Shown here piece after piece: positions 1 through 36,844 of a DNA stretch of 36,844 bases; the first letter of the stretch is position 1, and each line of letters opens with the position of its first letter. The position numbers and the translations under genes are program-made. The notes beneath the pieces were generated by a model. It ran no database searches. It was not told where the DNA came from and saw only the letters and a list, made by a program, of their open reading frames with translations. The stretch is from positions 1-36,844 of the IMG/VR virus record IMGVR_UViG_3300044825_001259, one strand, 5' to 3'. This DNA comes from a virus.

Positions 1-162
1 TCATTCGCCAAGCGCGACCGCGATACGTCTTCCTGAAAAACGTCCCAGCTATCACTGGAAGAGGGCTCGACCGCGTTCTTGGGTCGTTGGCCGACCTGGG
101 GTTCGATGCGGAATGGTGCGTGCTATCGGCAGCCGACGTCGGAGCTCCTCACCTCCGAAAGC
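1..162. repeat. Terminal direct repeat, left copy (circular-assembly overlap)
   Basis: Bases 1-162 match bases 36683-36844 in the same orientation at every position except base 36 (A here, G at 36718). The methyltransferase reading frame runs straight from the right end into this copy (307 + 995 = 1302 nt, divisible by three). This indicates a circular or circularly permuted genome opened at an arbitrary point. It is more likely an assembly overlap than a biological terminal repeat, because the cut falls inside a gene. Unit length would be about 36,682 bp. Confidence 0.9.
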
Positions 163-995
163 GCTGGTGGTGTCTTGCTAGGGACACCTCTCGCAACGAC
201 GCGGACGCGCTCGCCGGCATTTCGCAAAGGCAGGACCCCGAACCTGCAGGAAATGGCGGAATCTTGGCCGACTCCCAGAGCGCGCGATGCGCAACCGGAG
301 GGCATAGAAGCAGGTCTGCGGCGGATGGATCAATACTCGACTTGCAGCCTGAATACGAAGGTCCAGCTATGGCCGACTCCTGCCAAGAGCGAGCCCGGCT
401 GGAAGAATCTGCACGTCGTCGACAAAGCGGGGCTAGTGCCTCAGCATCCGAACCAGCGTTTCTACGACGCGAAGACGGGCCGATGCGTGCAGAAAGGGCT
501 GGAGCAAATAGTCCTGCTATTTCCGACTCCGAGAGCCTCCAAAACTGGGGACGAGGACGAGGCAGCATGGATGGCGCGGAAAGCAGCGGGAAAGGTCTCG
601 ACGCCTCCGCTGTCACTGGCTGTGCGGATGTTGCCGACGCCGACGACGCAGGACGCGAACAACAACGGCAGCCCGACATGCAATGCGCACCCGGGCACGA
701 CCCTGACGGACTACGTCCGCGAGGACGGTGGGACGGGGCGCCAGGATGCGCAGCCGGATCCGCCGAAACTCAACCCCGAGTGGGTCGAGCTGCTGATGGG
801 CTGGCCTCGTGGCTGGACGCAGGTCGACGGCTACACGGCACCGCGTGGCAGGAGGGCTGGGAGGACGACTGCCCGCGCGTCGTCACCGGAAAACCCGCCA
901 ACCGCACAAACCGACTGAAAGCGCTCGGCAACGGGCAGGTCCCGCAGACGGCCGCTGCCGCGTTTCGCATTTTGTGGGAGCGACTGCACCGATGA
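1..995 (+). CDS. Cytosine-C5 DNA methyltransferase, C-terminal part (continues from 36376)
   Basis: This is the 3' part of a C5-cytosine methyltransferase whose start is at 36376; joined across the junction it encodes 433 aa. Visible here are the motif VI neighbourhood (reads YVFLKNVP in this copy, YVFLENVP in the right copy), the stretch VGAPHLRKRWW (motif VIII type, xRxR), a long variable middle, and motif X-like LKALGNGQVPQ near residue 411, followed by an Ala-rich helix. The variable middle (about 220-700) holds the target-recognition region and repeats short ADS/ADA/SDS units. The enzyme would transfer a methyl group from S-adenosylmethionine to C5 of cytosine, probably protecting phage DNA from host restriction. 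The stop overlaps the RusA start (ATGA at 992-995). The K at the ENV glutamate position is probably an error of this end of the contig. The family call is firm; the recognition sequence is unknown. Confidence 0.9.
   Translation, partial: IRQARPRYVFLKNVPAITGRGLDRVLGSLADLGFDAEWCVLSAADVGAPHLRKRWWCLARDTSRNDADALAGISQRQDPEPAGNGGILADSQSARCATGGHRSRSAADGSILDLQPEYEGPAMADSCQERARLEESARRRQSGASASASEPAFLRREDGPMRAERAGANSPAISDSESLQNWGRGRGSMDGAESSGKGLDASAVTGCADVADADDAGREQQRQPDMQCAPGHDPDGLRPRGRWDGAPGCAAGSAETQPRVGRAADGLASWLDAGRRLHGTAWQEGWEDDCPRVVTGKPANRTNRLKALGNGQVPQTAAAAFRILWERLHR
37..918 (+). CDS. Overlapping +1-frame ORF, C-terminal part (PTP-repeat protein inside the methyltransferase gene)
   Basis: In the +1 frame of the methyltransferase an ORF runs from ATG 36506 across the junction to a stop at 916-918 (364 aa using the right-end bases). 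It carries four spaced units: WPTPRARD (265-288), LWPTPAKSE (367-393), LFPTPRASK (517-543) and MLPTPTTQDANNN (628-666). It ends with LNPEWVELLMGWPRGWT (769-819). Phage-encoded proteins with repeated W/L-PTP-x-A-x-D units and a terminal LNPxWVExLMGxPxGWT block are familiar to me from phage annotations, often labelled hypothetical or cytosine methyltransferase. In this left copy TGA at 34-36 interrupts the frame; the right copy has TGG. Either this is a truly overprinted gene or a byproduct of the conserved methyltransferase frame. No function is assigned. Confidence 0.5.
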   Translation, partial: KTSQLSLEEGSTAFLGRWPTWGSMRNGACYRQPTSELLTSESAGGVLLGTPLATTRTRSPAFRKGRTPNLQEMAESWPTPRARDAQPEGIEAGLRRMDQYSTCSLNTKVQLWPTPAKSEPGWKNLHVVDKAGLVPQHPNQRFYDAKTGRCVQKGLEQIVLLFPTPRASKTGDEDEAAWMARKAAGKVSTPPLSLAVRMLPTPTTQDANNNGSPTCNAHPGTTLTDYVREDGGTGRQDAQPDPPKLNPEWVELLMGWPRGWTQVDGYTAPRGRRAGRTTARASSPENPPTAQTD

Positions 996-1441
996 TCGAC
1001 GTCGCGTTCTTCGCCGTCGGCTTGCCCAAAGGGCAACCGCGCCCGCGCGCGTTCGTGCGCGGCCGGCGCGCCTCGGTCTACGACCCCGGCACGGCAAGAG
1101 AGTGGAAGATGCAGGTCGCGCTCGCTGCGCGCCCGAAGCAACCGGAGCACCCGATCGTCGGCCCGTGCGCCGTGGCGATGATCTTCTATTTGCCGCGCCC
1201 GCAGCGCCTCGAGACCAAGAGCGCCGACCCCGGCCGCGTCCCGCATGTCGCACGGCCCGACCTGGACAACTTGGCGAAGGCCGTGCTCGACGCGCTGACC
1301 GATGACGACTGGTTTCTCGACGACTCGCAGGTCGTCCAGCTCGACGCGCAGAAGTGGTATGCGGCACGCGGCGCCGCGGCCGGCGTCGCCGTTCGCATCG
1401 TCGAGCTCCATCCTGACGGCACCCAACCAAGCAGCAACTGA
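992..1441 (+). CDS. rusA: RusA-family Holliday junction resolvase
   Basis: A 149-aa protein with RusA features: an N-terminal strand followed by GQPRPRAF, then RPDLDNLAKAVLDAL with Asp90, Asp92 and Lys96, and an acidic D110-D111 pair followed by QV. In known RusA enzymes these aspartates bind the metal and the lysine assists cleavage of four-way junctions as a dimer. Length is near the usual 120-150 aa. The ATG overlaps the methyltransferase stop by four bases (ATGA), which argues for translational coupling and for this start over the in-frame extension upstream. With ERF (35019) and the O-like protein it forms the phage recombination/replication set, and it probably resolves branched DNA before packaging. 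Confidence 0.88.
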   Translation: MIDVAFFAVGLPKGQPRPRAFVRGRRASVYDPGTAREWKMQVALAARPKQPEHPIVGPCAVAMIFYLPRPQRLETKSADPGRVPHVARPDLDNLAKAVLDALTDDDWFLDDSQVVQLDAQKWYAARGAAAGVAVRIVELHPDGTQPSSN

Positions 1442-1443
1442 CC

Positions 1444-3387
1444 ATGCCCGAACCGATCATCGTCGAGAACCTTGCCACCCTGCCGCAGAGCGGCTGGATC
1501 TTCGTCGGCATGCCGCAGGCCGATCTGCCGCAGCACGCCGCCGGCTGGATGCTCGACGGCGTCCAGCGCCTGCCGTGGATTCGCGAGACGCACGGCGTCC
1601 GCATCTGGGCATCGCTGCCGGCCGCGCAGCCGAACGTCCCGACGCGCCGCAAGCTGGAATGGGGCGAGCAGACGAAGCCGGAGCCGTTCGCCTTCCATCC
1701 CGCGATCACGCGCGACGTCTTGGGCATCCTGCCGCGCTACGAGCTCGGCGGCGTCGCCGGCGTCGAACCGCAGGCCGCGCTTGAGCTGCTCTACGCGAGC
1801 GAAGCCGCGCAGATCTGGCGACACCGCACGATCTGGCCGGCGCGCCGCGTCACCGTCGAGGCCTTCTACATCGTCACCTCGCAGCACCCGACGATCGAGT
1901 TCGCCGTGCATGCGATCTACGGCACGACCGCGAACGACGGGCAGCCGCAGGTCGTCTCCGATCTGGGCGAGCTCCGCATGCTTTCGCGCGCGCAGATCCA
2001 CGTCGACTTCGCGCGCCGCAACGGACACGCCGCCGCGACCTGGTCGCAGACGACCTGCGCGCAGCAGATCGTCGCGCCCGGCGTCATCTGGCACCGCGCT
2101 TCACGCTTCGAGCTCCGCGGCGCTCTCTGCTCCACCTACGACCCCGCGCGCCTGGAAGGCCGTCCGATGCAGGGCATCTACACCGGATGGGCGAACGACT
2201 GGCTCGCGCTCGGCAAGATCCCGCAGCGCACGGCCGACCTCGACCAGATCCGCCGGCAGCAGCTCGCCGCCTACTTGTCGCCGGCGCCCGGCCGATACGC
2301 CGACACGCGACCGCGCGCACAACCGCGCAGCAGCGGCACGACCGGCGACCAGCCCGACTTCGGCGCCTCGAGCGACCTCGGCGTCGTCACGCTCGACCCG
2401 TGGGAGCTGCACGACGCTCTCTGGCAATGCCAGAGCTTCGCGCAGCGCCCGACCGGCAACCGCGAGCCCGATGGCTCACCGATGCGAGGCGACCGACACC
2501 CGCTCGCGCGCACTATGCAGCAGCGGCCCGACCTCGGCCTCGGCCGCGAAGACCGGCTCGGATGGCCGCCGCCGAATCAGATTCTCTGGATCCCCTCGCC
2601 GGCAACCTGCGAGTGGACGACGTCCGACGACCAGCACCGTAGCGACCTGCTTTTGCACGCCGCCTACGCACTGACGCGAGACCCCGCGCTCGGCGCCATC
2701 ATCCGCGACCACGTCGAGGTCGACCAGACCGACTATTACGTCCGAGAGCGCATCGTCCCGTCGCCGCGCGCCGTCGGGCGCCTGGCGCTCTCGCGCGCTT
2801 GCCAGGTCTGGCTCGGCTTCGCCGCCGCTCTGCCGACCCTGCAGGCCGGCATCGACGACGCGATCGACAAGACCCCGCTACGCACGCTGCCGGCAGATCG
2901 CACCGTGCGCACCGTCGGCGGCCGCGAGCAAGCGAAATACGGCTGGACCAACTCGCAGACCGGGCAGGCCGTCATCGGCTGGCAACCGTGGCAGGAGGCT
3001 ATCGCCGCGATCGGCATGATGGCCGCAGCACGCGCGACCGCGAGGCCGGCGACGCAGGCCTTCTCGACACGCGCCGAGAACTACGCCTACCTCGTCGCGA
3101 GGACGGTCGTCCAGCAAGGCTGGCGCCTCGAGGCCGGCCGATGGTGGCACGCCTACGCCGTCGGCTGGAACGAGGGCACCGCTTGGACCGCGCGCACGGA
3201 CTGGCCGGCGACGCTCAACTCATACGGCGAAGGCAACACCGATGCCGTCTACGTCTCCGGCGCCTGCACGCCGTGGACTCTCGCCGCATCGCAGCTCCGT
3301 CGCGCATTCGACGAGCTCGCCGTCGAGCAGCTCGCCGCCGCCGGCGCGCCGCGCTCAATCTCCGAGGCGCGCTGGCGCGCCGTCTAG
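1444..3387 (+). CDS. Large uncharacterised protein (647 aa)
   Basis: I do not recognise this protein. It starts two bases after the rusA stop. The first half (residues 1-275) is mixed and aromatic-rich; a low-complexity Arg/Pro/Ser stretch lies near residues 285-305; the second half (about 400-640) is helical and rich in Trp, with segments such as DYYVRERIVPSP, ACQVWLGFAA, WQPWQEAIAA and GRWWHAYAVGWNEGTAW. The repeated aromatic helices resemble an alpha/alpha-toroid in style, but no catalytic motif is clear, so an enzyme call would be a guess. No signal peptide is seen. It lies with two small beta-type paralogues just upstream of the terminase genes, which hints at a structural or virion-associated role. 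Codon use matches its neighbours. Confidence 0.75.
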   Translation: MPEPIIVENLATLPQSGWIFVGMPQADLPQHAAGWMLDGVQRLPWIRETHGVRIWASLPAAQPNVPTRRKLEWGEQTKPEPFAFHPAITRDVLGILPRYELGGVAGVEPQAALELLYASEAAQIWRHRTIWPARRVTVEAFYIVTSQHPTIEFAVHAIYGTTANDGQPQVVSDLGELRMLSRAQIHVDFARRNGHAAATWSQTTCAQQIVAPGVIWHRASRFELRGALCSTYDPARLEGRPMQGIYTGWANDWLALGKIPQRTADLDQIRRQQLAAYLSPAPGRYADTRPRAQPRSSGTTGDQPDFGASSDLGVVTLDPWELHDALWQCQSFAQRPTGNREPDGSPMRGDRHPLARTMQQRPDLGLGREDRLGWPPPNQILWIPSPATCEWTTSDDQHRSDLLLHAAYALTRDPALGAIIRDHVEVDQTDYYVRERIVPSPRAVGRLALSRACQVWLGFAAALPTLQAGIDDAIDKTPLRTLPADRTVRTVGGREQAKYGWTNSQTGQAVIGWQPWQEAIAAIGMMAAARATARPATQAFSTRAENYAYLVARTVVQQGWRLEAGRWWHAYAVGWNEGTAWTARTDWPATLNSYGEGNTDAVYVSGACTPWTLAASQLRRAFDELAVEQLAAAGAPRSISEARWRAV

Positions 3388-3441
3388 CACACCGGGACCG
3401 GCAGCACGTCGCGGCCGGCAACCACAACCGCAGAGGACCCC

Positions 3442-3825
3442 ATGGCTATCACCGTCACGACCGCAACCCCGAACGATTTCGAGCAGACCTACACCTACGC
3501 AGCGCTCGCAACGAGCGACGCGACTGCCGCGATCCCAATCTGGGCAGGCGAGCGCGTCATGCTGCAGCTCACCGCCTACACCTACAGCGGCGCCGGCGCG
3601 ACTGGTGTCGCATGCCAGACGTCGCTCGATGGAACCAACTGGGCACAAGCATACGAAGGCGCTGGCGCTGCTCTCGCGATCGAGGCGATCGCGCCGACTG
3701 CAGCAAACGGCCGCGTCTACTCCGTGCAGCCTGCGCGCTTCCTGCGACTGGTCGTCGCTGCCGGCGTGACGTCGGCGCAGGCGATCGTCGTCGTCCGTCG
3801 CAGCGCAGAGGCGGCGCTCTCCTGA
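3442..3825 (+). CDS. Small beta-rich protein, tandem paralogue A (127 aa)
   Basis: Its shared pattern with the next gene supports coding: MAxxVTxAxPN, then YTY, DxTAAxxxW, SxDGTxWAxAYE, an ARxxR segment and a VVVRRxxEAA ending. It is Thr/Ala-rich, without Cys, signal peptide or membrane segment, and looks like a small beta domain. The stop overlaps the next ATG (TGATG at 3823-3827), so the pair is probably translated together. A virion decoration or appendage role is plausible from composition and from the large unknown gene upstream, but this is inference. The start was chosen at the ATG giving the motif shared with the paralogue. Confidence 0.8.
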   Translation: MAITVTTATPNDFEQTYTYAALATSDATAAIPIWAGERVMLQLTAYTYSGAGATGVACQTSLDGTNWAQAYEGAGAALAIEAIAPTAANGRVYSVQPARFLRLVVAAGVTSAQAIVVVRRSAEAALS

Positions 3826-4187
3826 TGGCCGTCGACGTCACGGTCGCGCGACCGAACGCGCTTGAGACCGTCTACACCTACAGCAACCTGACCGCGGCCG
3901 ACGTGACTGCGGCCGTGCAGGTCTGGCCGGCGCGGCGCCTGCTGATGCAGACGACCAGGCACGACGCCAAAGGTCCGATCACGCTGCAGGTCTCGCAGGA
4001 CGGAACGAGCTGGGCAAGCGCCTACGAGCGCACGGGCTCGACCACCCTCGCCGCCGGCGTGCAGGACGACGACCAGAACCTGCGGATCTGGGATTGCGAG
4101 CTCGCGCGATACGCCCGCGTCCTATGCGACACGACCGACGCCGAGGTCGTGCTGGTCGTGCGTCGAGCGCCCGAGGCTGCATCGTGA
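3825..4187 (+). CDS. Small beta-rich protein, tandem paralogue B (120 aa)
   Basis: This copy aligns along its whole length with the preceding gene: VTVARPNALETVYTY against VTTATPNDFEQTYTY, SQDGTSWASAYER against SLDGTNWAQAYEG, and VVRRAPEAAS against VVRRSAEAALS. The two clearly arose by duplication and have diverged. It overlaps the upstream stop by one base and ends just before the intergenic region leading to the terminase genes. Its function is unknown; a structural protein is likely from its beta-like composition. Confidence 0.8.
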   Translation: MAVDVTVARPNALETVYTYSNLTAADVTAAVQVWPARRLLMQTTRHDAKGPITLQVSQDGTSWASAYERTGSTTLAAGVQDDDQNLRIWDCELARYARVLCDTTDAEVVLVVRRAPEAAS

Positions 4188-4474
4188 CCAGGCAGCAGGC
4201 GCAGCAGGCAAGGCGAGCTCGGCCGAGCAGGGCAGGCACCCGCCACCCTGCCCGCCTGGCCGCCTGGGCAGGCACGGGCACGCGCCTCGCCGGCAGGGCA
4301 GGCCTGCCGTTCGCGCACGCGCCGGCGCGATCCTGGGGGCGCCTGGACCCCCTCCCGACCCCCCATACCCCCCCGGCCTTTGGGTCCCTGGTGGGGGGGC
4401 CACCCTATGGTGAGTCGCGGGCGAGCAAGCGCTCTCGGTATTCCGGTCCGACCGATTGTCCGTCCGCCTGACAC
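4188..4474. other. Gap before the terminase genes with C/G tracts (possible packaging or control region)
   Basis: No convincing gene. The sequence has several GGCAGG/CCTGCC units (about 4220-4310), then runs of C (4368-4374) and G (4393-4399) that could pair as a seven-base stem around an 18-base loop, followed by CACC-CTAT-GGTG. A GTG-started ORF (4184-4471, 95 aa) overlaps the upstream stop by four bases, as some real genes here do, but its product is Arg/Ala/Gly/Pro-rich with no recognisable pattern. In lambda, cos lies directly upstream of the small terminase gene, so this is the natural place for a terminase binding or cleavage site. That is inference from position. Confidence 0.35.
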
Positions 4475-5014
4475 ATGCCGCCACGCCGTGACCCTCTGAC
4501 CGTCGAGCAGCTCTCGGCCCGCGCAGGCGTCTCGCCGCGGACCTGGCGCACGCATCGAGAGCGCGGCGCGCCCGTTCCGCAAGGCAAAACCCCTCGAGAG
4601 GTCGAGCGGTGGCTGCTGGCCTATCACGCTTGGCGCCTAGACAACCTGGCGCAGCAAAAGCACGGCAACGACGACCAAGACCCCGAGGCCAACGAGGCCG
4701 ACGCCGAGGCCTGGAGCGTCGAGCGAAAGAAGTGGCTCGCGTTATTGGCAAAGACGGAGTGGCACCTCCGCACCGGCCGGCTCGTCCCGCGCGAAGAGGT
4801 CGTCGAGTTCGCGACCAAAGCCGGCTTGACCGTGCGCAACCGACTCAACGCCGCCGTCCCGAAACTGGCGCCGCTTGTCTACGCGGCCGAGAGCGAAGAG
4901 CAGGTCGAAGAGATCCTGCAGCTCGAGATCGACGAGATCCTCTCGACGTTCGCGCGCTCCCTCGAACCCCTCGACCAAGAGGTCGCCGCCGATGCCGACG
5001 AGCCTGCTGACTGA
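4475..5014 (+). CDS. Terminase small subunit (lambda Nu1-like)
   Basis: A 179-aa protein directly upstream of the large terminase. The N-terminus has a winged-helix/helix-turn-helix look (LTVEQLSARAGVSPRTWRTHRERGAPVP, residues 7-34), as in Nu1-type DNA-recognition subunits. It is followed by a charged helical middle and an acidic C-terminal tail that in this family contacts the large subunit. A role in recognising the packaging site follows from this architecture and gene order. The last 23 bases overlap the terL start. A basic phage regulator is the alternative, but the position makes it unlikely. Confidence 0.8.
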   Translation: MPPRRDPLTVEQLSARAGVSPRTWRTHRERGAPVPQGKTPREVERWLLAYHAWRLDNLAQQKHGNDDQDPEANEADAEAWSVERKKWLALLAKTEWHLRTGRLVPREEVVEFATKAGLTVRNRLNAAVPKLAPLVYAAESEEQVEEILQLEIDEILSTFARSLEPLDQEVAADADEPAD

Positions 5015-6875
5015 CTCGCACATCCTCGCCGCATTCCGGCAGCCTCGCCGGCTGACGGTCTCGCAGTGGGCCGACGAGCACCGCGTCCTCGACGAGCGCT
5101 TCGCCGCCGAGGCCGGCCGATGGCGCACCGACCGAGCGCCATACGCGCGCGAGTGGATGGACTCCGCGACCTCGAAGTGGGTCCGCCGCGTCTCGATCAT
5201 GGCGAGCACGCAGGTCGGCAAGACCGAGGCCGCGAACAACGTGCTCGGCTACTTCGTCCACCAGCAACCGGCGCCGGCGATGCTCGTCATGCCGCGCGCA
5301 GACGACGCTCGCCTCGCCGCCGAGCGGCGCATCCTGCCGATGATCCATGCGAGCCCGGGCCTGCGCGACGAGCTCACCGACCGCGCGCATGACACGAAGG
5401 CGCGCGAGATCGCGTTCCGCAGGAGCGTGCTCTATTTCCGCGCCGCGCAGAGCCCGGCCGACCTCGCGTCCGTCCCGGTCCGCGTGATCTGCGGCGACGA
5501 GATCGACAAGTGGCCGTCGTGGACCGGAAAAGAGGCGAACCCGCTCTCGCTGCTGGCCGAGCGCACGCACACCTACCCGCGCTCGCACCTGATCTTCCTG
5601 ACCTCGACGCCGACGACGCGCGACGGCCTGATCGCGCGCGAATACGAAGACGGCGACCAGCGCTCGTTCCTGGTGCCGTGCCCGCATTGCCAGACGCACC
5701 AGGCGCTGCGATGGCGCAACCTGCATTGGGATCGCGAGCGCATCACGACCGCGCGCGACATGCGCGTCGAGCGCAAAGCCTGGTTCGCCTGCGAGCGCTG
5801 CGGTGGGCAGATCGACGACGAGCACAAGCCGGCGATGATGCGCGCCGGCGTCTGGGTCCCGCGGCATTACACGCTCGAGCAGTGGCTTGCCGGCGCGCGC
5901 GAGGCCGACCGCGTCGAGCATCGCAGCTACCACATTTGGGCAGCCTATTCGCCGTGGCTTCCTTGGTGGCGCGTCGCTGCCGAGTTCCTGTCGTCGAAAG
6001 ACGAGCCGTCGAGGCTGATGAACTTCACCAACTCGTGGCTCGCCGAGGTCTGGGAGGAGCGGCTCGACGACGTCGGCGACGAAGCCGTCGCGGCCTGCCT
6101 CGAGCAACGCCGGCAGCTCGAGGTCCCGCCCGAGGTTCAGCTCGTCACCGGCTCCGTCGACGTGCAAAAGGACCGGCTCGAATGGTCCGTGCATGGATGG
6201 GGACTCAACGAGGAGACCTGGCTGCTCGCCGCCGGCAAGGTCACGACCTGGGAGGAGCTCGCCGAGGCCGTCGTGCTCTCGACGTGGGGAGACAAAAAGC
6301 TGCGGCCGCGCGCCGTGCTGATCGACTCGCGCTACCGCCGCGACGAGGTCATCGACTTTGCCCGCCAGTTCGCGCCGGTCGTCCGCATGATCGCCGGCGT
6401 CGAGCGCGACTCGCCGATCCCGTTCGGCACGCAGCGCCTCGACCGGCATCCGCGGACGGGCGCCGTCATGCCGGGCATGCAGGTCTGGACGATCAATGTC
6501 GGTATGTTCAAGGACCTCGCGCACGCGCGTCTCGCGCGAGCTCTCGAGAAGGACGCCGGACACACTGGCCGGATCCATCTGCCGATCGACCTGCCGGAGG
6601 ACTACGTCAAGCAGCTCTCAAGCGAGCACAAGGTCCGGCAACGCTCGGGCTCGCGCATGCGCACGCGCTGGACGCTGCGGCCCGGGCAGCAACGCAACGA
6701 GGCCTGGGATCTTCTCGTCTACCAGATCGCCGCCGCGCGCATGATTCGCGCCGACCTGCTCCGCGACGACGCGCAGCTCGTCGGTCTGCCGGCGCCGCCG
6801 ACGCCGAGCTCGCCGCCGCGGCGCGATCCGCGTCGAGAACCTAGGACGCGCTTTCCGCTGCTCGGAGGCCGATGA
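4992..6875 (+). CDS. terL: Terminase large subunit (lambda gpA-type)
   Basis: A 627-aa packaging motor of the gpA family. The ATPase domain shows Walker A-type ASTQVGKTE (Lys77) and Walker B-type VRVICGDEIDKWP. A Cys pair-rich insert reads CPHC and CERC, as in other gpA-type terminases. The C-terminal nuclease domain begins at GSVDVQKDRLEW with a likely metal-binding Asp. It would cut concatemeric DNA and translocate it into the prohead. The start at ATG 4992 lies inside the end of the small-subunit gene and gives the usual N-terminus; an in-frame extension further upstream would read through that gene. Length fits the family. Confidence 0.93.
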   Translation: MPTSLLTDSHILAAFRQPRRLTVSQWADEHRVLDERFAAEAGRWRTDRAPYAREWMDSATSKWVRRVSIMASTQVGKTEAANNVLGYFVHQQPAPAMLVMPRADDARLAAERRILPMIHASPGLRDELTDRAHDTKAREIAFRRSVLYFRAAQSPADLASVPVRVICGDEIDKWPSWTGKEANPLSLLAERTHTYPRSHLIFLTSTPTTRDGLIAREYEDGDQRSFLVPCPHCQTHQALRWRNLHWDRERITTARDMRVERKAWFACERCGGQIDDEHKPAMMRAGVWVPRHYTLEQWLAGAREADRVEHRSYHIWAAYSPWLPWWRVAAEFLSSKDEPSRLMNFTNSWLAEVWEERLDDVGDEAVAACLEQRRQLEVPPEVQLVTGSVDVQKDRLEWSVHGWGLNEETWLLAAGKVTTWEELAEAVVLSTWGDKKLRPRAVLIDSRYRRDEVIDFARQFAPVVRMIAGVERDSPIPFGTQRLDRHPRTGAVMPGMQVWTINVGMFKDLAHARLARALEKDAGHTGRIHLPIDLPEDYVKQLSSEHKVRQRSGSRMRTRWTLRPGQQRNEAWDLLVYQIAAARMIRADLLRDDAQLVGLPAPPTPSSPPRRDPRREPRTRFPLLGGR

Positions 6876-7105
6876 CGAATCCGCCGGCAGACGAGACCGA
6901 CGACACGCTGCCGGTCGTCCCGTTCGTCGCCTTCCGGTGTCCGCGCTGCAACGCGCACAAGCCGAGGACGCACGCCGTGCGAGGCCGATACCGGCAGCAC
7001 CGATGCCAGGCCTGCGGACTCGCCTACCGCTCGCTCGAGCTCACGCACGACGAGGCGCGCCGATGGTTCTCGACTCCGCAGAGCGGATCGAAGGCTATTC
7101 CCTGA
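6872..7105 (+). CDS. Small zinc-ribbon protein (77 aa)
   Basis: A 77-aa protein with FRCPRCNAHKPR and HRCQACGLAYRS, i.e. CxxC-x(n)-CxxC, the pattern of a zinc ribbon. It overlaps the terL stop by four bases (ATGA) and is presumably coupled to it. Small zinc-ribbon proteins occur near phage terminases and as regulators (for example Mu Com or Ogr/Delta types), but nothing here distinguishes between a regulatory and a packaging role. Confidence 0.75.
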   Translation: MTNPPADETDDTLPVVPFVAFRCPRCNAHKPRTHAVRGRYRQHRCQACGLAYRSLELTHDEARRWFSTPQSGSKAIP

Positions 7106-7163
7106 CTGGCGCCGTCGGTATCGTCCTCGACGTGCGTGCATGTTTCCGTCATGAGCTAGAGGG

Positions 7164-7189
7164 GGCCGAGGCCGGCAGCGGCCTCGGCT
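7164..7189 (+). terminator. Strong hairpin, possible terminator between zinc-ribbon and esterase genes
   Basis: CCGAGGCC (7166-7173) pairs perfectly with GGCCTCGG (7180-7187) around a six-base loop, extended by G-C and G-T pairs to 7164/7189. The sequence after it (CTATTTCTCC) is only weakly T-rich. It could attenuate transcription or simply structure the 5' leader of the next gene, whose GGAGG lies at 7204-7208. Confidence 0.4.
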
Positions 7190-7217
7190 ATTTCTCCGTC
7201 TCTGGAGGCCTTGCCTA

Positions 7218-9308
7218 GTGGCCGTCCGCAAGATCCTACTCAACCTCGGGCAGAGCAACGCCGGCGCGCATCCCGACTACGAGACTTGGCGCGTGCCGAA
7301 CGCAGGCCTCGACGTAGCTCTCAACCCGCTCTCAAGCGCACATTTCTCCGGCGGATATTCGGACGTCTTCGACATGCCGGGCACCTGGCCGACGCGCTAC
7401 CAGAAAGCGCCGGTCAAGGGCTGCGCCGTGCAGGCGCTGCGCTACCTGACGTTCTACAACCCGACGGCAACCGGCCTCGGCTATACGCAGTTCCCGCACC
7501 GTGCCGTCGTCGGCGACATCATCTCGCACGACTCGTCGGCGACGAGCCTGCAGGTCGACAAGGTCTGGCAATACAACCCAACCGGACGCACGATTGTGCG
7601 GTCGCGCACGGGCACGACGCACACCATCGGCGCATGGGGCGGCACTGGTCCCGGCGGAGCGGCTACCGCGAACCAGATCGCGGTCGCGCCTGCATTCGAT
7701 CCGCCGCCGACCATTGGCGAGCAGATCGAATACCGACTTTATTCCGGCGCCGTAAGCCCGAACACGAGCACCGTCCTGCTCGACATGCGCTACGGAGGCA
7801 ACTACGGCGACGGCACCTGGCGCGGGTCGCTCGCCGGTCTTCGGCTCCGTTGCGTAGCGGGAACGAATGTCAACGTCTCACGGAACATCGACGCGCTGAC
7901 CCTGAACGGCGCCGTCATCGTCGAGCTCTCGTTCACTGCGGCCTGGCCGTCGCTGCCGCAGGCCGGCGACGAGTATGTCTGCGAACCGATTCCGCTCGCT
8001 TCCGGCGCCTCGCTGCCGTTCCGCAAGTTCGGATTCTTCCTGCCTTGGTCGCCGTTTGAGGGCGAAGCGCTGGAGACTTCGCGACCGGTCACTGCGGTCA
8101 TCGCTGTCCCTGCGTTTCCGGCTTTGGCCGCGCTCGCATTCGCGAACACCGGGCTCGGCGCGAGCGTGACAAACGACTTCGTCACGTTCACCGCCGACGT
8201 CGGGCAGCCGACAACCTACAACGGCACGCACAAGGTCCTTGCCTACACCGACACGGGCGTCGTCATCGGCGTCGCGTTCGGAGCAACGGCGACGGGCAAC
8301 GTCGCACGCATCGGAAAGAAGAACCCATACCCGCCGGGCTTCTCATTCCCGAACCACCACGACCAGCCGCCGATCTATCAACCGTTCCGCGCGACGTCGT
8401 TCATGTTCGGCGCCGGGTCGAAGTTCGTAACACCGCGCGCCGCGTTTCATATCACGCTGGCAAACCGGCTGCAGGAGTATCTCGGCGACACGATCTACGT
8501 CGCGAGCTGCTCGATCGACGGCGCGAAGCTGACGCACGACGAGCTCTCGCCGATCCAGACGATCGACGCCGTCGGATGGTTTGACCCACGGCAGCAAAAC
8601 TACTGGACGCCAGGCGAGCCGAATGGCGCTTTCGCGCGCATCCTTGAGGTCCTCGACACGATCGTCGCAGCGCTGGCCGATCAAGGAGATACCGGCGAGA
8701 TCGTCGCCGTGACATTCCCGCAGGGCGAGAGCGACGCCGGCGGCACGTCGACGGCGAATCGCTACGGCTCGGCGCTTGTCGGCTTCAAGGCCGCGCTGCG
8801 GTCGGCGATCAAGACGCGCAGCCTCTGGTCGCAGGACGAAAGCAAGATCCCGTTCGTGCATCCGAAGATTCGCGACGCGGCGCCGTGGACATACGCGAGC
8901 ACCGTCAACGCCGCGATCTCGGCAGCGGCCGACGCCGATGCATACTCGCGCACGGTCGAGGTCCAAGATCTGACCGTTCTGACCGAATCGCCGGCGAGCG
9001 TTCACTACGACGGCACGAGCGCGACCGTTCTCGCGAACCGGATCTTCGATGCATGGCTGCTCGCTCGAGCCGGCACGCCGGAGGTCCCTGCAACGCCGAC
9101 CCCGACGCCTGGCAGCGGCGGCGCCGCAGAGATCCTCGCCGTCATCGACCAGGCGATCGCGAGCGGCGGCGACGTCGCCGCCTACACGATCAACGGCCGC
9201 ACCGTGCAGCTCCGCTCGATGCAGGAGCTCATCGCGGCGCGCAAATACTTCCAGGCCGAGCTCGCGCGCGCGAGCGGTCTACGCCGCACCAAGATCGCCT
9301 TCCGATGA
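7218..9308 (+). CDS. SGNH-type esterase-like protein fused to a lambda gpW-like head-joining domain
   Basis: A 696-aa protein. The start GTG (7218) has GGAGG nine bases upstream. Residues 6-15 read ILLNLGQSNA, the block I signature of sialate O-acetylesterase/SGNH hydrolases with candidate nucleophile Ser13. FPQGESDA (about 500-507) matches the QGESD block, and SVHYDG supplies candidate His596, although the usual Asp three residues before His is absent. A Pro/Thr linker (TPEVPATPTPTPGSGG) leads into residues 635-696, where INGRTVQLRS, a KYFQAELA-type helix and the overall length match lambda gpW, the head-tail joining protein. The gene sits where W sits in lambda, between the large terminase and portal genes. 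The inferred product is an acetyl-polysaccharide esterase anchored at the head-tail neck. The esterase call is moderate; the gpW domain is supported by motif and position. Confidence 0.75.
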   Translation: MAVRKILLNLGQSNAGAHPDYETWRVPNAGLDVALNPLSSAHFSGGYSDVFDMPGTWPTRYQKAPVKGCAVQALRYLTFYNPTATGLGYTQFPHRAVVGDIISHDSSATSLQVDKVWQYNPTGRTIVRSRTGTTHTIGAWGGTGPGGAATANQIAVAPAFDPPPTIGEQIEYRLYSGAVSPNTSTVLLDMRYGGNYGDGTWRGSLAGLRLRCVAGTNVNVSRNIDALTLNGAVIVELSFTAAWPSLPQAGDEYVCEPIPLASGASLPFRKFGFFLPWSPFEGEALETSRPVTAVIAVPAFPALAALAFANTGLGASVTNDFVTFTADVGQPTTYNGTHKVLAYTDTGVVIGVAFGATATGNVARIGKKNPYPPGFSFPNHHDQPPIYQPFRATSFMFGAGSKFVTPRAAFHITLANRLQEYLGDTIYVASCSIDGAKLTHDELSPIQTIDAVGWFDPRQQNYWTPGEPNGAFARILEVLDTIVAALADQGDTGEIVAVTFPQGESDAGGTSTANRYGSALVGFKAALRSAIKTRSLWSQDESKIPFVHPKIRDAAPWTYASTVNAAISAAADADAYSRTVEVQDLTVLTESPASVHYDGTSATVLANRIFDAWLLARAGTPEVPATPTPTPGSGGAAEILAVIDQAIASGGDVAAYTINGRTVQLRSMQELIAARKYFQAELARASGLRRTKIAFR

Positions 9309-11038
9309 CTCGACGCATCCAGAACGCAGCGCCGCGCGCGCCGATCTACGCCGGCCTCTCTGGCCGCGTCTCGAGGATCTTCGATGCGGCGATCGGCATC
9401 GTCCTACCTGGCACCGCGCACAAGATGCGCAAGGCTAGGCTGCAAAACGAGGCGCTGCTTGCATACGAGGCCGCGACGTTCTCGCGCACGAACCCGATGC
9501 AGACGAGCGGCTCGGCCGACTCCGAGCTGCTGCCGGATCTGCAGAAGCTGCGCGACGTCTCGCGCACGATGGTCCGCGACGACGCACACGCAGCGGCCGC
9601 GCTCGGCATCCTCGAGGAGGCGATCGTCGGCGCCGGCATCCGGCCGCAGAGCGCCGCAACGCCGGAGGCGACCGGCTTGTCCGACGAGGCCTGCGCAGAA
9701 TGGCGCGCAGCATGCGAGGCCGAATGGCACCGCTGGGCAGAGAGCGACGCCGATGCGACGAAGCGCGGCACGTTCTACGACCTGCAGGCGCTCGCGCTCC
9801 GTTGCACGGTCGTCGACGGCGAGGCGATCGGGCACGCCGTCATCGGCGGCGACGGGCTCATCGCTTGCGAGCTCATCGACGCCGACCGTCTGCAGAGTCC
9901 GGGCTTCGTCGATAAGGATCGACTGCGCGGCGGCGTCGAGCTCGGCAACTTCGGCGAGGCCGTCGCGTATCACGTTCTGCCAGGTCATCCCGACGAGACG
10001 CTGCTCGGCGCCCGCTACACCGTGCAGCCGATCCGCATCGAGGCCGAGAGCAACGGCATCGCAATCGTGCAGCACTGCTTCCGCCGGCTGCGGCCCGGGC
10101 AGACGCGCGGCGTGCCGTGGCTGTCCGCGTCTGCGCAGTATCTGCAGCATCTGCACCACTACCTCAACAGCGAGCTGATCGCCGCGAGGGCCGCATCGAA
10201 CTACGCGCTATTCATCAAGCGCACGGTCTCGACGGTCGACCAAGATATCTTCCCCGTGCAGGCCAGCGAGACGGGCACGCAGCAGGACTACCACGAATAC
10301 CTCGAGCCCGGCACGATCGAATACCTCAACGAAGGCGAAGAGCCCGTCGCCTTCAACCCGAACCGGCCGGGCAGCGCGTTCACGCCTTTTGTCGAGCGCA
10401 TGCTGCGCGCGATCTCGTCCAGCATCGGCCTCTCCTACGAGGTCGTCGCGAAGGACTTCGGTCGGATGAACCTGAGCTCGGCGCGCGCGATGATGCGCGA
10501 ATGCCAGCGCGGCTTCGACCTGCATCGCGCGCGTTTGAATCGCACGTTCAACGCTCCCTGGTGGGCGAACGTCATCCGCATGGCCGTCGCGTCTGGCCGC
10601 ATCTCGGCGCCTGCCGGCTTCCTCGACGATCCGCAACCGTTCCTGGCTGCGCGGTGGGTCGCCCCGTCCTACGGCATGGTCGACCCGCAGAGCGACGTCG
10701 CAGCGGCGCGCGCTTCCATCGACGCGAACCTTTCGACGCCTTACGAGGAGGCCGCCAAATACGGCGCCGACGCCGAGCAGATCCTGCTCTCGCGCGCGCG
10801 ATTCCTGGCACGCGCTGCAGAGATCGAGCGCGAGTTCGGCCTCGAGGCCGGCGTGCTGACGAAGGCAAGCCCGCAACGCACCGAGAGCACGTCGATCATG
10901 GCCGAGCCCGTCGAGGACGAGACATCGGCCGCAGACGCAGCAGAAGACGCGGCCGAGGTCGATAGTCCCGGCGAGGTTGAGGACACCGCCGAAGACGCGG
11001 CCGAGGACGCAACCGAAGACACCACGGAGACCACATAA
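9305..11038 (+). CDS. Portal protein (lambda gpB family)
   Basis: A 577-aa portal-type protein. Family-like segments include KLRDVSRTMVRDDAHAAAAL near the N-terminus, DGEAIGHAVI, a conserved middle RGVPWLSASAQYLQHLHHY, and SSIGLSYEVVAKDFGRMNLS followed by SSARAMMRE. It forms the dodecameric DNA channel at the head vertex and the docking point for terminase and connectors. The ATG overlaps the upstream stop (ATGA). The C-terminus carries an unusual acidic tail of EDAAE/EDATE repeats (last 40 residues) that runs up to the protease gene. The in-frame extension upstream of 9305 is not needed. Confidence 0.9.
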   Translation: MTRRIQNAAPRAPIYAGLSGRVSRIFDAAIGIVLPGTAHKMRKARLQNEALLAYEAATFSRTNPMQTSGSADSELLPDLQKLRDVSRTMVRDDAHAAAALGILEEAIVGAGIRPQSAATPEATGLSDEACAEWRAACEAEWHRWAESDADATKRGTFYDLQALALRCTVVDGEAIGHAVIGGDGLIACELIDADRLQSPGFVDKDRLRGGVELGNFGEAVAYHVLPGHPDETLLGARYTVQPIRIEAESNGIAIVQHCFRRLRPGQTRGVPWLSASAQYLQHLHHYLNSELIAARAASNYALFIKRTVSTVDQDIFPVQASETGTQQDYHEYLEPGTIEYLNEGEEPVAFNPNRPGSAFTPFVERMLRAISSSIGLSYEVVAKDFGRMNLSSARAMMRECQRGFDLHRARLNRTFNAPWWANVIRMAVASGRISAPAGFLDDPQPFLAARWVAPSYGMVDPQSDVAAARASIDANLSTPYEEAAKYGADAEQILLSRARFLARAAEIEREFGLEAGVLTKASPQRTESTSIMAEPVEDETSAADAAEDAAEVDSPGEVEDTAEDAAEDATEDTTETT

Positions 11039-12132
11039 TGCACGACAAGATCCGCAACGCCGGCGCCGGCGACACCGTTGCCGTCCCTCGCCGCGCGCTT
11101 TTCCTGCGCGACTCGACGTCCGAGGTCCAGCTCGCCGCACCTGGTGACGAGCAGCCGCGCACGTTCTCGATGGTCGCGCTCACGGGCAAGCCTCTCGCGC
11201 ACTGGTATTTCGGCACGCTGGCCATCGACCTCGCCGGCGTCCGCATGAAGCAACGCCTCCCCGTGCTCAAGGATCACAACACCGAGGAGCGGCTCGGCTA
11301 CACGACGGCGATGCGCAACGAGCCCGGCCGCGGAATCGTCGCCGAGGGCCGTCTGCTGCAGCGCTCGCCGGCGGCGCAGCAGGTCCTCGCCGACTCGGCC
11401 GACGGCTTTCCGTGGCAGGCCTCGACCTACCTGCAGGCGAGCAAGATGCAGCGCCTGGCCGAAGGGCAGAGCGACGAGGTCAACGGCTACCGCGTCGCAG
11501 GACCTGCGACCATCTTCCGCGAATCGACTCTCCGCGAGGTCACCTTCACCGCGCTCGGCGTCGACGACGACACCTCGGCGACACCGCTCTCGGCGAATGG
11601 CGCCGACGACGAGGTCGCCGTCCTACTGACTGCAGACACCATGTCGAACCAGACCCCGGCCGAGCAGGCCGCACCCGCCGCGCCGGCGCCCGCCGCCGCG
11701 GATCTCTCTGCGCAGCTCGCGCAGGCGACGCAGACCGGCCTCGAGGCCGAGCGCGCTCGCGTTCTCGCAATCCTGTCGCAGGCTGCCGATGCGCAGCACG
11801 ACCTCGCGCGCGAGCTCATCACGAGCGGCGCGTCGCTGGCCGACGCGGCAAACAGAATCAACCAGGACCTGCGCGCGAAACTCGCGCAGGCCAAGATGCT
11901 GCCGGCGAGCTCGACCGCGAGCCTCGCGGTCGGCAACTCGGCGCAGGTCGTCCCGCAATCCGCCGACGCCGCTCTCGCTGCGCAGCCGGAAGGCGAGAAG
12001 AAGTGGCTCGCGCAGTGGGAGACCAGCGCCGAGCTGCAGCAAGAGTTCGGCGGCGACCAGAAGGTCTGGCTCGCCTATCAGCGCAACCAGGCCAACGTGC
12101 GCAACCACACGAAGAACACCAAGGCCAACTAA
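11038..12132 (+). CDS. Prohead protease with C-terminal scaffold-like region
   Basis: A 364-aa protein between portal and capsid genes. The N-terminal 190 residues show a prohead-protease layout: VLKDHNTEERLGY (candidate His), GFPWQASTYLQ (candidate Ser), and FRESTLREVTFTALGVDDD. From about residue 200 it turns into a Gln/Ala-rich helical region, typical of an internal scaffold released by cleavage. The order portal-protease-scaffold-capsid supports this. The start ATG shares one base with the portal stop TAA. A second initiation inside the gene (Met at TMSNQTPAEQ, near residue 202) could give a free scaffold, as lambda C/Nu3 does; that is inference. Confidence 0.82.
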   Translation: MHDKIRNAGAGDTVAVPRRALFLRDSTSEVQLAAPGDEQPRTFSMVALTGKPLAHWYFGTLAIDLAGVRMKQRLPVLKDHNTEERLGYTTAMRNEPGRGIVAEGRLLQRSPAAQQVLADSADGFPWQASTYLQASKMQRLAEGQSDEVNGYRVAGPATIFRESTLREVTFTALGVDDDTSATPLSANGADDEVAVLLTADTMSNQTPAEQAAPAAPAPAAADLSAQLAQATQTGLEAERARVLAILSQAADAQHDLARELITSGASLADAANRINQDLRAKLAQAKMLPASSTASLAVGNSAQVVPQSADAALAAQPEGEKKWLAQWETSAELQQEFGGDQKVWLAYQRNQANVRNHTKNTKAN

Positions 12133-12147
12133 CCAGGAGCAACACAC

Positions 12148-13068
12148 ATGACTCTCAACCTCAAGGGCCTCGGGTCGCGCGCGATCATCGGGGCATTCTT
12201 CAAGCGCCTCGAGGAGGCGCAGACGGCCGGCTGGACCGCCGACGTCGCGACGATGTTCAACAGCAACCAGGAGAGCGAGACGTATACGTTCCTCTCCGAC
12301 TCGCCGTCGCTGACCGAGTGGAGCAGCAACCGCACGGCGCAGTCGATGAAGCGCTTCGAGTTCGCGGTCAAGAACAAGAAGTTCAGCGCCGGTTTGCAGA
12401 TCGACGAAGACGATCTTCGTCGCGACAAGACGGGGCAAGTCTTGGTGCGCGTCAACGAGCTCGCGGCTCGCGCTGCGCAACTCCCGCAGCGCATCATCTC
12501 CGACCTGCTCATCGCCAACGGCAACGCATACGACGGCGTCGCGTTCTACGCGACGACGCACAAGACGGAGAGCGGCGCGACGGTCGACAACATCGTCCAG
12601 CAGACCTGCTCGGTGTCCGGCGTGCCGACCGTCTCGGAGGCCGCGAGCGGCATCCTGACGGCCATTACGCGCATCATGTCGTTCGTCGACGATTCCGGCG
12701 AGCCGCGTAACGAGTTCGCTCGTCGCTTCGCGGTCATGGTTCCGGCCGCGCTTTACGGCGCCGTCGTCGGCGCGATTCGCAACGACTTCTTGACCAGTGG
12801 CTCGAGCAACCAGCTCATGGCGACCGGCATGGAGATCGTCCCCTACATCAACTCGCGACTGACCGCGACGGACAAGGCCTACGTCTTCCGCACTGACGCG
12901 GATGTTCGCGCCTTCGTTTGGCAGGACGAGGTCGCGCCGATGATGTCCACCCTCGAAGAGGGCTCGGACTTCCACACCCTCAACGACGCGCGCATGTTCT
13001 TCGCGAAGCGCGTCTGCAACGGCGGCTATGGTCGATTCGACCAGACGGTTCGCCTCACCTTCGCCTAA
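12148..13068 (+). CDS. Major capsid protein (Mu gpT-like)
   Basis: A 306-aa protein with the look of the Mu major head subunit: early WTADVATMFNSNQESETY, EFAVKNKKFSAGLQI, DDLRRDKTGQVLVRVNELA, QRIISDLLIANG, DGVAFYATTHK, a middle variable stretch, and an ending with FFAKRVCNGGYGRFDQT. It would assemble the HK97-fold capsid. AGGAG at 12135-12139, nine bases before the ATG, is one of the clearest ribosome sites in the window, as expected for the most abundant virion protein. The Mu-type subunit sits in an otherwise lambda-type gene order. Confidence 0.88.
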   Translation: MTLNLKGLGSRAIIGAFFKRLEEAQTAGWTADVATMFNSNQESETYTFLSDSPSLTEWSSNRTAQSMKRFEFAVKNKKFSAGLQIDEDDLRRDKTGQVLVRVNELAARAAQLPQRIISDLLIANGNAYDGVAFYATTHKTESGATVDNIVQQTCSVSGVPTVSEAASGILTAITRIMSFVDDSGEPRNEFARRFAVMVPAALYGAVVGAIRNDFLTSGSSNQLMATGMEIVPYINSRLTATDKAYVFRTDADVRAFVWQDEVAPMMSTLEEGSDFHTLNDARMFFAKRVCNGGYGRFDQTVRLTFA

Positions 13069-13083
13069 TAGGAGATACGAACC

Positions 13084-13533
13084 ATGGCATCAGACCTCAG
13101 CAGCGAAAAGATCCGCGTCTACCTCGCGGACGTTCCGACGATCGACGTGACGCTCCCCGTCACGTCGGGCGTCACCATCTACGCCGGCGCCTATTGCATG
13201 ATCTCGTCGGGCGCCGTCGCGAGCCTCAGCGGCTCGGGCGTCTTCGGCGGCATCGCTCTGGAGACGGTCGTCAACGGCAGCGGCGCGACCACGATTCGCA
13301 TGCGAATCCAGGGCGCCTTCGAGGCCGGCATCGAAGACACGATCACGACGGCGACGCACTGGGGCGTCGACGCGAACCACATCGAAGCGACCAATACCGA
13401 CACACTGCGACTGGAAACGGGCACGTCGGTCACGGGCACCAAGATCGGCGAAATGATGCGCGTCATCACCGCCGGCGCTTCGGGCACGAACAAGGTCGCC
13501 GTCGCTTTCAAGGCGACCGCGCTGCTCCCCTGA
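13084..13533 (+). CDS. Capsid decoration-type protein (149 aa)
   Basis: A 149-aa beta-rich Ala/Gly/Thr/Ser protein directly after the major capsid gene, with a strong GGAG site (13071-13074) nine bases before the ATG, so high expression is likely. Segments such as TSGVTIYAGAYCMISSGAV and GVFGGIALETVVNGSGA resemble head-stabilising proteins that coat the capsid. The place in the order (lambda D equivalent, but after the capsid gene) supports that role. No domain identifies it decisively. Confidence 0.7.
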   Translation: MASDLSSEKIRVYLADVPTIDVTLPVTSGVTIYAGAYCMISSGAVASLSGSGVFGGIALETVVNGSGATTIRMRIQGAFEAGIEDTITTATHWGVDANHIEATNTDTLRLETGTSVTGTKIGEMMRVITAGASGTNKVAVAFKATALLP

Positions 13534-13540
13534 TCTGACG

Positions 13541-13756
13541 ATGCGCGACTACACGCTGCAGGAGATCTCGACGGGGCGCGTCCTGGGGACGGCCCGCATC
13601 GCCGACGACATCGGTCCGGGCGAGCTCGTGCTCGCGTTCCGGCGCGATCTGCTGCGCGTTTCCGAGGTCGTCGAGGTCGGCGTCGTTGCCGAGCTCGACG
13701 ACAAGCCCGCGCCGGCGGCAACGCCGGCAGCGCGGCCGCGGAGGTCGAAGACGTGA
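13541..13756 (+). CDS. Small protein between decoration and connector genes (71 aa)
   Basis: A 71-aa protein (MRDYTLQEISTGRVLGTARI at the start) ending with an Ala/Pro/Arg-rich tail. It lies seven bases after the previous stop, and its stop overlaps the next GTG (GTGA). The position corresponds to lambda FI or a small head-completion factor, but no motif confirms this. The function is unknown. Confidence 0.6.
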   Translation: MRDYTLQEISTGRVLGTARIADDIGPGELVLAFRRDLLRVSEVVEVGVVAELDDKPAPAATPAARPRRSKT

Positions 13757-14097
13757 CCCTTCGCGAGACGATGGCGCGCCATGCGCGCGACACGCTGACC
13801 CGCCTGGACCATCTGGGCGAGGTCATCACATACACACCGAAGAGCGGCTCCGAGCGCCAGGTCCGCGCGGTCGTCAACCGTCTTGACGTCGAGCCCGCAT
13901 CCGGCGACGCGCGCCAGGTCGGCCGGCTTCGCGCGATCATCGAGATACCGCGCGGCACGACCTACGGCGTCGAGGCCGTCGTGCCGGGCGATCGCGTCAC
14001 GCTGGCGATGCGGCTCGGCGGCGCCGAGCTCGTCGCGCGCGTCCGCCGGATCATCACGCAGGACGAGGGCACGTTCGCGCTCGAGGTTGAGGCCTGA
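13753..14097 (+). CDS. Head-tail connector-like protein (114 aa)
   Basis: A 114-aa protein with a helical start and a beta-rich remainder (EVITYTPKSGSERQVRAVV, GDRVTLAMRLGGAELVARV, ending GTFALEVEA). The size, fold impression and position just before Z/U-like genes fit a gpFII-type stopper or connector. The start is GTG at 13753, overlapping the upstream stop by four bases; the +1 ORF covering the same DNA is a shadow. Confidence 0.6.
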   Translation: MTLRETMARHARDTLTRLDHLGEVITYTPKSGSERQVRAVVNRLDVEPASGDARQVGRLRAIIEIPRGTTYGVEAVVPGDRVTLAMRLGGAELVARVRRIITQDEGTFALEVEA

Positions 14098-14846
14098 TGC
14101 GCGCCGGCCTGCGAGATTCGGCGACCGGCTTCTCGGTCACGGTCGACACGACCGAGGCTCTGCGCTACCTGATCCTCGCGCCGCGGAGCGCTTACTTCCA
14201 CCTCCGGCGCTTCAACTACTTGACGCTCCTCGACCATCGCAAAGGCTGGCTCGCGCGCAAGGGCAACCGATTCGGCCGCGGCGGCACGGGCCAGCGAGGC
14301 CAGCCGATCAACGTCACGAACGTGCAGTTCGGCGGCAGCCCGCCGAACCCGAACCAGGTCTCCTACCAGGTCCTCCCGATCCAGAAGACCGCACGCACGC
14401 GCGAAGAGGCCGACCGGCTGATCCCCGAGATCCGCGGCGACATCTACACCGGCAACGACATCCTGCGCATCCACGAGGAAGGCCAGGACATCAAGAGCGC
14501 CCGCTACATGGCCGTCCCGATCCGCACGCGGCCGGCGACGATCGGCGCCTTTCGCGCGCGATACCCTGGGAAGAAGCTCATCACCGTGCCGAGCAAGCGG
14601 AATAGCAACCGGCTCGTCTACGAGCAGACGACCAAATACGAGAGCAAGCCGGAGCCCGGTCGCGGCGGCCCGCGCAGGATCGTCGCGCGAAAGCGGCGCC
14701 TGCGGTGGATCCTGACCAAGACCGTCGAGATGAACCCGCTGCTGCAGTTCTATGCAAGCTGGGACGCTCTCGAGCAGCAGCGCGACCAGCGCTTTGCCGA
14801 GGCCGCCGACGGAATGTTCGCCGACTGGCGCAAGGGCAGGACCTGA
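14097..14846 (+). CDS. Minor tail/neck protein (lambda Z position, 249 aa)
   Basis: A basic 249-aa protein starting at an ATG that overlaps the upstream TGA. It has FRARYPGKKLITVPSKR in the middle and a helical ending (LLQFYASWDALEQQRDQRF). The place between the connector and a tail-terminator-like gene is that of lambda Z or HK97 gp10-type neck proteins. Assignment rests on order and general composition. Confidence 0.6.
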   Translation: MRAGLRDSATGFSVTVDTTEALRYLILAPRSAYFHLRRFNYLTLLDHRKGWLARKGNRFGRGGTGQRGQPINVTNVQFGGSPPNPNQVSYQVLPIQKTARTREEADRLIPEIRGDIYTGNDILRIHEEGQDIKSARYMAVPIRTRPATIGAFRARYPGKKLITVPSKRNSNRLVYEQTTKYESKPEPGRGGPRRIVARKRRLRWILTKTVEMNPLLQFYASWDALEQQRDQRFAEAADGMFADWRKGRT

Positions 14847-15289
14847 TGGCAAGCATCCGCGACCAGATCCTGCAGGCCTTCGTCACGCGCCTCGGCTCGA
14901 TCGCCGGCTGGAGCTCGCAGCTCCGCGGCGCCGTCAACTACGGCGACGCTGCCGTGCGCGCGGTCGTCTTCTTCGCGTCCGAGGATAAGACCATCGCGAC
15001 GAACGAGACCTACCAGGCGACGATGCAGGTCGGCGTCCTGCTCACCGTCCGCAGCGAGGACGCAGACGCGACGATCGACGCCGGCAACCCCTACCGCTAC
15101 CTCGACCGCATGGTCGTCGAGGTCGAGCGCAAGGTCCACGACCCCGACTCGTGGGGACTCGACCCCGACTACACCGACGCCGTTGTGCTCGGGCACGAGG
15201 TCAGCGACCCCGACGAGCAGAACGAGCTGCAGGCCGTCGTCCGTCTGCAGTTCCGCTATCGGCACGACTACCAGGACCCGACGACCTGA
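14846..15289 (+). CDS. Tail terminator-like protein (147 aa)
   Basis: A 147-aa protein with an alpha/beta pattern: MASIRDQILQAFVTRLGSI helix at the start, AVVFFASEDKTI, QATMQVGVLLTVRSE, and a closing strand VVRLQFRYRHDY. This is the usual outline of gpU-type tail terminators that cap the tail tube and join it to the head. Overlapping stop/start on both sides (TGATG) places it in the connector operon. Confidence 0.65.
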   Translation: MASIRDQILQAFVTRLGSIAGWSSQLRGAVNYGDAAVRAVVFFASEDKTIATNETYQATMQVGVLLTVRSEDADATIDAGNPYRYLDRMVVEVERKVHDPDSWGLDPDYTDAVVLGHEVSDPDEQNELQAVVRLQFRYRHDYQDPTT

Positions 15290-15636
15290 TGGCCGACACC
15301 GCCGCAAACTCGCTGCCGAGGCCATCGGCCGCTGCGACGACGACGCGCCAGGTCCGCCGGCAAACTGCAGCCGGAGACCTGCTGCTCACGCGCGTGCCGG
15401 ATTCGCAGCTTGCGCCGCGTCTGTTCACGTTCCTCTACCGCGACGCATACGGCGCAACCGGCGACGCCGTTCGTCGGCACTATCTCGAGCACCCGTTCGA
15501 GACGTTCAACGTCACCCTTCCGCGCACTGGCGAATCGGTCTTCGTCCGATACGCCTCGGCGCCTTCGATTGCATGGAGTTCGGCCGCTGCCGCGAGCATC
15601 ACGGTCGAGCTCGAGGAAATGCTCGCGCACGAATAG
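15289..15636 (+). CDS. Small tail-region protein (115 aa)
   Basis: A 115-aa protein between the tail-terminator-like and tail-tube genes. FTFLYRDAYGATGDAVRRHY, FETFNVTLPRTGESVFVRY and a closing SITVELEEML suggest a small beta domain. I do not recognise the family. Tight coupling (TGATG) with its upstream neighbour supports a real gene and a tail or connector role. Confidence 0.65.
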   Translation: MADTAANSLPRPSAAATTTRQVRRQTAAGDLLLTRVPDSQLAPRLFTFLYRDAYGATGDAVRRHYLEHPFETFNVTLPRTGESVFVRYASAPSIAWSSAAAASITVELEEMLAHE

Positions 15637-15639
15637 AAC

Positions 15640-17076
15640 ATGCCAGTCAACCGCAAACAGCAACTCCTCGCGAAGATCGAAACCTCGGAAGGCACGTCGG
15701 CCTCGCCGGCAGGCTCGGACGCGATCCTCGTCTTCGATCCGTCGCTCTCCGACACGATCGACGTCCTCGACCGCGTGCCGTCCGGCGCGTCGCTGTCGCG
15801 AGACTTCGCGCCGGTCGGCAGGCAGACGCGCACCGTCACCTTCCGCAGCGACTTCCGCGGAAGCGGCGACGCGGCGCTCTCCGGCGGCATCGACGCGCCG
15901 GACTGGCAAAAGCTGCTTTTCTCCTGCGGCTACCGTGCCGGCACGATGCAATCGGTCGTGCTTGGCGCCGTGACCGGTATCGGATTCCAGCTCGGCGAGA
16001 TCGTCACGCAAAGCACCGGCACTATCCGCGGCGTCGTCGTCGGCATCTACAACAGCGCCGGATCTCTGACGCCGATCCATATCGCGACGGCATCGGGCAA
16101 CGTGCTTGTCGTCGCCAACGTGACCGGCACGTTCACCGCCGCCGCGACTGCTGGAGCATCCAGCGGATCTACTTCGACCGCATCTGCGGTGTCCGCTGTT
16201 CCCGGCATCCTTTGCCAGCCGACCTCGACGAAGAGCATCGCGGTCACCGCAGCGTCTTGGAGCGGCACGGCGCCAGCCGCCGGCGCGGTCGTCACGATCG
16301 AGAGCCCGGCAGGCACGCCGGTCGGGGCGATGCAGCTCCTCGTCGACAACGGCTCGACGATGGTCGACTTCTCGGCTTCTCTGCTCTACGGCACCGCGCT
16401 CGCGACCTACACGCTGCGCGCTGCAGACGGCTTGTCGACGACGACGATCACGACTGCCGCGCAATCGCTCACGCCGTCGCTGACCATTCGGCACAACCTG
16501 GACGGCCGGCAGCGCGACCTGCTCGGCGCCCGCGGCGACTTCACGCTTGAGGGCGAGGTCGGGCAGCCGATGCAGTTCTCGTGGACGTTCTCCGGCGACA
16601 TCGGCACGACGGTCGACGCGGCCGCCGTTACGACGTCGGGCCTTTCGACGGTCCGTCCGCCGCGCCTGCTCGGCGCTTTCTGCACCTACGGCTACGGCTC
16701 CGGCATTCATCGCATCCCGACGAAGCGCGTCTCGTTCGCGCAGGGCAACACCGTCAACCCGAACCTCGACGCCAACCGCGCCGGCGGCGCGACCGGCTCG
16801 AACATCACCGACCGCGACCCGGCGTTCACCGTCACCGTCGACGCCATCCACGGCGGCTTCGATTGGGAAGCCATCCGCAACAGCGGGCAGACGATGCGCG
16901 TCGGATTCGTCCTCGGCACCACTGCCGGCAACGTGATGACGATCGTCGCGCCGGTCTGCCAGGTCACCGAGGTCCAGCTCGGCGACTCGGACGGCATCGC
17001 GACGTTCGACGTGACCATCCGGCCGCGCCGCATCAACGAAAGCGGCGACGACGAGATCTACTTCACGCAGATCTAA
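15640..17076 (+). CDS. Major tail tube protein (478 aa)
   Basis: A Ser/Thr/Ala/Gly-rich beta-type protein. It begins RKQQLLAKIETSEGT, a common opening for siphophage tube proteins, with DFRGSGDAALSGG and DWQKLLFSCGY further on, and closes with an Arg-Arg strand and EIYFTQI. At 478 aa it is long; the middle (about residues 150-260) looks like an extra immunoglobulin-like or surface domain. The position before the G/GT chaperone genes is that of lambda V. Confidence 0.75.
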   Translation: MPVNRKQQLLAKIETSEGTSASPAGSDAILVFDPSLSDTIDVLDRVPSGASLSRDFAPVGRQTRTVTFRSDFRGSGDAALSGGIDAPDWQKLLFSCGYRAGTMQSVVLGAVTGIGFQLGEIVTQSTGTIRGVVVGIYNSAGSLTPIHIATASGNVLVVANVTGTFTAAATAGASSGSTSTASAVSAVPGILCQPTSTKSIAVTAASWSGTAPAAGAVVTIESPAGTPVGAMQLLVDNGSTMVDFSASLLYGTALATYTLRAADGLSTTTITTAAQSLTPSLTIRHNLDGRQRDLLGARGDFTLEGEVGQPMQFSWTFSGDIGTTVDAAAVTTSGLSTVRPPRLLGAFCTYGYGSGIHRIPTKRVSFAQGNTVNPNLDANRAGGATGSNITDRDPAFTVTVDAIHGGFDWEAIRNSGQTMRVGFVLGTTAGNVMTIVAPVCQVTEVQLGDSDGIATFDVTIRPRRINESGDDEIYFTQI

Positions 17077-17093
17077 TCTGCGAGACTCCCTCC

Positions 17094-17492
17094 ATGCCCA
17101 TCGCACGCAGCACGAAAGAGACCTTCGACTTCGTCGTGACTAACGACCGGTCGCTTCCCAAAACGCAGCAGACGACGTTCCACCTTAGGCGCCTGCCGAC
17201 GGTCATCATGCTCCGACTGCGCGACCTACGCGAAGGCGAGGACGCTGCAATCGGCTCATGGATGACCGTCGCGCTACGCGCCGGAATCGCCGGCTGGACT
17301 AACTTCCTCGACGCCGACGGGGCGCAGGTCCCGTTCGCGCTCGACGCAGCGCCGGCGACGGTCTGCGGCATCGGTCTTCCGGTCTCCGCTAGCGAGGCCT
17401 CGGTCAATCGACTCGGCGTCGAAGACGCGACCGAGATCGCGCTCGCGATCATGCGCGGCAACGAGCTCACGACCGACGACGTAAAAAACTGA
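17094..17492 (+). CDS. Tail assembly chaperone, short form (lambda G-like)
   Basis: A 132-aa protein lying between the tail tube and tape measure genes. It begins with MPIARSTKETFDFVV and HLRRLPTVIMLRLRDL, and ends GNELTTDDVKN. In lambda-type phages this position holds gpG, which with the frameshifted gpGT coats the tape measure during tail assembly. The codons at the end, GTA AAA AAC TGA, contain an exact -1 slippery heptamer, which strongly supports the assignment. The start at ATG 17094 follows the previous stop by 17 bases. Confidence 0.85.
   Translation: MPIARSTKETFDFVVTNDRSLPKTQQTTFHLRRLPTVIMLRLRDLREGEDAAIGSWMTVALRAGIAGWTNFLDADGAQVPFALDAAPATVCGIGLPVSASEASVNRLGVEDATEIALAIMRGNELTTDDVKN
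17483..17489 (+). promoter_or_regulatory. Programmed -1 ribosomal frameshift site (A AAA AAC)
   Basis: The heptamer AAAAAAC sits in the right register (..GTA AAA AAC TGA) immediately before the short-form stop. A -1 slip makes the ribosome continue as ..AAA CTG ATA TTG.. into the ORF ending at 17905, giving a G-GT type product of about 270 aa. This is the known lambda-type mechanism that sets the ratio of the two chaperones. Confidence 0.85.
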
Positions 17493-17905
17493 TATTGGCC
17501 GCCGTCGTCGCGCTCGCGCCGCGCGGCTCTGGGTTTGAAATGACATGCACGACATGCAGGCACGACCAGGCGAAACGACGCGAGTGGGGATGCGACGCGG
17601 CAACCCCCGAGCCGATCGCATGGATCGACCCCTGCCCGTTCTGCGGCGGTCGCGACGACGCATGCACGCACTGCGAAGGGACGAATCGCGTCGGCGTGCA
17701 TCGCTGCCCGAACGCTCTCGTCTCGCAGCGCGAGCTGCATGCGATCACGGCGGCGGCGCTCGTCGAGAATGGCGTCATGCCGGACGTCGGCGGATGGCAG
17801 GACCAGGCCGCGACCTTCACGCAGGCCTGGCCGCTCATCATGCAGGAGATCGAACACTGGCGCGGCGTCCATCGACGCATGGCGCAGAACCAGGCCAAAA
17901 AGTGA
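17489..17905 (+). CDS. Tail chaperone T extension, read by -1 frameshift; Cys-rich
   Basis: This frame is open from the slippery site to 17905 and adds 138 residues to the short chaperone. It contains a zinc-type cluster: CTTCRH near its start, then CPFCGGRDDACTHCEG and HRCP, which resemble DnaJ-type CxxCxGx units. The rest is helical (LHAITAAALVENG, WPLIMQEIEHW). In lambda the T part contacts the tail tube protein. Independent starts at TTG 17495 or ATG 17540 are possible, but the exact heptamer makes frameshift fusion the better model. A Cys cluster is not part of lambda T itself. Confidence 0.8.
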   Translation: MILAAVVALAPRGSGFEMTCTTCRHDQAKRREWGCDAATPEPIAWIDPCPFCGGRDDACTHCEGTNRVGVHRCPNALVSQRELHAITAAALVENGVMPDVGGWQDQAATFTQAWPLIMQEIEHWRGVHRRMAQNQAKK

Positions 17906-17917
17906 GGAGCCGAGACC

Positions 17918-20143
17918 ATGGCACGATCTGAAAAACGCACGCTCTCGATCGAGGCTCGGCTCAAAAACTACATAAAGGGCGACCTCAACGCGCTCGAGCG
18001 CGGCATCGGCCGATTCGCGCTGGTGTCCGTTCGCTCGTTCCAGAACCTCAAGGGCGCGCTATTCAACGTCAAGAGCGCCGTCGCCGGCGTCGGCGTCGCG
18101 TTCGGCGCGATCAAGTTCGCGCAGTTCGCGCGCGAGACGGCGGAGCAGGCCGACGACCTGCGCGACCTCGCGACCGCGACGGGCGATCTCGTCGAAAACC
18201 TCTCCGAGCTGCAGGCCGCCTTCAAGCTGTCGGGCATCAACGGCGACGCATTCGAAGGCACGGTCCTCGCGCTCGCGAAAGCGCAGCGCCAAGCGCTCGA
18301 CGGCAACCAGCAGGTCGCCGCCGGCTTCAAGGACCTCGGCATCACGCTCGACGAGCTGCGCAACCTGGCGCCGTCGGCGCTATTCGAGCAAATGTCCGCC
18401 GGCCTCGAGCAATACAACACCGAGCAGGACAAGGCCGTCGCGCTCGGCAAGGTCGTCCCCAAGCAGTTCCTCGAGCTGCTGCCGGCGATCGGGCAGGGCG
18501 TCGCAGAGTTCCAGCAGAACATCGCCGACGTCCGCCAGGTCGGCGCGACGCTGACCGAGGAGCAGGCCACCTCCGCGGCCGCCGTGACCGAGGCGCTCGA
18601 CAAGTTGGGCATCGCGACGGACTCCGTCGGCCGCTCTCTGCTGCAGGCTTTCGGGCCGGAGGTCGCAGGATACCTCGACGGACTGGCGCGGCTCATCGCG
18701 AACAACCGCGACGCGATCGCGGACTTCGCGAAAGCAATCGGCACGCTCGTCGTCAAGGCGGTCGGCGCGGCGGTCGACGCGATCATCGGACTCATCGACC
18801 TCATCGACGAGATCCCCGGCGTCAACCTGCTCTCGGAAGAGGACAAGCGCAGGATCGAGGAGGTCGACGCGCTGCTCGGTCGACTCTACGACAAGCAGAG
18901 ACGACTAAGCGTGGTTCTTGGACCGACCGGCACCGGCATGCGGCGAGGCCGCGACGTCCAAGACATTCGCGACGAGCTCGCCGAAACGCAGCAGACGATC
19001 CTGCTGCAGGAGCAGGCAAAGCGGCAGCTCGAGCAAACCGGCTCAGTCGCGCAGAGACTTCGCGACGTGAAGCGCGAGATCGCGGAGCAAAGCGCGGCGG
19101 CCGCAGACGCTATTCGCCGCGAGGCCGAGGCGACGCGGCAGGTCGCGCAGCAGCAGGCCGCGGCGCCGGCAAACAACCCACAACAGAACGGCATCCCGGC
19201 GCTAGGTCTGCCGTCGCTGTCCAAGCTCGCCGACTACGCGCGCCAGGTCGGCACACAGCTCTCGTCGGTCTTCCGTTCGACCAGAGGACAGCAGGCGCCG
19301 ACCGTCTCGCGCGACGACGCGCTGGCGACGCAGAAGGAGACGCTCGCCGTGCAGCAGCAGATCGCCGCACTACGCGAAAACGAGCAAGCTCTGCGCAACC
19401 TGGCCGTCGAGGCCGAGAAGCTGCAGCTCGAGGAGATCTTCAACGAGGGCAAGATCTCGGCGGAGGAATACGCCGAGGTCCTGGCGTTACTCAACAACCG
19501 CCAAGAGAAGCTGAAACAGCTCGTTAGCGGCGGAGACTTCTGGCGAGGATTCAACGAAGGAGCGAGCGACGCGATTCGCGAGCTCACGGACCTGACCGAG
19601 ATCGGACGCGAAGGAGGTCGAGCTCTTGTCGACGCATTCGGCAGCGGTCTCACAGACGCGCTGACCGATATCGCAATGGGAACCAAGACCGCTAGCCAGG
19701 CCTTCCGCGATATGGCTCGCGTCATCATCGGCGAGATCGCTCGCATCGCCGCAAAGATGCTGACCGCAAAGATCGTCTCGTCGATATTCGGCGCGCCTGC
19801 GCTCGCCGACGGCGGCGTCATGCCGGGCCAGGTCACCGGCACGGCTCCCGTCCGCGCTTTCGCTCGAGGCGGCATCGCACGCCGGCCGACGATGGCGCTG
19901 TTCGGCGAAGGCAACAACGCCGAGGCCTTTGTGCCGTTGCCGGACAACCGCAGCATCCCGGTCAGCTTCGTCGGCGGTGGCGCTCAGACTGGCACGCAGG
20001 TCTCGATCAACATCACGGCGATGGATTCGCGCGATGTGCATCGAGCGCTGCTCGAGCAGCAGGGCACGCTGCGGCAGATCTTCACTAACCAGCTAGAAAC
20101 CAAGAACGGACTGCGCGGCGCCGTGCGCAGGGCGGCGAGCTGA
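17918..20143 (+). CDS. Tail tape measure protein (741 aa)
   Basis: A long helical protein with the order expected of a lambda H-type tape measure. It opens with a basic N-terminus, then RSFQNLKGALFNVKSAVAGV, a hydrophobic region around residues 275-300 (LVVKAVGAAVDAIIGLIDLI), Gln/Ala-rich coiled-coil stretches in 340-510, and a C-terminal GGVMPGQVTGTAPVRAF / GGIARRPTMALFGEGN motif common in tape measures. It sets tail length; 741 residues predicts a tail of roughly 110 nm by the usual 1.5 angstrom per residue rule. AGGAG lies eight bases before the ATG. Confidence 0.93.
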   Translation: MARSEKRTLSIEARLKNYIKGDLNALERGIGRFALVSVRSFQNLKGALFNVKSAVAGVGVAFGAIKFAQFARETAEQADDLRDLATATGDLVENLSELQAAFKLSGINGDAFEGTVLALAKAQRQALDGNQQVAAGFKDLGITLDELRNLAPSALFEQMSAGLEQYNTEQDKAVALGKVVPKQFLELLPAIGQGVAEFQQNIADVRQVGATLTEEQATSAAAVTEALDKLGIATDSVGRSLLQAFGPEVAGYLDGLARLIANNRDAIADFAKAIGTLVVKAVGAAVDAIIGLIDLIDEIPGVNLLSEEDKRRIEEVDALLGRLYDKQRRLSVVLGPTGTGMRRGRDVQDIRDELAETQQTILLQEQAKRQLEQTGSVAQRLRDVKREIAEQSAAAADAIRREAEATRQVAQQQAAAPANNPQQNGIPALGLPSLSKLADYARQVGTQLSSVFRSTRGQQAPTVSRDDALATQKETLAVQQQIAALRENEQALRNLAVEAEKLQLEEIFNEGKISAEEYAEVLALLNNRQEKLKQLVSGGDFWRGFNEGASDAIRELTDLTEIGREGGRALVDAFGSGLTDALTDIAMGTKTASQAFRDMARVIIGEIARIAAKMLTAKIVSSIFGAPALADGGVMPGQVTGTAPVRAFARGGIARRPTMALFGEGNNAEAFVPLPDNRSIPVSFVGGGAQTGTQVSINITAMDSRDVHRALLEQQGTLRQIFTNQLETKNGLRGAVRRAAS

Positions 20144-21939
20144 TGGGCACGCGCTGGGGCGACATCATCACGCAGCCGATCTCGGCGACGATCACCGGCG
20201 TCGGCACTGCGGTCGGACCGGGCGGCACTACCGGCGGCGACGCTTGGCAGCTCGTTACAAAACTGTCGACCAGCGACATGCCGGCAGGCGCTAGGCGCTA
20301 CGGGCTCATCGTCACGGGCACCGTTCACAACCAGTTCAACGCCGGCAGCGGCGGCACGCCGCAGCATGCTCTCGTGCAGGTCTGTCTTGGTCGCGCCGGC
20401 GGATTCAAGGCAAGCAACCATTGCCACCAGTTCCGCTTCGCAGACACGGCGGGGCCGCTGACTGGGCACCCGTTCTTCTTCATGGTCGCGCAGGATCCGA
20501 GCGGCTTCAACCCTGACCCAGACTTCGGCAACACGATCACGCCGACCACGAACGACGAGCTCTGCATCTGGGCGCGCGTCTACATGAACGGCGACATCTT
20601 GTCGACGCAGCAGCTTTCGTTCAGCGTCACCGATGTGACTTGGTTCTGGTGGGACCTGTCTTCGGTTCCTGGTGGCGACCAGCTCGTCGAGACCTACTAC
20701 CCCGCCGGCGGCTCGGCACTGCCGACGACATCGACCAATCTCTGGACGTCGACAAACCAACCAGGCACCGCCGGCGAGGATTGGCTGCACTTCCACCAGG
20801 TCGTCTATCGACCGATCCGAACGCTACTGTCGCAACAGCCAGCGCCGTCGTTCCAGTTCGGCACGGTGGCGCTCGCAATCCCGTCTACGTTTACGCCTCG
20901 CATCGGCACGAACGAGCGCTTCGGACTCAGCCGCAACAGCACGCTGATGACCGGCTTCCCTCTGCAGGTCACAACGCACCAAGGCGCTTGGTGGTATGGC
21001 ACTAACCCCGGCACGTCGTTTCGCGTCGCTGCTTATGGTCGCGACCGCGTCAACGCCGGCGTCGATGCGACTCGATGGTCGGCCGTTCGATACCTAGGCA
21101 TCCGGCTCGAATCGCTCTACGACGTCCTCGGCAGGACAGAGACCGAGGTCCTCGCACTGACGGGCAATCGCTACGGAGGTCCGACCGAGGGCACCGAATA
21201 CGTAGGGCTCGAGCGGCCGGCGACGGGCCTGGTCTCTGCTCCGGCCGTCATGGCGACGGGCATCGTGCAGACGACCGGATCGCACGACTACAACTGCGAG
21301 CTCTACACCAATATCGGCACTGCACTATCGACGAGCATTGTGCATGCGCATTCGCGCAACAACCAAAGCGAGGGGCTCTGCGCCATGGCTTTCGCGCGCT
21401 ACGGATTGGCCGCGAGCTCAGGCGCCGTGCAATACCGCGCGCGATTCACGGGCGGACTGCTCGCTAGCAACTCTCGGCGAAACGTGCGCGACATCTACGT
21501 TCTGCAGCTCAACCTAGTGCAGAACCCGCAGCCGGACCCGACTTTGCCGGCGACCCCGACATACCTGACTCTCTCGCCAGGTCGAGAAAGCGCGAACCCT
21601 GCAAGCCTCAACGCGCTACCGACGGCGCCAGACGCCGAGGTCGGCGAGGACGCGACGGTCACGACCGAGCGCATATCGGGCGCAACTGGATACGAAAGGA
21701 CCTGGCCGCTGTTCGGCCGCGTTCGCCGGCAGTTCTCGCTGCAATGGTCGAACCTCAGCGGCAGCACCGGGCAAACTCTGCTCGACTTCCTGCGCGACAA
21801 TCCGGCTTTCCGTTGGCGCCCGCATCGAGGCTCGGCAGACATCGCGGTCGTCCAGCTCGACGAGCCGACGCTCGAGCAGGTCTCCGGCCACGTTTACACG
21901 GTCTCCGCTCGCGTCGCCGAGCTCATCTGGACGCTCTAA
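20143..21939 (+). CDS. Distal tail protein with lambda gpM-like C-terminus (598 aa)
   Basis: The position directly after the tape measure is that of lambda M. The last 100 residues (ATGYERTWPLFGRVRRQFSL, then LLDFLRDNPAFRWRP) resemble gpM, which is only about 110 aa in lambda. Here about 490 residues precede it: beta-rich, aromatic and Gly/Thr-rich segments. This looks like a fusion of a baseplate or surface-exposed domain to an M-like tail-tip domain. Carbohydrate or receptor contact is possible, but no motif proves it. Confidence 0.75.
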   Translation: MGTRWGDIITQPISATITGVGTAVGPGGTTGGDAWQLVTKLSTSDMPAGARRYGLIVTGTVHNQFNAGSGGTPQHALVQVCLGRAGGFKASNHCHQFRFADTAGPLTGHPFFFMVAQDPSGFNPDPDFGNTITPTTNDELCIWARVYMNGDILSTQQLSFSVTDVTWFWWDLSSVPGGDQLVETYYPAGGSALPTTSTNLWTSTNQPGTAGEDWLHFHQVVYRPIRTLLSQQPAPSFQFGTVALAIPSTFTPRIGTNERFGLSRNSTLMTGFPLQVTTHQGAWWYGTNPGTSFRVAAYGRDRVNAGVDATRWSAVRYLGIRLESLYDVLGRTETEVLALTGNRYGGPTEGTEYVGLERPATGLVSAPAVMATGIVQTTGSHDYNCELYTNIGTALSTSIVHAHSRNNQSEGLCAMAFARYGLAASSGAVQYRARFTGGLLASNSRRNVRDIYVLQLNLVQNPQPDPTLPATPTYLTLSPGRESANPASLNALPTAPDAEVGEDATVTTERISGATGYERTWPLFGRVRRQFSLQWSNLSGSTGQTLLDFLRDNPAFRWRPHRGSADIAVVQLDEPTLEQVSGHVYTVSARVAELIWTL

Positions 21940-22640
21940 TGCCGATCACGCTGCCGTCGTCTTTCGTTCAGCAGATCGAAAAACCGCACGGCACTTCGCC
22001 GCTGATCTGGCTCGTCGAGCTCGAGCTCGCCAGGCCGGCCGGCAGCGGCGCCGTCTCGACGCCTGGTCTCATCGTCCGGCTGTGCAACCATCCGCAGCAG
22101 ATCACCTGGCCGGCCGGCGCTCCGTCGGTCACGACATGGGACCCCTATAGCTTCACCTTTTCGCCGATCGAACAGACGAGCGAAGGCGACCTGCCGCAAC
22201 TCGAGCTCTCCGTCGACAACACGACGAAGACGCTGATGCGCTATCTGCACGCCGGCAACGGTCTCGAGGGCAACTACTGCACGATCTACCTCGTCCCGAC
22301 GTCCGGTCTCTCGATTGCGTATCCCGCGCACGAGTTCCAGCGGTGGGACATGCAGATCGCAGGCGCCTACGCGAGCGAAGAGGCGGTCACGTTCCGGCTT
22401 GAGAAGGCCAACTTCTTCACGCGCAACAGCCCGCAGGACCGCTACGTCGCCGGCCGTTGCCGCTGGGCATTTGGTAGCACGGAATGCGGCTACGTCGTCA
22501 ACGGTGTCGCCGCCTATACGACCTGCCCCAAGACTCTCGGCGCCTGCATCGCTCGAGGCCAGGACCATGCAGCTAGAGGGCTTCCCGTGCTGCATCCTGC
22601 GCGCTTTGGCGGCTTCCCTGGCATCCCGCGCCAACGATGA
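21939..22640 (+). CDS. Minor tail protein, lambda gpL-like with four-Cys cluster (233 aa)
   Basis: A 233-aa protein. The N-terminal half has gpL-like segments (PLIWLVELELARP, SFTFSPIEQTSEGDLPQLEL). The C-terminal domain has Cys174, Cys183, Cys196 and Cys203 in the context RCRWAFGSTECGY and TTCPKTLGACIARG. Lambda gpL is known to bind an iron-sulfur cluster through four cysteines in the same domain, so an Fe-S cluster is likely. The ATG shares a base with the upstream TAA. It caps the tail tip between M and K. Confidence 0.85.
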   Translation: MPITLPSSFVQQIEKPHGTSPLIWLVELELARPAGSGAVSTPGLIVRLCNHPQQITWPAGAPSVTTWDPYSFTFSPIEQTSEGDLPQLELSVDNTTKTLMRYLHAGNGLEGNYCTIYLVPTSGLSIAYPAHEFQRWDMQIAGAYASEEAVTFRLEKANFFTRNSPQDRYVAGRCRWAFGSTECGYVVNGVAAYTTCPKTLGACIARGQDHAARGLPVLHPARFGGFPGIPRQR

Positions 22641-23056
22641 CGGCCGAGGAGTGGCAGGACATTCTGCGCAGCCGATACCGGCTAGGAGGACGCACGGCCG
22701 GCGTCGAGCTCGACTGCCTCGGCACCGTCCTCGAAGCATGCCGGCGCCTCGGCCTTTGCTTGCCGGACCCGTGGGCCGACATTCGCCGGCAGTGGCTAGC
22801 AGGGCACGTCGAGGCCGCATGCGGCTTCCCTCCGTGCTGGGTCCGCAGAGCGGAGCCGTTCGACTTGCGCGAGGGCGACGTCTTGCTGTTCTATGGGTCG
22901 CACCCATGGGTCGCGATCGTCGCATATGCGCACGTCTGGAGCGCCGATATCGAGCTCGGCAGCGCCTACGCGCGGCCGCTGTTTCGATGGACGAAGCAGC
23001 CGGCCGAGGTCTGGTCGCATGATCCGGCTGCATGTTCGCCGAGGCCTGCTCGGTAG
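22637..23056 (+). CDS. Tail tip cysteine peptidase, NlpC/P60-like (lambda gpK position)
   Basis: A 139-aa protein with an NlpC/P60 layout: ELDCLGTVLEACRRLGL with candidate nucleophile Cys27, then EGDVLLFYGSHPWVAIV with candidate His89. Enzymes of this family cut peptidoglycan stem peptides; in lambda-type tails the gpK domain helps tail assembly and cell-wall entry. The start overlaps the gpL-like stop (ATGA), and the end overlaps the next gene by 38 bases. Lambda gpK also has an N-terminal Mov34-type domain that is missing here. Confidence 0.8.
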   Translation: MTAEEWQDILRSRYRLGGRTAGVELDCLGTVLEACRRLGLCLPDPWADIRRQWLAGHVEAACGFPPCWVRRAEPFDLREGDVLLFYGSHPWVAIVAYAHVWSADIELGSAYARPLFRWTKQPAEVWSHDPAACSPRPAR

Positions 23057-26000
23057 CGACGGCGTCGAGACGTTCCCGATCGAGCATCGCGCCGGCATCA
23101 CGCCGCGGCAGCTCGCTTTCGCGGTCGAGCAGCATCTGCCGAAGACCGTGGCGATCGAGGTCGCGCTCAACGGCGAAAGGCTGGACGACGCAAGCCTCGA
23201 CGAAGCGCTGCCGGACGATTGCGATCTCATGCTGCTGCCGATCACTAGCACCGGCATCGAGATCGGCGCCATGATCGTCCAGGCGCTGGTGACGGCAGCC
23301 GTCCTGTTCGCGGTCAACTACGTCGTCTCCATCCTTTCGCCGCGCCAACGGCCGGATGGCGAAGGCCAAGAGCGAGGCGACGAGAGCTCGCCGACCTACG
23401 CCTGGGACGGCATTCAAACCAACTACGGGCAGGGCTTCCCCGTGCCGTGGGTCTACGGCCGGCACGCCGTCGGCGGCCAAGTCATCTACACCGACGTCTC
23501 TGCGCAAAGCAACCTCGTCGGCGTCGACGACCGTTTGCGCATCATCCTCGCGCTGTGCGAAGGTCCGATCGCGCGCATCGGCAATACGACCGCGAACGTC
23601 GTCGACGATCTGGGCGCTATCGTCCCCGTGGGAGGATTGCCACCGACAACCTACCAGCCTCTGCCTAGCGACATTCGCATAAATGGGAATCTGCTAGTCA
23701 ACACCAATACGCAAACGCAGATCTGGGCAATCACCACTAGTCTGTGGACGCGTAGCGATGGCAATCCTAACGTCGTTTACCCTGAGGTCGGCGACATTGT
23801 TACTTTTTGGGATCGCTTCCCAGGGTATTCGCTGATTCGGCATAACGTGCGCGGAGTCGGTTACGTTGCAAATCTACGCAACGGCAACCCAAGAGAGCTC
23901 GACATCGTCATAACGTCAGGCACTGGCGGCGTAGTTACTGACTGGATCGCTTTAGGGTCAAACAACCTAGAGACCGACATCGGGCCGCCGCAATCCTGGG
24001 AGGTCGCTACAGAAGGGCATGCGCAAATAGCACTGGCTTCCAACGGCTTACTATTCACAGACGTACCAGGCGCTCGCCTATGGATTCGTCCAGGTCTGCT
24101 CGACCAACCAGCTTTGCCCGGGTCGGTATTTCCTGGCGCCGTGACAACATACAGCCCAGGCCAGCAACTCAACGAACAAGGCGAGCAGGTCATCTATACA
24201 TACAATGGGACCGATACTGTTAGCATGGTATCTTTTGTCCTTGTATTTCCTGGCGGACTTTATGCCTTATCTCCGCAGGGTGACGTGCTGCCGTATACTG
24301 TTCGCTTTGCTTATGAATGGCGGCGCGTTGGGGCCGCTACATGGAACACGCCTGCGGAAATACCGACGCAAACCATCACGGCAACTACTCAGCAACAATA
24401 CGCCACAAGCTGGTCGATGCCGATCGGCTCCACGGCCGCGCCGGTAGCAGGTCCGCTCGAGATCCGGCTCAAGCGACTCACGCCGTCCGGTGGCACGCTG
24501 ACCGTCTCATCGGCGATCTGGCGCAACCTGACGATCGCGACGCCGCAGACGCTGACTTATCCCCGCGTCGCTCTTCTCGGCCTCGAGCTCTCCGCCGGCG
24601 CGCGCTTTTCTGGAGGCCTTCCAGAATGCAACGTGCGAATCGACGGAGCGCAGGTCCGCGTCTGGGATGCGACGCACGGATGGTCGTCGCCGACTTGGGA
24701 TAAGCCGCCGGCGCCGCATAACTGGATGACCTACGCGCCAGGGCGCAACCCGGCCTGGATCCTCCTCGACTTCCTGCTGGCTCCTTGGGGGCTCGGCCGG
24801 TGGCTTTCCGAAGCCGACGTCGACCTGCCGGCGTTCCGTCGCTGGTCGATCTTCTGCGACAAGGACCCTGCGCCGGCGACACCGTGGGGCGAGCAGGCCT
24901 TCACCTGCGACCTCGTCGGCGACGCACCGCGACCGGCTTGGGAATACGTCCTCGCGATTTGTGCCGCCGGCCGAGCGACCCCGGTTTACCGCAACGGCAA
25001 GATCTCGATCGTCTACCAATACCGCGACGCGCATGCCGACTCGCTTGTCTCTGTGCCAGCGAAGACCGCCGTGCAACTGCTGACGAGCGGCAACTGCGAA
25101 AACGTTCAGGTGACCTGGCTACCAAAGGCCAACCGAGCGACCGCGTATTTGTTCCAATACTTGAACGAGACGCAGCTCTACGCGCAGGACGTCTTCCCGG
25201 TCGAGGATGGCGAAGGCACGCTCAACGACCCGGCCAACTTGCAGGGCGAGGAATATCGACCCGAAACCGTGCAGGCCTGGGGAGTGACCAGGCCGTCGCA
25301 GATCTACCGCGAGGGCGTATTCCGGCATCGCGCGACGCGTCTGATCCGCCGCGAGCTCGTCTTCACGACCGGCCCGTGGGCGCTCGCCGCTGAGGTCGGC
25401 GACGTCATCAAGTTCGAGCACGAGCTGCTGCGACCATTCGGCGCCGACGTGCCGACGGCGATGTCCGTCGTCAAAGACGGCACGGCGACCAACCAGATAG
25501 AGGTCGACCACATCGTCGTCGGAGCGACGCAGGTCGTCGTGCGAGACGTCAACGGCGTCGCGCAGACGCGAACCATCACGGGCATCGTGACCAGCGGCGG
25601 CATCTCAAGGCTGACGGTCTCCGGCGCATCTGTGACGATTAAGAAGGGCGCCGCGGCCGTCGTCGGACTGGTCGATAAACTGGTCGAGGAATACGAGGTC
25701 GTCGGGATCACGCTGCAAAAGGACCTGAAGAGGGAGGTCCGTTGTCTGCAGTGGGTCCCTGCACTGCACGACCCGATCCCGCCAAGCGCCTACGACGGCG
25801 CCGGCGTCGACGCAGCAGAAAGCACGCCGGCCGGATATCTCCGGCAACCTGCGCAGGACGGAGAGCCGGAGGTCGAATCGGTCCGCATCCTGCCGCAACG
25901 CGACGCGAGCTTGTCCGTGACCTGGTCAAAGCCGATCGGGCGCAGGCAGGCGAACGTCCGCGTTTATGTCCGCGACGCAGCAATCGGCGAATGGCGCAGC

Positions 26001-26990
26001 CTAGGAGAGCATGCAGACGACAACGTGGTCGTCCGAGGCCTCGCTGCAGGTCGCTCCTACATCTTCGCGGCATGCCTCGAGCGCGTCGACGGCACCTACC
26101 AACTGCCCGAGCAGGCTACGCAAACGACCTACACCGTGCCGGAGTTCGGCGCGTTTGCATTGCCTGCGGTTAGCAACCTCACCGCGACAGACGCCGGCGA
26201 CTGTGTCGTCGTCCGATGGGACGCTCTCGGCATGCGCGACGTCGTCGGCTACGAGATTCGCGTCGGGCAGGACTGGGCCGCCGGCGAGGTCATCTACCGC
26301 GGCGCAGAAAACGACGCCGAGCTGCGGCCGGCACCATACGGCGGCACGCTGCTCGTCGCCGCACGGTCGGTCTCGGGGCTCTACGGCACCGTCGCATCGG
26401 TCACGGCGCCGACCTGGCGACCGTATCCAACGGCGCAGCAGGTCGCGCTCGACGATCTGGCAGCAGCTCCTGCCGGCACGCATAGCGGCACGGTCTACAC
26501 CGGAGGCCGCATCGAGCTCACCTCGGGCACCCTCGCAGGCACATACACCGGACCCGAGCTCGACCTGACCTACCAGGCCAACGGCTACTGGCAGGTCTCG
26601 CGCGAGGCCAGAGAGATCGAGCTGGACACCGTGGACGACCTGTCGTTCGCGATCGACAGCGGCGAAGCGCTATGGCGCACCCTGAACGGCAGGCCGGCGA
26701 GCCCGTGCTCGCCAGGCATCGACTGGCAGACCACCGTCGACGACCTGGCGATGACTCTCGACGACCTGCCGTTCTCGTTTCTTGTGCATGGCAACGTCGG
26801 CGAGCCGGGCTCGCATACGCGCGCCGCGCTCGAGACGCGCTACTTCGCGAACGGGGCCTGGTCGGCCTGGTCGACACATCGAGACACCTACCGCGTCGCG
26901 AGCAAACTGCAGGCGCGCGTCCGCATCTTCCGCGAGGACCTCGGCTACTCTCCGAGCATCACGCGACTCCGCTACTCTGTGAGCCTCTAG
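23019..26990 (+). CDS. Tail tip/host specificity protein, fused I- and J-like (1323 aa)
   Basis: A 1323-aa tail fibre tip. Residues 1-110 resemble an I-like module with a hydrophobic segment (MIVQALVTAAVLFAVNYVV). The J-like part begins at YGQGFPVPWVYGRHAVGGQV, a highly typical J motif, and includes PRVALLGLELSAGARFSGGL, ILLDFLLAPWGLGRWLSEAD and two fibronectin type III-like stretches (about 955-1130). The last 300 residues are probably the receptor-binding end. The start at ATG 23019 lies inside the preceding gene and gives MIRLHVRRGLLGSDGV. A low-GC segment of about 0.8 kb (23640-24415) interrupts the J core and looks acquired. Confidence 0.88.
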   Translation: MIRLHVRRGLLGSDGVETFPIEHRAGITPRQLAFAVEQHLPKTVAIEVALNGERLDDASLDEALPDDCDLMLLPITSTGIEIGAMIVQALVTAAVLFAVNYVVSILSPRQRPDGEGQERGDESSPTYAWDGIQTNYGQGFPVPWVYGRHAVGGQVIYTDVSAQSNLVGVDDRLRIILALCEGPIARIGNTTANVVDDLGAIVPVGGLPPTTYQPLPSDIRINGNLLVNTNTQTQIWAITTSLWTRSDGNPNVVYPEVGDIVTFWDRFPGYSLIRHNVRGVGYVANLRNGNPRELDIVITSGTGGVVTDWIALGSNNLETDIGPPQSWEVATEGHAQIALASNGLLFTDVPGARLWIRPGLLDQPALPGSVFPGAVTTYSPGQQLNEQGEQVIYTYNGTDTVSMVSFVLVFPGGLYALSPQGDVLPYTVRFAYEWRRVGAATWNTPAEIPTQTITATTQQQYATSWSMPIGSTAAPVAGPLEIRLKRLTPSGGTLTVSSAIWRNLTIATPQTLTYPRVALLGLELSAGARFSGGLPECNVRIDGAQVRVWDATHGWSSPTWDKPPAPHNWMTYAPGRNPAWILLDFLLAPWGLGRWLSEADVDLPAFRRWSIFCDKDPAPATPWGEQAFTCDLVGDAPRPAWEYVLAICAAGRATPVYRNGKISIVYQYRDAHADSLVSVPAKTAVQLLTSGNCENVQVTWLPKANRATAYLFQYLNETQLYAQDVFPVEDGEGTLNDPANLQGEEYRPETVQAWGVTRPSQIYREGVFRHRATRLIRRELVFTTGPWALAAEVGDVIKFEHELLRPFGADVPTAMSVVKDGTATNQIEVDHIVVGATQVVVRDVNGVAQTRTITGIVTSGGISRLTVSGASVTIKKGAAAVVGLVDKLVEEYEVVGITLQKDLKREVRCLQWVPALHDPIPPSAYDGAGVDAAESTPAGYLRQPAQDGEPEVESVRILPQRDASLSVTWSKPIGRRQANVRVYVRDAAIGEWRSLGEHADDNVVVRGLAAGRSYIFAACLERVDGTYQLPEQATQTTYTVPEFGAFALPAVSNLTATDAGDCVVVRWDALGMRDVVGYEIRVGQDWAAGEVIYRGAENDAELRPAPYGGTLLVAARSVSGLYGTVASVTAPTWRPYPTAQQVALDDLAAAPAGTHSGTVYTGGRIELTSGTLAGTYTGPELDLTYQANGYWQVSREAREIELDTVDDLSFAIDSGEALWRTLNGRPASPCSPGIDWQTTVDDLAMTLDDLPFSFLVHGNVGEPGSHTRAALETRYFANGAWSAWSTHRDTYRVASKLQARVRIFREDLGYSPSITRLRYSVSL

Positions 26991-26995
26991 ACACC

Positions 26996-27622
26996 ATGGC
27001 GCAAAACTGGAACCTGCCGCCGGCCGGCACCGACTACGCAAACGTCGTCCTGAAGACGACTTTTCCCGATGCGATGGAGAGCTTGCGCACATGCCATAGC
27101 GGCGCGTCGGCTCCGACATCGCCGGTCGCCTACATGCTGTGGGCGGATACGACGACGGGCTACCTCAAGATCCGCGACGGCGCGAACGTCGCTTGGGTCC
27201 GCGTCGCGCCGCTGGCAACCGAGAGCACCTACACGCTCGCGAGCGACCTGGTCGCCAGCATGTCGGCGACGACGACGTTTCGCTGCGGCGCCGCGCTTCG
27301 CGCCGGCACGCTGCGGCGCGTCCTGATCGTCGGCGAGACTGCGACGACGAGCACCGTCGCGAACGAGTGGCGCTTTCAGCTCACGCGCTACCCCGCCTCG
27401 GCGCCTGGCTCCCCCGTGACCGGATTCTCGGCGAACGTCGGCACCTACACCGCGCTCGCCGGCGTCGGCGGCGGCGCCGAGCTCGTCGCCTTCGCGGCAT
27501 ACGCGCTGACGCCCGACCAGAACACGACCGTCGCCGAGCTCGACGTCTACACCGTGACGGCGACGGCGGTCGGCACGCCGACTACGGTCGCGAACGTCCG
27601 CGCGATCGTCGAGGCCTACTGA
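26996..27622 (+). CDS. Tail appendage protein (208 aa)
   Basis: A 208-aa Thr/Ala/Val-rich beta-type protein. VAYMLWADTTTGYLKIRDGANVAWV (quoted in part: MLWADTTTGYLKIRDGAN) is a typical phage tail-fibre sequence near the N-terminus, where a short motif of this kind often docks fibres to the tail. It follows the J-like gene by five bases and is coupled to the next gene by TGATG. Likely a fibre or collar component. Confidence 0.7.
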   Translation: MAQNWNLPPAGTDYANVVLKTTFPDAMESLRTCHSGASAPTSPVAYMLWADTTTGYLKIRDGANVAWVRVAPLATESTYTLASDLVASMSATTTFRCGAALRAGTLRRVLIVGETATTSTVANEWRFQLTRYPASAPGSPVTGFSANVGTYTALAGVGGGAELVAFAAYALTPDQNTTVAELDVYTVTATAVGTPTTVANVRAIVEAY

Positions 27623-28731
27623 TGGCGCTGGACCGTCTCGGCAACACCGTCACGACCGGCACGGTCTACGTCGTCGCGGGCACGGCTCGCGTCATCGACG
27701 GCGACCAGATCGTGCTCGTCGGCGGCAACGGTGGCGAGACGGTCGTGCGCGCGAAGGCCGGCGACATCGCACGCGTCGACGACCTGTCCGGCGGCGGCGG
27801 CGGCGGCGTGACCGATGGCGACAAAGGCGACATCGTCGTCTCGTCCGGCGGCACGGTCTGGACGATCGACGCGACGGGCACGCGAGACGCGTCGACGTTC
27901 CTGCGCGGCGACTCGAGCTGGCAGCATGTCGAGGCGACGCGCTTCCCCGTCAAGAACACCAGCGGCGGCTCGCTGGCGATCGGCACGCCGGTCTACGCGA
28001 CGGGCTCGGTCGGCGCATCGGGCGCGACCGAGGTCGCGGCCGCGGACGCGAGCAGCTCGGCGACCATGCCGGCGATCGGCGTCCTCGAGCAGACGCTCGC
28101 GAACAACGGCGAGGGCTTTGCCGTGCCGCTCGGCATGGTCCGAGGTTTCGATACGTCGGCCTACGTCATGAACGGCGTCGTCTACGTCGCCGCCGGCGGC
28201 GGTCTTACTCCGACCCGGCCGACCAGCGACACCGACCTCGTCCAGAACATCGGCCGCGTCGTCCGCGTGCATGCGTCGACTGGCGAGCTGCTGGTCATGG
28301 GGCCGGGCAGATCGAACGACGTGCAGAACCTGATTCCGACGAGCCGACTACCAGGCGCCGCCGGCGTCGCCGAGATCGACTTCGGGGCGTTTCCCGGCGG
28401 CTCCGACGCGTCGGTCACGATCACCGGGCAGACGCGTATCGCGTCGACTTCAGCCGTGCAGGCCTGGCTGCAGCCGGCGGCAACCGCTGACCACACCGCG
28501 GACGAGCACCGCGTCGAAACGATCACGGTCACGGCCGGCAACATCACGCCGGGCGTCGGCTTCACAATCGTCGCGAGCAACTCGTCGCAGCTCTACGAGC
28601 CGCTGACCATGTCCTCGCCTTCTCGCTTCCGCACCGCTGCGGCAACTGTCTACGGCTACCAAGAACGCAGCGCCGGCGGACGTGGCACTAGGATCTCGGG
28701 CGTCTGGTCGGTCGGCTGGCGCTGGCTCTAA
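27622..28731 (+). CDS. Tail fibre-like protein (369 aa)
   Basis: A 369-aa protein with a Gly run followed by VTDGDKGDIVVSSGG and TWTID-type sequence (residues 56-90), a very common segment in phage fibre proteins. Further on come a repetitive beta region and ATRFPVKNTSGGSLAIGTPV, seen in fibre shaft repeats. Residue composition (Gly, Thr, Ser, Ala, Val) fits a trimeric fibre. The C-terminus (RISGVWSVGWRWL) is aromatic and may be the tip. The target receptor is unknown. Confidence 0.75.
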   Translation: MALDRLGNTVTTGTVYVVAGTARVIDGDQIVLVGGNGGETVVRAKAGDIARVDDLSGGGGGGVTDGDKGDIVVSSGGTVWTIDATGTRDASTFLRGDSSWQHVEATRFPVKNTSGGSLAIGTPVYATGSVGASGATEVAAADASSSATMPAIGVLEQTLANNGEGFAVPLGMVRGFDTSAYVMNGVVYVAAGGGLTPTRPTSDTDLVQNIGRVVRVHASTGELLVMGPGRSNDVQNLIPTSRLPGAAGVAEIDFGAFPGGSDASVTITGQTRIASTSAVQAWLQPAATADHTADEHRVETITVTAGNITPGVGFTIVASNSSQLYEPLTMSSPSRFRTAAATVYGYQERSAGGRGTRISGVWSVGWRWL

Positions 28732-28743
28732 CTCAAGGAACCT

Positions 28744-29400
28744 ATGGCTATCCAGATTCAAGGCAACGGCGGCGCCGTGGCAGATGTCGACGGCACCAAC
28801 TACCGCGCGCTGCGGACAACGCTGCGCCCCATCGACTACGGCGCGCTCGGTAGCTATCGCCTGTCGCTTCTGAGTGGCACGATGGCTGCCGGTCTCGCGG
28901 CGAATGCCGAGGTCTGGCAGTTCCGGTGGAGCGACGCTTCGCGCCTGTGCGTCATCACGAAGGTCGTCGTCGACGGCATCAGCAACACGGCGACGGCGTT
29001 CACGGCAGGCGTCGGAAACTTCCAGCTCTACGTCGCAAGAAGCTGGACGGCAGACGGCTCCGGCGGCACTGCGGCGACGATCACGGGCAATAATGCGAAG
29101 CTCCGCTCGGACATGGGAGCGACGCTGCTCGGCGCGTGCCGCATCAGCAGCACGGCGGCGCTGACCGCTGGCACGAAAACGCTCGACAACCAGGCCAGCG
29201 GGCAAATGTCGCTGGCATTTCCTGCTGTGGCTTCGACGCAGATCGAGAATCGCATCTCGTTGTTCGAACCCAACCCTGGAATGGAGTCGCCTTTCATCCT
29301 GGCGCAAAACGAAGGACTCGTGATCCGTGCGACTGTGCCGGCGACTGGCACCTGGTCGTTCGGCGTGACGGTCAACTGGGTCGAAGTGACGGCATACTGA
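28744..29400 (+). CDS. Virion appendage-like protein (218 aa)
   Basis: A 218-aa beta-rich protein beginning MAIQIQGNGGAVADVDGTN, with VWQFRWSDASRLCVITKVVV and an aromatic closing stretch TWSFGVTVNWVEVTAY. Sequences opening with a GNGG-VADVDG type element are common in phage decoration or fibre proteins. It starts 12 bases after the fibre-like gene, with AAGGAA immediately upstream as ribosome site. Function inferred from context. Confidence 0.65.
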   Translation: MAIQIQGNGGAVADVDGTNYRALRTTLRPIDYGALGSYRLSLLSGTMAAGLAANAEVWQFRWSDASRLCVITKVVVDGISNTATAFTAGVGNFQLYVARSWTADGSGGTAATITGNNAKLRSDMGATLLGACRISSTAALTAGTKTLDNQASGQMSLAFPAVASTQIENRISLFEPNPGMESPFILAQNEGLVIRATVPATGTWSFGVTVNWVEVTAY

Positions 29401-29401
29401 C

Positions 29402-29662
29402 ATGGCCGCCAAGATTGTCTTGATGCACCCGCACATCGACGTCGAAGACGGCGTCGTCGAATACTGCGCCGCCTACCGATTCACGGAACCCGTCAACGGC
29501 GTCGAGGACGGCGAGATCGGCTACGAGCCGGCGCCGGGCGCGACCGACGCCGAGATTCTCGACGAGATCAAGGTCCTCGCCGTCGCGCATGCGAACCTGC
29601 AGACGGCCGACGCTGTGCCGTTTACGCTGGCCGACGTCATCACATGGGAGGCTCGACCGTGA
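29402..29662 (+). CDS. Small unknown protein (86 aa)
   Basis: An 86-aa acidic protein (MAAKIVLMHPHIDVEDGVVE at the start) with a helical end. It has no membrane segment and no Cys cluster. It starts one base after the previous stop and overlaps the next gene by four bases (GTGA). Function unknown; possibly a fibre chaperone or accessory protein by position. Confidence 0.6.
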   Translation: MAAKIVLMHPHIDVEDGVVEYCAAYRFTEPVNGVEDGEIGYEPAPGATDAEILDEIKVLAVAHANLQTADAVPFTLADVITWEARP

Positions 29663-29958
29663 CGGCTCACGATCACACCAAGCAGTGGGAGCGCTGGATG
29701 CGGCTAGCATCCGTGGCGACGACGTCCGTCGTCATCCCTGGCATCGCGTGGGCGTTTACCATGTCGCGCGACATCCACGAGCTGCGCAGCCGCGTCGACA
29801 TGCTGGCGCAGCAGATCGACACCGACCGCCGCGGACTCGCAAGCATCTGCGACGAGCTCAAGGGCCTGCGCAGCTCGGTCGAGGCGCTTCGCTCCGACGT
29901 GCTGCAGCGCATGACCCGCGTCGAGACCCGTCTCGAGGACCACAAGGCTCCCAAATGA
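29659..29958 (+). CDS. Small membrane protein with coiled coil (99 aa), holin candidate
   Basis: A 99-aa protein with one hydrophobic segment near the N-terminus (LASVATTSVVIPGIAWAFTM, about residues 16-36) followed by a coiled coil of heptads (HELRSRVDMLAQQIDTD onward). GTG 29659 overlaps the upstream stop in the GTGA manner used elsewhere in this genome; ATG 29644 is the alternative. One membrane segment plus a cytoplasmic or periplasmic coiled coil, upstream of an endolysin gene, fits a holin or membrane accessory in the lysis cassette. This is inference from topology. Confidence 0.65.
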   Translation: MTAHDHTKQWERWMRLASVATTSVVIPGIAWAFTMSRDIHELRSRVDMLAQQIDTDRRGLASICDELKGLRSSVEALRSDVLQRMTRVETRLEDHKAPK

Positions 29959-30380
29959 TCCGCACGACCTTCCTTCTCGTGGCGCTGCTCTGCGCGCCTT
30001 CCTGCACGCTCTACAACCGGCTCTCGGACGCCGTCGACCGCGTCGACATGGCGACGAAGGAGACCGAGAAGGCGCTCGAGGGCGTCGAGGCCGGTCTCGC
30101 GCAGCTCGGCGACCGCGGCCGCGAGCTCGCCGACACCGTGGCGCAGGTCCGCGTCGCCGTCGTCGAGGCCGACCGCAACGGCGACGGCCGCGTCGCCGGC
30201 GTCGAGGAGTGGTATGGGCTCGTCCTGCAGCTCCTGGCGATCTTCGGCGTCGGCGGCTACGCGGCGAGCGTCAACGGCCGGCGCCGGGCAACGGCGCAGC
30301 AGCTCTACGCGGCGATCGACGAGCTCAAGGATCGCGTCCGCGCGGCGCCGCAGCAACCGACCCAGCCGGCGGCCGAATGA
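29955..30380 (+). CDS. Membrane/lipoprotein-like protein with EF-hand loop (141 aa)
   Basis: A 141-aa protein. A signal-like N-terminus (TTFLLVALLCAPSC) with Cys17 as lipidation candidate, although the lipobox is not canonical. Then coiled-coil heptads (residues 25-70) and a perfect EF-hand loop at residues 73-84 (DRNGDGRVAGVE: Asp1, Asn3, Asp5, Gly6, Val8, Glu12). It is followed by a hydrophobic helix (LVLQLLAIFGVGGYAASV) and a Pro/Gln tail. In the lysis region this could be a spanin-like or holin-like protein whose activity responds to calcium; the latter is inference. ATGA overlaps link it to both neighbours. Confidence 0.7.
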   Translation: MIRTTFLLVALLCAPSCTLYNRLSDAVDRVDMATKETEKALEGVEAGLAQLGDRGRELADTVAQVRVAVVEADRNGDGRVAGVEEWYGLVLQLLAIFGVGGYAASVNGRRRATAQQLYAAIDELKDRVRAAPQQPTQPAAE

Positions 30381-30583
30381 TGCGCCAACGGCCGCAGGAT
30401 CGCGCGAAAGCGCCGGCGGGCCTGTCGGCCGCCTGCGCGGCGATCGCCGCCTGCGCGGCTTCCTGCGCGACGACGCAGGCGCTCGCCGACGCTCCGGTCG
30501 AGTTCTGGCAGACGGCCGAGAAGCTGGTCGTTGCAATCGGGCAGGACCTTGAGGCCGTGCTGCTGTTCCTGCTCGGGCTCTGA
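30377..30583 (+). CDS. Small lipoprotein-like protein (68 aa), possible outer spanin
   Basis: A 68-aa protein overlapping the preceding stop by four bases. The basic start (MMRQRPQDRAKAP) precedes a hydrophobic Ala/Cys stretch (LSAACAAIAACAASCATTQ), with a plausible lipobox AASC, and a second hydrophobic segment at the C-terminus (LEAVLLFLLGL). Small lipoproteins at this place often act as outer-membrane spanins; the short length and C-terminal hydrophobic part are atypical. The function is open. Confidence 0.55.
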   Translation: MMRQRPQDRAKAPAGLSAACAAIAACAASCATTQALADAPVEFWQTAEKLVVAIGQDLEAVLLFLLGL

Positions 30584-30843
30584 CCCGTTGCGCACAAGGC
30601 CGGCCGGCGGCATGCTGGCCGGCGGTCCTGACCGGGCCGCGGGCTCGTCGTCCGCACATGAGAGGCGATTCGTTCTTTCCGGGCCGATCTGCTGCGAGGC
30701 AGGCCGGCCCGGCTTCATTCTGGGACGAGTCCGGCAGGCAAAGCACGCGCGCAACCTGCGGCGCCGTCGGCATCTGCGACAAGCAGAGGGAAAAAGAACG
30801 GAAAGCAGTAGACAAGCGAGCGACTGGTGCCGATAAGGTCTGC
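30584..30843. other. Intergenic gap with hairpin and promoter
   Basis: A 260-base gap that ends the lysis operon. GCCGGCC (30599-30605) can pair with GGCCGGC (30617-30623) around an 11-base loop, a possible transcription end without a U-tract. The last third is A/G-rich (GGGAAAAAGAACGGAAAGC) and leads into the promoter candidate at 30809-30837. The frame of the next gene is open back to ATG 30658, but no ribosome site precedes that codon and the sequence looks non-coding. Confidence 0.5.
30809..30837 (+). promoter_or_regulatory. Sigma70-like promoter candidate
   Basis: TAGACA (30809-30814), 17-base spacer, then GATAAG (30832-30837): five of six and four of six matches to the -35 and -10 consensus. 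Transcription would begin close to the ATG at 30844, so the message may be nearly leaderless. It lies in one of the few long gaps of the genome and just downstream of a possible terminator. Confidence 0.5.
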
Positions 30844-31083
30844 ATGAAGACCGCGCCGACGATCATCCGCAGCAGTGACAACCAGCGCTGCACGATCGCT
30901 TTCCAGTTCTCCAACACCGAAGCCGACGTCGCGATGCAGCAACTGCCGAGCGGCCGCTGGATGGTGGAGGCCGTGACGTTCTACCAGCTCAACGCAATGG
31001 GCCTGTCGGTCAAGACCGAGCAGCCCGGCTGGATGGTGGAAGCGACTCGGCGCGACGCGATCGAGATCGCGCAAAAGGCCTGA
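30844..31083 (+). CDS. Small unknown protein (79 aa)
   Basis: A 79-aa protein (MKTAPTIIRSSDNQRCTIAF). It reads as a small alpha/beta domain: two strands, LPSGRWMVEAVTFYQLNAMG, and a closing helix DAIEIAQKA. No family is recognised. It is flanked by a promoter candidate and a perfect hairpin, so it may be a separate transcript. A longer version from ATG 30658 (141 aa) is possible but has no ribosome site. Confidence 0.6.
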   Translation: MKTAPTIIRSSDNQRCTIAFQFSNTEADVAMQQLPSGRWMVEAVTFYQLNAMGLSVKTEQPGWMVEATRRDAIEIAQKA

Positions 31084-31092
31084 ACCTAACCA

Positions 31093-31112
31093 GCGGCGCC
31101 TTCTGGCGCCGC
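31093..31112 (+). terminator. Perfect GC hairpin, possible terminator
   Basis: GCGGCGCC (31093-31100) and GGCGCCGC (31105-31112) form an eight-base stem with a TTCT loop, ten bases after the stop of the 79-aa gene. No T-run follows (ACAACCCGCC), so factor-independent termination would be weak. It may separate this transcript from the endolysin operon. Confidence 0.5.
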
Positions 31113-31143
31113 ACAACCCGCCAACTCTCAACACTCGCACGAC

Positions 31144-31380
31144 ATGAACACCCGCACGACATACCGCAAACGCCCGGTCTGGGCATTCTCTGAAGGCTAC
31201 GACCTCGACGGCGTCGAGCTGCTGCACGCTCGCCTCTGGGACGTCTACGCGCAGCAGTGGCGCTGGTTCTGGTCCTACGACCACATCCCGCAGGCGATCC
31301 GCGCGTCGCTGACGCAGCGCGAGCGCGACGCTCTGCGCCGCAACCTGGCCTCGGCGCCGAAGCCGGAGGTCGCACGATGA
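31144..31380 (+). CDS. Small unknown protein (78 aa)
   Basis: A 78-aa basic, aromatic protein (VWAFSEGYDLDGVELLHARL, then QQWRWFWSYDHIPQAIRASL) directly upstream of the endolysin and overlapping it by four bases (ATGA). There is no signal peptide or membrane helix. Coupling suggests a lysis-related or regulatory job, but I do not recognise it. Confidence 0.6.
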   Translation: MNTRTTYRKRPVWAFSEGYDLDGVELLHARLWDVYAQQWRWFWSYDHIPQAIRASLTQRERDALRRNLASAPKPEVAR

Positions 31381-31835
31381 TCGGCCGCACCGTCCGCGCC
31401 TTCGCGGCGCTGCTGTTCGCCGGCGCGCTTGTCGCGCAGGCTCCGACCCTCGAGCAGCTCGACGCCGCACGCGCGAAGCTGCGGCCGCTGCTCGACGCGC
31501 TTGTGCAGGTCGAGAGCTCCGGCCGCGACGACGCCGTCGGCGACGCCGGCAACGCGCTCGGCTCGCTGCAGATCTGGCGCGTCTACTGGTCCGACGCGCT
31601 CGAGCACGCGCCGGCGCTCGGCGGCGCCTACGAGGACGTCCGCACGCGCGTCTACGCCGAGCGCGTCGTCGTCGCCTACTGGCTGCGCTACGCCGAGGCC
31701 GCCGTCCGCGACGGCGACCTCGAGCGCCTGGCACGAGTTCACAATGGCGGACCGCGTGGGCACCGGAAGCAGGCGACCGTCGCCTATTGGAACCGCGTCT
31801 CGCGCGCGATGGAGGCCCGCCATGCTGCGCGATGA
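31377..31835 (+). CDS. Endolysin: secreted lysozyme/transglycosylase-like (152 aa)
   Basis: A 152-aa lysozyme-like enzyme. Residues 1-22 form a signal peptide (RAFAALLFAGALVAQA). Then ALVQVESSGRDDAVGDAG with candidate catalytic Glu46, ALGSLQIWRVYWSDAL, and RVHNGGPRGHRKQATVAYW near the C-terminus, a strongly conserved ending of phage and invertebrate-type (destabilase) lysozymes. It hydrolyses or cleaves the glycan of peptidoglycan. The signal would let the host Sec system export it, so lysis timing probably relies on membrane depolarisation rather than on a large-hole holin. A SAR-type anchor is possible, since the hydrophobic stretch is Ala/Gly-rich. Confidence 0.8.
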   Translation: MIGRTVRAFAALLFAGALVAQAPTLEQLDAARAKLRPLLDALVQVESSGRDDAVGDAGNALGSLQIWRVYWSDALEHAPALGGAYEDVRTRVYAERVVVAYWLRYAEAAVRDGDLERLARVHNGGPRGHRKQATVAYWNRVSRAMEARHAAR

Positions 31836-32190
31836 TCTCGACGAGGCGATCGGGCAGGACATGATCGACGCCGTCCGCTCGTCCTACCGCGACCGCATGC
31901 GGCTCGGCGACGGCGACTACGACGCCGACGCCTGCGCGATCGTCCAGATCTGCGACGAGCTCGACCGTCTGCGGCGCCGGCGATGGCACCGCGAGAACGA
32001 GCTGCGCGCGGCTCTGCTCGGCATCGTCCGAGCATCGCAGCGCGACGGGGCGAAGGACTGGCTCGACCTCGGCCGCGTCGACGGCTCGGCCGACGACGTC
32101 ACGGCGCGCCAGATCACCGACCTGTGCGAGGCGATCGGCGAGGCCGGCGAGCTGTTGCAGCGCCTGCTGCGGAAGGAGCTCGCGCGATGA
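31822..32190 (+). CDS. Small helical protein (122 aa)
   Basis: A 122-aa charged helical protein (MLRDDLDEAIGQDMIDAVRS; ENELRAALLGIVRASQRDG; LCEAIGEAGELLQRLL) overlapping the endolysin end by 14 bases and the next gene by four (ATGA). No family is recognised. It begins the run of small early-type genes. Confidence 0.6.
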   Translation: MLRDDLDEAIGQDMIDAVRSSYRDRMRLGDGDYDADACAIVQICDELDRLRRRRWHRENELRAALLGIVRASQRDGAKDWLDLGRVDGSADDVTARQITDLCEAIGEAGELLQRLLRKELAR

Positions 32191-32510
32191 CCGACTACGG
32201 AACACCGCCGGCAGACTGCCGCGACCCGCACTGGTGGGAGGTCGAGCAGGCGAACGCGCGCACCCTTGCGCGCCGACCCGAGCTCGCGCTCGAGGCCGGC
32301 GAACGCTACGCGGGCCGCGTGCATGCCGGCTACGACTTCCCGATCGACGTCTCGCGCTCGCGCGACCTGCGCGAGACCGGTCGTCTGTGCGGCCGCTGTG
32401 ATGGGCACGGATGGTTCAACCTGCGGCGCAGCGTGCTCTGCGGATGGCACTGGGCGGTCTGCTGGTCGTGCGAGGGATACGGCCGCGTGCCGCAGGAGGT
32501 CGACGCATGA
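32187..32510 (+). CDS. Small zinc-finger-like protein (107 aa)
   Basis: A 107-aa protein with LCGRCDGHGWFN and CWSCEGYGRVP: two CxxCxGxG units separated by about 18 residues, as in the DnaJ zinc-binding region but reduced to a single pair. It probably binds one zinc ion. The N-terminal part (PADCRDPHWWEVEQANARTL) has no known motif. Overlaps with both neighbours (ATGA) tie it to a string of short genes. Confidence 0.65.
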   Translation: MTDYGTPPADCRDPHWWEVEQANARTLARRPELALEAGERYAGRVHAGYDFPIDVSRSRDLRETGRLCGRCDGHGWFNLRRSVLCGWHWAVCWSCEGYGRVPQEVDA

Positions 32511-32653
32511 GACATCCCCCCCGACTGGTCCGCGACGACGACCCGGCGCCGCGCGGCACCGACTGCTACACCGTCCTCGGCTGCGCCGTGCTGCTCGCCG
32601 GCGCGGTCCTCGTGCTCTGTGCTCTGGTGTCCATTCTCGAGGCTCTGCGATGA
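32507..32653 (+). CDS. Small membrane protein (48 aa)
   Basis: A 48-aa protein with a basic start (MRHPPRLVRDDDPAPRG) and one long hydrophobic segment (VLGCAVLLAGAVLVLCALVSI, quoted without its ends: AVLLAGAVLVLCALVSI). It would span the inner membrane once. Both ends overlap neighbouring genes by four bases. Its role is unknown; small single-span proteins in phage early regions include superinfection-exclusion factors. Confidence 0.55.
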   Translation: MRHPPRLVRDDDPAPRGTDCYTVLGCAVLLAGAVLVLCALVSILEALR

Positions 32654-32976
32654 CTCTCCCCCCTAACAACGACCCGCGGACCTGGTCCGTCGGCGACTGG
32701 TGCTCGACCTACGAAGGCTCGCTCGTCGAGCTCGCGGCCGAGCTCAACGTCACGCGGCAGGCGCTGCTGCATCTGCGCGCCGGAAAACACCGCCGGCCGC
32801 CGGTCGACCTGCTTGAGCGCCTGGCCGACGCGCTGTCTCGTCGCTCGACGTTTCGCCGGCGCTTCGTCACGCCGAACGCCGACCAGCTCGTGGCGCTGTG
32901 GTATCGCGAGCACGGCGTCGACCTCGACTCGCAGCCGGACACCAAGCCGGGGAGGAGGTCGTCGTGCCGTTCGTAA
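32650..32976 (+). CDS. Helix-turn-helix protein (108 aa)
   Basis: A 108-aa protein with a Cro/CI-like helix-turn-helix: SLVELAAELNVTRQALLHLR followed by AGKHRRPPVDLLERLADAL, residues 25-65. It probably binds DNA. It is the only evident candidate for a phage-encoded regulator in the window and lies directly upstream of the replication gene, overlapping it by 13 bases. No dimerisation or protease domain of the CI/LexA type is present. Confidence 0.7.
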   Translation: MTLPPNNDPRTWSVGDWCSTYEGSLVELAAELNVTRQALLHLRAGKHRRPPVDLLERLADALSRRSTFRRRFVTPNADQLVALWYREHGVDLDSQPDTKPGRRSSCRS

Positions 32977-33746
32977 AGCTGCACGCCGCGATCCTCGACT
33001 CGTCCATCTGGCTCGAGCCGGCGCACGTTCGGATCGTCTGGATCACGATGCTCGCGATGGCTGATGCCGCCGGATGCGTGCAGGCGAGCCCGCGAGGACT
33101 GGCGCACCGCGCCAACGTCACGCCGGAGGAATGCTCCGACGCTTTGGGCAGGTTTCTCGGGCCGGACGCCGACTCGCGCGACGGCACGGACGGACGCCGC
33201 ATCGAGGCCGTCCGCGGAGGATGGCGCCTGCTCAACTACCTCGAGTTCCGCAACCGGCGCGAGGCCGAGGACCGGCGCGAATACCAGGCGCGCTGGTGGC
33301 GCGACAACAAGGGCCGCAAGACCGCTGCGGACTTGACACACCTCGACACGCCTCGACACGCCTCGACAAACTCGACCCAAGCAGAAGCAGAAGCAGAAGC
33401 AGAGAAGAAGACACCGCGCTCGCGCGCGGCTGCGCGACCTGCGGACGTCGCCGATGAGGTCTGGCAGGACTTCGCGGCGCTGCGCCGGCAACGCCGGGCA
33501 ACCGTGACGTCGACCGTCCTCGACGGCATCCGGCGCGAGGCGACGGCCGCCGGCATGTCGCTCGAGCAGGCTCTGCGGACCTGCGTCGAGCGCGGCTGGC
33601 AGAGCTTTCGCGCCGACTGGGCAACGGCGCCGGCCGCTCGAGGGCCGTCGCTCGCGAAGCAGGCCGCGCACGTCCCGAACATGCCGCTCGGGCATGCGAG
33701 CTGCTCCTGCGCCGGCTGCACCTCCTACCGAGCGAAGCGGCCGTGA
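32964..33746 (+). CDS. Replication initiation protein, lambda O-like (260 aa)
   Basis: A 260-aa protein with a winged-helix N-terminus (FVKLHAAILDSSIWLEPAHV, then RIVWITMLAMADAAG and LAHRANVTPEEC), as in phage replisome organisers. A central low-complexity linker (QAEAEAEAEKK) is encoded by the candidate origin repeats. The C-terminal part (VWQDFAALRRQRRATVTSTV onward) is helical and ends in a Cys pair (CSCAGC). It would bind the origin and load host helicase. GTG 32964 has GGGGAGGAGG just upstream, the best ribosome site nearby, which decides the start. Confidence 0.8.
   Translation: MPFVKLHAAILDSSIWLEPAHVRIVWITMLAMADAAGCVQASPRGLAHRANVTPEECSDALGRFLGPDADSRDGTDGRRIEAVRGGWRLLNYLEFRNRREAEDRREYQARWWRDNKGRKTAADLTHLDTPRHASTNSTQAEAEAEAEKKTPRSRAAARPADVADEVWQDFAALRRQRRATVTSTVLDGIRREATAAGMSLEQALRTCVERGWQSFRADWATAPAARGPSLAKQAAHVPNMPLGHASCSCAGCTSYRAKRP
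33331..33378 (+). repeat. Ten-base direct repeats (iteron-like), candidate origin of replication
   Basis: Consecutive ten-base units from 33331: ACTTGACACA, CCTCGACACG, CCTCGACACG, CCTCGACAAA, then CTCGACCC. Immediately after (33379-33410) comes an A/G-only-rich tract of AAGCAG repeats. In lambda the origin lies inside gene O as four iterons followed by an A+T/purine-rich region, so this has the same place and layout. Confidence 0.6.
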
Positions 33747-34204
33747 CTTCGCGCGCGTCGTCCGCTACGCCTGCGCGCATGGTCCGCGTCTACCCCATCA
33801 CCGCTTGCACGGCTCTCGACGGCGACACCGTTCGCGTCGTCGTCGATCTCGGATGGCGCCTTGCCTATCGCGTCGACATGCGGCTCGAGAGCTGGGATGC
33901 GCCGGAGCTCGGCGGCATCAGCAACGCCGCCGGCCGCGCCGCGCGCGAGGCCGTCGCCGCCTGGCTCGACTCGCGCATGGCCGACGGGCTCGAGCTCCTT
34001 TCGGTCAAGCTGGACCTATTCGGCCGGAGCCTCGGCGACGTTCGCACCATCGCCGGCGAATCGCTTACGGCATGGTGCCGCGACTACGGACTCGTCCGCG
34101 CAACCGGACCGTCTGGCCGCCGGCCGACCTGGACCGAGGCCGAGCTCGCGCAGGTCATCGCCAACGCCGAGCAGGCGATCGCCAAGATCCGCGCGCGCGC
34201 ATAG
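33743..34204 (+). CDS. Staphylococcal nuclease-like (SNase) protein (153 aa)
   Basis: A 153-aa protein with CTALDGDTVRVVVDLGW, then RVDMRLESWDAPEL and LDLFGRSLGDV: the SNase arrangement of DGDT, R-x-DAPE and a later Arg on a GR-S-G turn. In the enzyme family these supply calcium ligands and the catalytic Glu and Arg residues. A single- and double-strand nuclease could recycle host DNA. GTG 33743 overlaps the upstream stop (GTGA); ATG 33779 (MVRVYPITACTALDG) is the alternative start and keeps the whole domain. The family is probable, activity not shown. Confidence 0.7.
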   Translation: MTSRASSATPARMVRVYPITACTALDGDTVRVVVDLGWRLAYRVDMRLESWDAPELGGISNAAGRAAREAVAAWLDSRMADGLELLSVKLDLFGRSLGDVRTIAGESLTAWCRDYGLVRATGPSGRRPTWTEAELAQVIANAEQAIAKIRARA

Positions 34205-34284
34205 CATCGCGCCGCCGCTCGTCGCGGCAACCGCGGCGCCTATCCACGGGGCAGGCGATGGCGCCGCGGTCTTTCGCTCGGCCG

Positions 34285-34313
34285 TTGCATTTGGGGCTGC
34301 GGCCCGATACCAT
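34285..34313 (+). promoter_or_regulatory. Weak promoter candidate
   Basis: TTGCAT (34285-34290), 17-base spacer, TACCAT (34308-34313): three and four of six consensus matches. The next start codon (GTG 34321) is seven bases beyond, so this too would give a nearly leaderless message. The surrounding gap (34205-34320) has no other clear feature. Confidence 0.3.
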
Positions 34314-34320
34314 CGGCCGC

Positions 34321-34518
34321 GTGACGAGACGACCGCAACCTGCGCACGAGATCGCGCCGATCTCCGAAGCCAAGCTGCTGCGCGGCTACGCGCGCCGCAT
34401 CGGCGTCCGCGATCCGCAGGCCGCCGCCGACCGCACCGGCGAAGGCCTCTACCTGATCCTCGCCGAGCATCTCTACCGAGCGACCCTATGCGAGCAAGAG
34501 ACCAAGCCGTCGCGCTAA
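34321..34518 (+). CDS. Small unknown protein (65 aa)
   Basis: A 65-aa basic helical protein (AHEIAPISEAKLLRGYARRI; LYLILAEHLYRATL) starting at GTG 34321, just after a 116-base gap. It has no ribosome site but a promoter-like sequence at the distance expected for a leaderless transcript. It overlaps the next gene by 31 bases. Family unknown. Confidence 0.5.
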   Translation: MTRRPQPAHEIAPISEAKLLRGYARRIGVRDPQAAADRTGEGLYLILAEHLYRATLCEQETKPSR

Positions 34519-34718
34519 TCTGCGAGGCGATCGAGCTCGTCGACCGCGCTCGGCAATGCACGACGCTCGCCGCCGCTGACCTGGATGCCGGCTGGTCGCG
34601 CGAGGTCGCCGTCCGACTGCTGCGCGACGCGCAAATCGCCTGCCGCGGCGCGATCGCCGAGCTGCGATCGCTGCGCGCACGACCCGAGACACTTCCCCCT
34701 CCCTCTCAAGACGACTGA
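34488..34718 (+). CDS. Small unknown protein (76 aa)
   Basis: A 76-aa protein (MRARDQAVALICEAIELVDR; AVRLLRDAQIACRGAIAELR), helical and without recognisable motif. It begins inside the previous gene and ends just before the winged-helix gene. Helical phage proteins of this size often act as inhibitors or adaptors, but nothing here says so. Confidence 0.5.
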   Translation: MRARDQAVALICEAIELVDRARQCTTLAAADLDAGWSREVAVRLLRDAQIACRGAIAELRSLRARPETLPPPSQDD

Positions 34719-34719
34719 C

Positions 34720-35019
34720 ATGCGAAACGCTGCACACCTACACCGCACGACCGACCCCGAAACGAGCCGGCAAGCTGCCGAGCTCGCCGCCGGCATTGCC
34801 GACGCGCACGAGAACCGGATTCTCTGGACGCTTGAGAAGGCCGGCCGCCGCGCCGATGCGGCGATGACGGCCGAGGAGATCGCCGAGGCCTGCGGTCTGA
34901 CCGCGCACCAGGTCGGCCGCCGCGTCGGCCGGCTGATCCTGCAGGGCAAGGTCGAGGTCGTCGGCTCGAAGGTCTTGTCGACCGGCCGCGCCGGCCGCAC
35001 CTACCGGAGGACGCGCTGA
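34720..35019 (+). CDS. Winged-helix protein (99 aa)
   Basis: A 99-aa protein with ETSRQAAELAAGIADAHENR and ILWTLEKAG, a helix-turn-helix MTAEEIAEACGLTAHQVGRR, then VGRLILQGKVEVVGSK forming the wing. This is a typical MarR/ArsR-like winged-helix outline seen in small phage proteins near recombination genes. It probably binds DNA. Its stop overlaps the ERF start (TGATG). Confidence 0.65.
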   Translation: MRNAAHLHRTTDPETSRQAAELAAGIADAHENRILWTLEKAGRRADAAMTAEEIAEACGLTAHQVGRRVGRLILQGKVEVVGSKVLSTGRAGRTYRRTR

Positions 35020-35666
35020 TGCAGGCGCTACTGCAGGCGCTCTGCGCCGCCGTGCCGGACATCAGCAACCCGCGCAAGGACTCCAAAAACCCGCACTACC
35101 GCAGCACCTACGCGAGCCTCGAGGCCGTGCTCGATGCCGTGACGATCCCGCTGCAGAAGCACGGGCTCGTCCTGACGCAGACGCTCCGCAGCTCTGCCGG
35201 CGCGGTCGAGCTGGTCACGACGCTCTGGCACGCCGAGAGCGGGCAGCACATTGAATCCGCCGTGCCGCTCAATCCCGCGAAGGCCGACCCGCAGGGCGTC
35301 GCCGCCGCGACGACCTACTACCGCCGCCTGGCAATCAAGACGCTACTGGGCCTCGCCGAGGTCGACGACGACGGCAACGAGGCGAGCTCGCCGCCGCGCG
35401 CGAGAACGGAGCACGCCGCACCGGCTGCAGCTCCGGCGCCTGCAACGATCCCGAAGGCCGTGCAGCAGGTCGTCGAGAAACTCGGCGGCGAGCAGGTCAC
35501 GACGCCGGCGAGCGAGGTCGTTGCGAAGATGCTGAAGGCCAAGACGATCGTCGAGCTCGAGGAGCTGACGACGCACGCGCGAACGCTCGACACCGCCGGC
35601 AAGCAAGCCGCGCGCGCTGCCTACAACGCTCGGCGCTCGGTCCTGCAGCGCGAGGTCGAAGCATGA
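35019..35666 (+). CDS. erf: ERF-family single-strand annealing protein
   Basis: A 215-aa protein with ERF hallmarks: NPRKDSKNPHYRSTYASLEA, PLQKHGLVLTQTL, LWHAESGQHIES, PQGVAAATTYYRRLAIKTLL, GLAEVDDDGNEAS. The C-terminal part beyond residue 130 is Ala/Pro-rich linker plus a helical tail. ERF proteins anneal complementary single strands, allowing genome circularisation and recombination-dependent replication, as in P22. With RusA (992) it provides annealing and junction resolution. The start overlaps the winged-helix stop. Confidence 0.9.
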   Translation: MQALLQALCAAVPDISNPRKDSKNPHYRSTYASLEAVLDAVTIPLQKHGLVLTQTLRSSAGAVELVTTLWHAESGQHIESAVPLNPAKADPQGVAAATTYYRRLAIKTLLGLAEVDDDGNEASSPPRARTEHAAPAAAPAPATIPKAVQQVVEKLGGEQVTTPASEVVAKMLKAKTIVELEELTTHARTLDTAGKQAARAAYNARRSVLQREVEA

Positions 35667-35983
35667 GCGGCGGCGCCTTCGACGCTCCGACCTGGCAGGA
35701 CGTCGTCCTCGTTCGCCGGCAGGCCTGGGCGGTCGTCTCGATGCCGTTCGACGAGGTCCTGCAGGTCGAGCTCGACCGCGACGCCGGCGCCGCGGCGCTC
35801 GCGCTCTACTGCGGATGCGAGCGCACGCACGCCGTCTGCGATGCCTGCGGCGTCTCGCTGCGGACCGTCGAGGTCGCGTTCTCGGCAAGCATCAACGACC
35901 GCGTCCGCCGGCAGTGGCTCGACCGGACCTGCGACCAGGAGATCGAGACGAGGCATCGTCGGTGGCAGGAGCTCTCGCGATGA
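35663..35983 (+). CDS. Small Cys-containing protein (106 aa)
   Basis: A 106-aa protein coupled to erf by an ATGA overlap. Mid-protein it has YCGCERTHAVCDACGVSLRT, i.e. CxC...CxxC spaced like a small zinc site, surrounded by helices. It does not match a family I know. As a partner of ERF it may be a DNA-binding accessory, which is inference from coupling. Confidence 0.6.
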   Translation: MSGGAFDAPTWQDVVLVRRQAWAVVSMPFDEVLQVELDRDAGAAALALYCGCERTHAVCDACGVSLRTVEVAFSASINDRVRRQWLDRTCDQEIETRHRRWQELSR

Positions 35984-36219
35984 GCGCACCGAAAGAGATC
36001 ACGCTGCGCCGATGCGCGACCTGCGGCGTCGAGTTCGCGCGCAAGCTGCGCGACAAGAACCCCAACTGCTACGCCTGCATCTACAGGGCGAGCAACGGGC
36101 ACCCGCTGGCGCGACACCGGCACACGCCGGCCGAGCTCGCCGCGATCGTCGCAACGCTTGAGGACCGCGTCGCCGACGAGACGCGCATGCCGTGGGAGCG
36201 GCGCTACCCCAAAGCATGA
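35980..36219 (+). CDS. Small zinc-finger protein (79 aa)
   Basis: A 79-aa protein with LRRCATCGVEF and NPNCYACIYRA: CxxC-x(n)-CxxC within the first 40 residues, then a helix (TPAELAAIVATLEDRVADE). It probably holds one zinc ion and resembles small nuclease- or transcription-associated zinc fingers, but no catalytic residues are evident. It overlaps both neighbours by four bases (ATGA). Confidence 0.6.
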   Translation: MSAPKEITLRRCATCGVEFARKLRDKNPNCYACIYRASNGHPLARHRHTPAELAAIVATLEDRVADETRMPWERRYPKA

Positions 36220-36383
36220 GCGCAACGCCGACCGACGACGAGCTGCGCATGCTGCGCGCGACGTATGAGCACTGCCGCCGATGGGCGCATGCCGGCGTCG
36301 TCGGCGCGAACGCCGTGACGCTGATCGCCGCGCTCGACGAGCTATTGGTGCGCCGTGCTGCGGAAAGGAAACCAGATGCGTGA
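36216..36383 (+). CDS. Small helical protein (55 aa)
   Basis: A 55-aa protein (DDELRMLRATYEHCRRWAHA; ALDELLVRRAAERKPDA), all helix, overlapping the upstream stop by four bases and the methyltransferase start by eight. No family is recognised. Its end contains the AAAGGAA that serves as ribosome site for the methyltransferase. Confidence 0.5.
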   Translation: MSATPTDDELRMLRATYEHCRRWAHAGVVGANAVTLIAALDELLVRRAAERKPDA

Positions 36384-36844
36384 GCTGCACCTATTCGCAG
36401 GCGCCGGCGGCGGCATTCTCGGCGGCATGCTGCTCGGACATACTCCGGTCGGCGCTGTCGAGATTGACCCGTTCGCGCGCGCTGTTCTACACGCAAGGCA
36501 GGCCGATGGATCACTACCAGACTTCCCCATCTACGAAGACGTCCGAACCTTCGACGGCACCGCATGGCGCGACCGCGTCGACATCATCGCCGGAGGATTC
36601 CCATGCCAGGATCTGTCCTGCGCAGGAAAAGGAGCAGGCATCGACGGCGCACGCTCCGGCCTCTGGTGGGAAATGCTCCGCGTCATTCGCCAAGCGCGAC
36701 CGCGATACGTCTTCCTGGAAAACGTCCCAGCTATCACTGGAAGAGGGCTCGACCGCGTTCTTGGGTCGTTGGCCGACCTGGGGTTCGATGCGGAATGGTG
36801 CGTGCTATCGGCAGCCGACGTCGGAGCTCCTCACCTCCGAAAGC
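36376..36844 (+). CDS. Cytosine-C5 DNA methyltransferase, N-terminal part (continues at base 3)
   Basis: This is the start of the methyltransferase, MRELHLFAGAGGGILGG, with motif I FAGAG (SAM binding), acidic EID at 29-31, motif IV GGFPCQDLSCAGKG with catalytic Cys77, and motif VI FLENVP with Glu115, which protonates the cytosine ring in this family. ATG 36376 is preceded by AAAGGAA. The reading frame crosses the contig end and continues at base 3. The gene lies at the end of the early operon, just before rusA. A lone methyltransferase without a restriction partner is typical of phage self-protection. Confidence 0.93.
   Translation, partial: MRELHLFAGAGGGILGGMLLGHTPVGAVEIDPFARAVLHARQADGSLPDFPIYEDVRTFDGTAWRDRVDIIAGGFPCQDLSCAGKGAGIDGARSGLWWEMLRVIRQARPRYVFLENVPAITGRGLDRVLGSLADLGFDAEWCVLSAADVGAPHLRK
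36506..36844 (+). CDS. Overlapping +1-frame ORF, N-terminal part (PTP-repeat protein inside the methyltransferase)
   Basis: ATG 36506 begins MDHYQTSPSTKTSEPSTAPH in the +1 frame of the methyltransferase. AAGG (36495-36498) lies seven bases upstream, and AGG at 36500-36502 lies closer, so it could initiate by itself. The segment includes DSHARICPAQEKEQAST, SSWKTSQLSLEEGSTAFLG and RWPTWGSMRNGACYRQPT, of the form S-A-R-x-S-x-A-x-E-x-x-Q and SSWKTSQxSLxEGxxxFxGxWPxxGxMRNGxxY that I associate with the same phage protein group as the PTP units downstream. The frame stays open through the junction. It may be a real second product or a shadow of a conserved gene. Confidence 0.5.
   Translation, partial: MDHYQTSPSTKTSEPSTAPHGATASTSSPEDSHARICPAQEKEQASTAHAPASGGKCSASFAKRDRDTSSWKTSQLSLEEGSTAFLGRWPTWGSMRNGACYRQPTSELLTSES
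36683..36844. repeat. Terminal direct repeat, right copy (circular-assembly overlap)
   Basis: Matches bases 1-162 except at 36718 (G here, A at base 36). This copy keeps motif VI Glu (GAA) in the methyltransferase frame and Trp (TGG) in the +1 frame, so it is the more likely true sequence. Confidence 0.9.

Follow-up and report, generated by a model that had tools for sequence, protein, structure and literature searches.

An overprinted +1-frame protein in a phage C5-cytosine methyltransferase gene is predicted to be the recognition subunit of a split enzyme

The window, the whole stretch of 36,844 nucleotides analyzed here (IMG/VR record IMGVR_UViG_3300044825_001259), carries a C5-cytosine methyltransferase gene that runs across the junction of its two ends. 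The frame 0 product is called alpha, and the protein read from the same bases in the +1 frame is called beta (Table 1). The ends were joined by a 162-bp terminal overlap showing a single mismatch. The A at position 36 changes motif VI of alpha from ENV to KNV and creates a TGA stop in beta; the G of the 3' copy leaves both frames intact. The mismatch reflects either an error in sequencing or a genuine variant that inactivates the gene, and the reading of both proteins was built with the 3' copy. The first-pass annotation had placed the start of the feature at position 37, which only approximates the point from which the +1 ORF is open again in the end copy bearing the A. The ORF itself, described there as running from ATG 36506 through the junction to the TGA at 918 and encoding 364 residues, was confirmed by translation, and all the sequence blocks quoted from it are present in beta. 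An ERF-family recombination protein (PF04404, E = 2.3e-21) is encoded upstream of the methyltransferase, at 35019–35666. On the 3' side, the gene at 992–1441, whose ATG overlaps the alpha TGA, has a start that we take to resemble that of a RusA-type resolvase.

Table 1. Coordinates of the alpha and beta reading frames and of their motifs in the window.
Feature	Coordinates	Strand	Details
Alpha gene, first part	36376..36844	+	ATG 36376; resumes at 163-995; 433 aa in total
Alpha motif I FAGAGG	36394-36411	+	translation
Alpha motif IV GFPCQ	36595-36609	+	translation
Alpha motif VI ENV	36718-36726	+	translation
Alpha gene, second part	1..995	+	1-162 repeats 36683-36844; new sequence from 163; stop 993-995
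Alpha motif VIII GAPHLRKR	141-164	+	translation
Alpha region, largely passenger	about 165-918	+	shuffle test, substitution classes, AlphaFold of L039
Alpha-frame block QPRVGRAADG	771..800	+	out-of-frame image of beta motif IX; similarity accounted for by beta-synonymous shuffles
Alpha motif X LGNGQVPQ	924-947	+	translation
Beta gene, first part	36506..36844	+	ATG 36506; overlaps alpha motifs IV-VIII; ATG kept in nearest relative L039
Beta N-terminal block SSWKTSQLSL	36710-36739	+	translation
Beta block GRWPTWGSMRNG	36764-36799	+	translation
Beta gene, second part	163..918	+	TGA 916-918; dNN/dNS 0.12 here across homologues
Beta, four PTP units (proposed target-recognition region)	starts 265, 370, 520, 631	+	translation
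Beta motif IX LNPEWVELLMGWPRGWT	769-819	+	translation
Terminal overlap	1..162	n/a	identical to 36683-36844 except A36/G36718

Alpha matched the Pfam family PF00145 (E = 4.8e-36) over residues 2–194 only. The motifs I, IV (PCQ), VI (ENV), VIII and X were all present in the window alpha, which carries motifs I–VIII plus X. Motif IX (LNPEWVELLMGW) is missing from alpha and present in beta, and alpha does not combine a motif IX pattern and a target-recognition domain in the same chain. AlphaFold was run on the alpha of a close relative, locus L039, the first 156 residues of which are 97% identical to those of the window alpha. Residues 1–180 of this model mostly had a pLDDT of 74–97 in ten-residue blocks, falling to 60 around residues 80–90; residues 183–417 were below 50, and the motif X end was again confident (78–96). 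In a Foldseek search, the model matched M.HaeIII and M.HhaI over their catalytic domain only. Three frame 0 blocks had been noted as family signatures of the enzyme. VGAPHLRKR and LGNGQVPQ are genuine methyltransferase motifs (VIII and X, respectively), but PRVGRAADG is the image of beta motif IX in the other frame; over the bases encoding the PTP units and motif IX of beta, frame 0 reads PRVGRAADG, ADS and similar strings. L039 lies on IMGVR_UViG_3300037502_002277, the nearest relative of the window, where a second, different alpha/beta locus (L034) is found about 5 kb away.

In beta, four PTP units are followed by motif IX, where LNPEWVELLMGWPRGWT aligns in sense and position with the methyltransferase motif (compare LTPRECARLMGF in E. 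coli dcm). Beta had no family match in Pfam and NCBIfam. It matched phrog_1008, a phage family named "DNA methyltransferase", with E = 1e-33 over positions 34–207 of the 329 of the profile, and so did all 81 aligned betas. The motif X end of alpha matched the same profile further along. These matches were the first hint that beta is part of the enzyme. A profile search against solved structures found none, and the AlphaFold model of beta was poor (pLDDT 56, pTM 0.23), so that the fold of the PTP region and its recognition role are argued from position and selection rather than from structure. Between L039 and the window (165–760), PTP units were gained or lost as whole blocks, which suggests recombination of recognition modules in a manner keeping both frames open.

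The +1 frame of the window is open for 407 codons, whereas synonymous shuffles of alpha average 176 (p = 0.005). Viral contigs were gathered by alpha only or by beta only, and among the 148 non-redundant genes tested against synonymous-codon shuffles, 115 had p ≤ 0.01 in the +1 frame. With the 94 non-redundant viral homologues selected by alpha only, this level was reached by 75 in the +1 frame and by none in the +2 frame, and the median +1 run was 0.99 of the alpha length. As controls, five of 156 flanking ORFs had p ≤ 0.01, and E. coli dcm, whose motifs IX and X share a frame, gave p = 0.77. This monomeric enzyme took the role for which homologues devoid of beta had been expected: the four candidates sorted as lacking a +1 frame through motif VIII (L063, L066, L084 and L242) all proved on inspection to contain beta, which begins later in three of them and is broken by a stop in the fourth. 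The +1 frame also stays open in homologues at 42–55% GC. A Paenibacillus-type set (42–56% GC) gave 24 of 25 in the openness test, and +1 frames of 177–298 codons lie at the same place, with the same blocks, in GenBank phages of Acinetobacter, Paenibacillus, Porphyromonas, Bacteroides and others at 40–57% GC. By a strict pattern, motif IX was found in the +1 frame of 113 of the 148 genes and in alpha of three. Conversely, of 71 bacterial and archaeal loci selected by beta, 70 had an overlapping alpha frame; only L309 departs from this, a copy with interrupted frames in which the alpha motifs are still readable. PCQ and EN were present in the overlapping alpha frame of 69 of the 71, and in L340 the frame shows EN, VIII and X, the PCQ pattern being absent.

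Shuffles in which one protein was held constant indicated which frame is constrained. When codons were exchanged synonymously for alpha, the real beta similarity after motif VIII exceeded that of all shuffles in 138 of 147 cases (median z 10), and before motif VIII in 103 of 147 (z 2.9). With beta held constant, the similarity of alpha after motif VIII was not lowered (median z 0.5; 12 of 110). Selection was estimated for each frame, as the first-pass annotation had proposed, by a simplified OLGenie-like count that classed each substitution by its consequence in the two frames, over 74 disjoint pairs which share ancestry and were counted without a tree. The beta dNN/dNS was 0.12 (0.09–0.15) after motif VIII and 0.54 (0.44–0.68) before it, compared to 1.51 (0.79–2.67) for the +1 frame of the flanking genes. 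For alpha, dNN/dSN was 0.08 before motif VIII and 0.28 after. After this motif, beta codons vary most at their third position. Beta is under purifying selection and the constraint switches frame at motif VIII. Beyond this point the alpha frame behaves for the most part as a passenger, devoid of extra similarity and with an AlphaFold pLDDT below 50; it retains some constraint (0.28–0.46) and may not be wholly passive.

The border between the two frames is not the same in all relatives. In an automatic sort of distinct loci by patterns, which miss divergent members, 181 loci were of the window type, with IX in the +1 frame and X in alpha, 22 had both IX and X in beta, and six had both in alpha with a +1 frame open nonetheless. 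For the remainder, X was unsettled in 10, 35 were left unsorted by the patterns, four lacked a +1 frame through motif VIII and three were cut off. Inspection by eye of L315, L328, L344 and L346 showed an alpha ending after motif VIII and a beta with PTP, IX and X in a single chain. The pairs gp6/gp5 of Mycobacterium phage Catdawg and 067a/067b of Arthrobacter phage ArV1, annotated as two genes, belong to this type with IX and X in beta. Streptomyces phage Raleigh and its relatives have IX in alpha, yet their PTP region remains in the +1 frame under selection, the NN/NS of beta being mostly 0.1–0.4 in non-independent pairs. It is mainly because the PTP region is constant in the +1 frame across all types that we call it the recognition part.

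The first ATG of beta lies four nucleotides after the alpha start in 58 of 110 homologues, commonly as ATGAATGAG. In the window, the GTG at 36380 would be a possible start of this Acinetobacter type, but it is disfavored, the nearest relative L039 being closed there. L039 keeps the ATG matching 36506 and its +1 frame is shut by a TGA at the alpha start; ATG 36506 is therefore the preferred start.

Several explanations were weighed against these data. A conserved GC-rich methyltransferase gene might leave an open and similar +1 frame without any product. Long +1 runs are indeed common at 64–73% GC, and by openness alone L033 (p = 0.67) and Raleigh (p = 0.36) do not stand out, but the frame persists open at 42–55% GC, synonymous shuffles abolish the similarity of beta, substitutions changing beta are depleted relative to flanking genes, and after motif VIII it is alpha which behaves as the shadow. 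Synonymous changes in alpha that freely alter beta and add stops, named by the first-pass annotation as evidence against a second protein, were looked for and not seen. Its argument that the shared +1 blocks are more than GC-rich openness agrees with the shuffle test of the window, the phrog_1008 match and the open frames at lower GC, and an empty frame is hardly credible. Beta could also be a genuine overprinted protein with a job of its own, such as anti-defense or regulation, and the lack of a Pfam family and of a recognizable fold would fit. This is very improbable given that the motif IX missing from alpha lies in beta, that 22 loci have a single beta chain with both IX and X, that IX is back in alpha in Raleigh-type phages, and that beta practically always comes with alpha. 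The anti-defense role once suggested for beta found no support beyond methylation itself.

A programmed frameshift would remove the need for a separate beta: translation starting on alpha would shift to +1 after motif VIII and produce a fused I–VIII–PTP–IX chain. The change of constrained frame near motif VIII is in line with this, and in the 22 loci with IX and X in beta a single shift restores the canonical order I–VIII–IX–X. However, the beta frame upstream of motif VIII is itself selected (0.54), beta start codons are conserved and often lie four nucleotides after that of alpha, and the topology of the window would require a second shift back to add X. In Catdawg and ArV1, moreover, beta is annotated with its own start, 209–266 nucleotides before the alpha stop. 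Frameshifting is accordingly considered unlikely.

Both frames are under selection, alpha and beta are almost always found together and their motifs are complementary. From comparison of the sequences, we consider it highly likely that the locus encodes a split C5 methyltransferase in which the subunit for recognition and motif IX is overprinted on the catalytic subunit. In this model, alpha would provide the SAM-binding and catalytic domain (motifs I–VIII), with the C-terminal motif X attached through a non-conserved, probably disordered linker. Beta, presumably translated separately from ATG 36506, would supply motif IX and the PTP-repeat region, most likely involved in DNA target recognition. 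The two would associate into the full enzyme and methylate the phage DNA. As no neighboring restriction enzyme was noticed, the purpose is most likely the evasion of host restriction. The proposal of the first-pass annotation, an overprinted partner or specificity factor, is supported by the purifying selection on beta, its excess similarity, the co-occurrence in 70 of 71 loci and the completion of the alpha motif set by IX.

The arrangement is present in hundreds of phages and prophages, for which the annotation usually gives one of the two proteins; GenBank records show alpha only, beta only or both. In Pseudomonas phage phPA-G (L357) and Vibrio phage 1.236.O (L359), beta alone is annotated, as a hypothetical protein, and the methyltransferase frame is unannotated. 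In Mycobacterium phage Llama (L007, 2435–3194), the alpha frame shifts in the middle of the gene, which breaks both frames at once, and two "DNA methyltransferase" genes are annotated. In a prophage of E. coli PCP07014 (L428, 1501–2262), alpha and beta have stops at the same place and RefSeq describes a pseudogene with an internal stop. Many entries named "DNA cytosine methyltransferase" or "hypothetical protein" would be one half of a pair, and a prediction of specificity from the variable region of alpha would rely on passenger sequence. On balance, we favor the existence of a very large and mostly unrecognized family of phage enzymes with a recognition subunit overprinted on the catalytic one, in which the border moves between lineages, recognition modules are exchanged in lengths keeping both frames open, and the N-terminal half of beta was created by overprinting on motifs IV–VIII. 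A dual-coded enzyme conserved in many phages and prophages would open overprinting to laboratory study by an easy assay, methylation.

Two-polypeptide C5 methyltransferases are known, including M.AquI (CYCGRG) and M.EcoHK31I (YGGCCR) (PMC3404938). In M.EcoHK31I, motifs I–VIII and X are on the large subunit, together with the target-recognition domain, and only IX is on the small one (PMC3404938). This enzyme is the closest precedent, with the same motif split as the window. Its small-subunit gene is reportedly nested in another frame of the large-subunit gene. The window differs by the place of recognition, as alpha after motif VIII is passenger-like and beta holds the conserved variable region (dNN/dNS 0.12), the two systems being compared by description. 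In M.AquI, the catalytic and recognition/IX subunits are separate chains, and beta bears IX and X along with half the recognition region (PMC3404938). The window resembles it in separating the catalytic and recognition/IX chains, but both IX and X are on the small subunit of M.AquI, whereas alpha keeps X in the window. The M.AquI-like split was found in the 22 relatives such as L315, L328, L344 and L346, yet overprinted. The name of phrog_1008 is silent on encoding in the +1 frame within a PF00145 gene; its profile also spans motif X, consistent with members having IX and X in beta. Both overlapping ORFs are already in the deposited annotation of Paenibacillus phage Shelly (g55/g56, "g55 internal gene"), Catdawg (gp6/gp5) and ArV1 (067a/067b). 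A limited open-access search found no literature account of this phage family as overprinted, nor of the overlap in these three phages. Two-polypeptide C5 methyltransferases are thus known, and what would be new is a phage family in which the very probable recognition half is overprinted on the catalytic half.

Follow-up and report, generated by a model that had tools for sequence, protein, structure and literature searches.

A putative gpW-type head-tail adaptor with an N-terminal SGNH-esterase fold, and the recurrence of this fold on several phage neck proteins

Introduction

Virion enzymes that attack polysaccharides are known on phage spikes, fibres and baseplates. Esterases of the SGNH type are among them: gp63.1 of phage G7C and spikes of Pectobacterium phage Q19 belong to this group (PMC7693777), as does the cyanopodophage Pan3 tailspike (PDB 9vyh), and all are carried on tail spikes or fibres. 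At the neck, the closest described system is the adaptor of phage R4C (chain 8gtd_M), in which a gpW-like C-terminal tube domain is preceded by an Ig-like 'attachment domain' of about 106 residues, the dodecamer lying outside the capsid. According to that report, the N-terminal domain contacts the capsid, and its authors judge a role in adsorption unlikely (PMC10276861).

There is thus precedent for SGNH esterases on spikes and for a gpW-like adaptor that bears an Ig domain. An esterase on a neck adaptor, recurring across several adaptor families as the genomes analyzed here suggest, would be new; we found no report of such an arrangement in the open-access literature, which does not prove that none exists.

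Here we describe a gene encoding such a protein in a complete IMG/VR virus record of 36,844 bases, hereafter the window. Its product combines the only gpW-type adaptor of the phage with a 612-residue N-terminal SGNH esterase domain, where R4C has its Ig domain; the G7C, Q19 and Pan3 enzymes, by contrast, are borne by spikes or fibres. We think it probable that the esterase-fold domain builds a portable collar outside the neck, which cleaves or binds polysaccharide.

Results and Discussion

Genomic context of the fusion gene

The features of the window are listed in Table 1. An earlier note, made from the sequence alone, had placed the gene between terminase and portal genes, and Pfam and PHROG profiles agree: the order is gpA-type terminase, small Cys-rich protein, fusion, lambda-type portal. 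The stop codon of the fusion gene and the ATG of the portal gene overlap in a 4-base ATGA. Phage lambda has the same A-W-B arrangement and the same overlap, with W at 2633-2839 and B starting at 2836. The gpFII-type attachment protein and the J-type fibre indicate that the window is the record of a lambda-like siphophage. The J homologue is the phage's own tail-tip host-recognition protein and is separate from the fusion, whose esterase sits on the adaptor and not on the tail tip, a spike or a fibre, the locations by which receptor-binding proteins and depolymerases are recognized. A megablast search of positions 1-25000 of the window against phage records returned no match.

Table 1. Position and basis of the features of the window
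Feature	Positions	Strand	Basis or remark
Terminase small subunit	4475..5014	+	PHROG 57, E 1e-16
Terminase large subunit, gpA type	4875..6875	+	Pfam GpA_ATPase, E 6.9e-71
Small Cys-rich, zinc-ribbon-like protein	6872..7105	+	Weak Pfam/PHROG matches; similar ORF in L001 and L003
Probable ribosome-binding site GGAGG	7204..7208	+	9 nt upstream of the fusion GTG, read from the sequence
Whole fusion gene	7218..9308	+	Single ORF, 696 aa, GTG start
SASA/SGNH-type esterase domain, aa 1-612	7218..9053	+	Pfam SASA, AlphaFold model, motifs
Beta-rich stretch, aa about 95-365	7500..8312	+	Secondary structure of the model; limits approximate
Sub-domain, aa about 290-365	8084..8312	+	Missing from near relatives L009, L010 and L012 (alignment)
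Pro/Thr-rich linker, aa 613-634	9054..9119	+	Modelled with low confidence; lacks start codons
gpW-type head-tail adaptor domain, aa 635-696	9120..9305	+	PHROG 2545, predicted elements, relatives 53-98% identical
Portal, lambda family	9305..11038	+	Pfam Phage_portal_2, E 1.1e-83
Head maturation protease	11038..12132	+	PHROG 3244, E 1.6e-18
Major head protein	12148..13068	+	PHROG 371, E 1.2e-32
Head-tail attachment protein, gpFII/stopper type	13753..14097	+	Pfam Phage_attach, E 1.4e-5
Tape measure protein	17918..20143	+	PHROG 1292, 2276 and others
Central tail fibre J	22893..26990	+	PHROG 31, E 1.9e-78

The C-terminal adaptor domain

The earlier note had likened the last 62 residues to gpW, and profile searches bear this out. 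PHROG 2545 ('head-tail adaptor Ad1') matches residues 640-691 with an E-value of 1.1e-6, or 3.4e-8 when the C-terminal piece is searched alone, and PHROG 118 (E 8.6e-5) and PHROG 5774 match this part more weakly. Structure prediction, one of the checks the note had proposed, gives the element order of the lambda gpW fold, helix-strand-strand-helix: AlphaFold places helices at residues 636-648 and 668-685 and strands at 654-658 and 661-665, with a pLDDT of about 70-87 over residues 631-680. Among solved chains, the R4C adaptor comes closest in profile searches (E 0.015). Lambda gpW itself is a free-standing protein of 68 residues, whereas the domain of the window is fused, and their similarity is weak: aligned by hhalign with a 4-row set of lambda gpW and three standalone adaptors, our gpW set scored a probability of 9.5% (E 0.0034). 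In lambda, Haddon, SNW-1 and 473R2, a free-standing small protein precedes the portal. The earlier note had named a separate gpW product as a refuting finding; in a six-frame search of the window, a gpW profile built from the window's clade detected no second copy.

Could the resemblance to gpW be accidental, and the gene a tail-fibre-type esterase lying beside the portal? The weak hhalign score and the lack of any Pfam family naming gpW among matches to the fusion protein at E 1 or better would agree with this. Nevertheless, we consider it very improbable, given the PHROG 2545 match, the predicted order of elements, the A-W-B position with its ATGA overlap, the absence of any other gpW from the window, and the presence of the same esterase on undoubted adaptors in related phages (see below). 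In phage records, tblastn with the gpW piece returned seven weak records, a single one of which is annotated as 'head-tail adaptor' (Curvibacter phage PCA1, E 0.2, a standalone protein between terminase and portal), and a scan of genome contigs for this domain returned no match.

The N-terminal esterase domain

The esterase-type nature of the N-terminal part, proposed from its GQSN and QGESD blocks, is likewise supported. Pfam SASA (PF03629) matches residues 482-613 with an E-value of 1.1e-6 (28.9 bits for a cutoff of 24.8), and proteins P0002, P0003 and P0004 also exceed this cutoff. GQSN lies at residues 11-14 (Ser13), QGESD at 502-506, with the GExD block at 503-506, and a candidate catalytic His596 in a terminal VHY. 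An AlphaFold model of the fusion computed with 31 related rows reached a pLDDT of 87.3 and a pTM of 0.82; we used it in place of a 9-row model (pLDDT 57.5). In this model, the core adopts the three-layer SGNH fold, superposing on 1zmb with a Z-score of 24.6 (rmsd 2.0 over 220 residues), and on Arabidopsis At4g34215 (2apj), the Pan3 tailspike and E. coli NanS (3pt5) with Z-scores of 24.3, 22.2 and 22.0, respectively. In the PDB, phmmer with protein P0001 found no match and a profile of alignment A9 nothing convincing.

The window protein shares with 1zmb, 2apj and NanS the fold, GQSN, GExD and the His, but differs from these SASA-type esterases in its fusion to an adaptor, in its large beta-rich insertion, and in the lack of the DxxH Asp. 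The insertion comprises about 270 residues and separates block I from the remainder of the SGNH core. CE20 esterases, too, have an SGNH core interrupted by a beta domain, and some of them rely on a water-mediated triad (PMC12313940). Two of them, 9ega and 9h4u (Z 19.2 and 18.4), resemble the window protein in their split core and non-classical acid residue, although they are bacterial xylan-type enzymes. Finally, two unnamed viral proteins of BFVD match the fold strongly, with E-values of 1.3e-50 and 2.8e-29, which suggests that relatives are present unannotated in UniProt.

The same esterase family on other neck proteins

The earlier note had called for a search for the same fusion in other phages. 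We found it in 10 other contigs, and contigs L001, L003, L006, L007, L009, L010, L012, L018 and L080 are among the IMG/VR contigs that share it with the window. Moreover, the esterase recurs on several unrelated neck modules. A wide scan for the esterase yielded 61 contigs, in which it is joined to a T7-gp11-like tail-tubular adaptor (TTPA, 36 contigs), to an HK97/SPP1-type Ad1 adaptor of PHROG 477 (Ad477, 11), to gpW (10), or to none of the three (4, of which three are truncated where the contig stops, and L035 has another C-terminus). A last scan added seven contigs: three Ad477, one TTPA, L215 of the L035 type, and two cut ones. The family is thus present in 68 other IMG/VR contigs, which do not equate to 68 phages, since 43 of 63 ORFs are distinct at 95% identity. 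In all 63 contigs with a complete C-terminus, a neck module follows the esterase in the same protein (37 TTPA, 14 Ad477, 10 gpW and 2 of a fourth, unclassified type); with the window, this makes 64 complete members. No loose adaptor ORF occurs in the 61 esterase loci of the wide scan.

The partners are, for the most part, readily identified. TTPA partners match PHROG 394 with E-values of 5e-33 to 7e-43, as well as PHROG 9239 and the 'Connector Protein' 8ck1 of the PDB (E 6.4e-28), and the fusions of L057 and L078 precede a PHROG 376 tail gene. PHROG 394 is presumably T7-gp11-like, judging from the name of PHROG 9239 ('tail tubular protein'), from position and from motifs. For Ad477, an example is L002, whose esterase is 61% identical to that of the window and whose adaptor matches PHROG 477 ('head-tail adaptor Ad1') with an E-value of 6.8e-30 and Pfam DnaT_2 with an E-value of 3.8e-25; the fusion lies between the major head protein gene and genes for Hc1, Neck1 and the tail terminator. 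A survey of phage necks reports no homology in sequence or structure between gpW and SPP1 gp15, the Ad1 of that phage (PMC4362835). The fourth type comprises L035 and L215, whose C-termini are 52% identical and match nothing in PHROG or Pfam. It may be a neck protein by position, as the following gene is a 'tail completion or Neck1' gene (PHROG 26, E 1.9e-4 and 1.2e-22). Kinship with Mu gp36 was rejected (hhalign probability 0.1%), and we left this module unclassified. Likewise, apparent fusions of yuavirus adaptors to an endolysin were discarded, the match covering two adjacent genes.

A tree of the esterase implies at least six changes of adaptor type, where three types require a minimum of two. 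The tree was built by a quick method from 39 rows, has SH-aLRT as its sole support measure and excludes the incomplete L038, L042, L053, L058 and L082; L080 forms a long branch, and L035, of the fourth type, is labelled Ad477, so that six is if anything low. Within this tree, L002 is nested in the gpW clade with SH-aLRT values of 98-100 in spite of its Ad477 adaptor. Dozens of uncultured phages thus carry the esterase on neck proteins of several unrelated kinds, and this suggests that the neck serves as a carrier site for domains that process or bind sugars. We are inclined to go further and to regard the neck as a generally used attachment site for enzymes directed at the host surface, at which one SASA family, in phages that differ in their head and tail genes, has been joined to at least three adaptor families and an unclassified fourth and is swapped in the manner of a receptor-binding domain, placing a deacetylase or lectin collar by the genome exit.

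All examples come from metagenome contigs: the esterase had no tblastn match in 50,697 phage records with six queries, and none in a scan of genome contigs. One might therefore suspect assembly chimeras or mis-joined contigs. However, this explanation is hardly credible for 68 contigs from many datasets, with the diversity of ORFs noted above, in-frame junctions and purifying selection. A chance ORF is ruled out by the 10 other contigs with the same fusion and by purifying selection on the esterase.

The two domains as one product

The Pro/Thr linker described in the earlier note has no ATG, as stated there, nor any in-frame GTG or TTG; in the window, none of the three codons occurs in frame from 45 codons 5' of the gpW domain to 27 codons inside it. 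The linker of L012 lacks them as well, and a separate gpW made from an internal start is thereby ruled out. In L020, codon 4 of the gpW domain is an ATG with GAGG upstream, from which gpW might be released.

Proteolysis would be another route to separate products. A protease, for example the head maturation protease encoded in the window, could cut the linker, leaving gpW in the neck and the esterase free to act, for instance, on exopolysaccharide at lysis. The linker is indeed modelled with low confidence (pLDDT 45 in the block of residues 621-630 and below 50 across residues 623-632) and is variable, with 5-73% identity among relatives. Yet the aligned linkers share no conserved cleavage site, the same domain order on neck proteins of other genomes would demand a cut each time, and a free enzyme needs no fusion, although the esterase is fused in every complete case. 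We thus find cleavage quite unlikely, and a flexible linker that keeps both domains in the virion appears the better reading.

Exchange of esterase alleles

A scan based on the portal retrieved three near relatives, L009, L010 and L012, whose portals are 95-96% identical to that of the window. All three have this fusion as their adaptor gene, with a gpW part 97-98% identical to the window's but an esterase only 49-50% identical. At the DNA level, the flanks of window and L012 are mostly 84-100% identical (70% over the 200 bases at the beginning of the comparison), against 12-69% in the esterase, and the synonymous divergence between the two amounts to 0.86 for the esterase and to 0.16 for gpW. 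The simplest reading of these alignments is that recombination has replaced the esterase allele between the window and its near relatives; with portal and gpW nearly identical, the domain appears to be exchanged in the manner of a receptor-binding domain. The esterase is under purifying selection, as dN/dS ranges from 0.05 to 0.13 in close pairs within each type. L020 combines another kind of SASA-type domain (Pfam E 2.1e-8) with a gpW that shares 56% identity with that of the window, again in a gene between terminase and portal. Of two further contigs, L023 is a partial copy and L024 proved to be a false match.

Catalytic residues and possible function

The earlier note had pointed out that the Asp expected three residues before the catalytic His is missing, and Ala593 indeed occupies this position. 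Its doubt about activity holds for the window's clade: the Asp is lost in the window, in 9 of the 10 other gpW-linked contigs and in L002. It does not extend to the whole family, as the DxxH Asp is kept in 36 of the 61 contigs (24 TTPA, 10 Ad477, one of the fourth type and a single gpW-linked one, L080). Block I reads GQS in 47 of the 58 contigs in which it is readable, GQN in nine and GQE in two, the three others lacking their 5' end; the nine GQN contigs, in which the Ser is lost, form one TTPA-linked clade. Loss of the Asp in the gpW branch and of the Ser in a TTPA clade suggests that selection maintains more than catalysis, and the family looks like one of enzymes with some branches that may only bind. 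Although the SGNH superfamily includes Ser-His dyads, the Ala593 substitution leads us to claim for the window protein a fold and a likely ligand, and not a classical enzyme. Full activity of this copy is uncertain and about as probable as weakened catalysis or pure binding.

The missing Asp, together with the Ser lost in one TTPA clade, would also suit a purely structural role, in which the SGNH fold braces the neck against the capsid and an enzymatic role was lost or never used. The R4C Ig domain, which touches the capsid, offers a precedent, and the doubt of the R4C authors about adsorption counts against a collar acting on host polysaccharide. We nevertheless regard such a clamp as rather unlikely. 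Retention of GQS and of DxxH in most contigs speaks against it, a single capsid interface is difficult to reconcile with the same domain on different neck families beside different head genes, and allele swapping among near relatives would be unexpected.

For the polysaccharide-directed collar that we prefer, the following arrangement can be proposed. The C-terminal 62 residues would form a ring beneath the portal, with 12 copies expected from R4C, and the flexible linker would let the SASA domains project as a collar outside the neck. This collar may remove O-acetyl groups from capsule, LPS or biofilm polysaccharide of the host, or at least bind this polysaccharide. The module would be portable, related phages mounting it on several neck proteins and swapping its alleles like receptor-binding domains. 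In podophage-like members, the adaptor lies near the cell and the module could work much as a tailspike does. In a long-tailed phage, a long distance separates the neck from the cell surface, and an involvement in adsorption suggests itself less readily; in siphophages, action within slime, biofilm or a thick capsule, or weak glycan binding, would be more likely.

If this is correct, phages would gain a second enzyme site from an esterase that recurs and is exchanged on the adaptor ring; the ring would set the copy number of the enzyme, which would be tied to an essential part. The system would also make it possible to ask by experiment if domains borne at the neck act upon capsule or biofilm, and the adaptor would be a candidate anchor point for enzyme display on phage necks. 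Such domains should, moreover, be predictable from adaptor length alone. When contigs were collected by adaptor and not by esterase, both non-gpW adaptors proved to be usually bare. The 42 Ad477 contigs comprise 28 bare adaptors, 13 with the esterase and one, L120, with 107 other residues; among the best 80 of 595 TTPA contigs, a sample biased toward near relatives, 70 are bare, nine carry the esterase and one is cut. In these collections (for TTPA, the best 80 of 595), adaptors are therefore either bare or joined to this esterase, L120 being the single exception.

Esterase variants and their C-terminal partners

In one clade of IMG/VR contigs whose esterase is linked to a T7-gp11-like tail-tubular adaptor (L041, L043-L047, L049, L050, and L074), GQN replaces GQS, so that the nucleophile Ser is lost, and in three members the catalytic His is also replaced by Tyr. 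This clade is likely a binding-only branch.

The same esterase family has another partner in contigs L035 and L215, namely a C-terminal module (52% identity between the two) for which Pfam and PHROG searches returned no match. This module is possibly an undescribed head-completion protein. In L020, the gpW domain is preceded by a SASA domain different from that of the window, and by an additional N-terminal part of about 550 aa, which may be a second SGNH-like domain.

Features in the window and related contigs
Feature	Contig	Position	Length	Location
Unclassified C-terminal module	L035	6846-7328		adjoins tail-completion/Neck1 gene, upstream of it
Unclassified C-terminal module	L215	6397-6888		adjoins tail-completion/Neck1 gene, upstream of it
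Small Cys-rich, zinc-ribbon-like protein	window	6872-7105		between terminase and fusion gene
SASA-gpW protein	L020	980-4159	1059 aa	
PHROG 376-type tail protein	L057	6213-9584	1123 aa	

Neighbouring genes and annotation

PF20557 (DnaT_2) is labelled "putative DnaT-like ssDNA binding" in Pfam, but marks Ad1 head-tail adaptors in these contigs (PHROG 477 match and connector gene neighbours), and its name looks misleading. An adaptor of the PHROG 477 type, in L120, has a 107-aa N-terminal extension which is not the esterase of this family. The 1123-aa tail protein of L057, a contig with an adaptor-linked esterase, matches the 712-position PHROG 376 profile end to end, and therefore carries about 400 additional residues. 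Finally, L001 and L003, which share the window's fusion, have an ORF resembling its small Cys-rich protein at the equivalent position.
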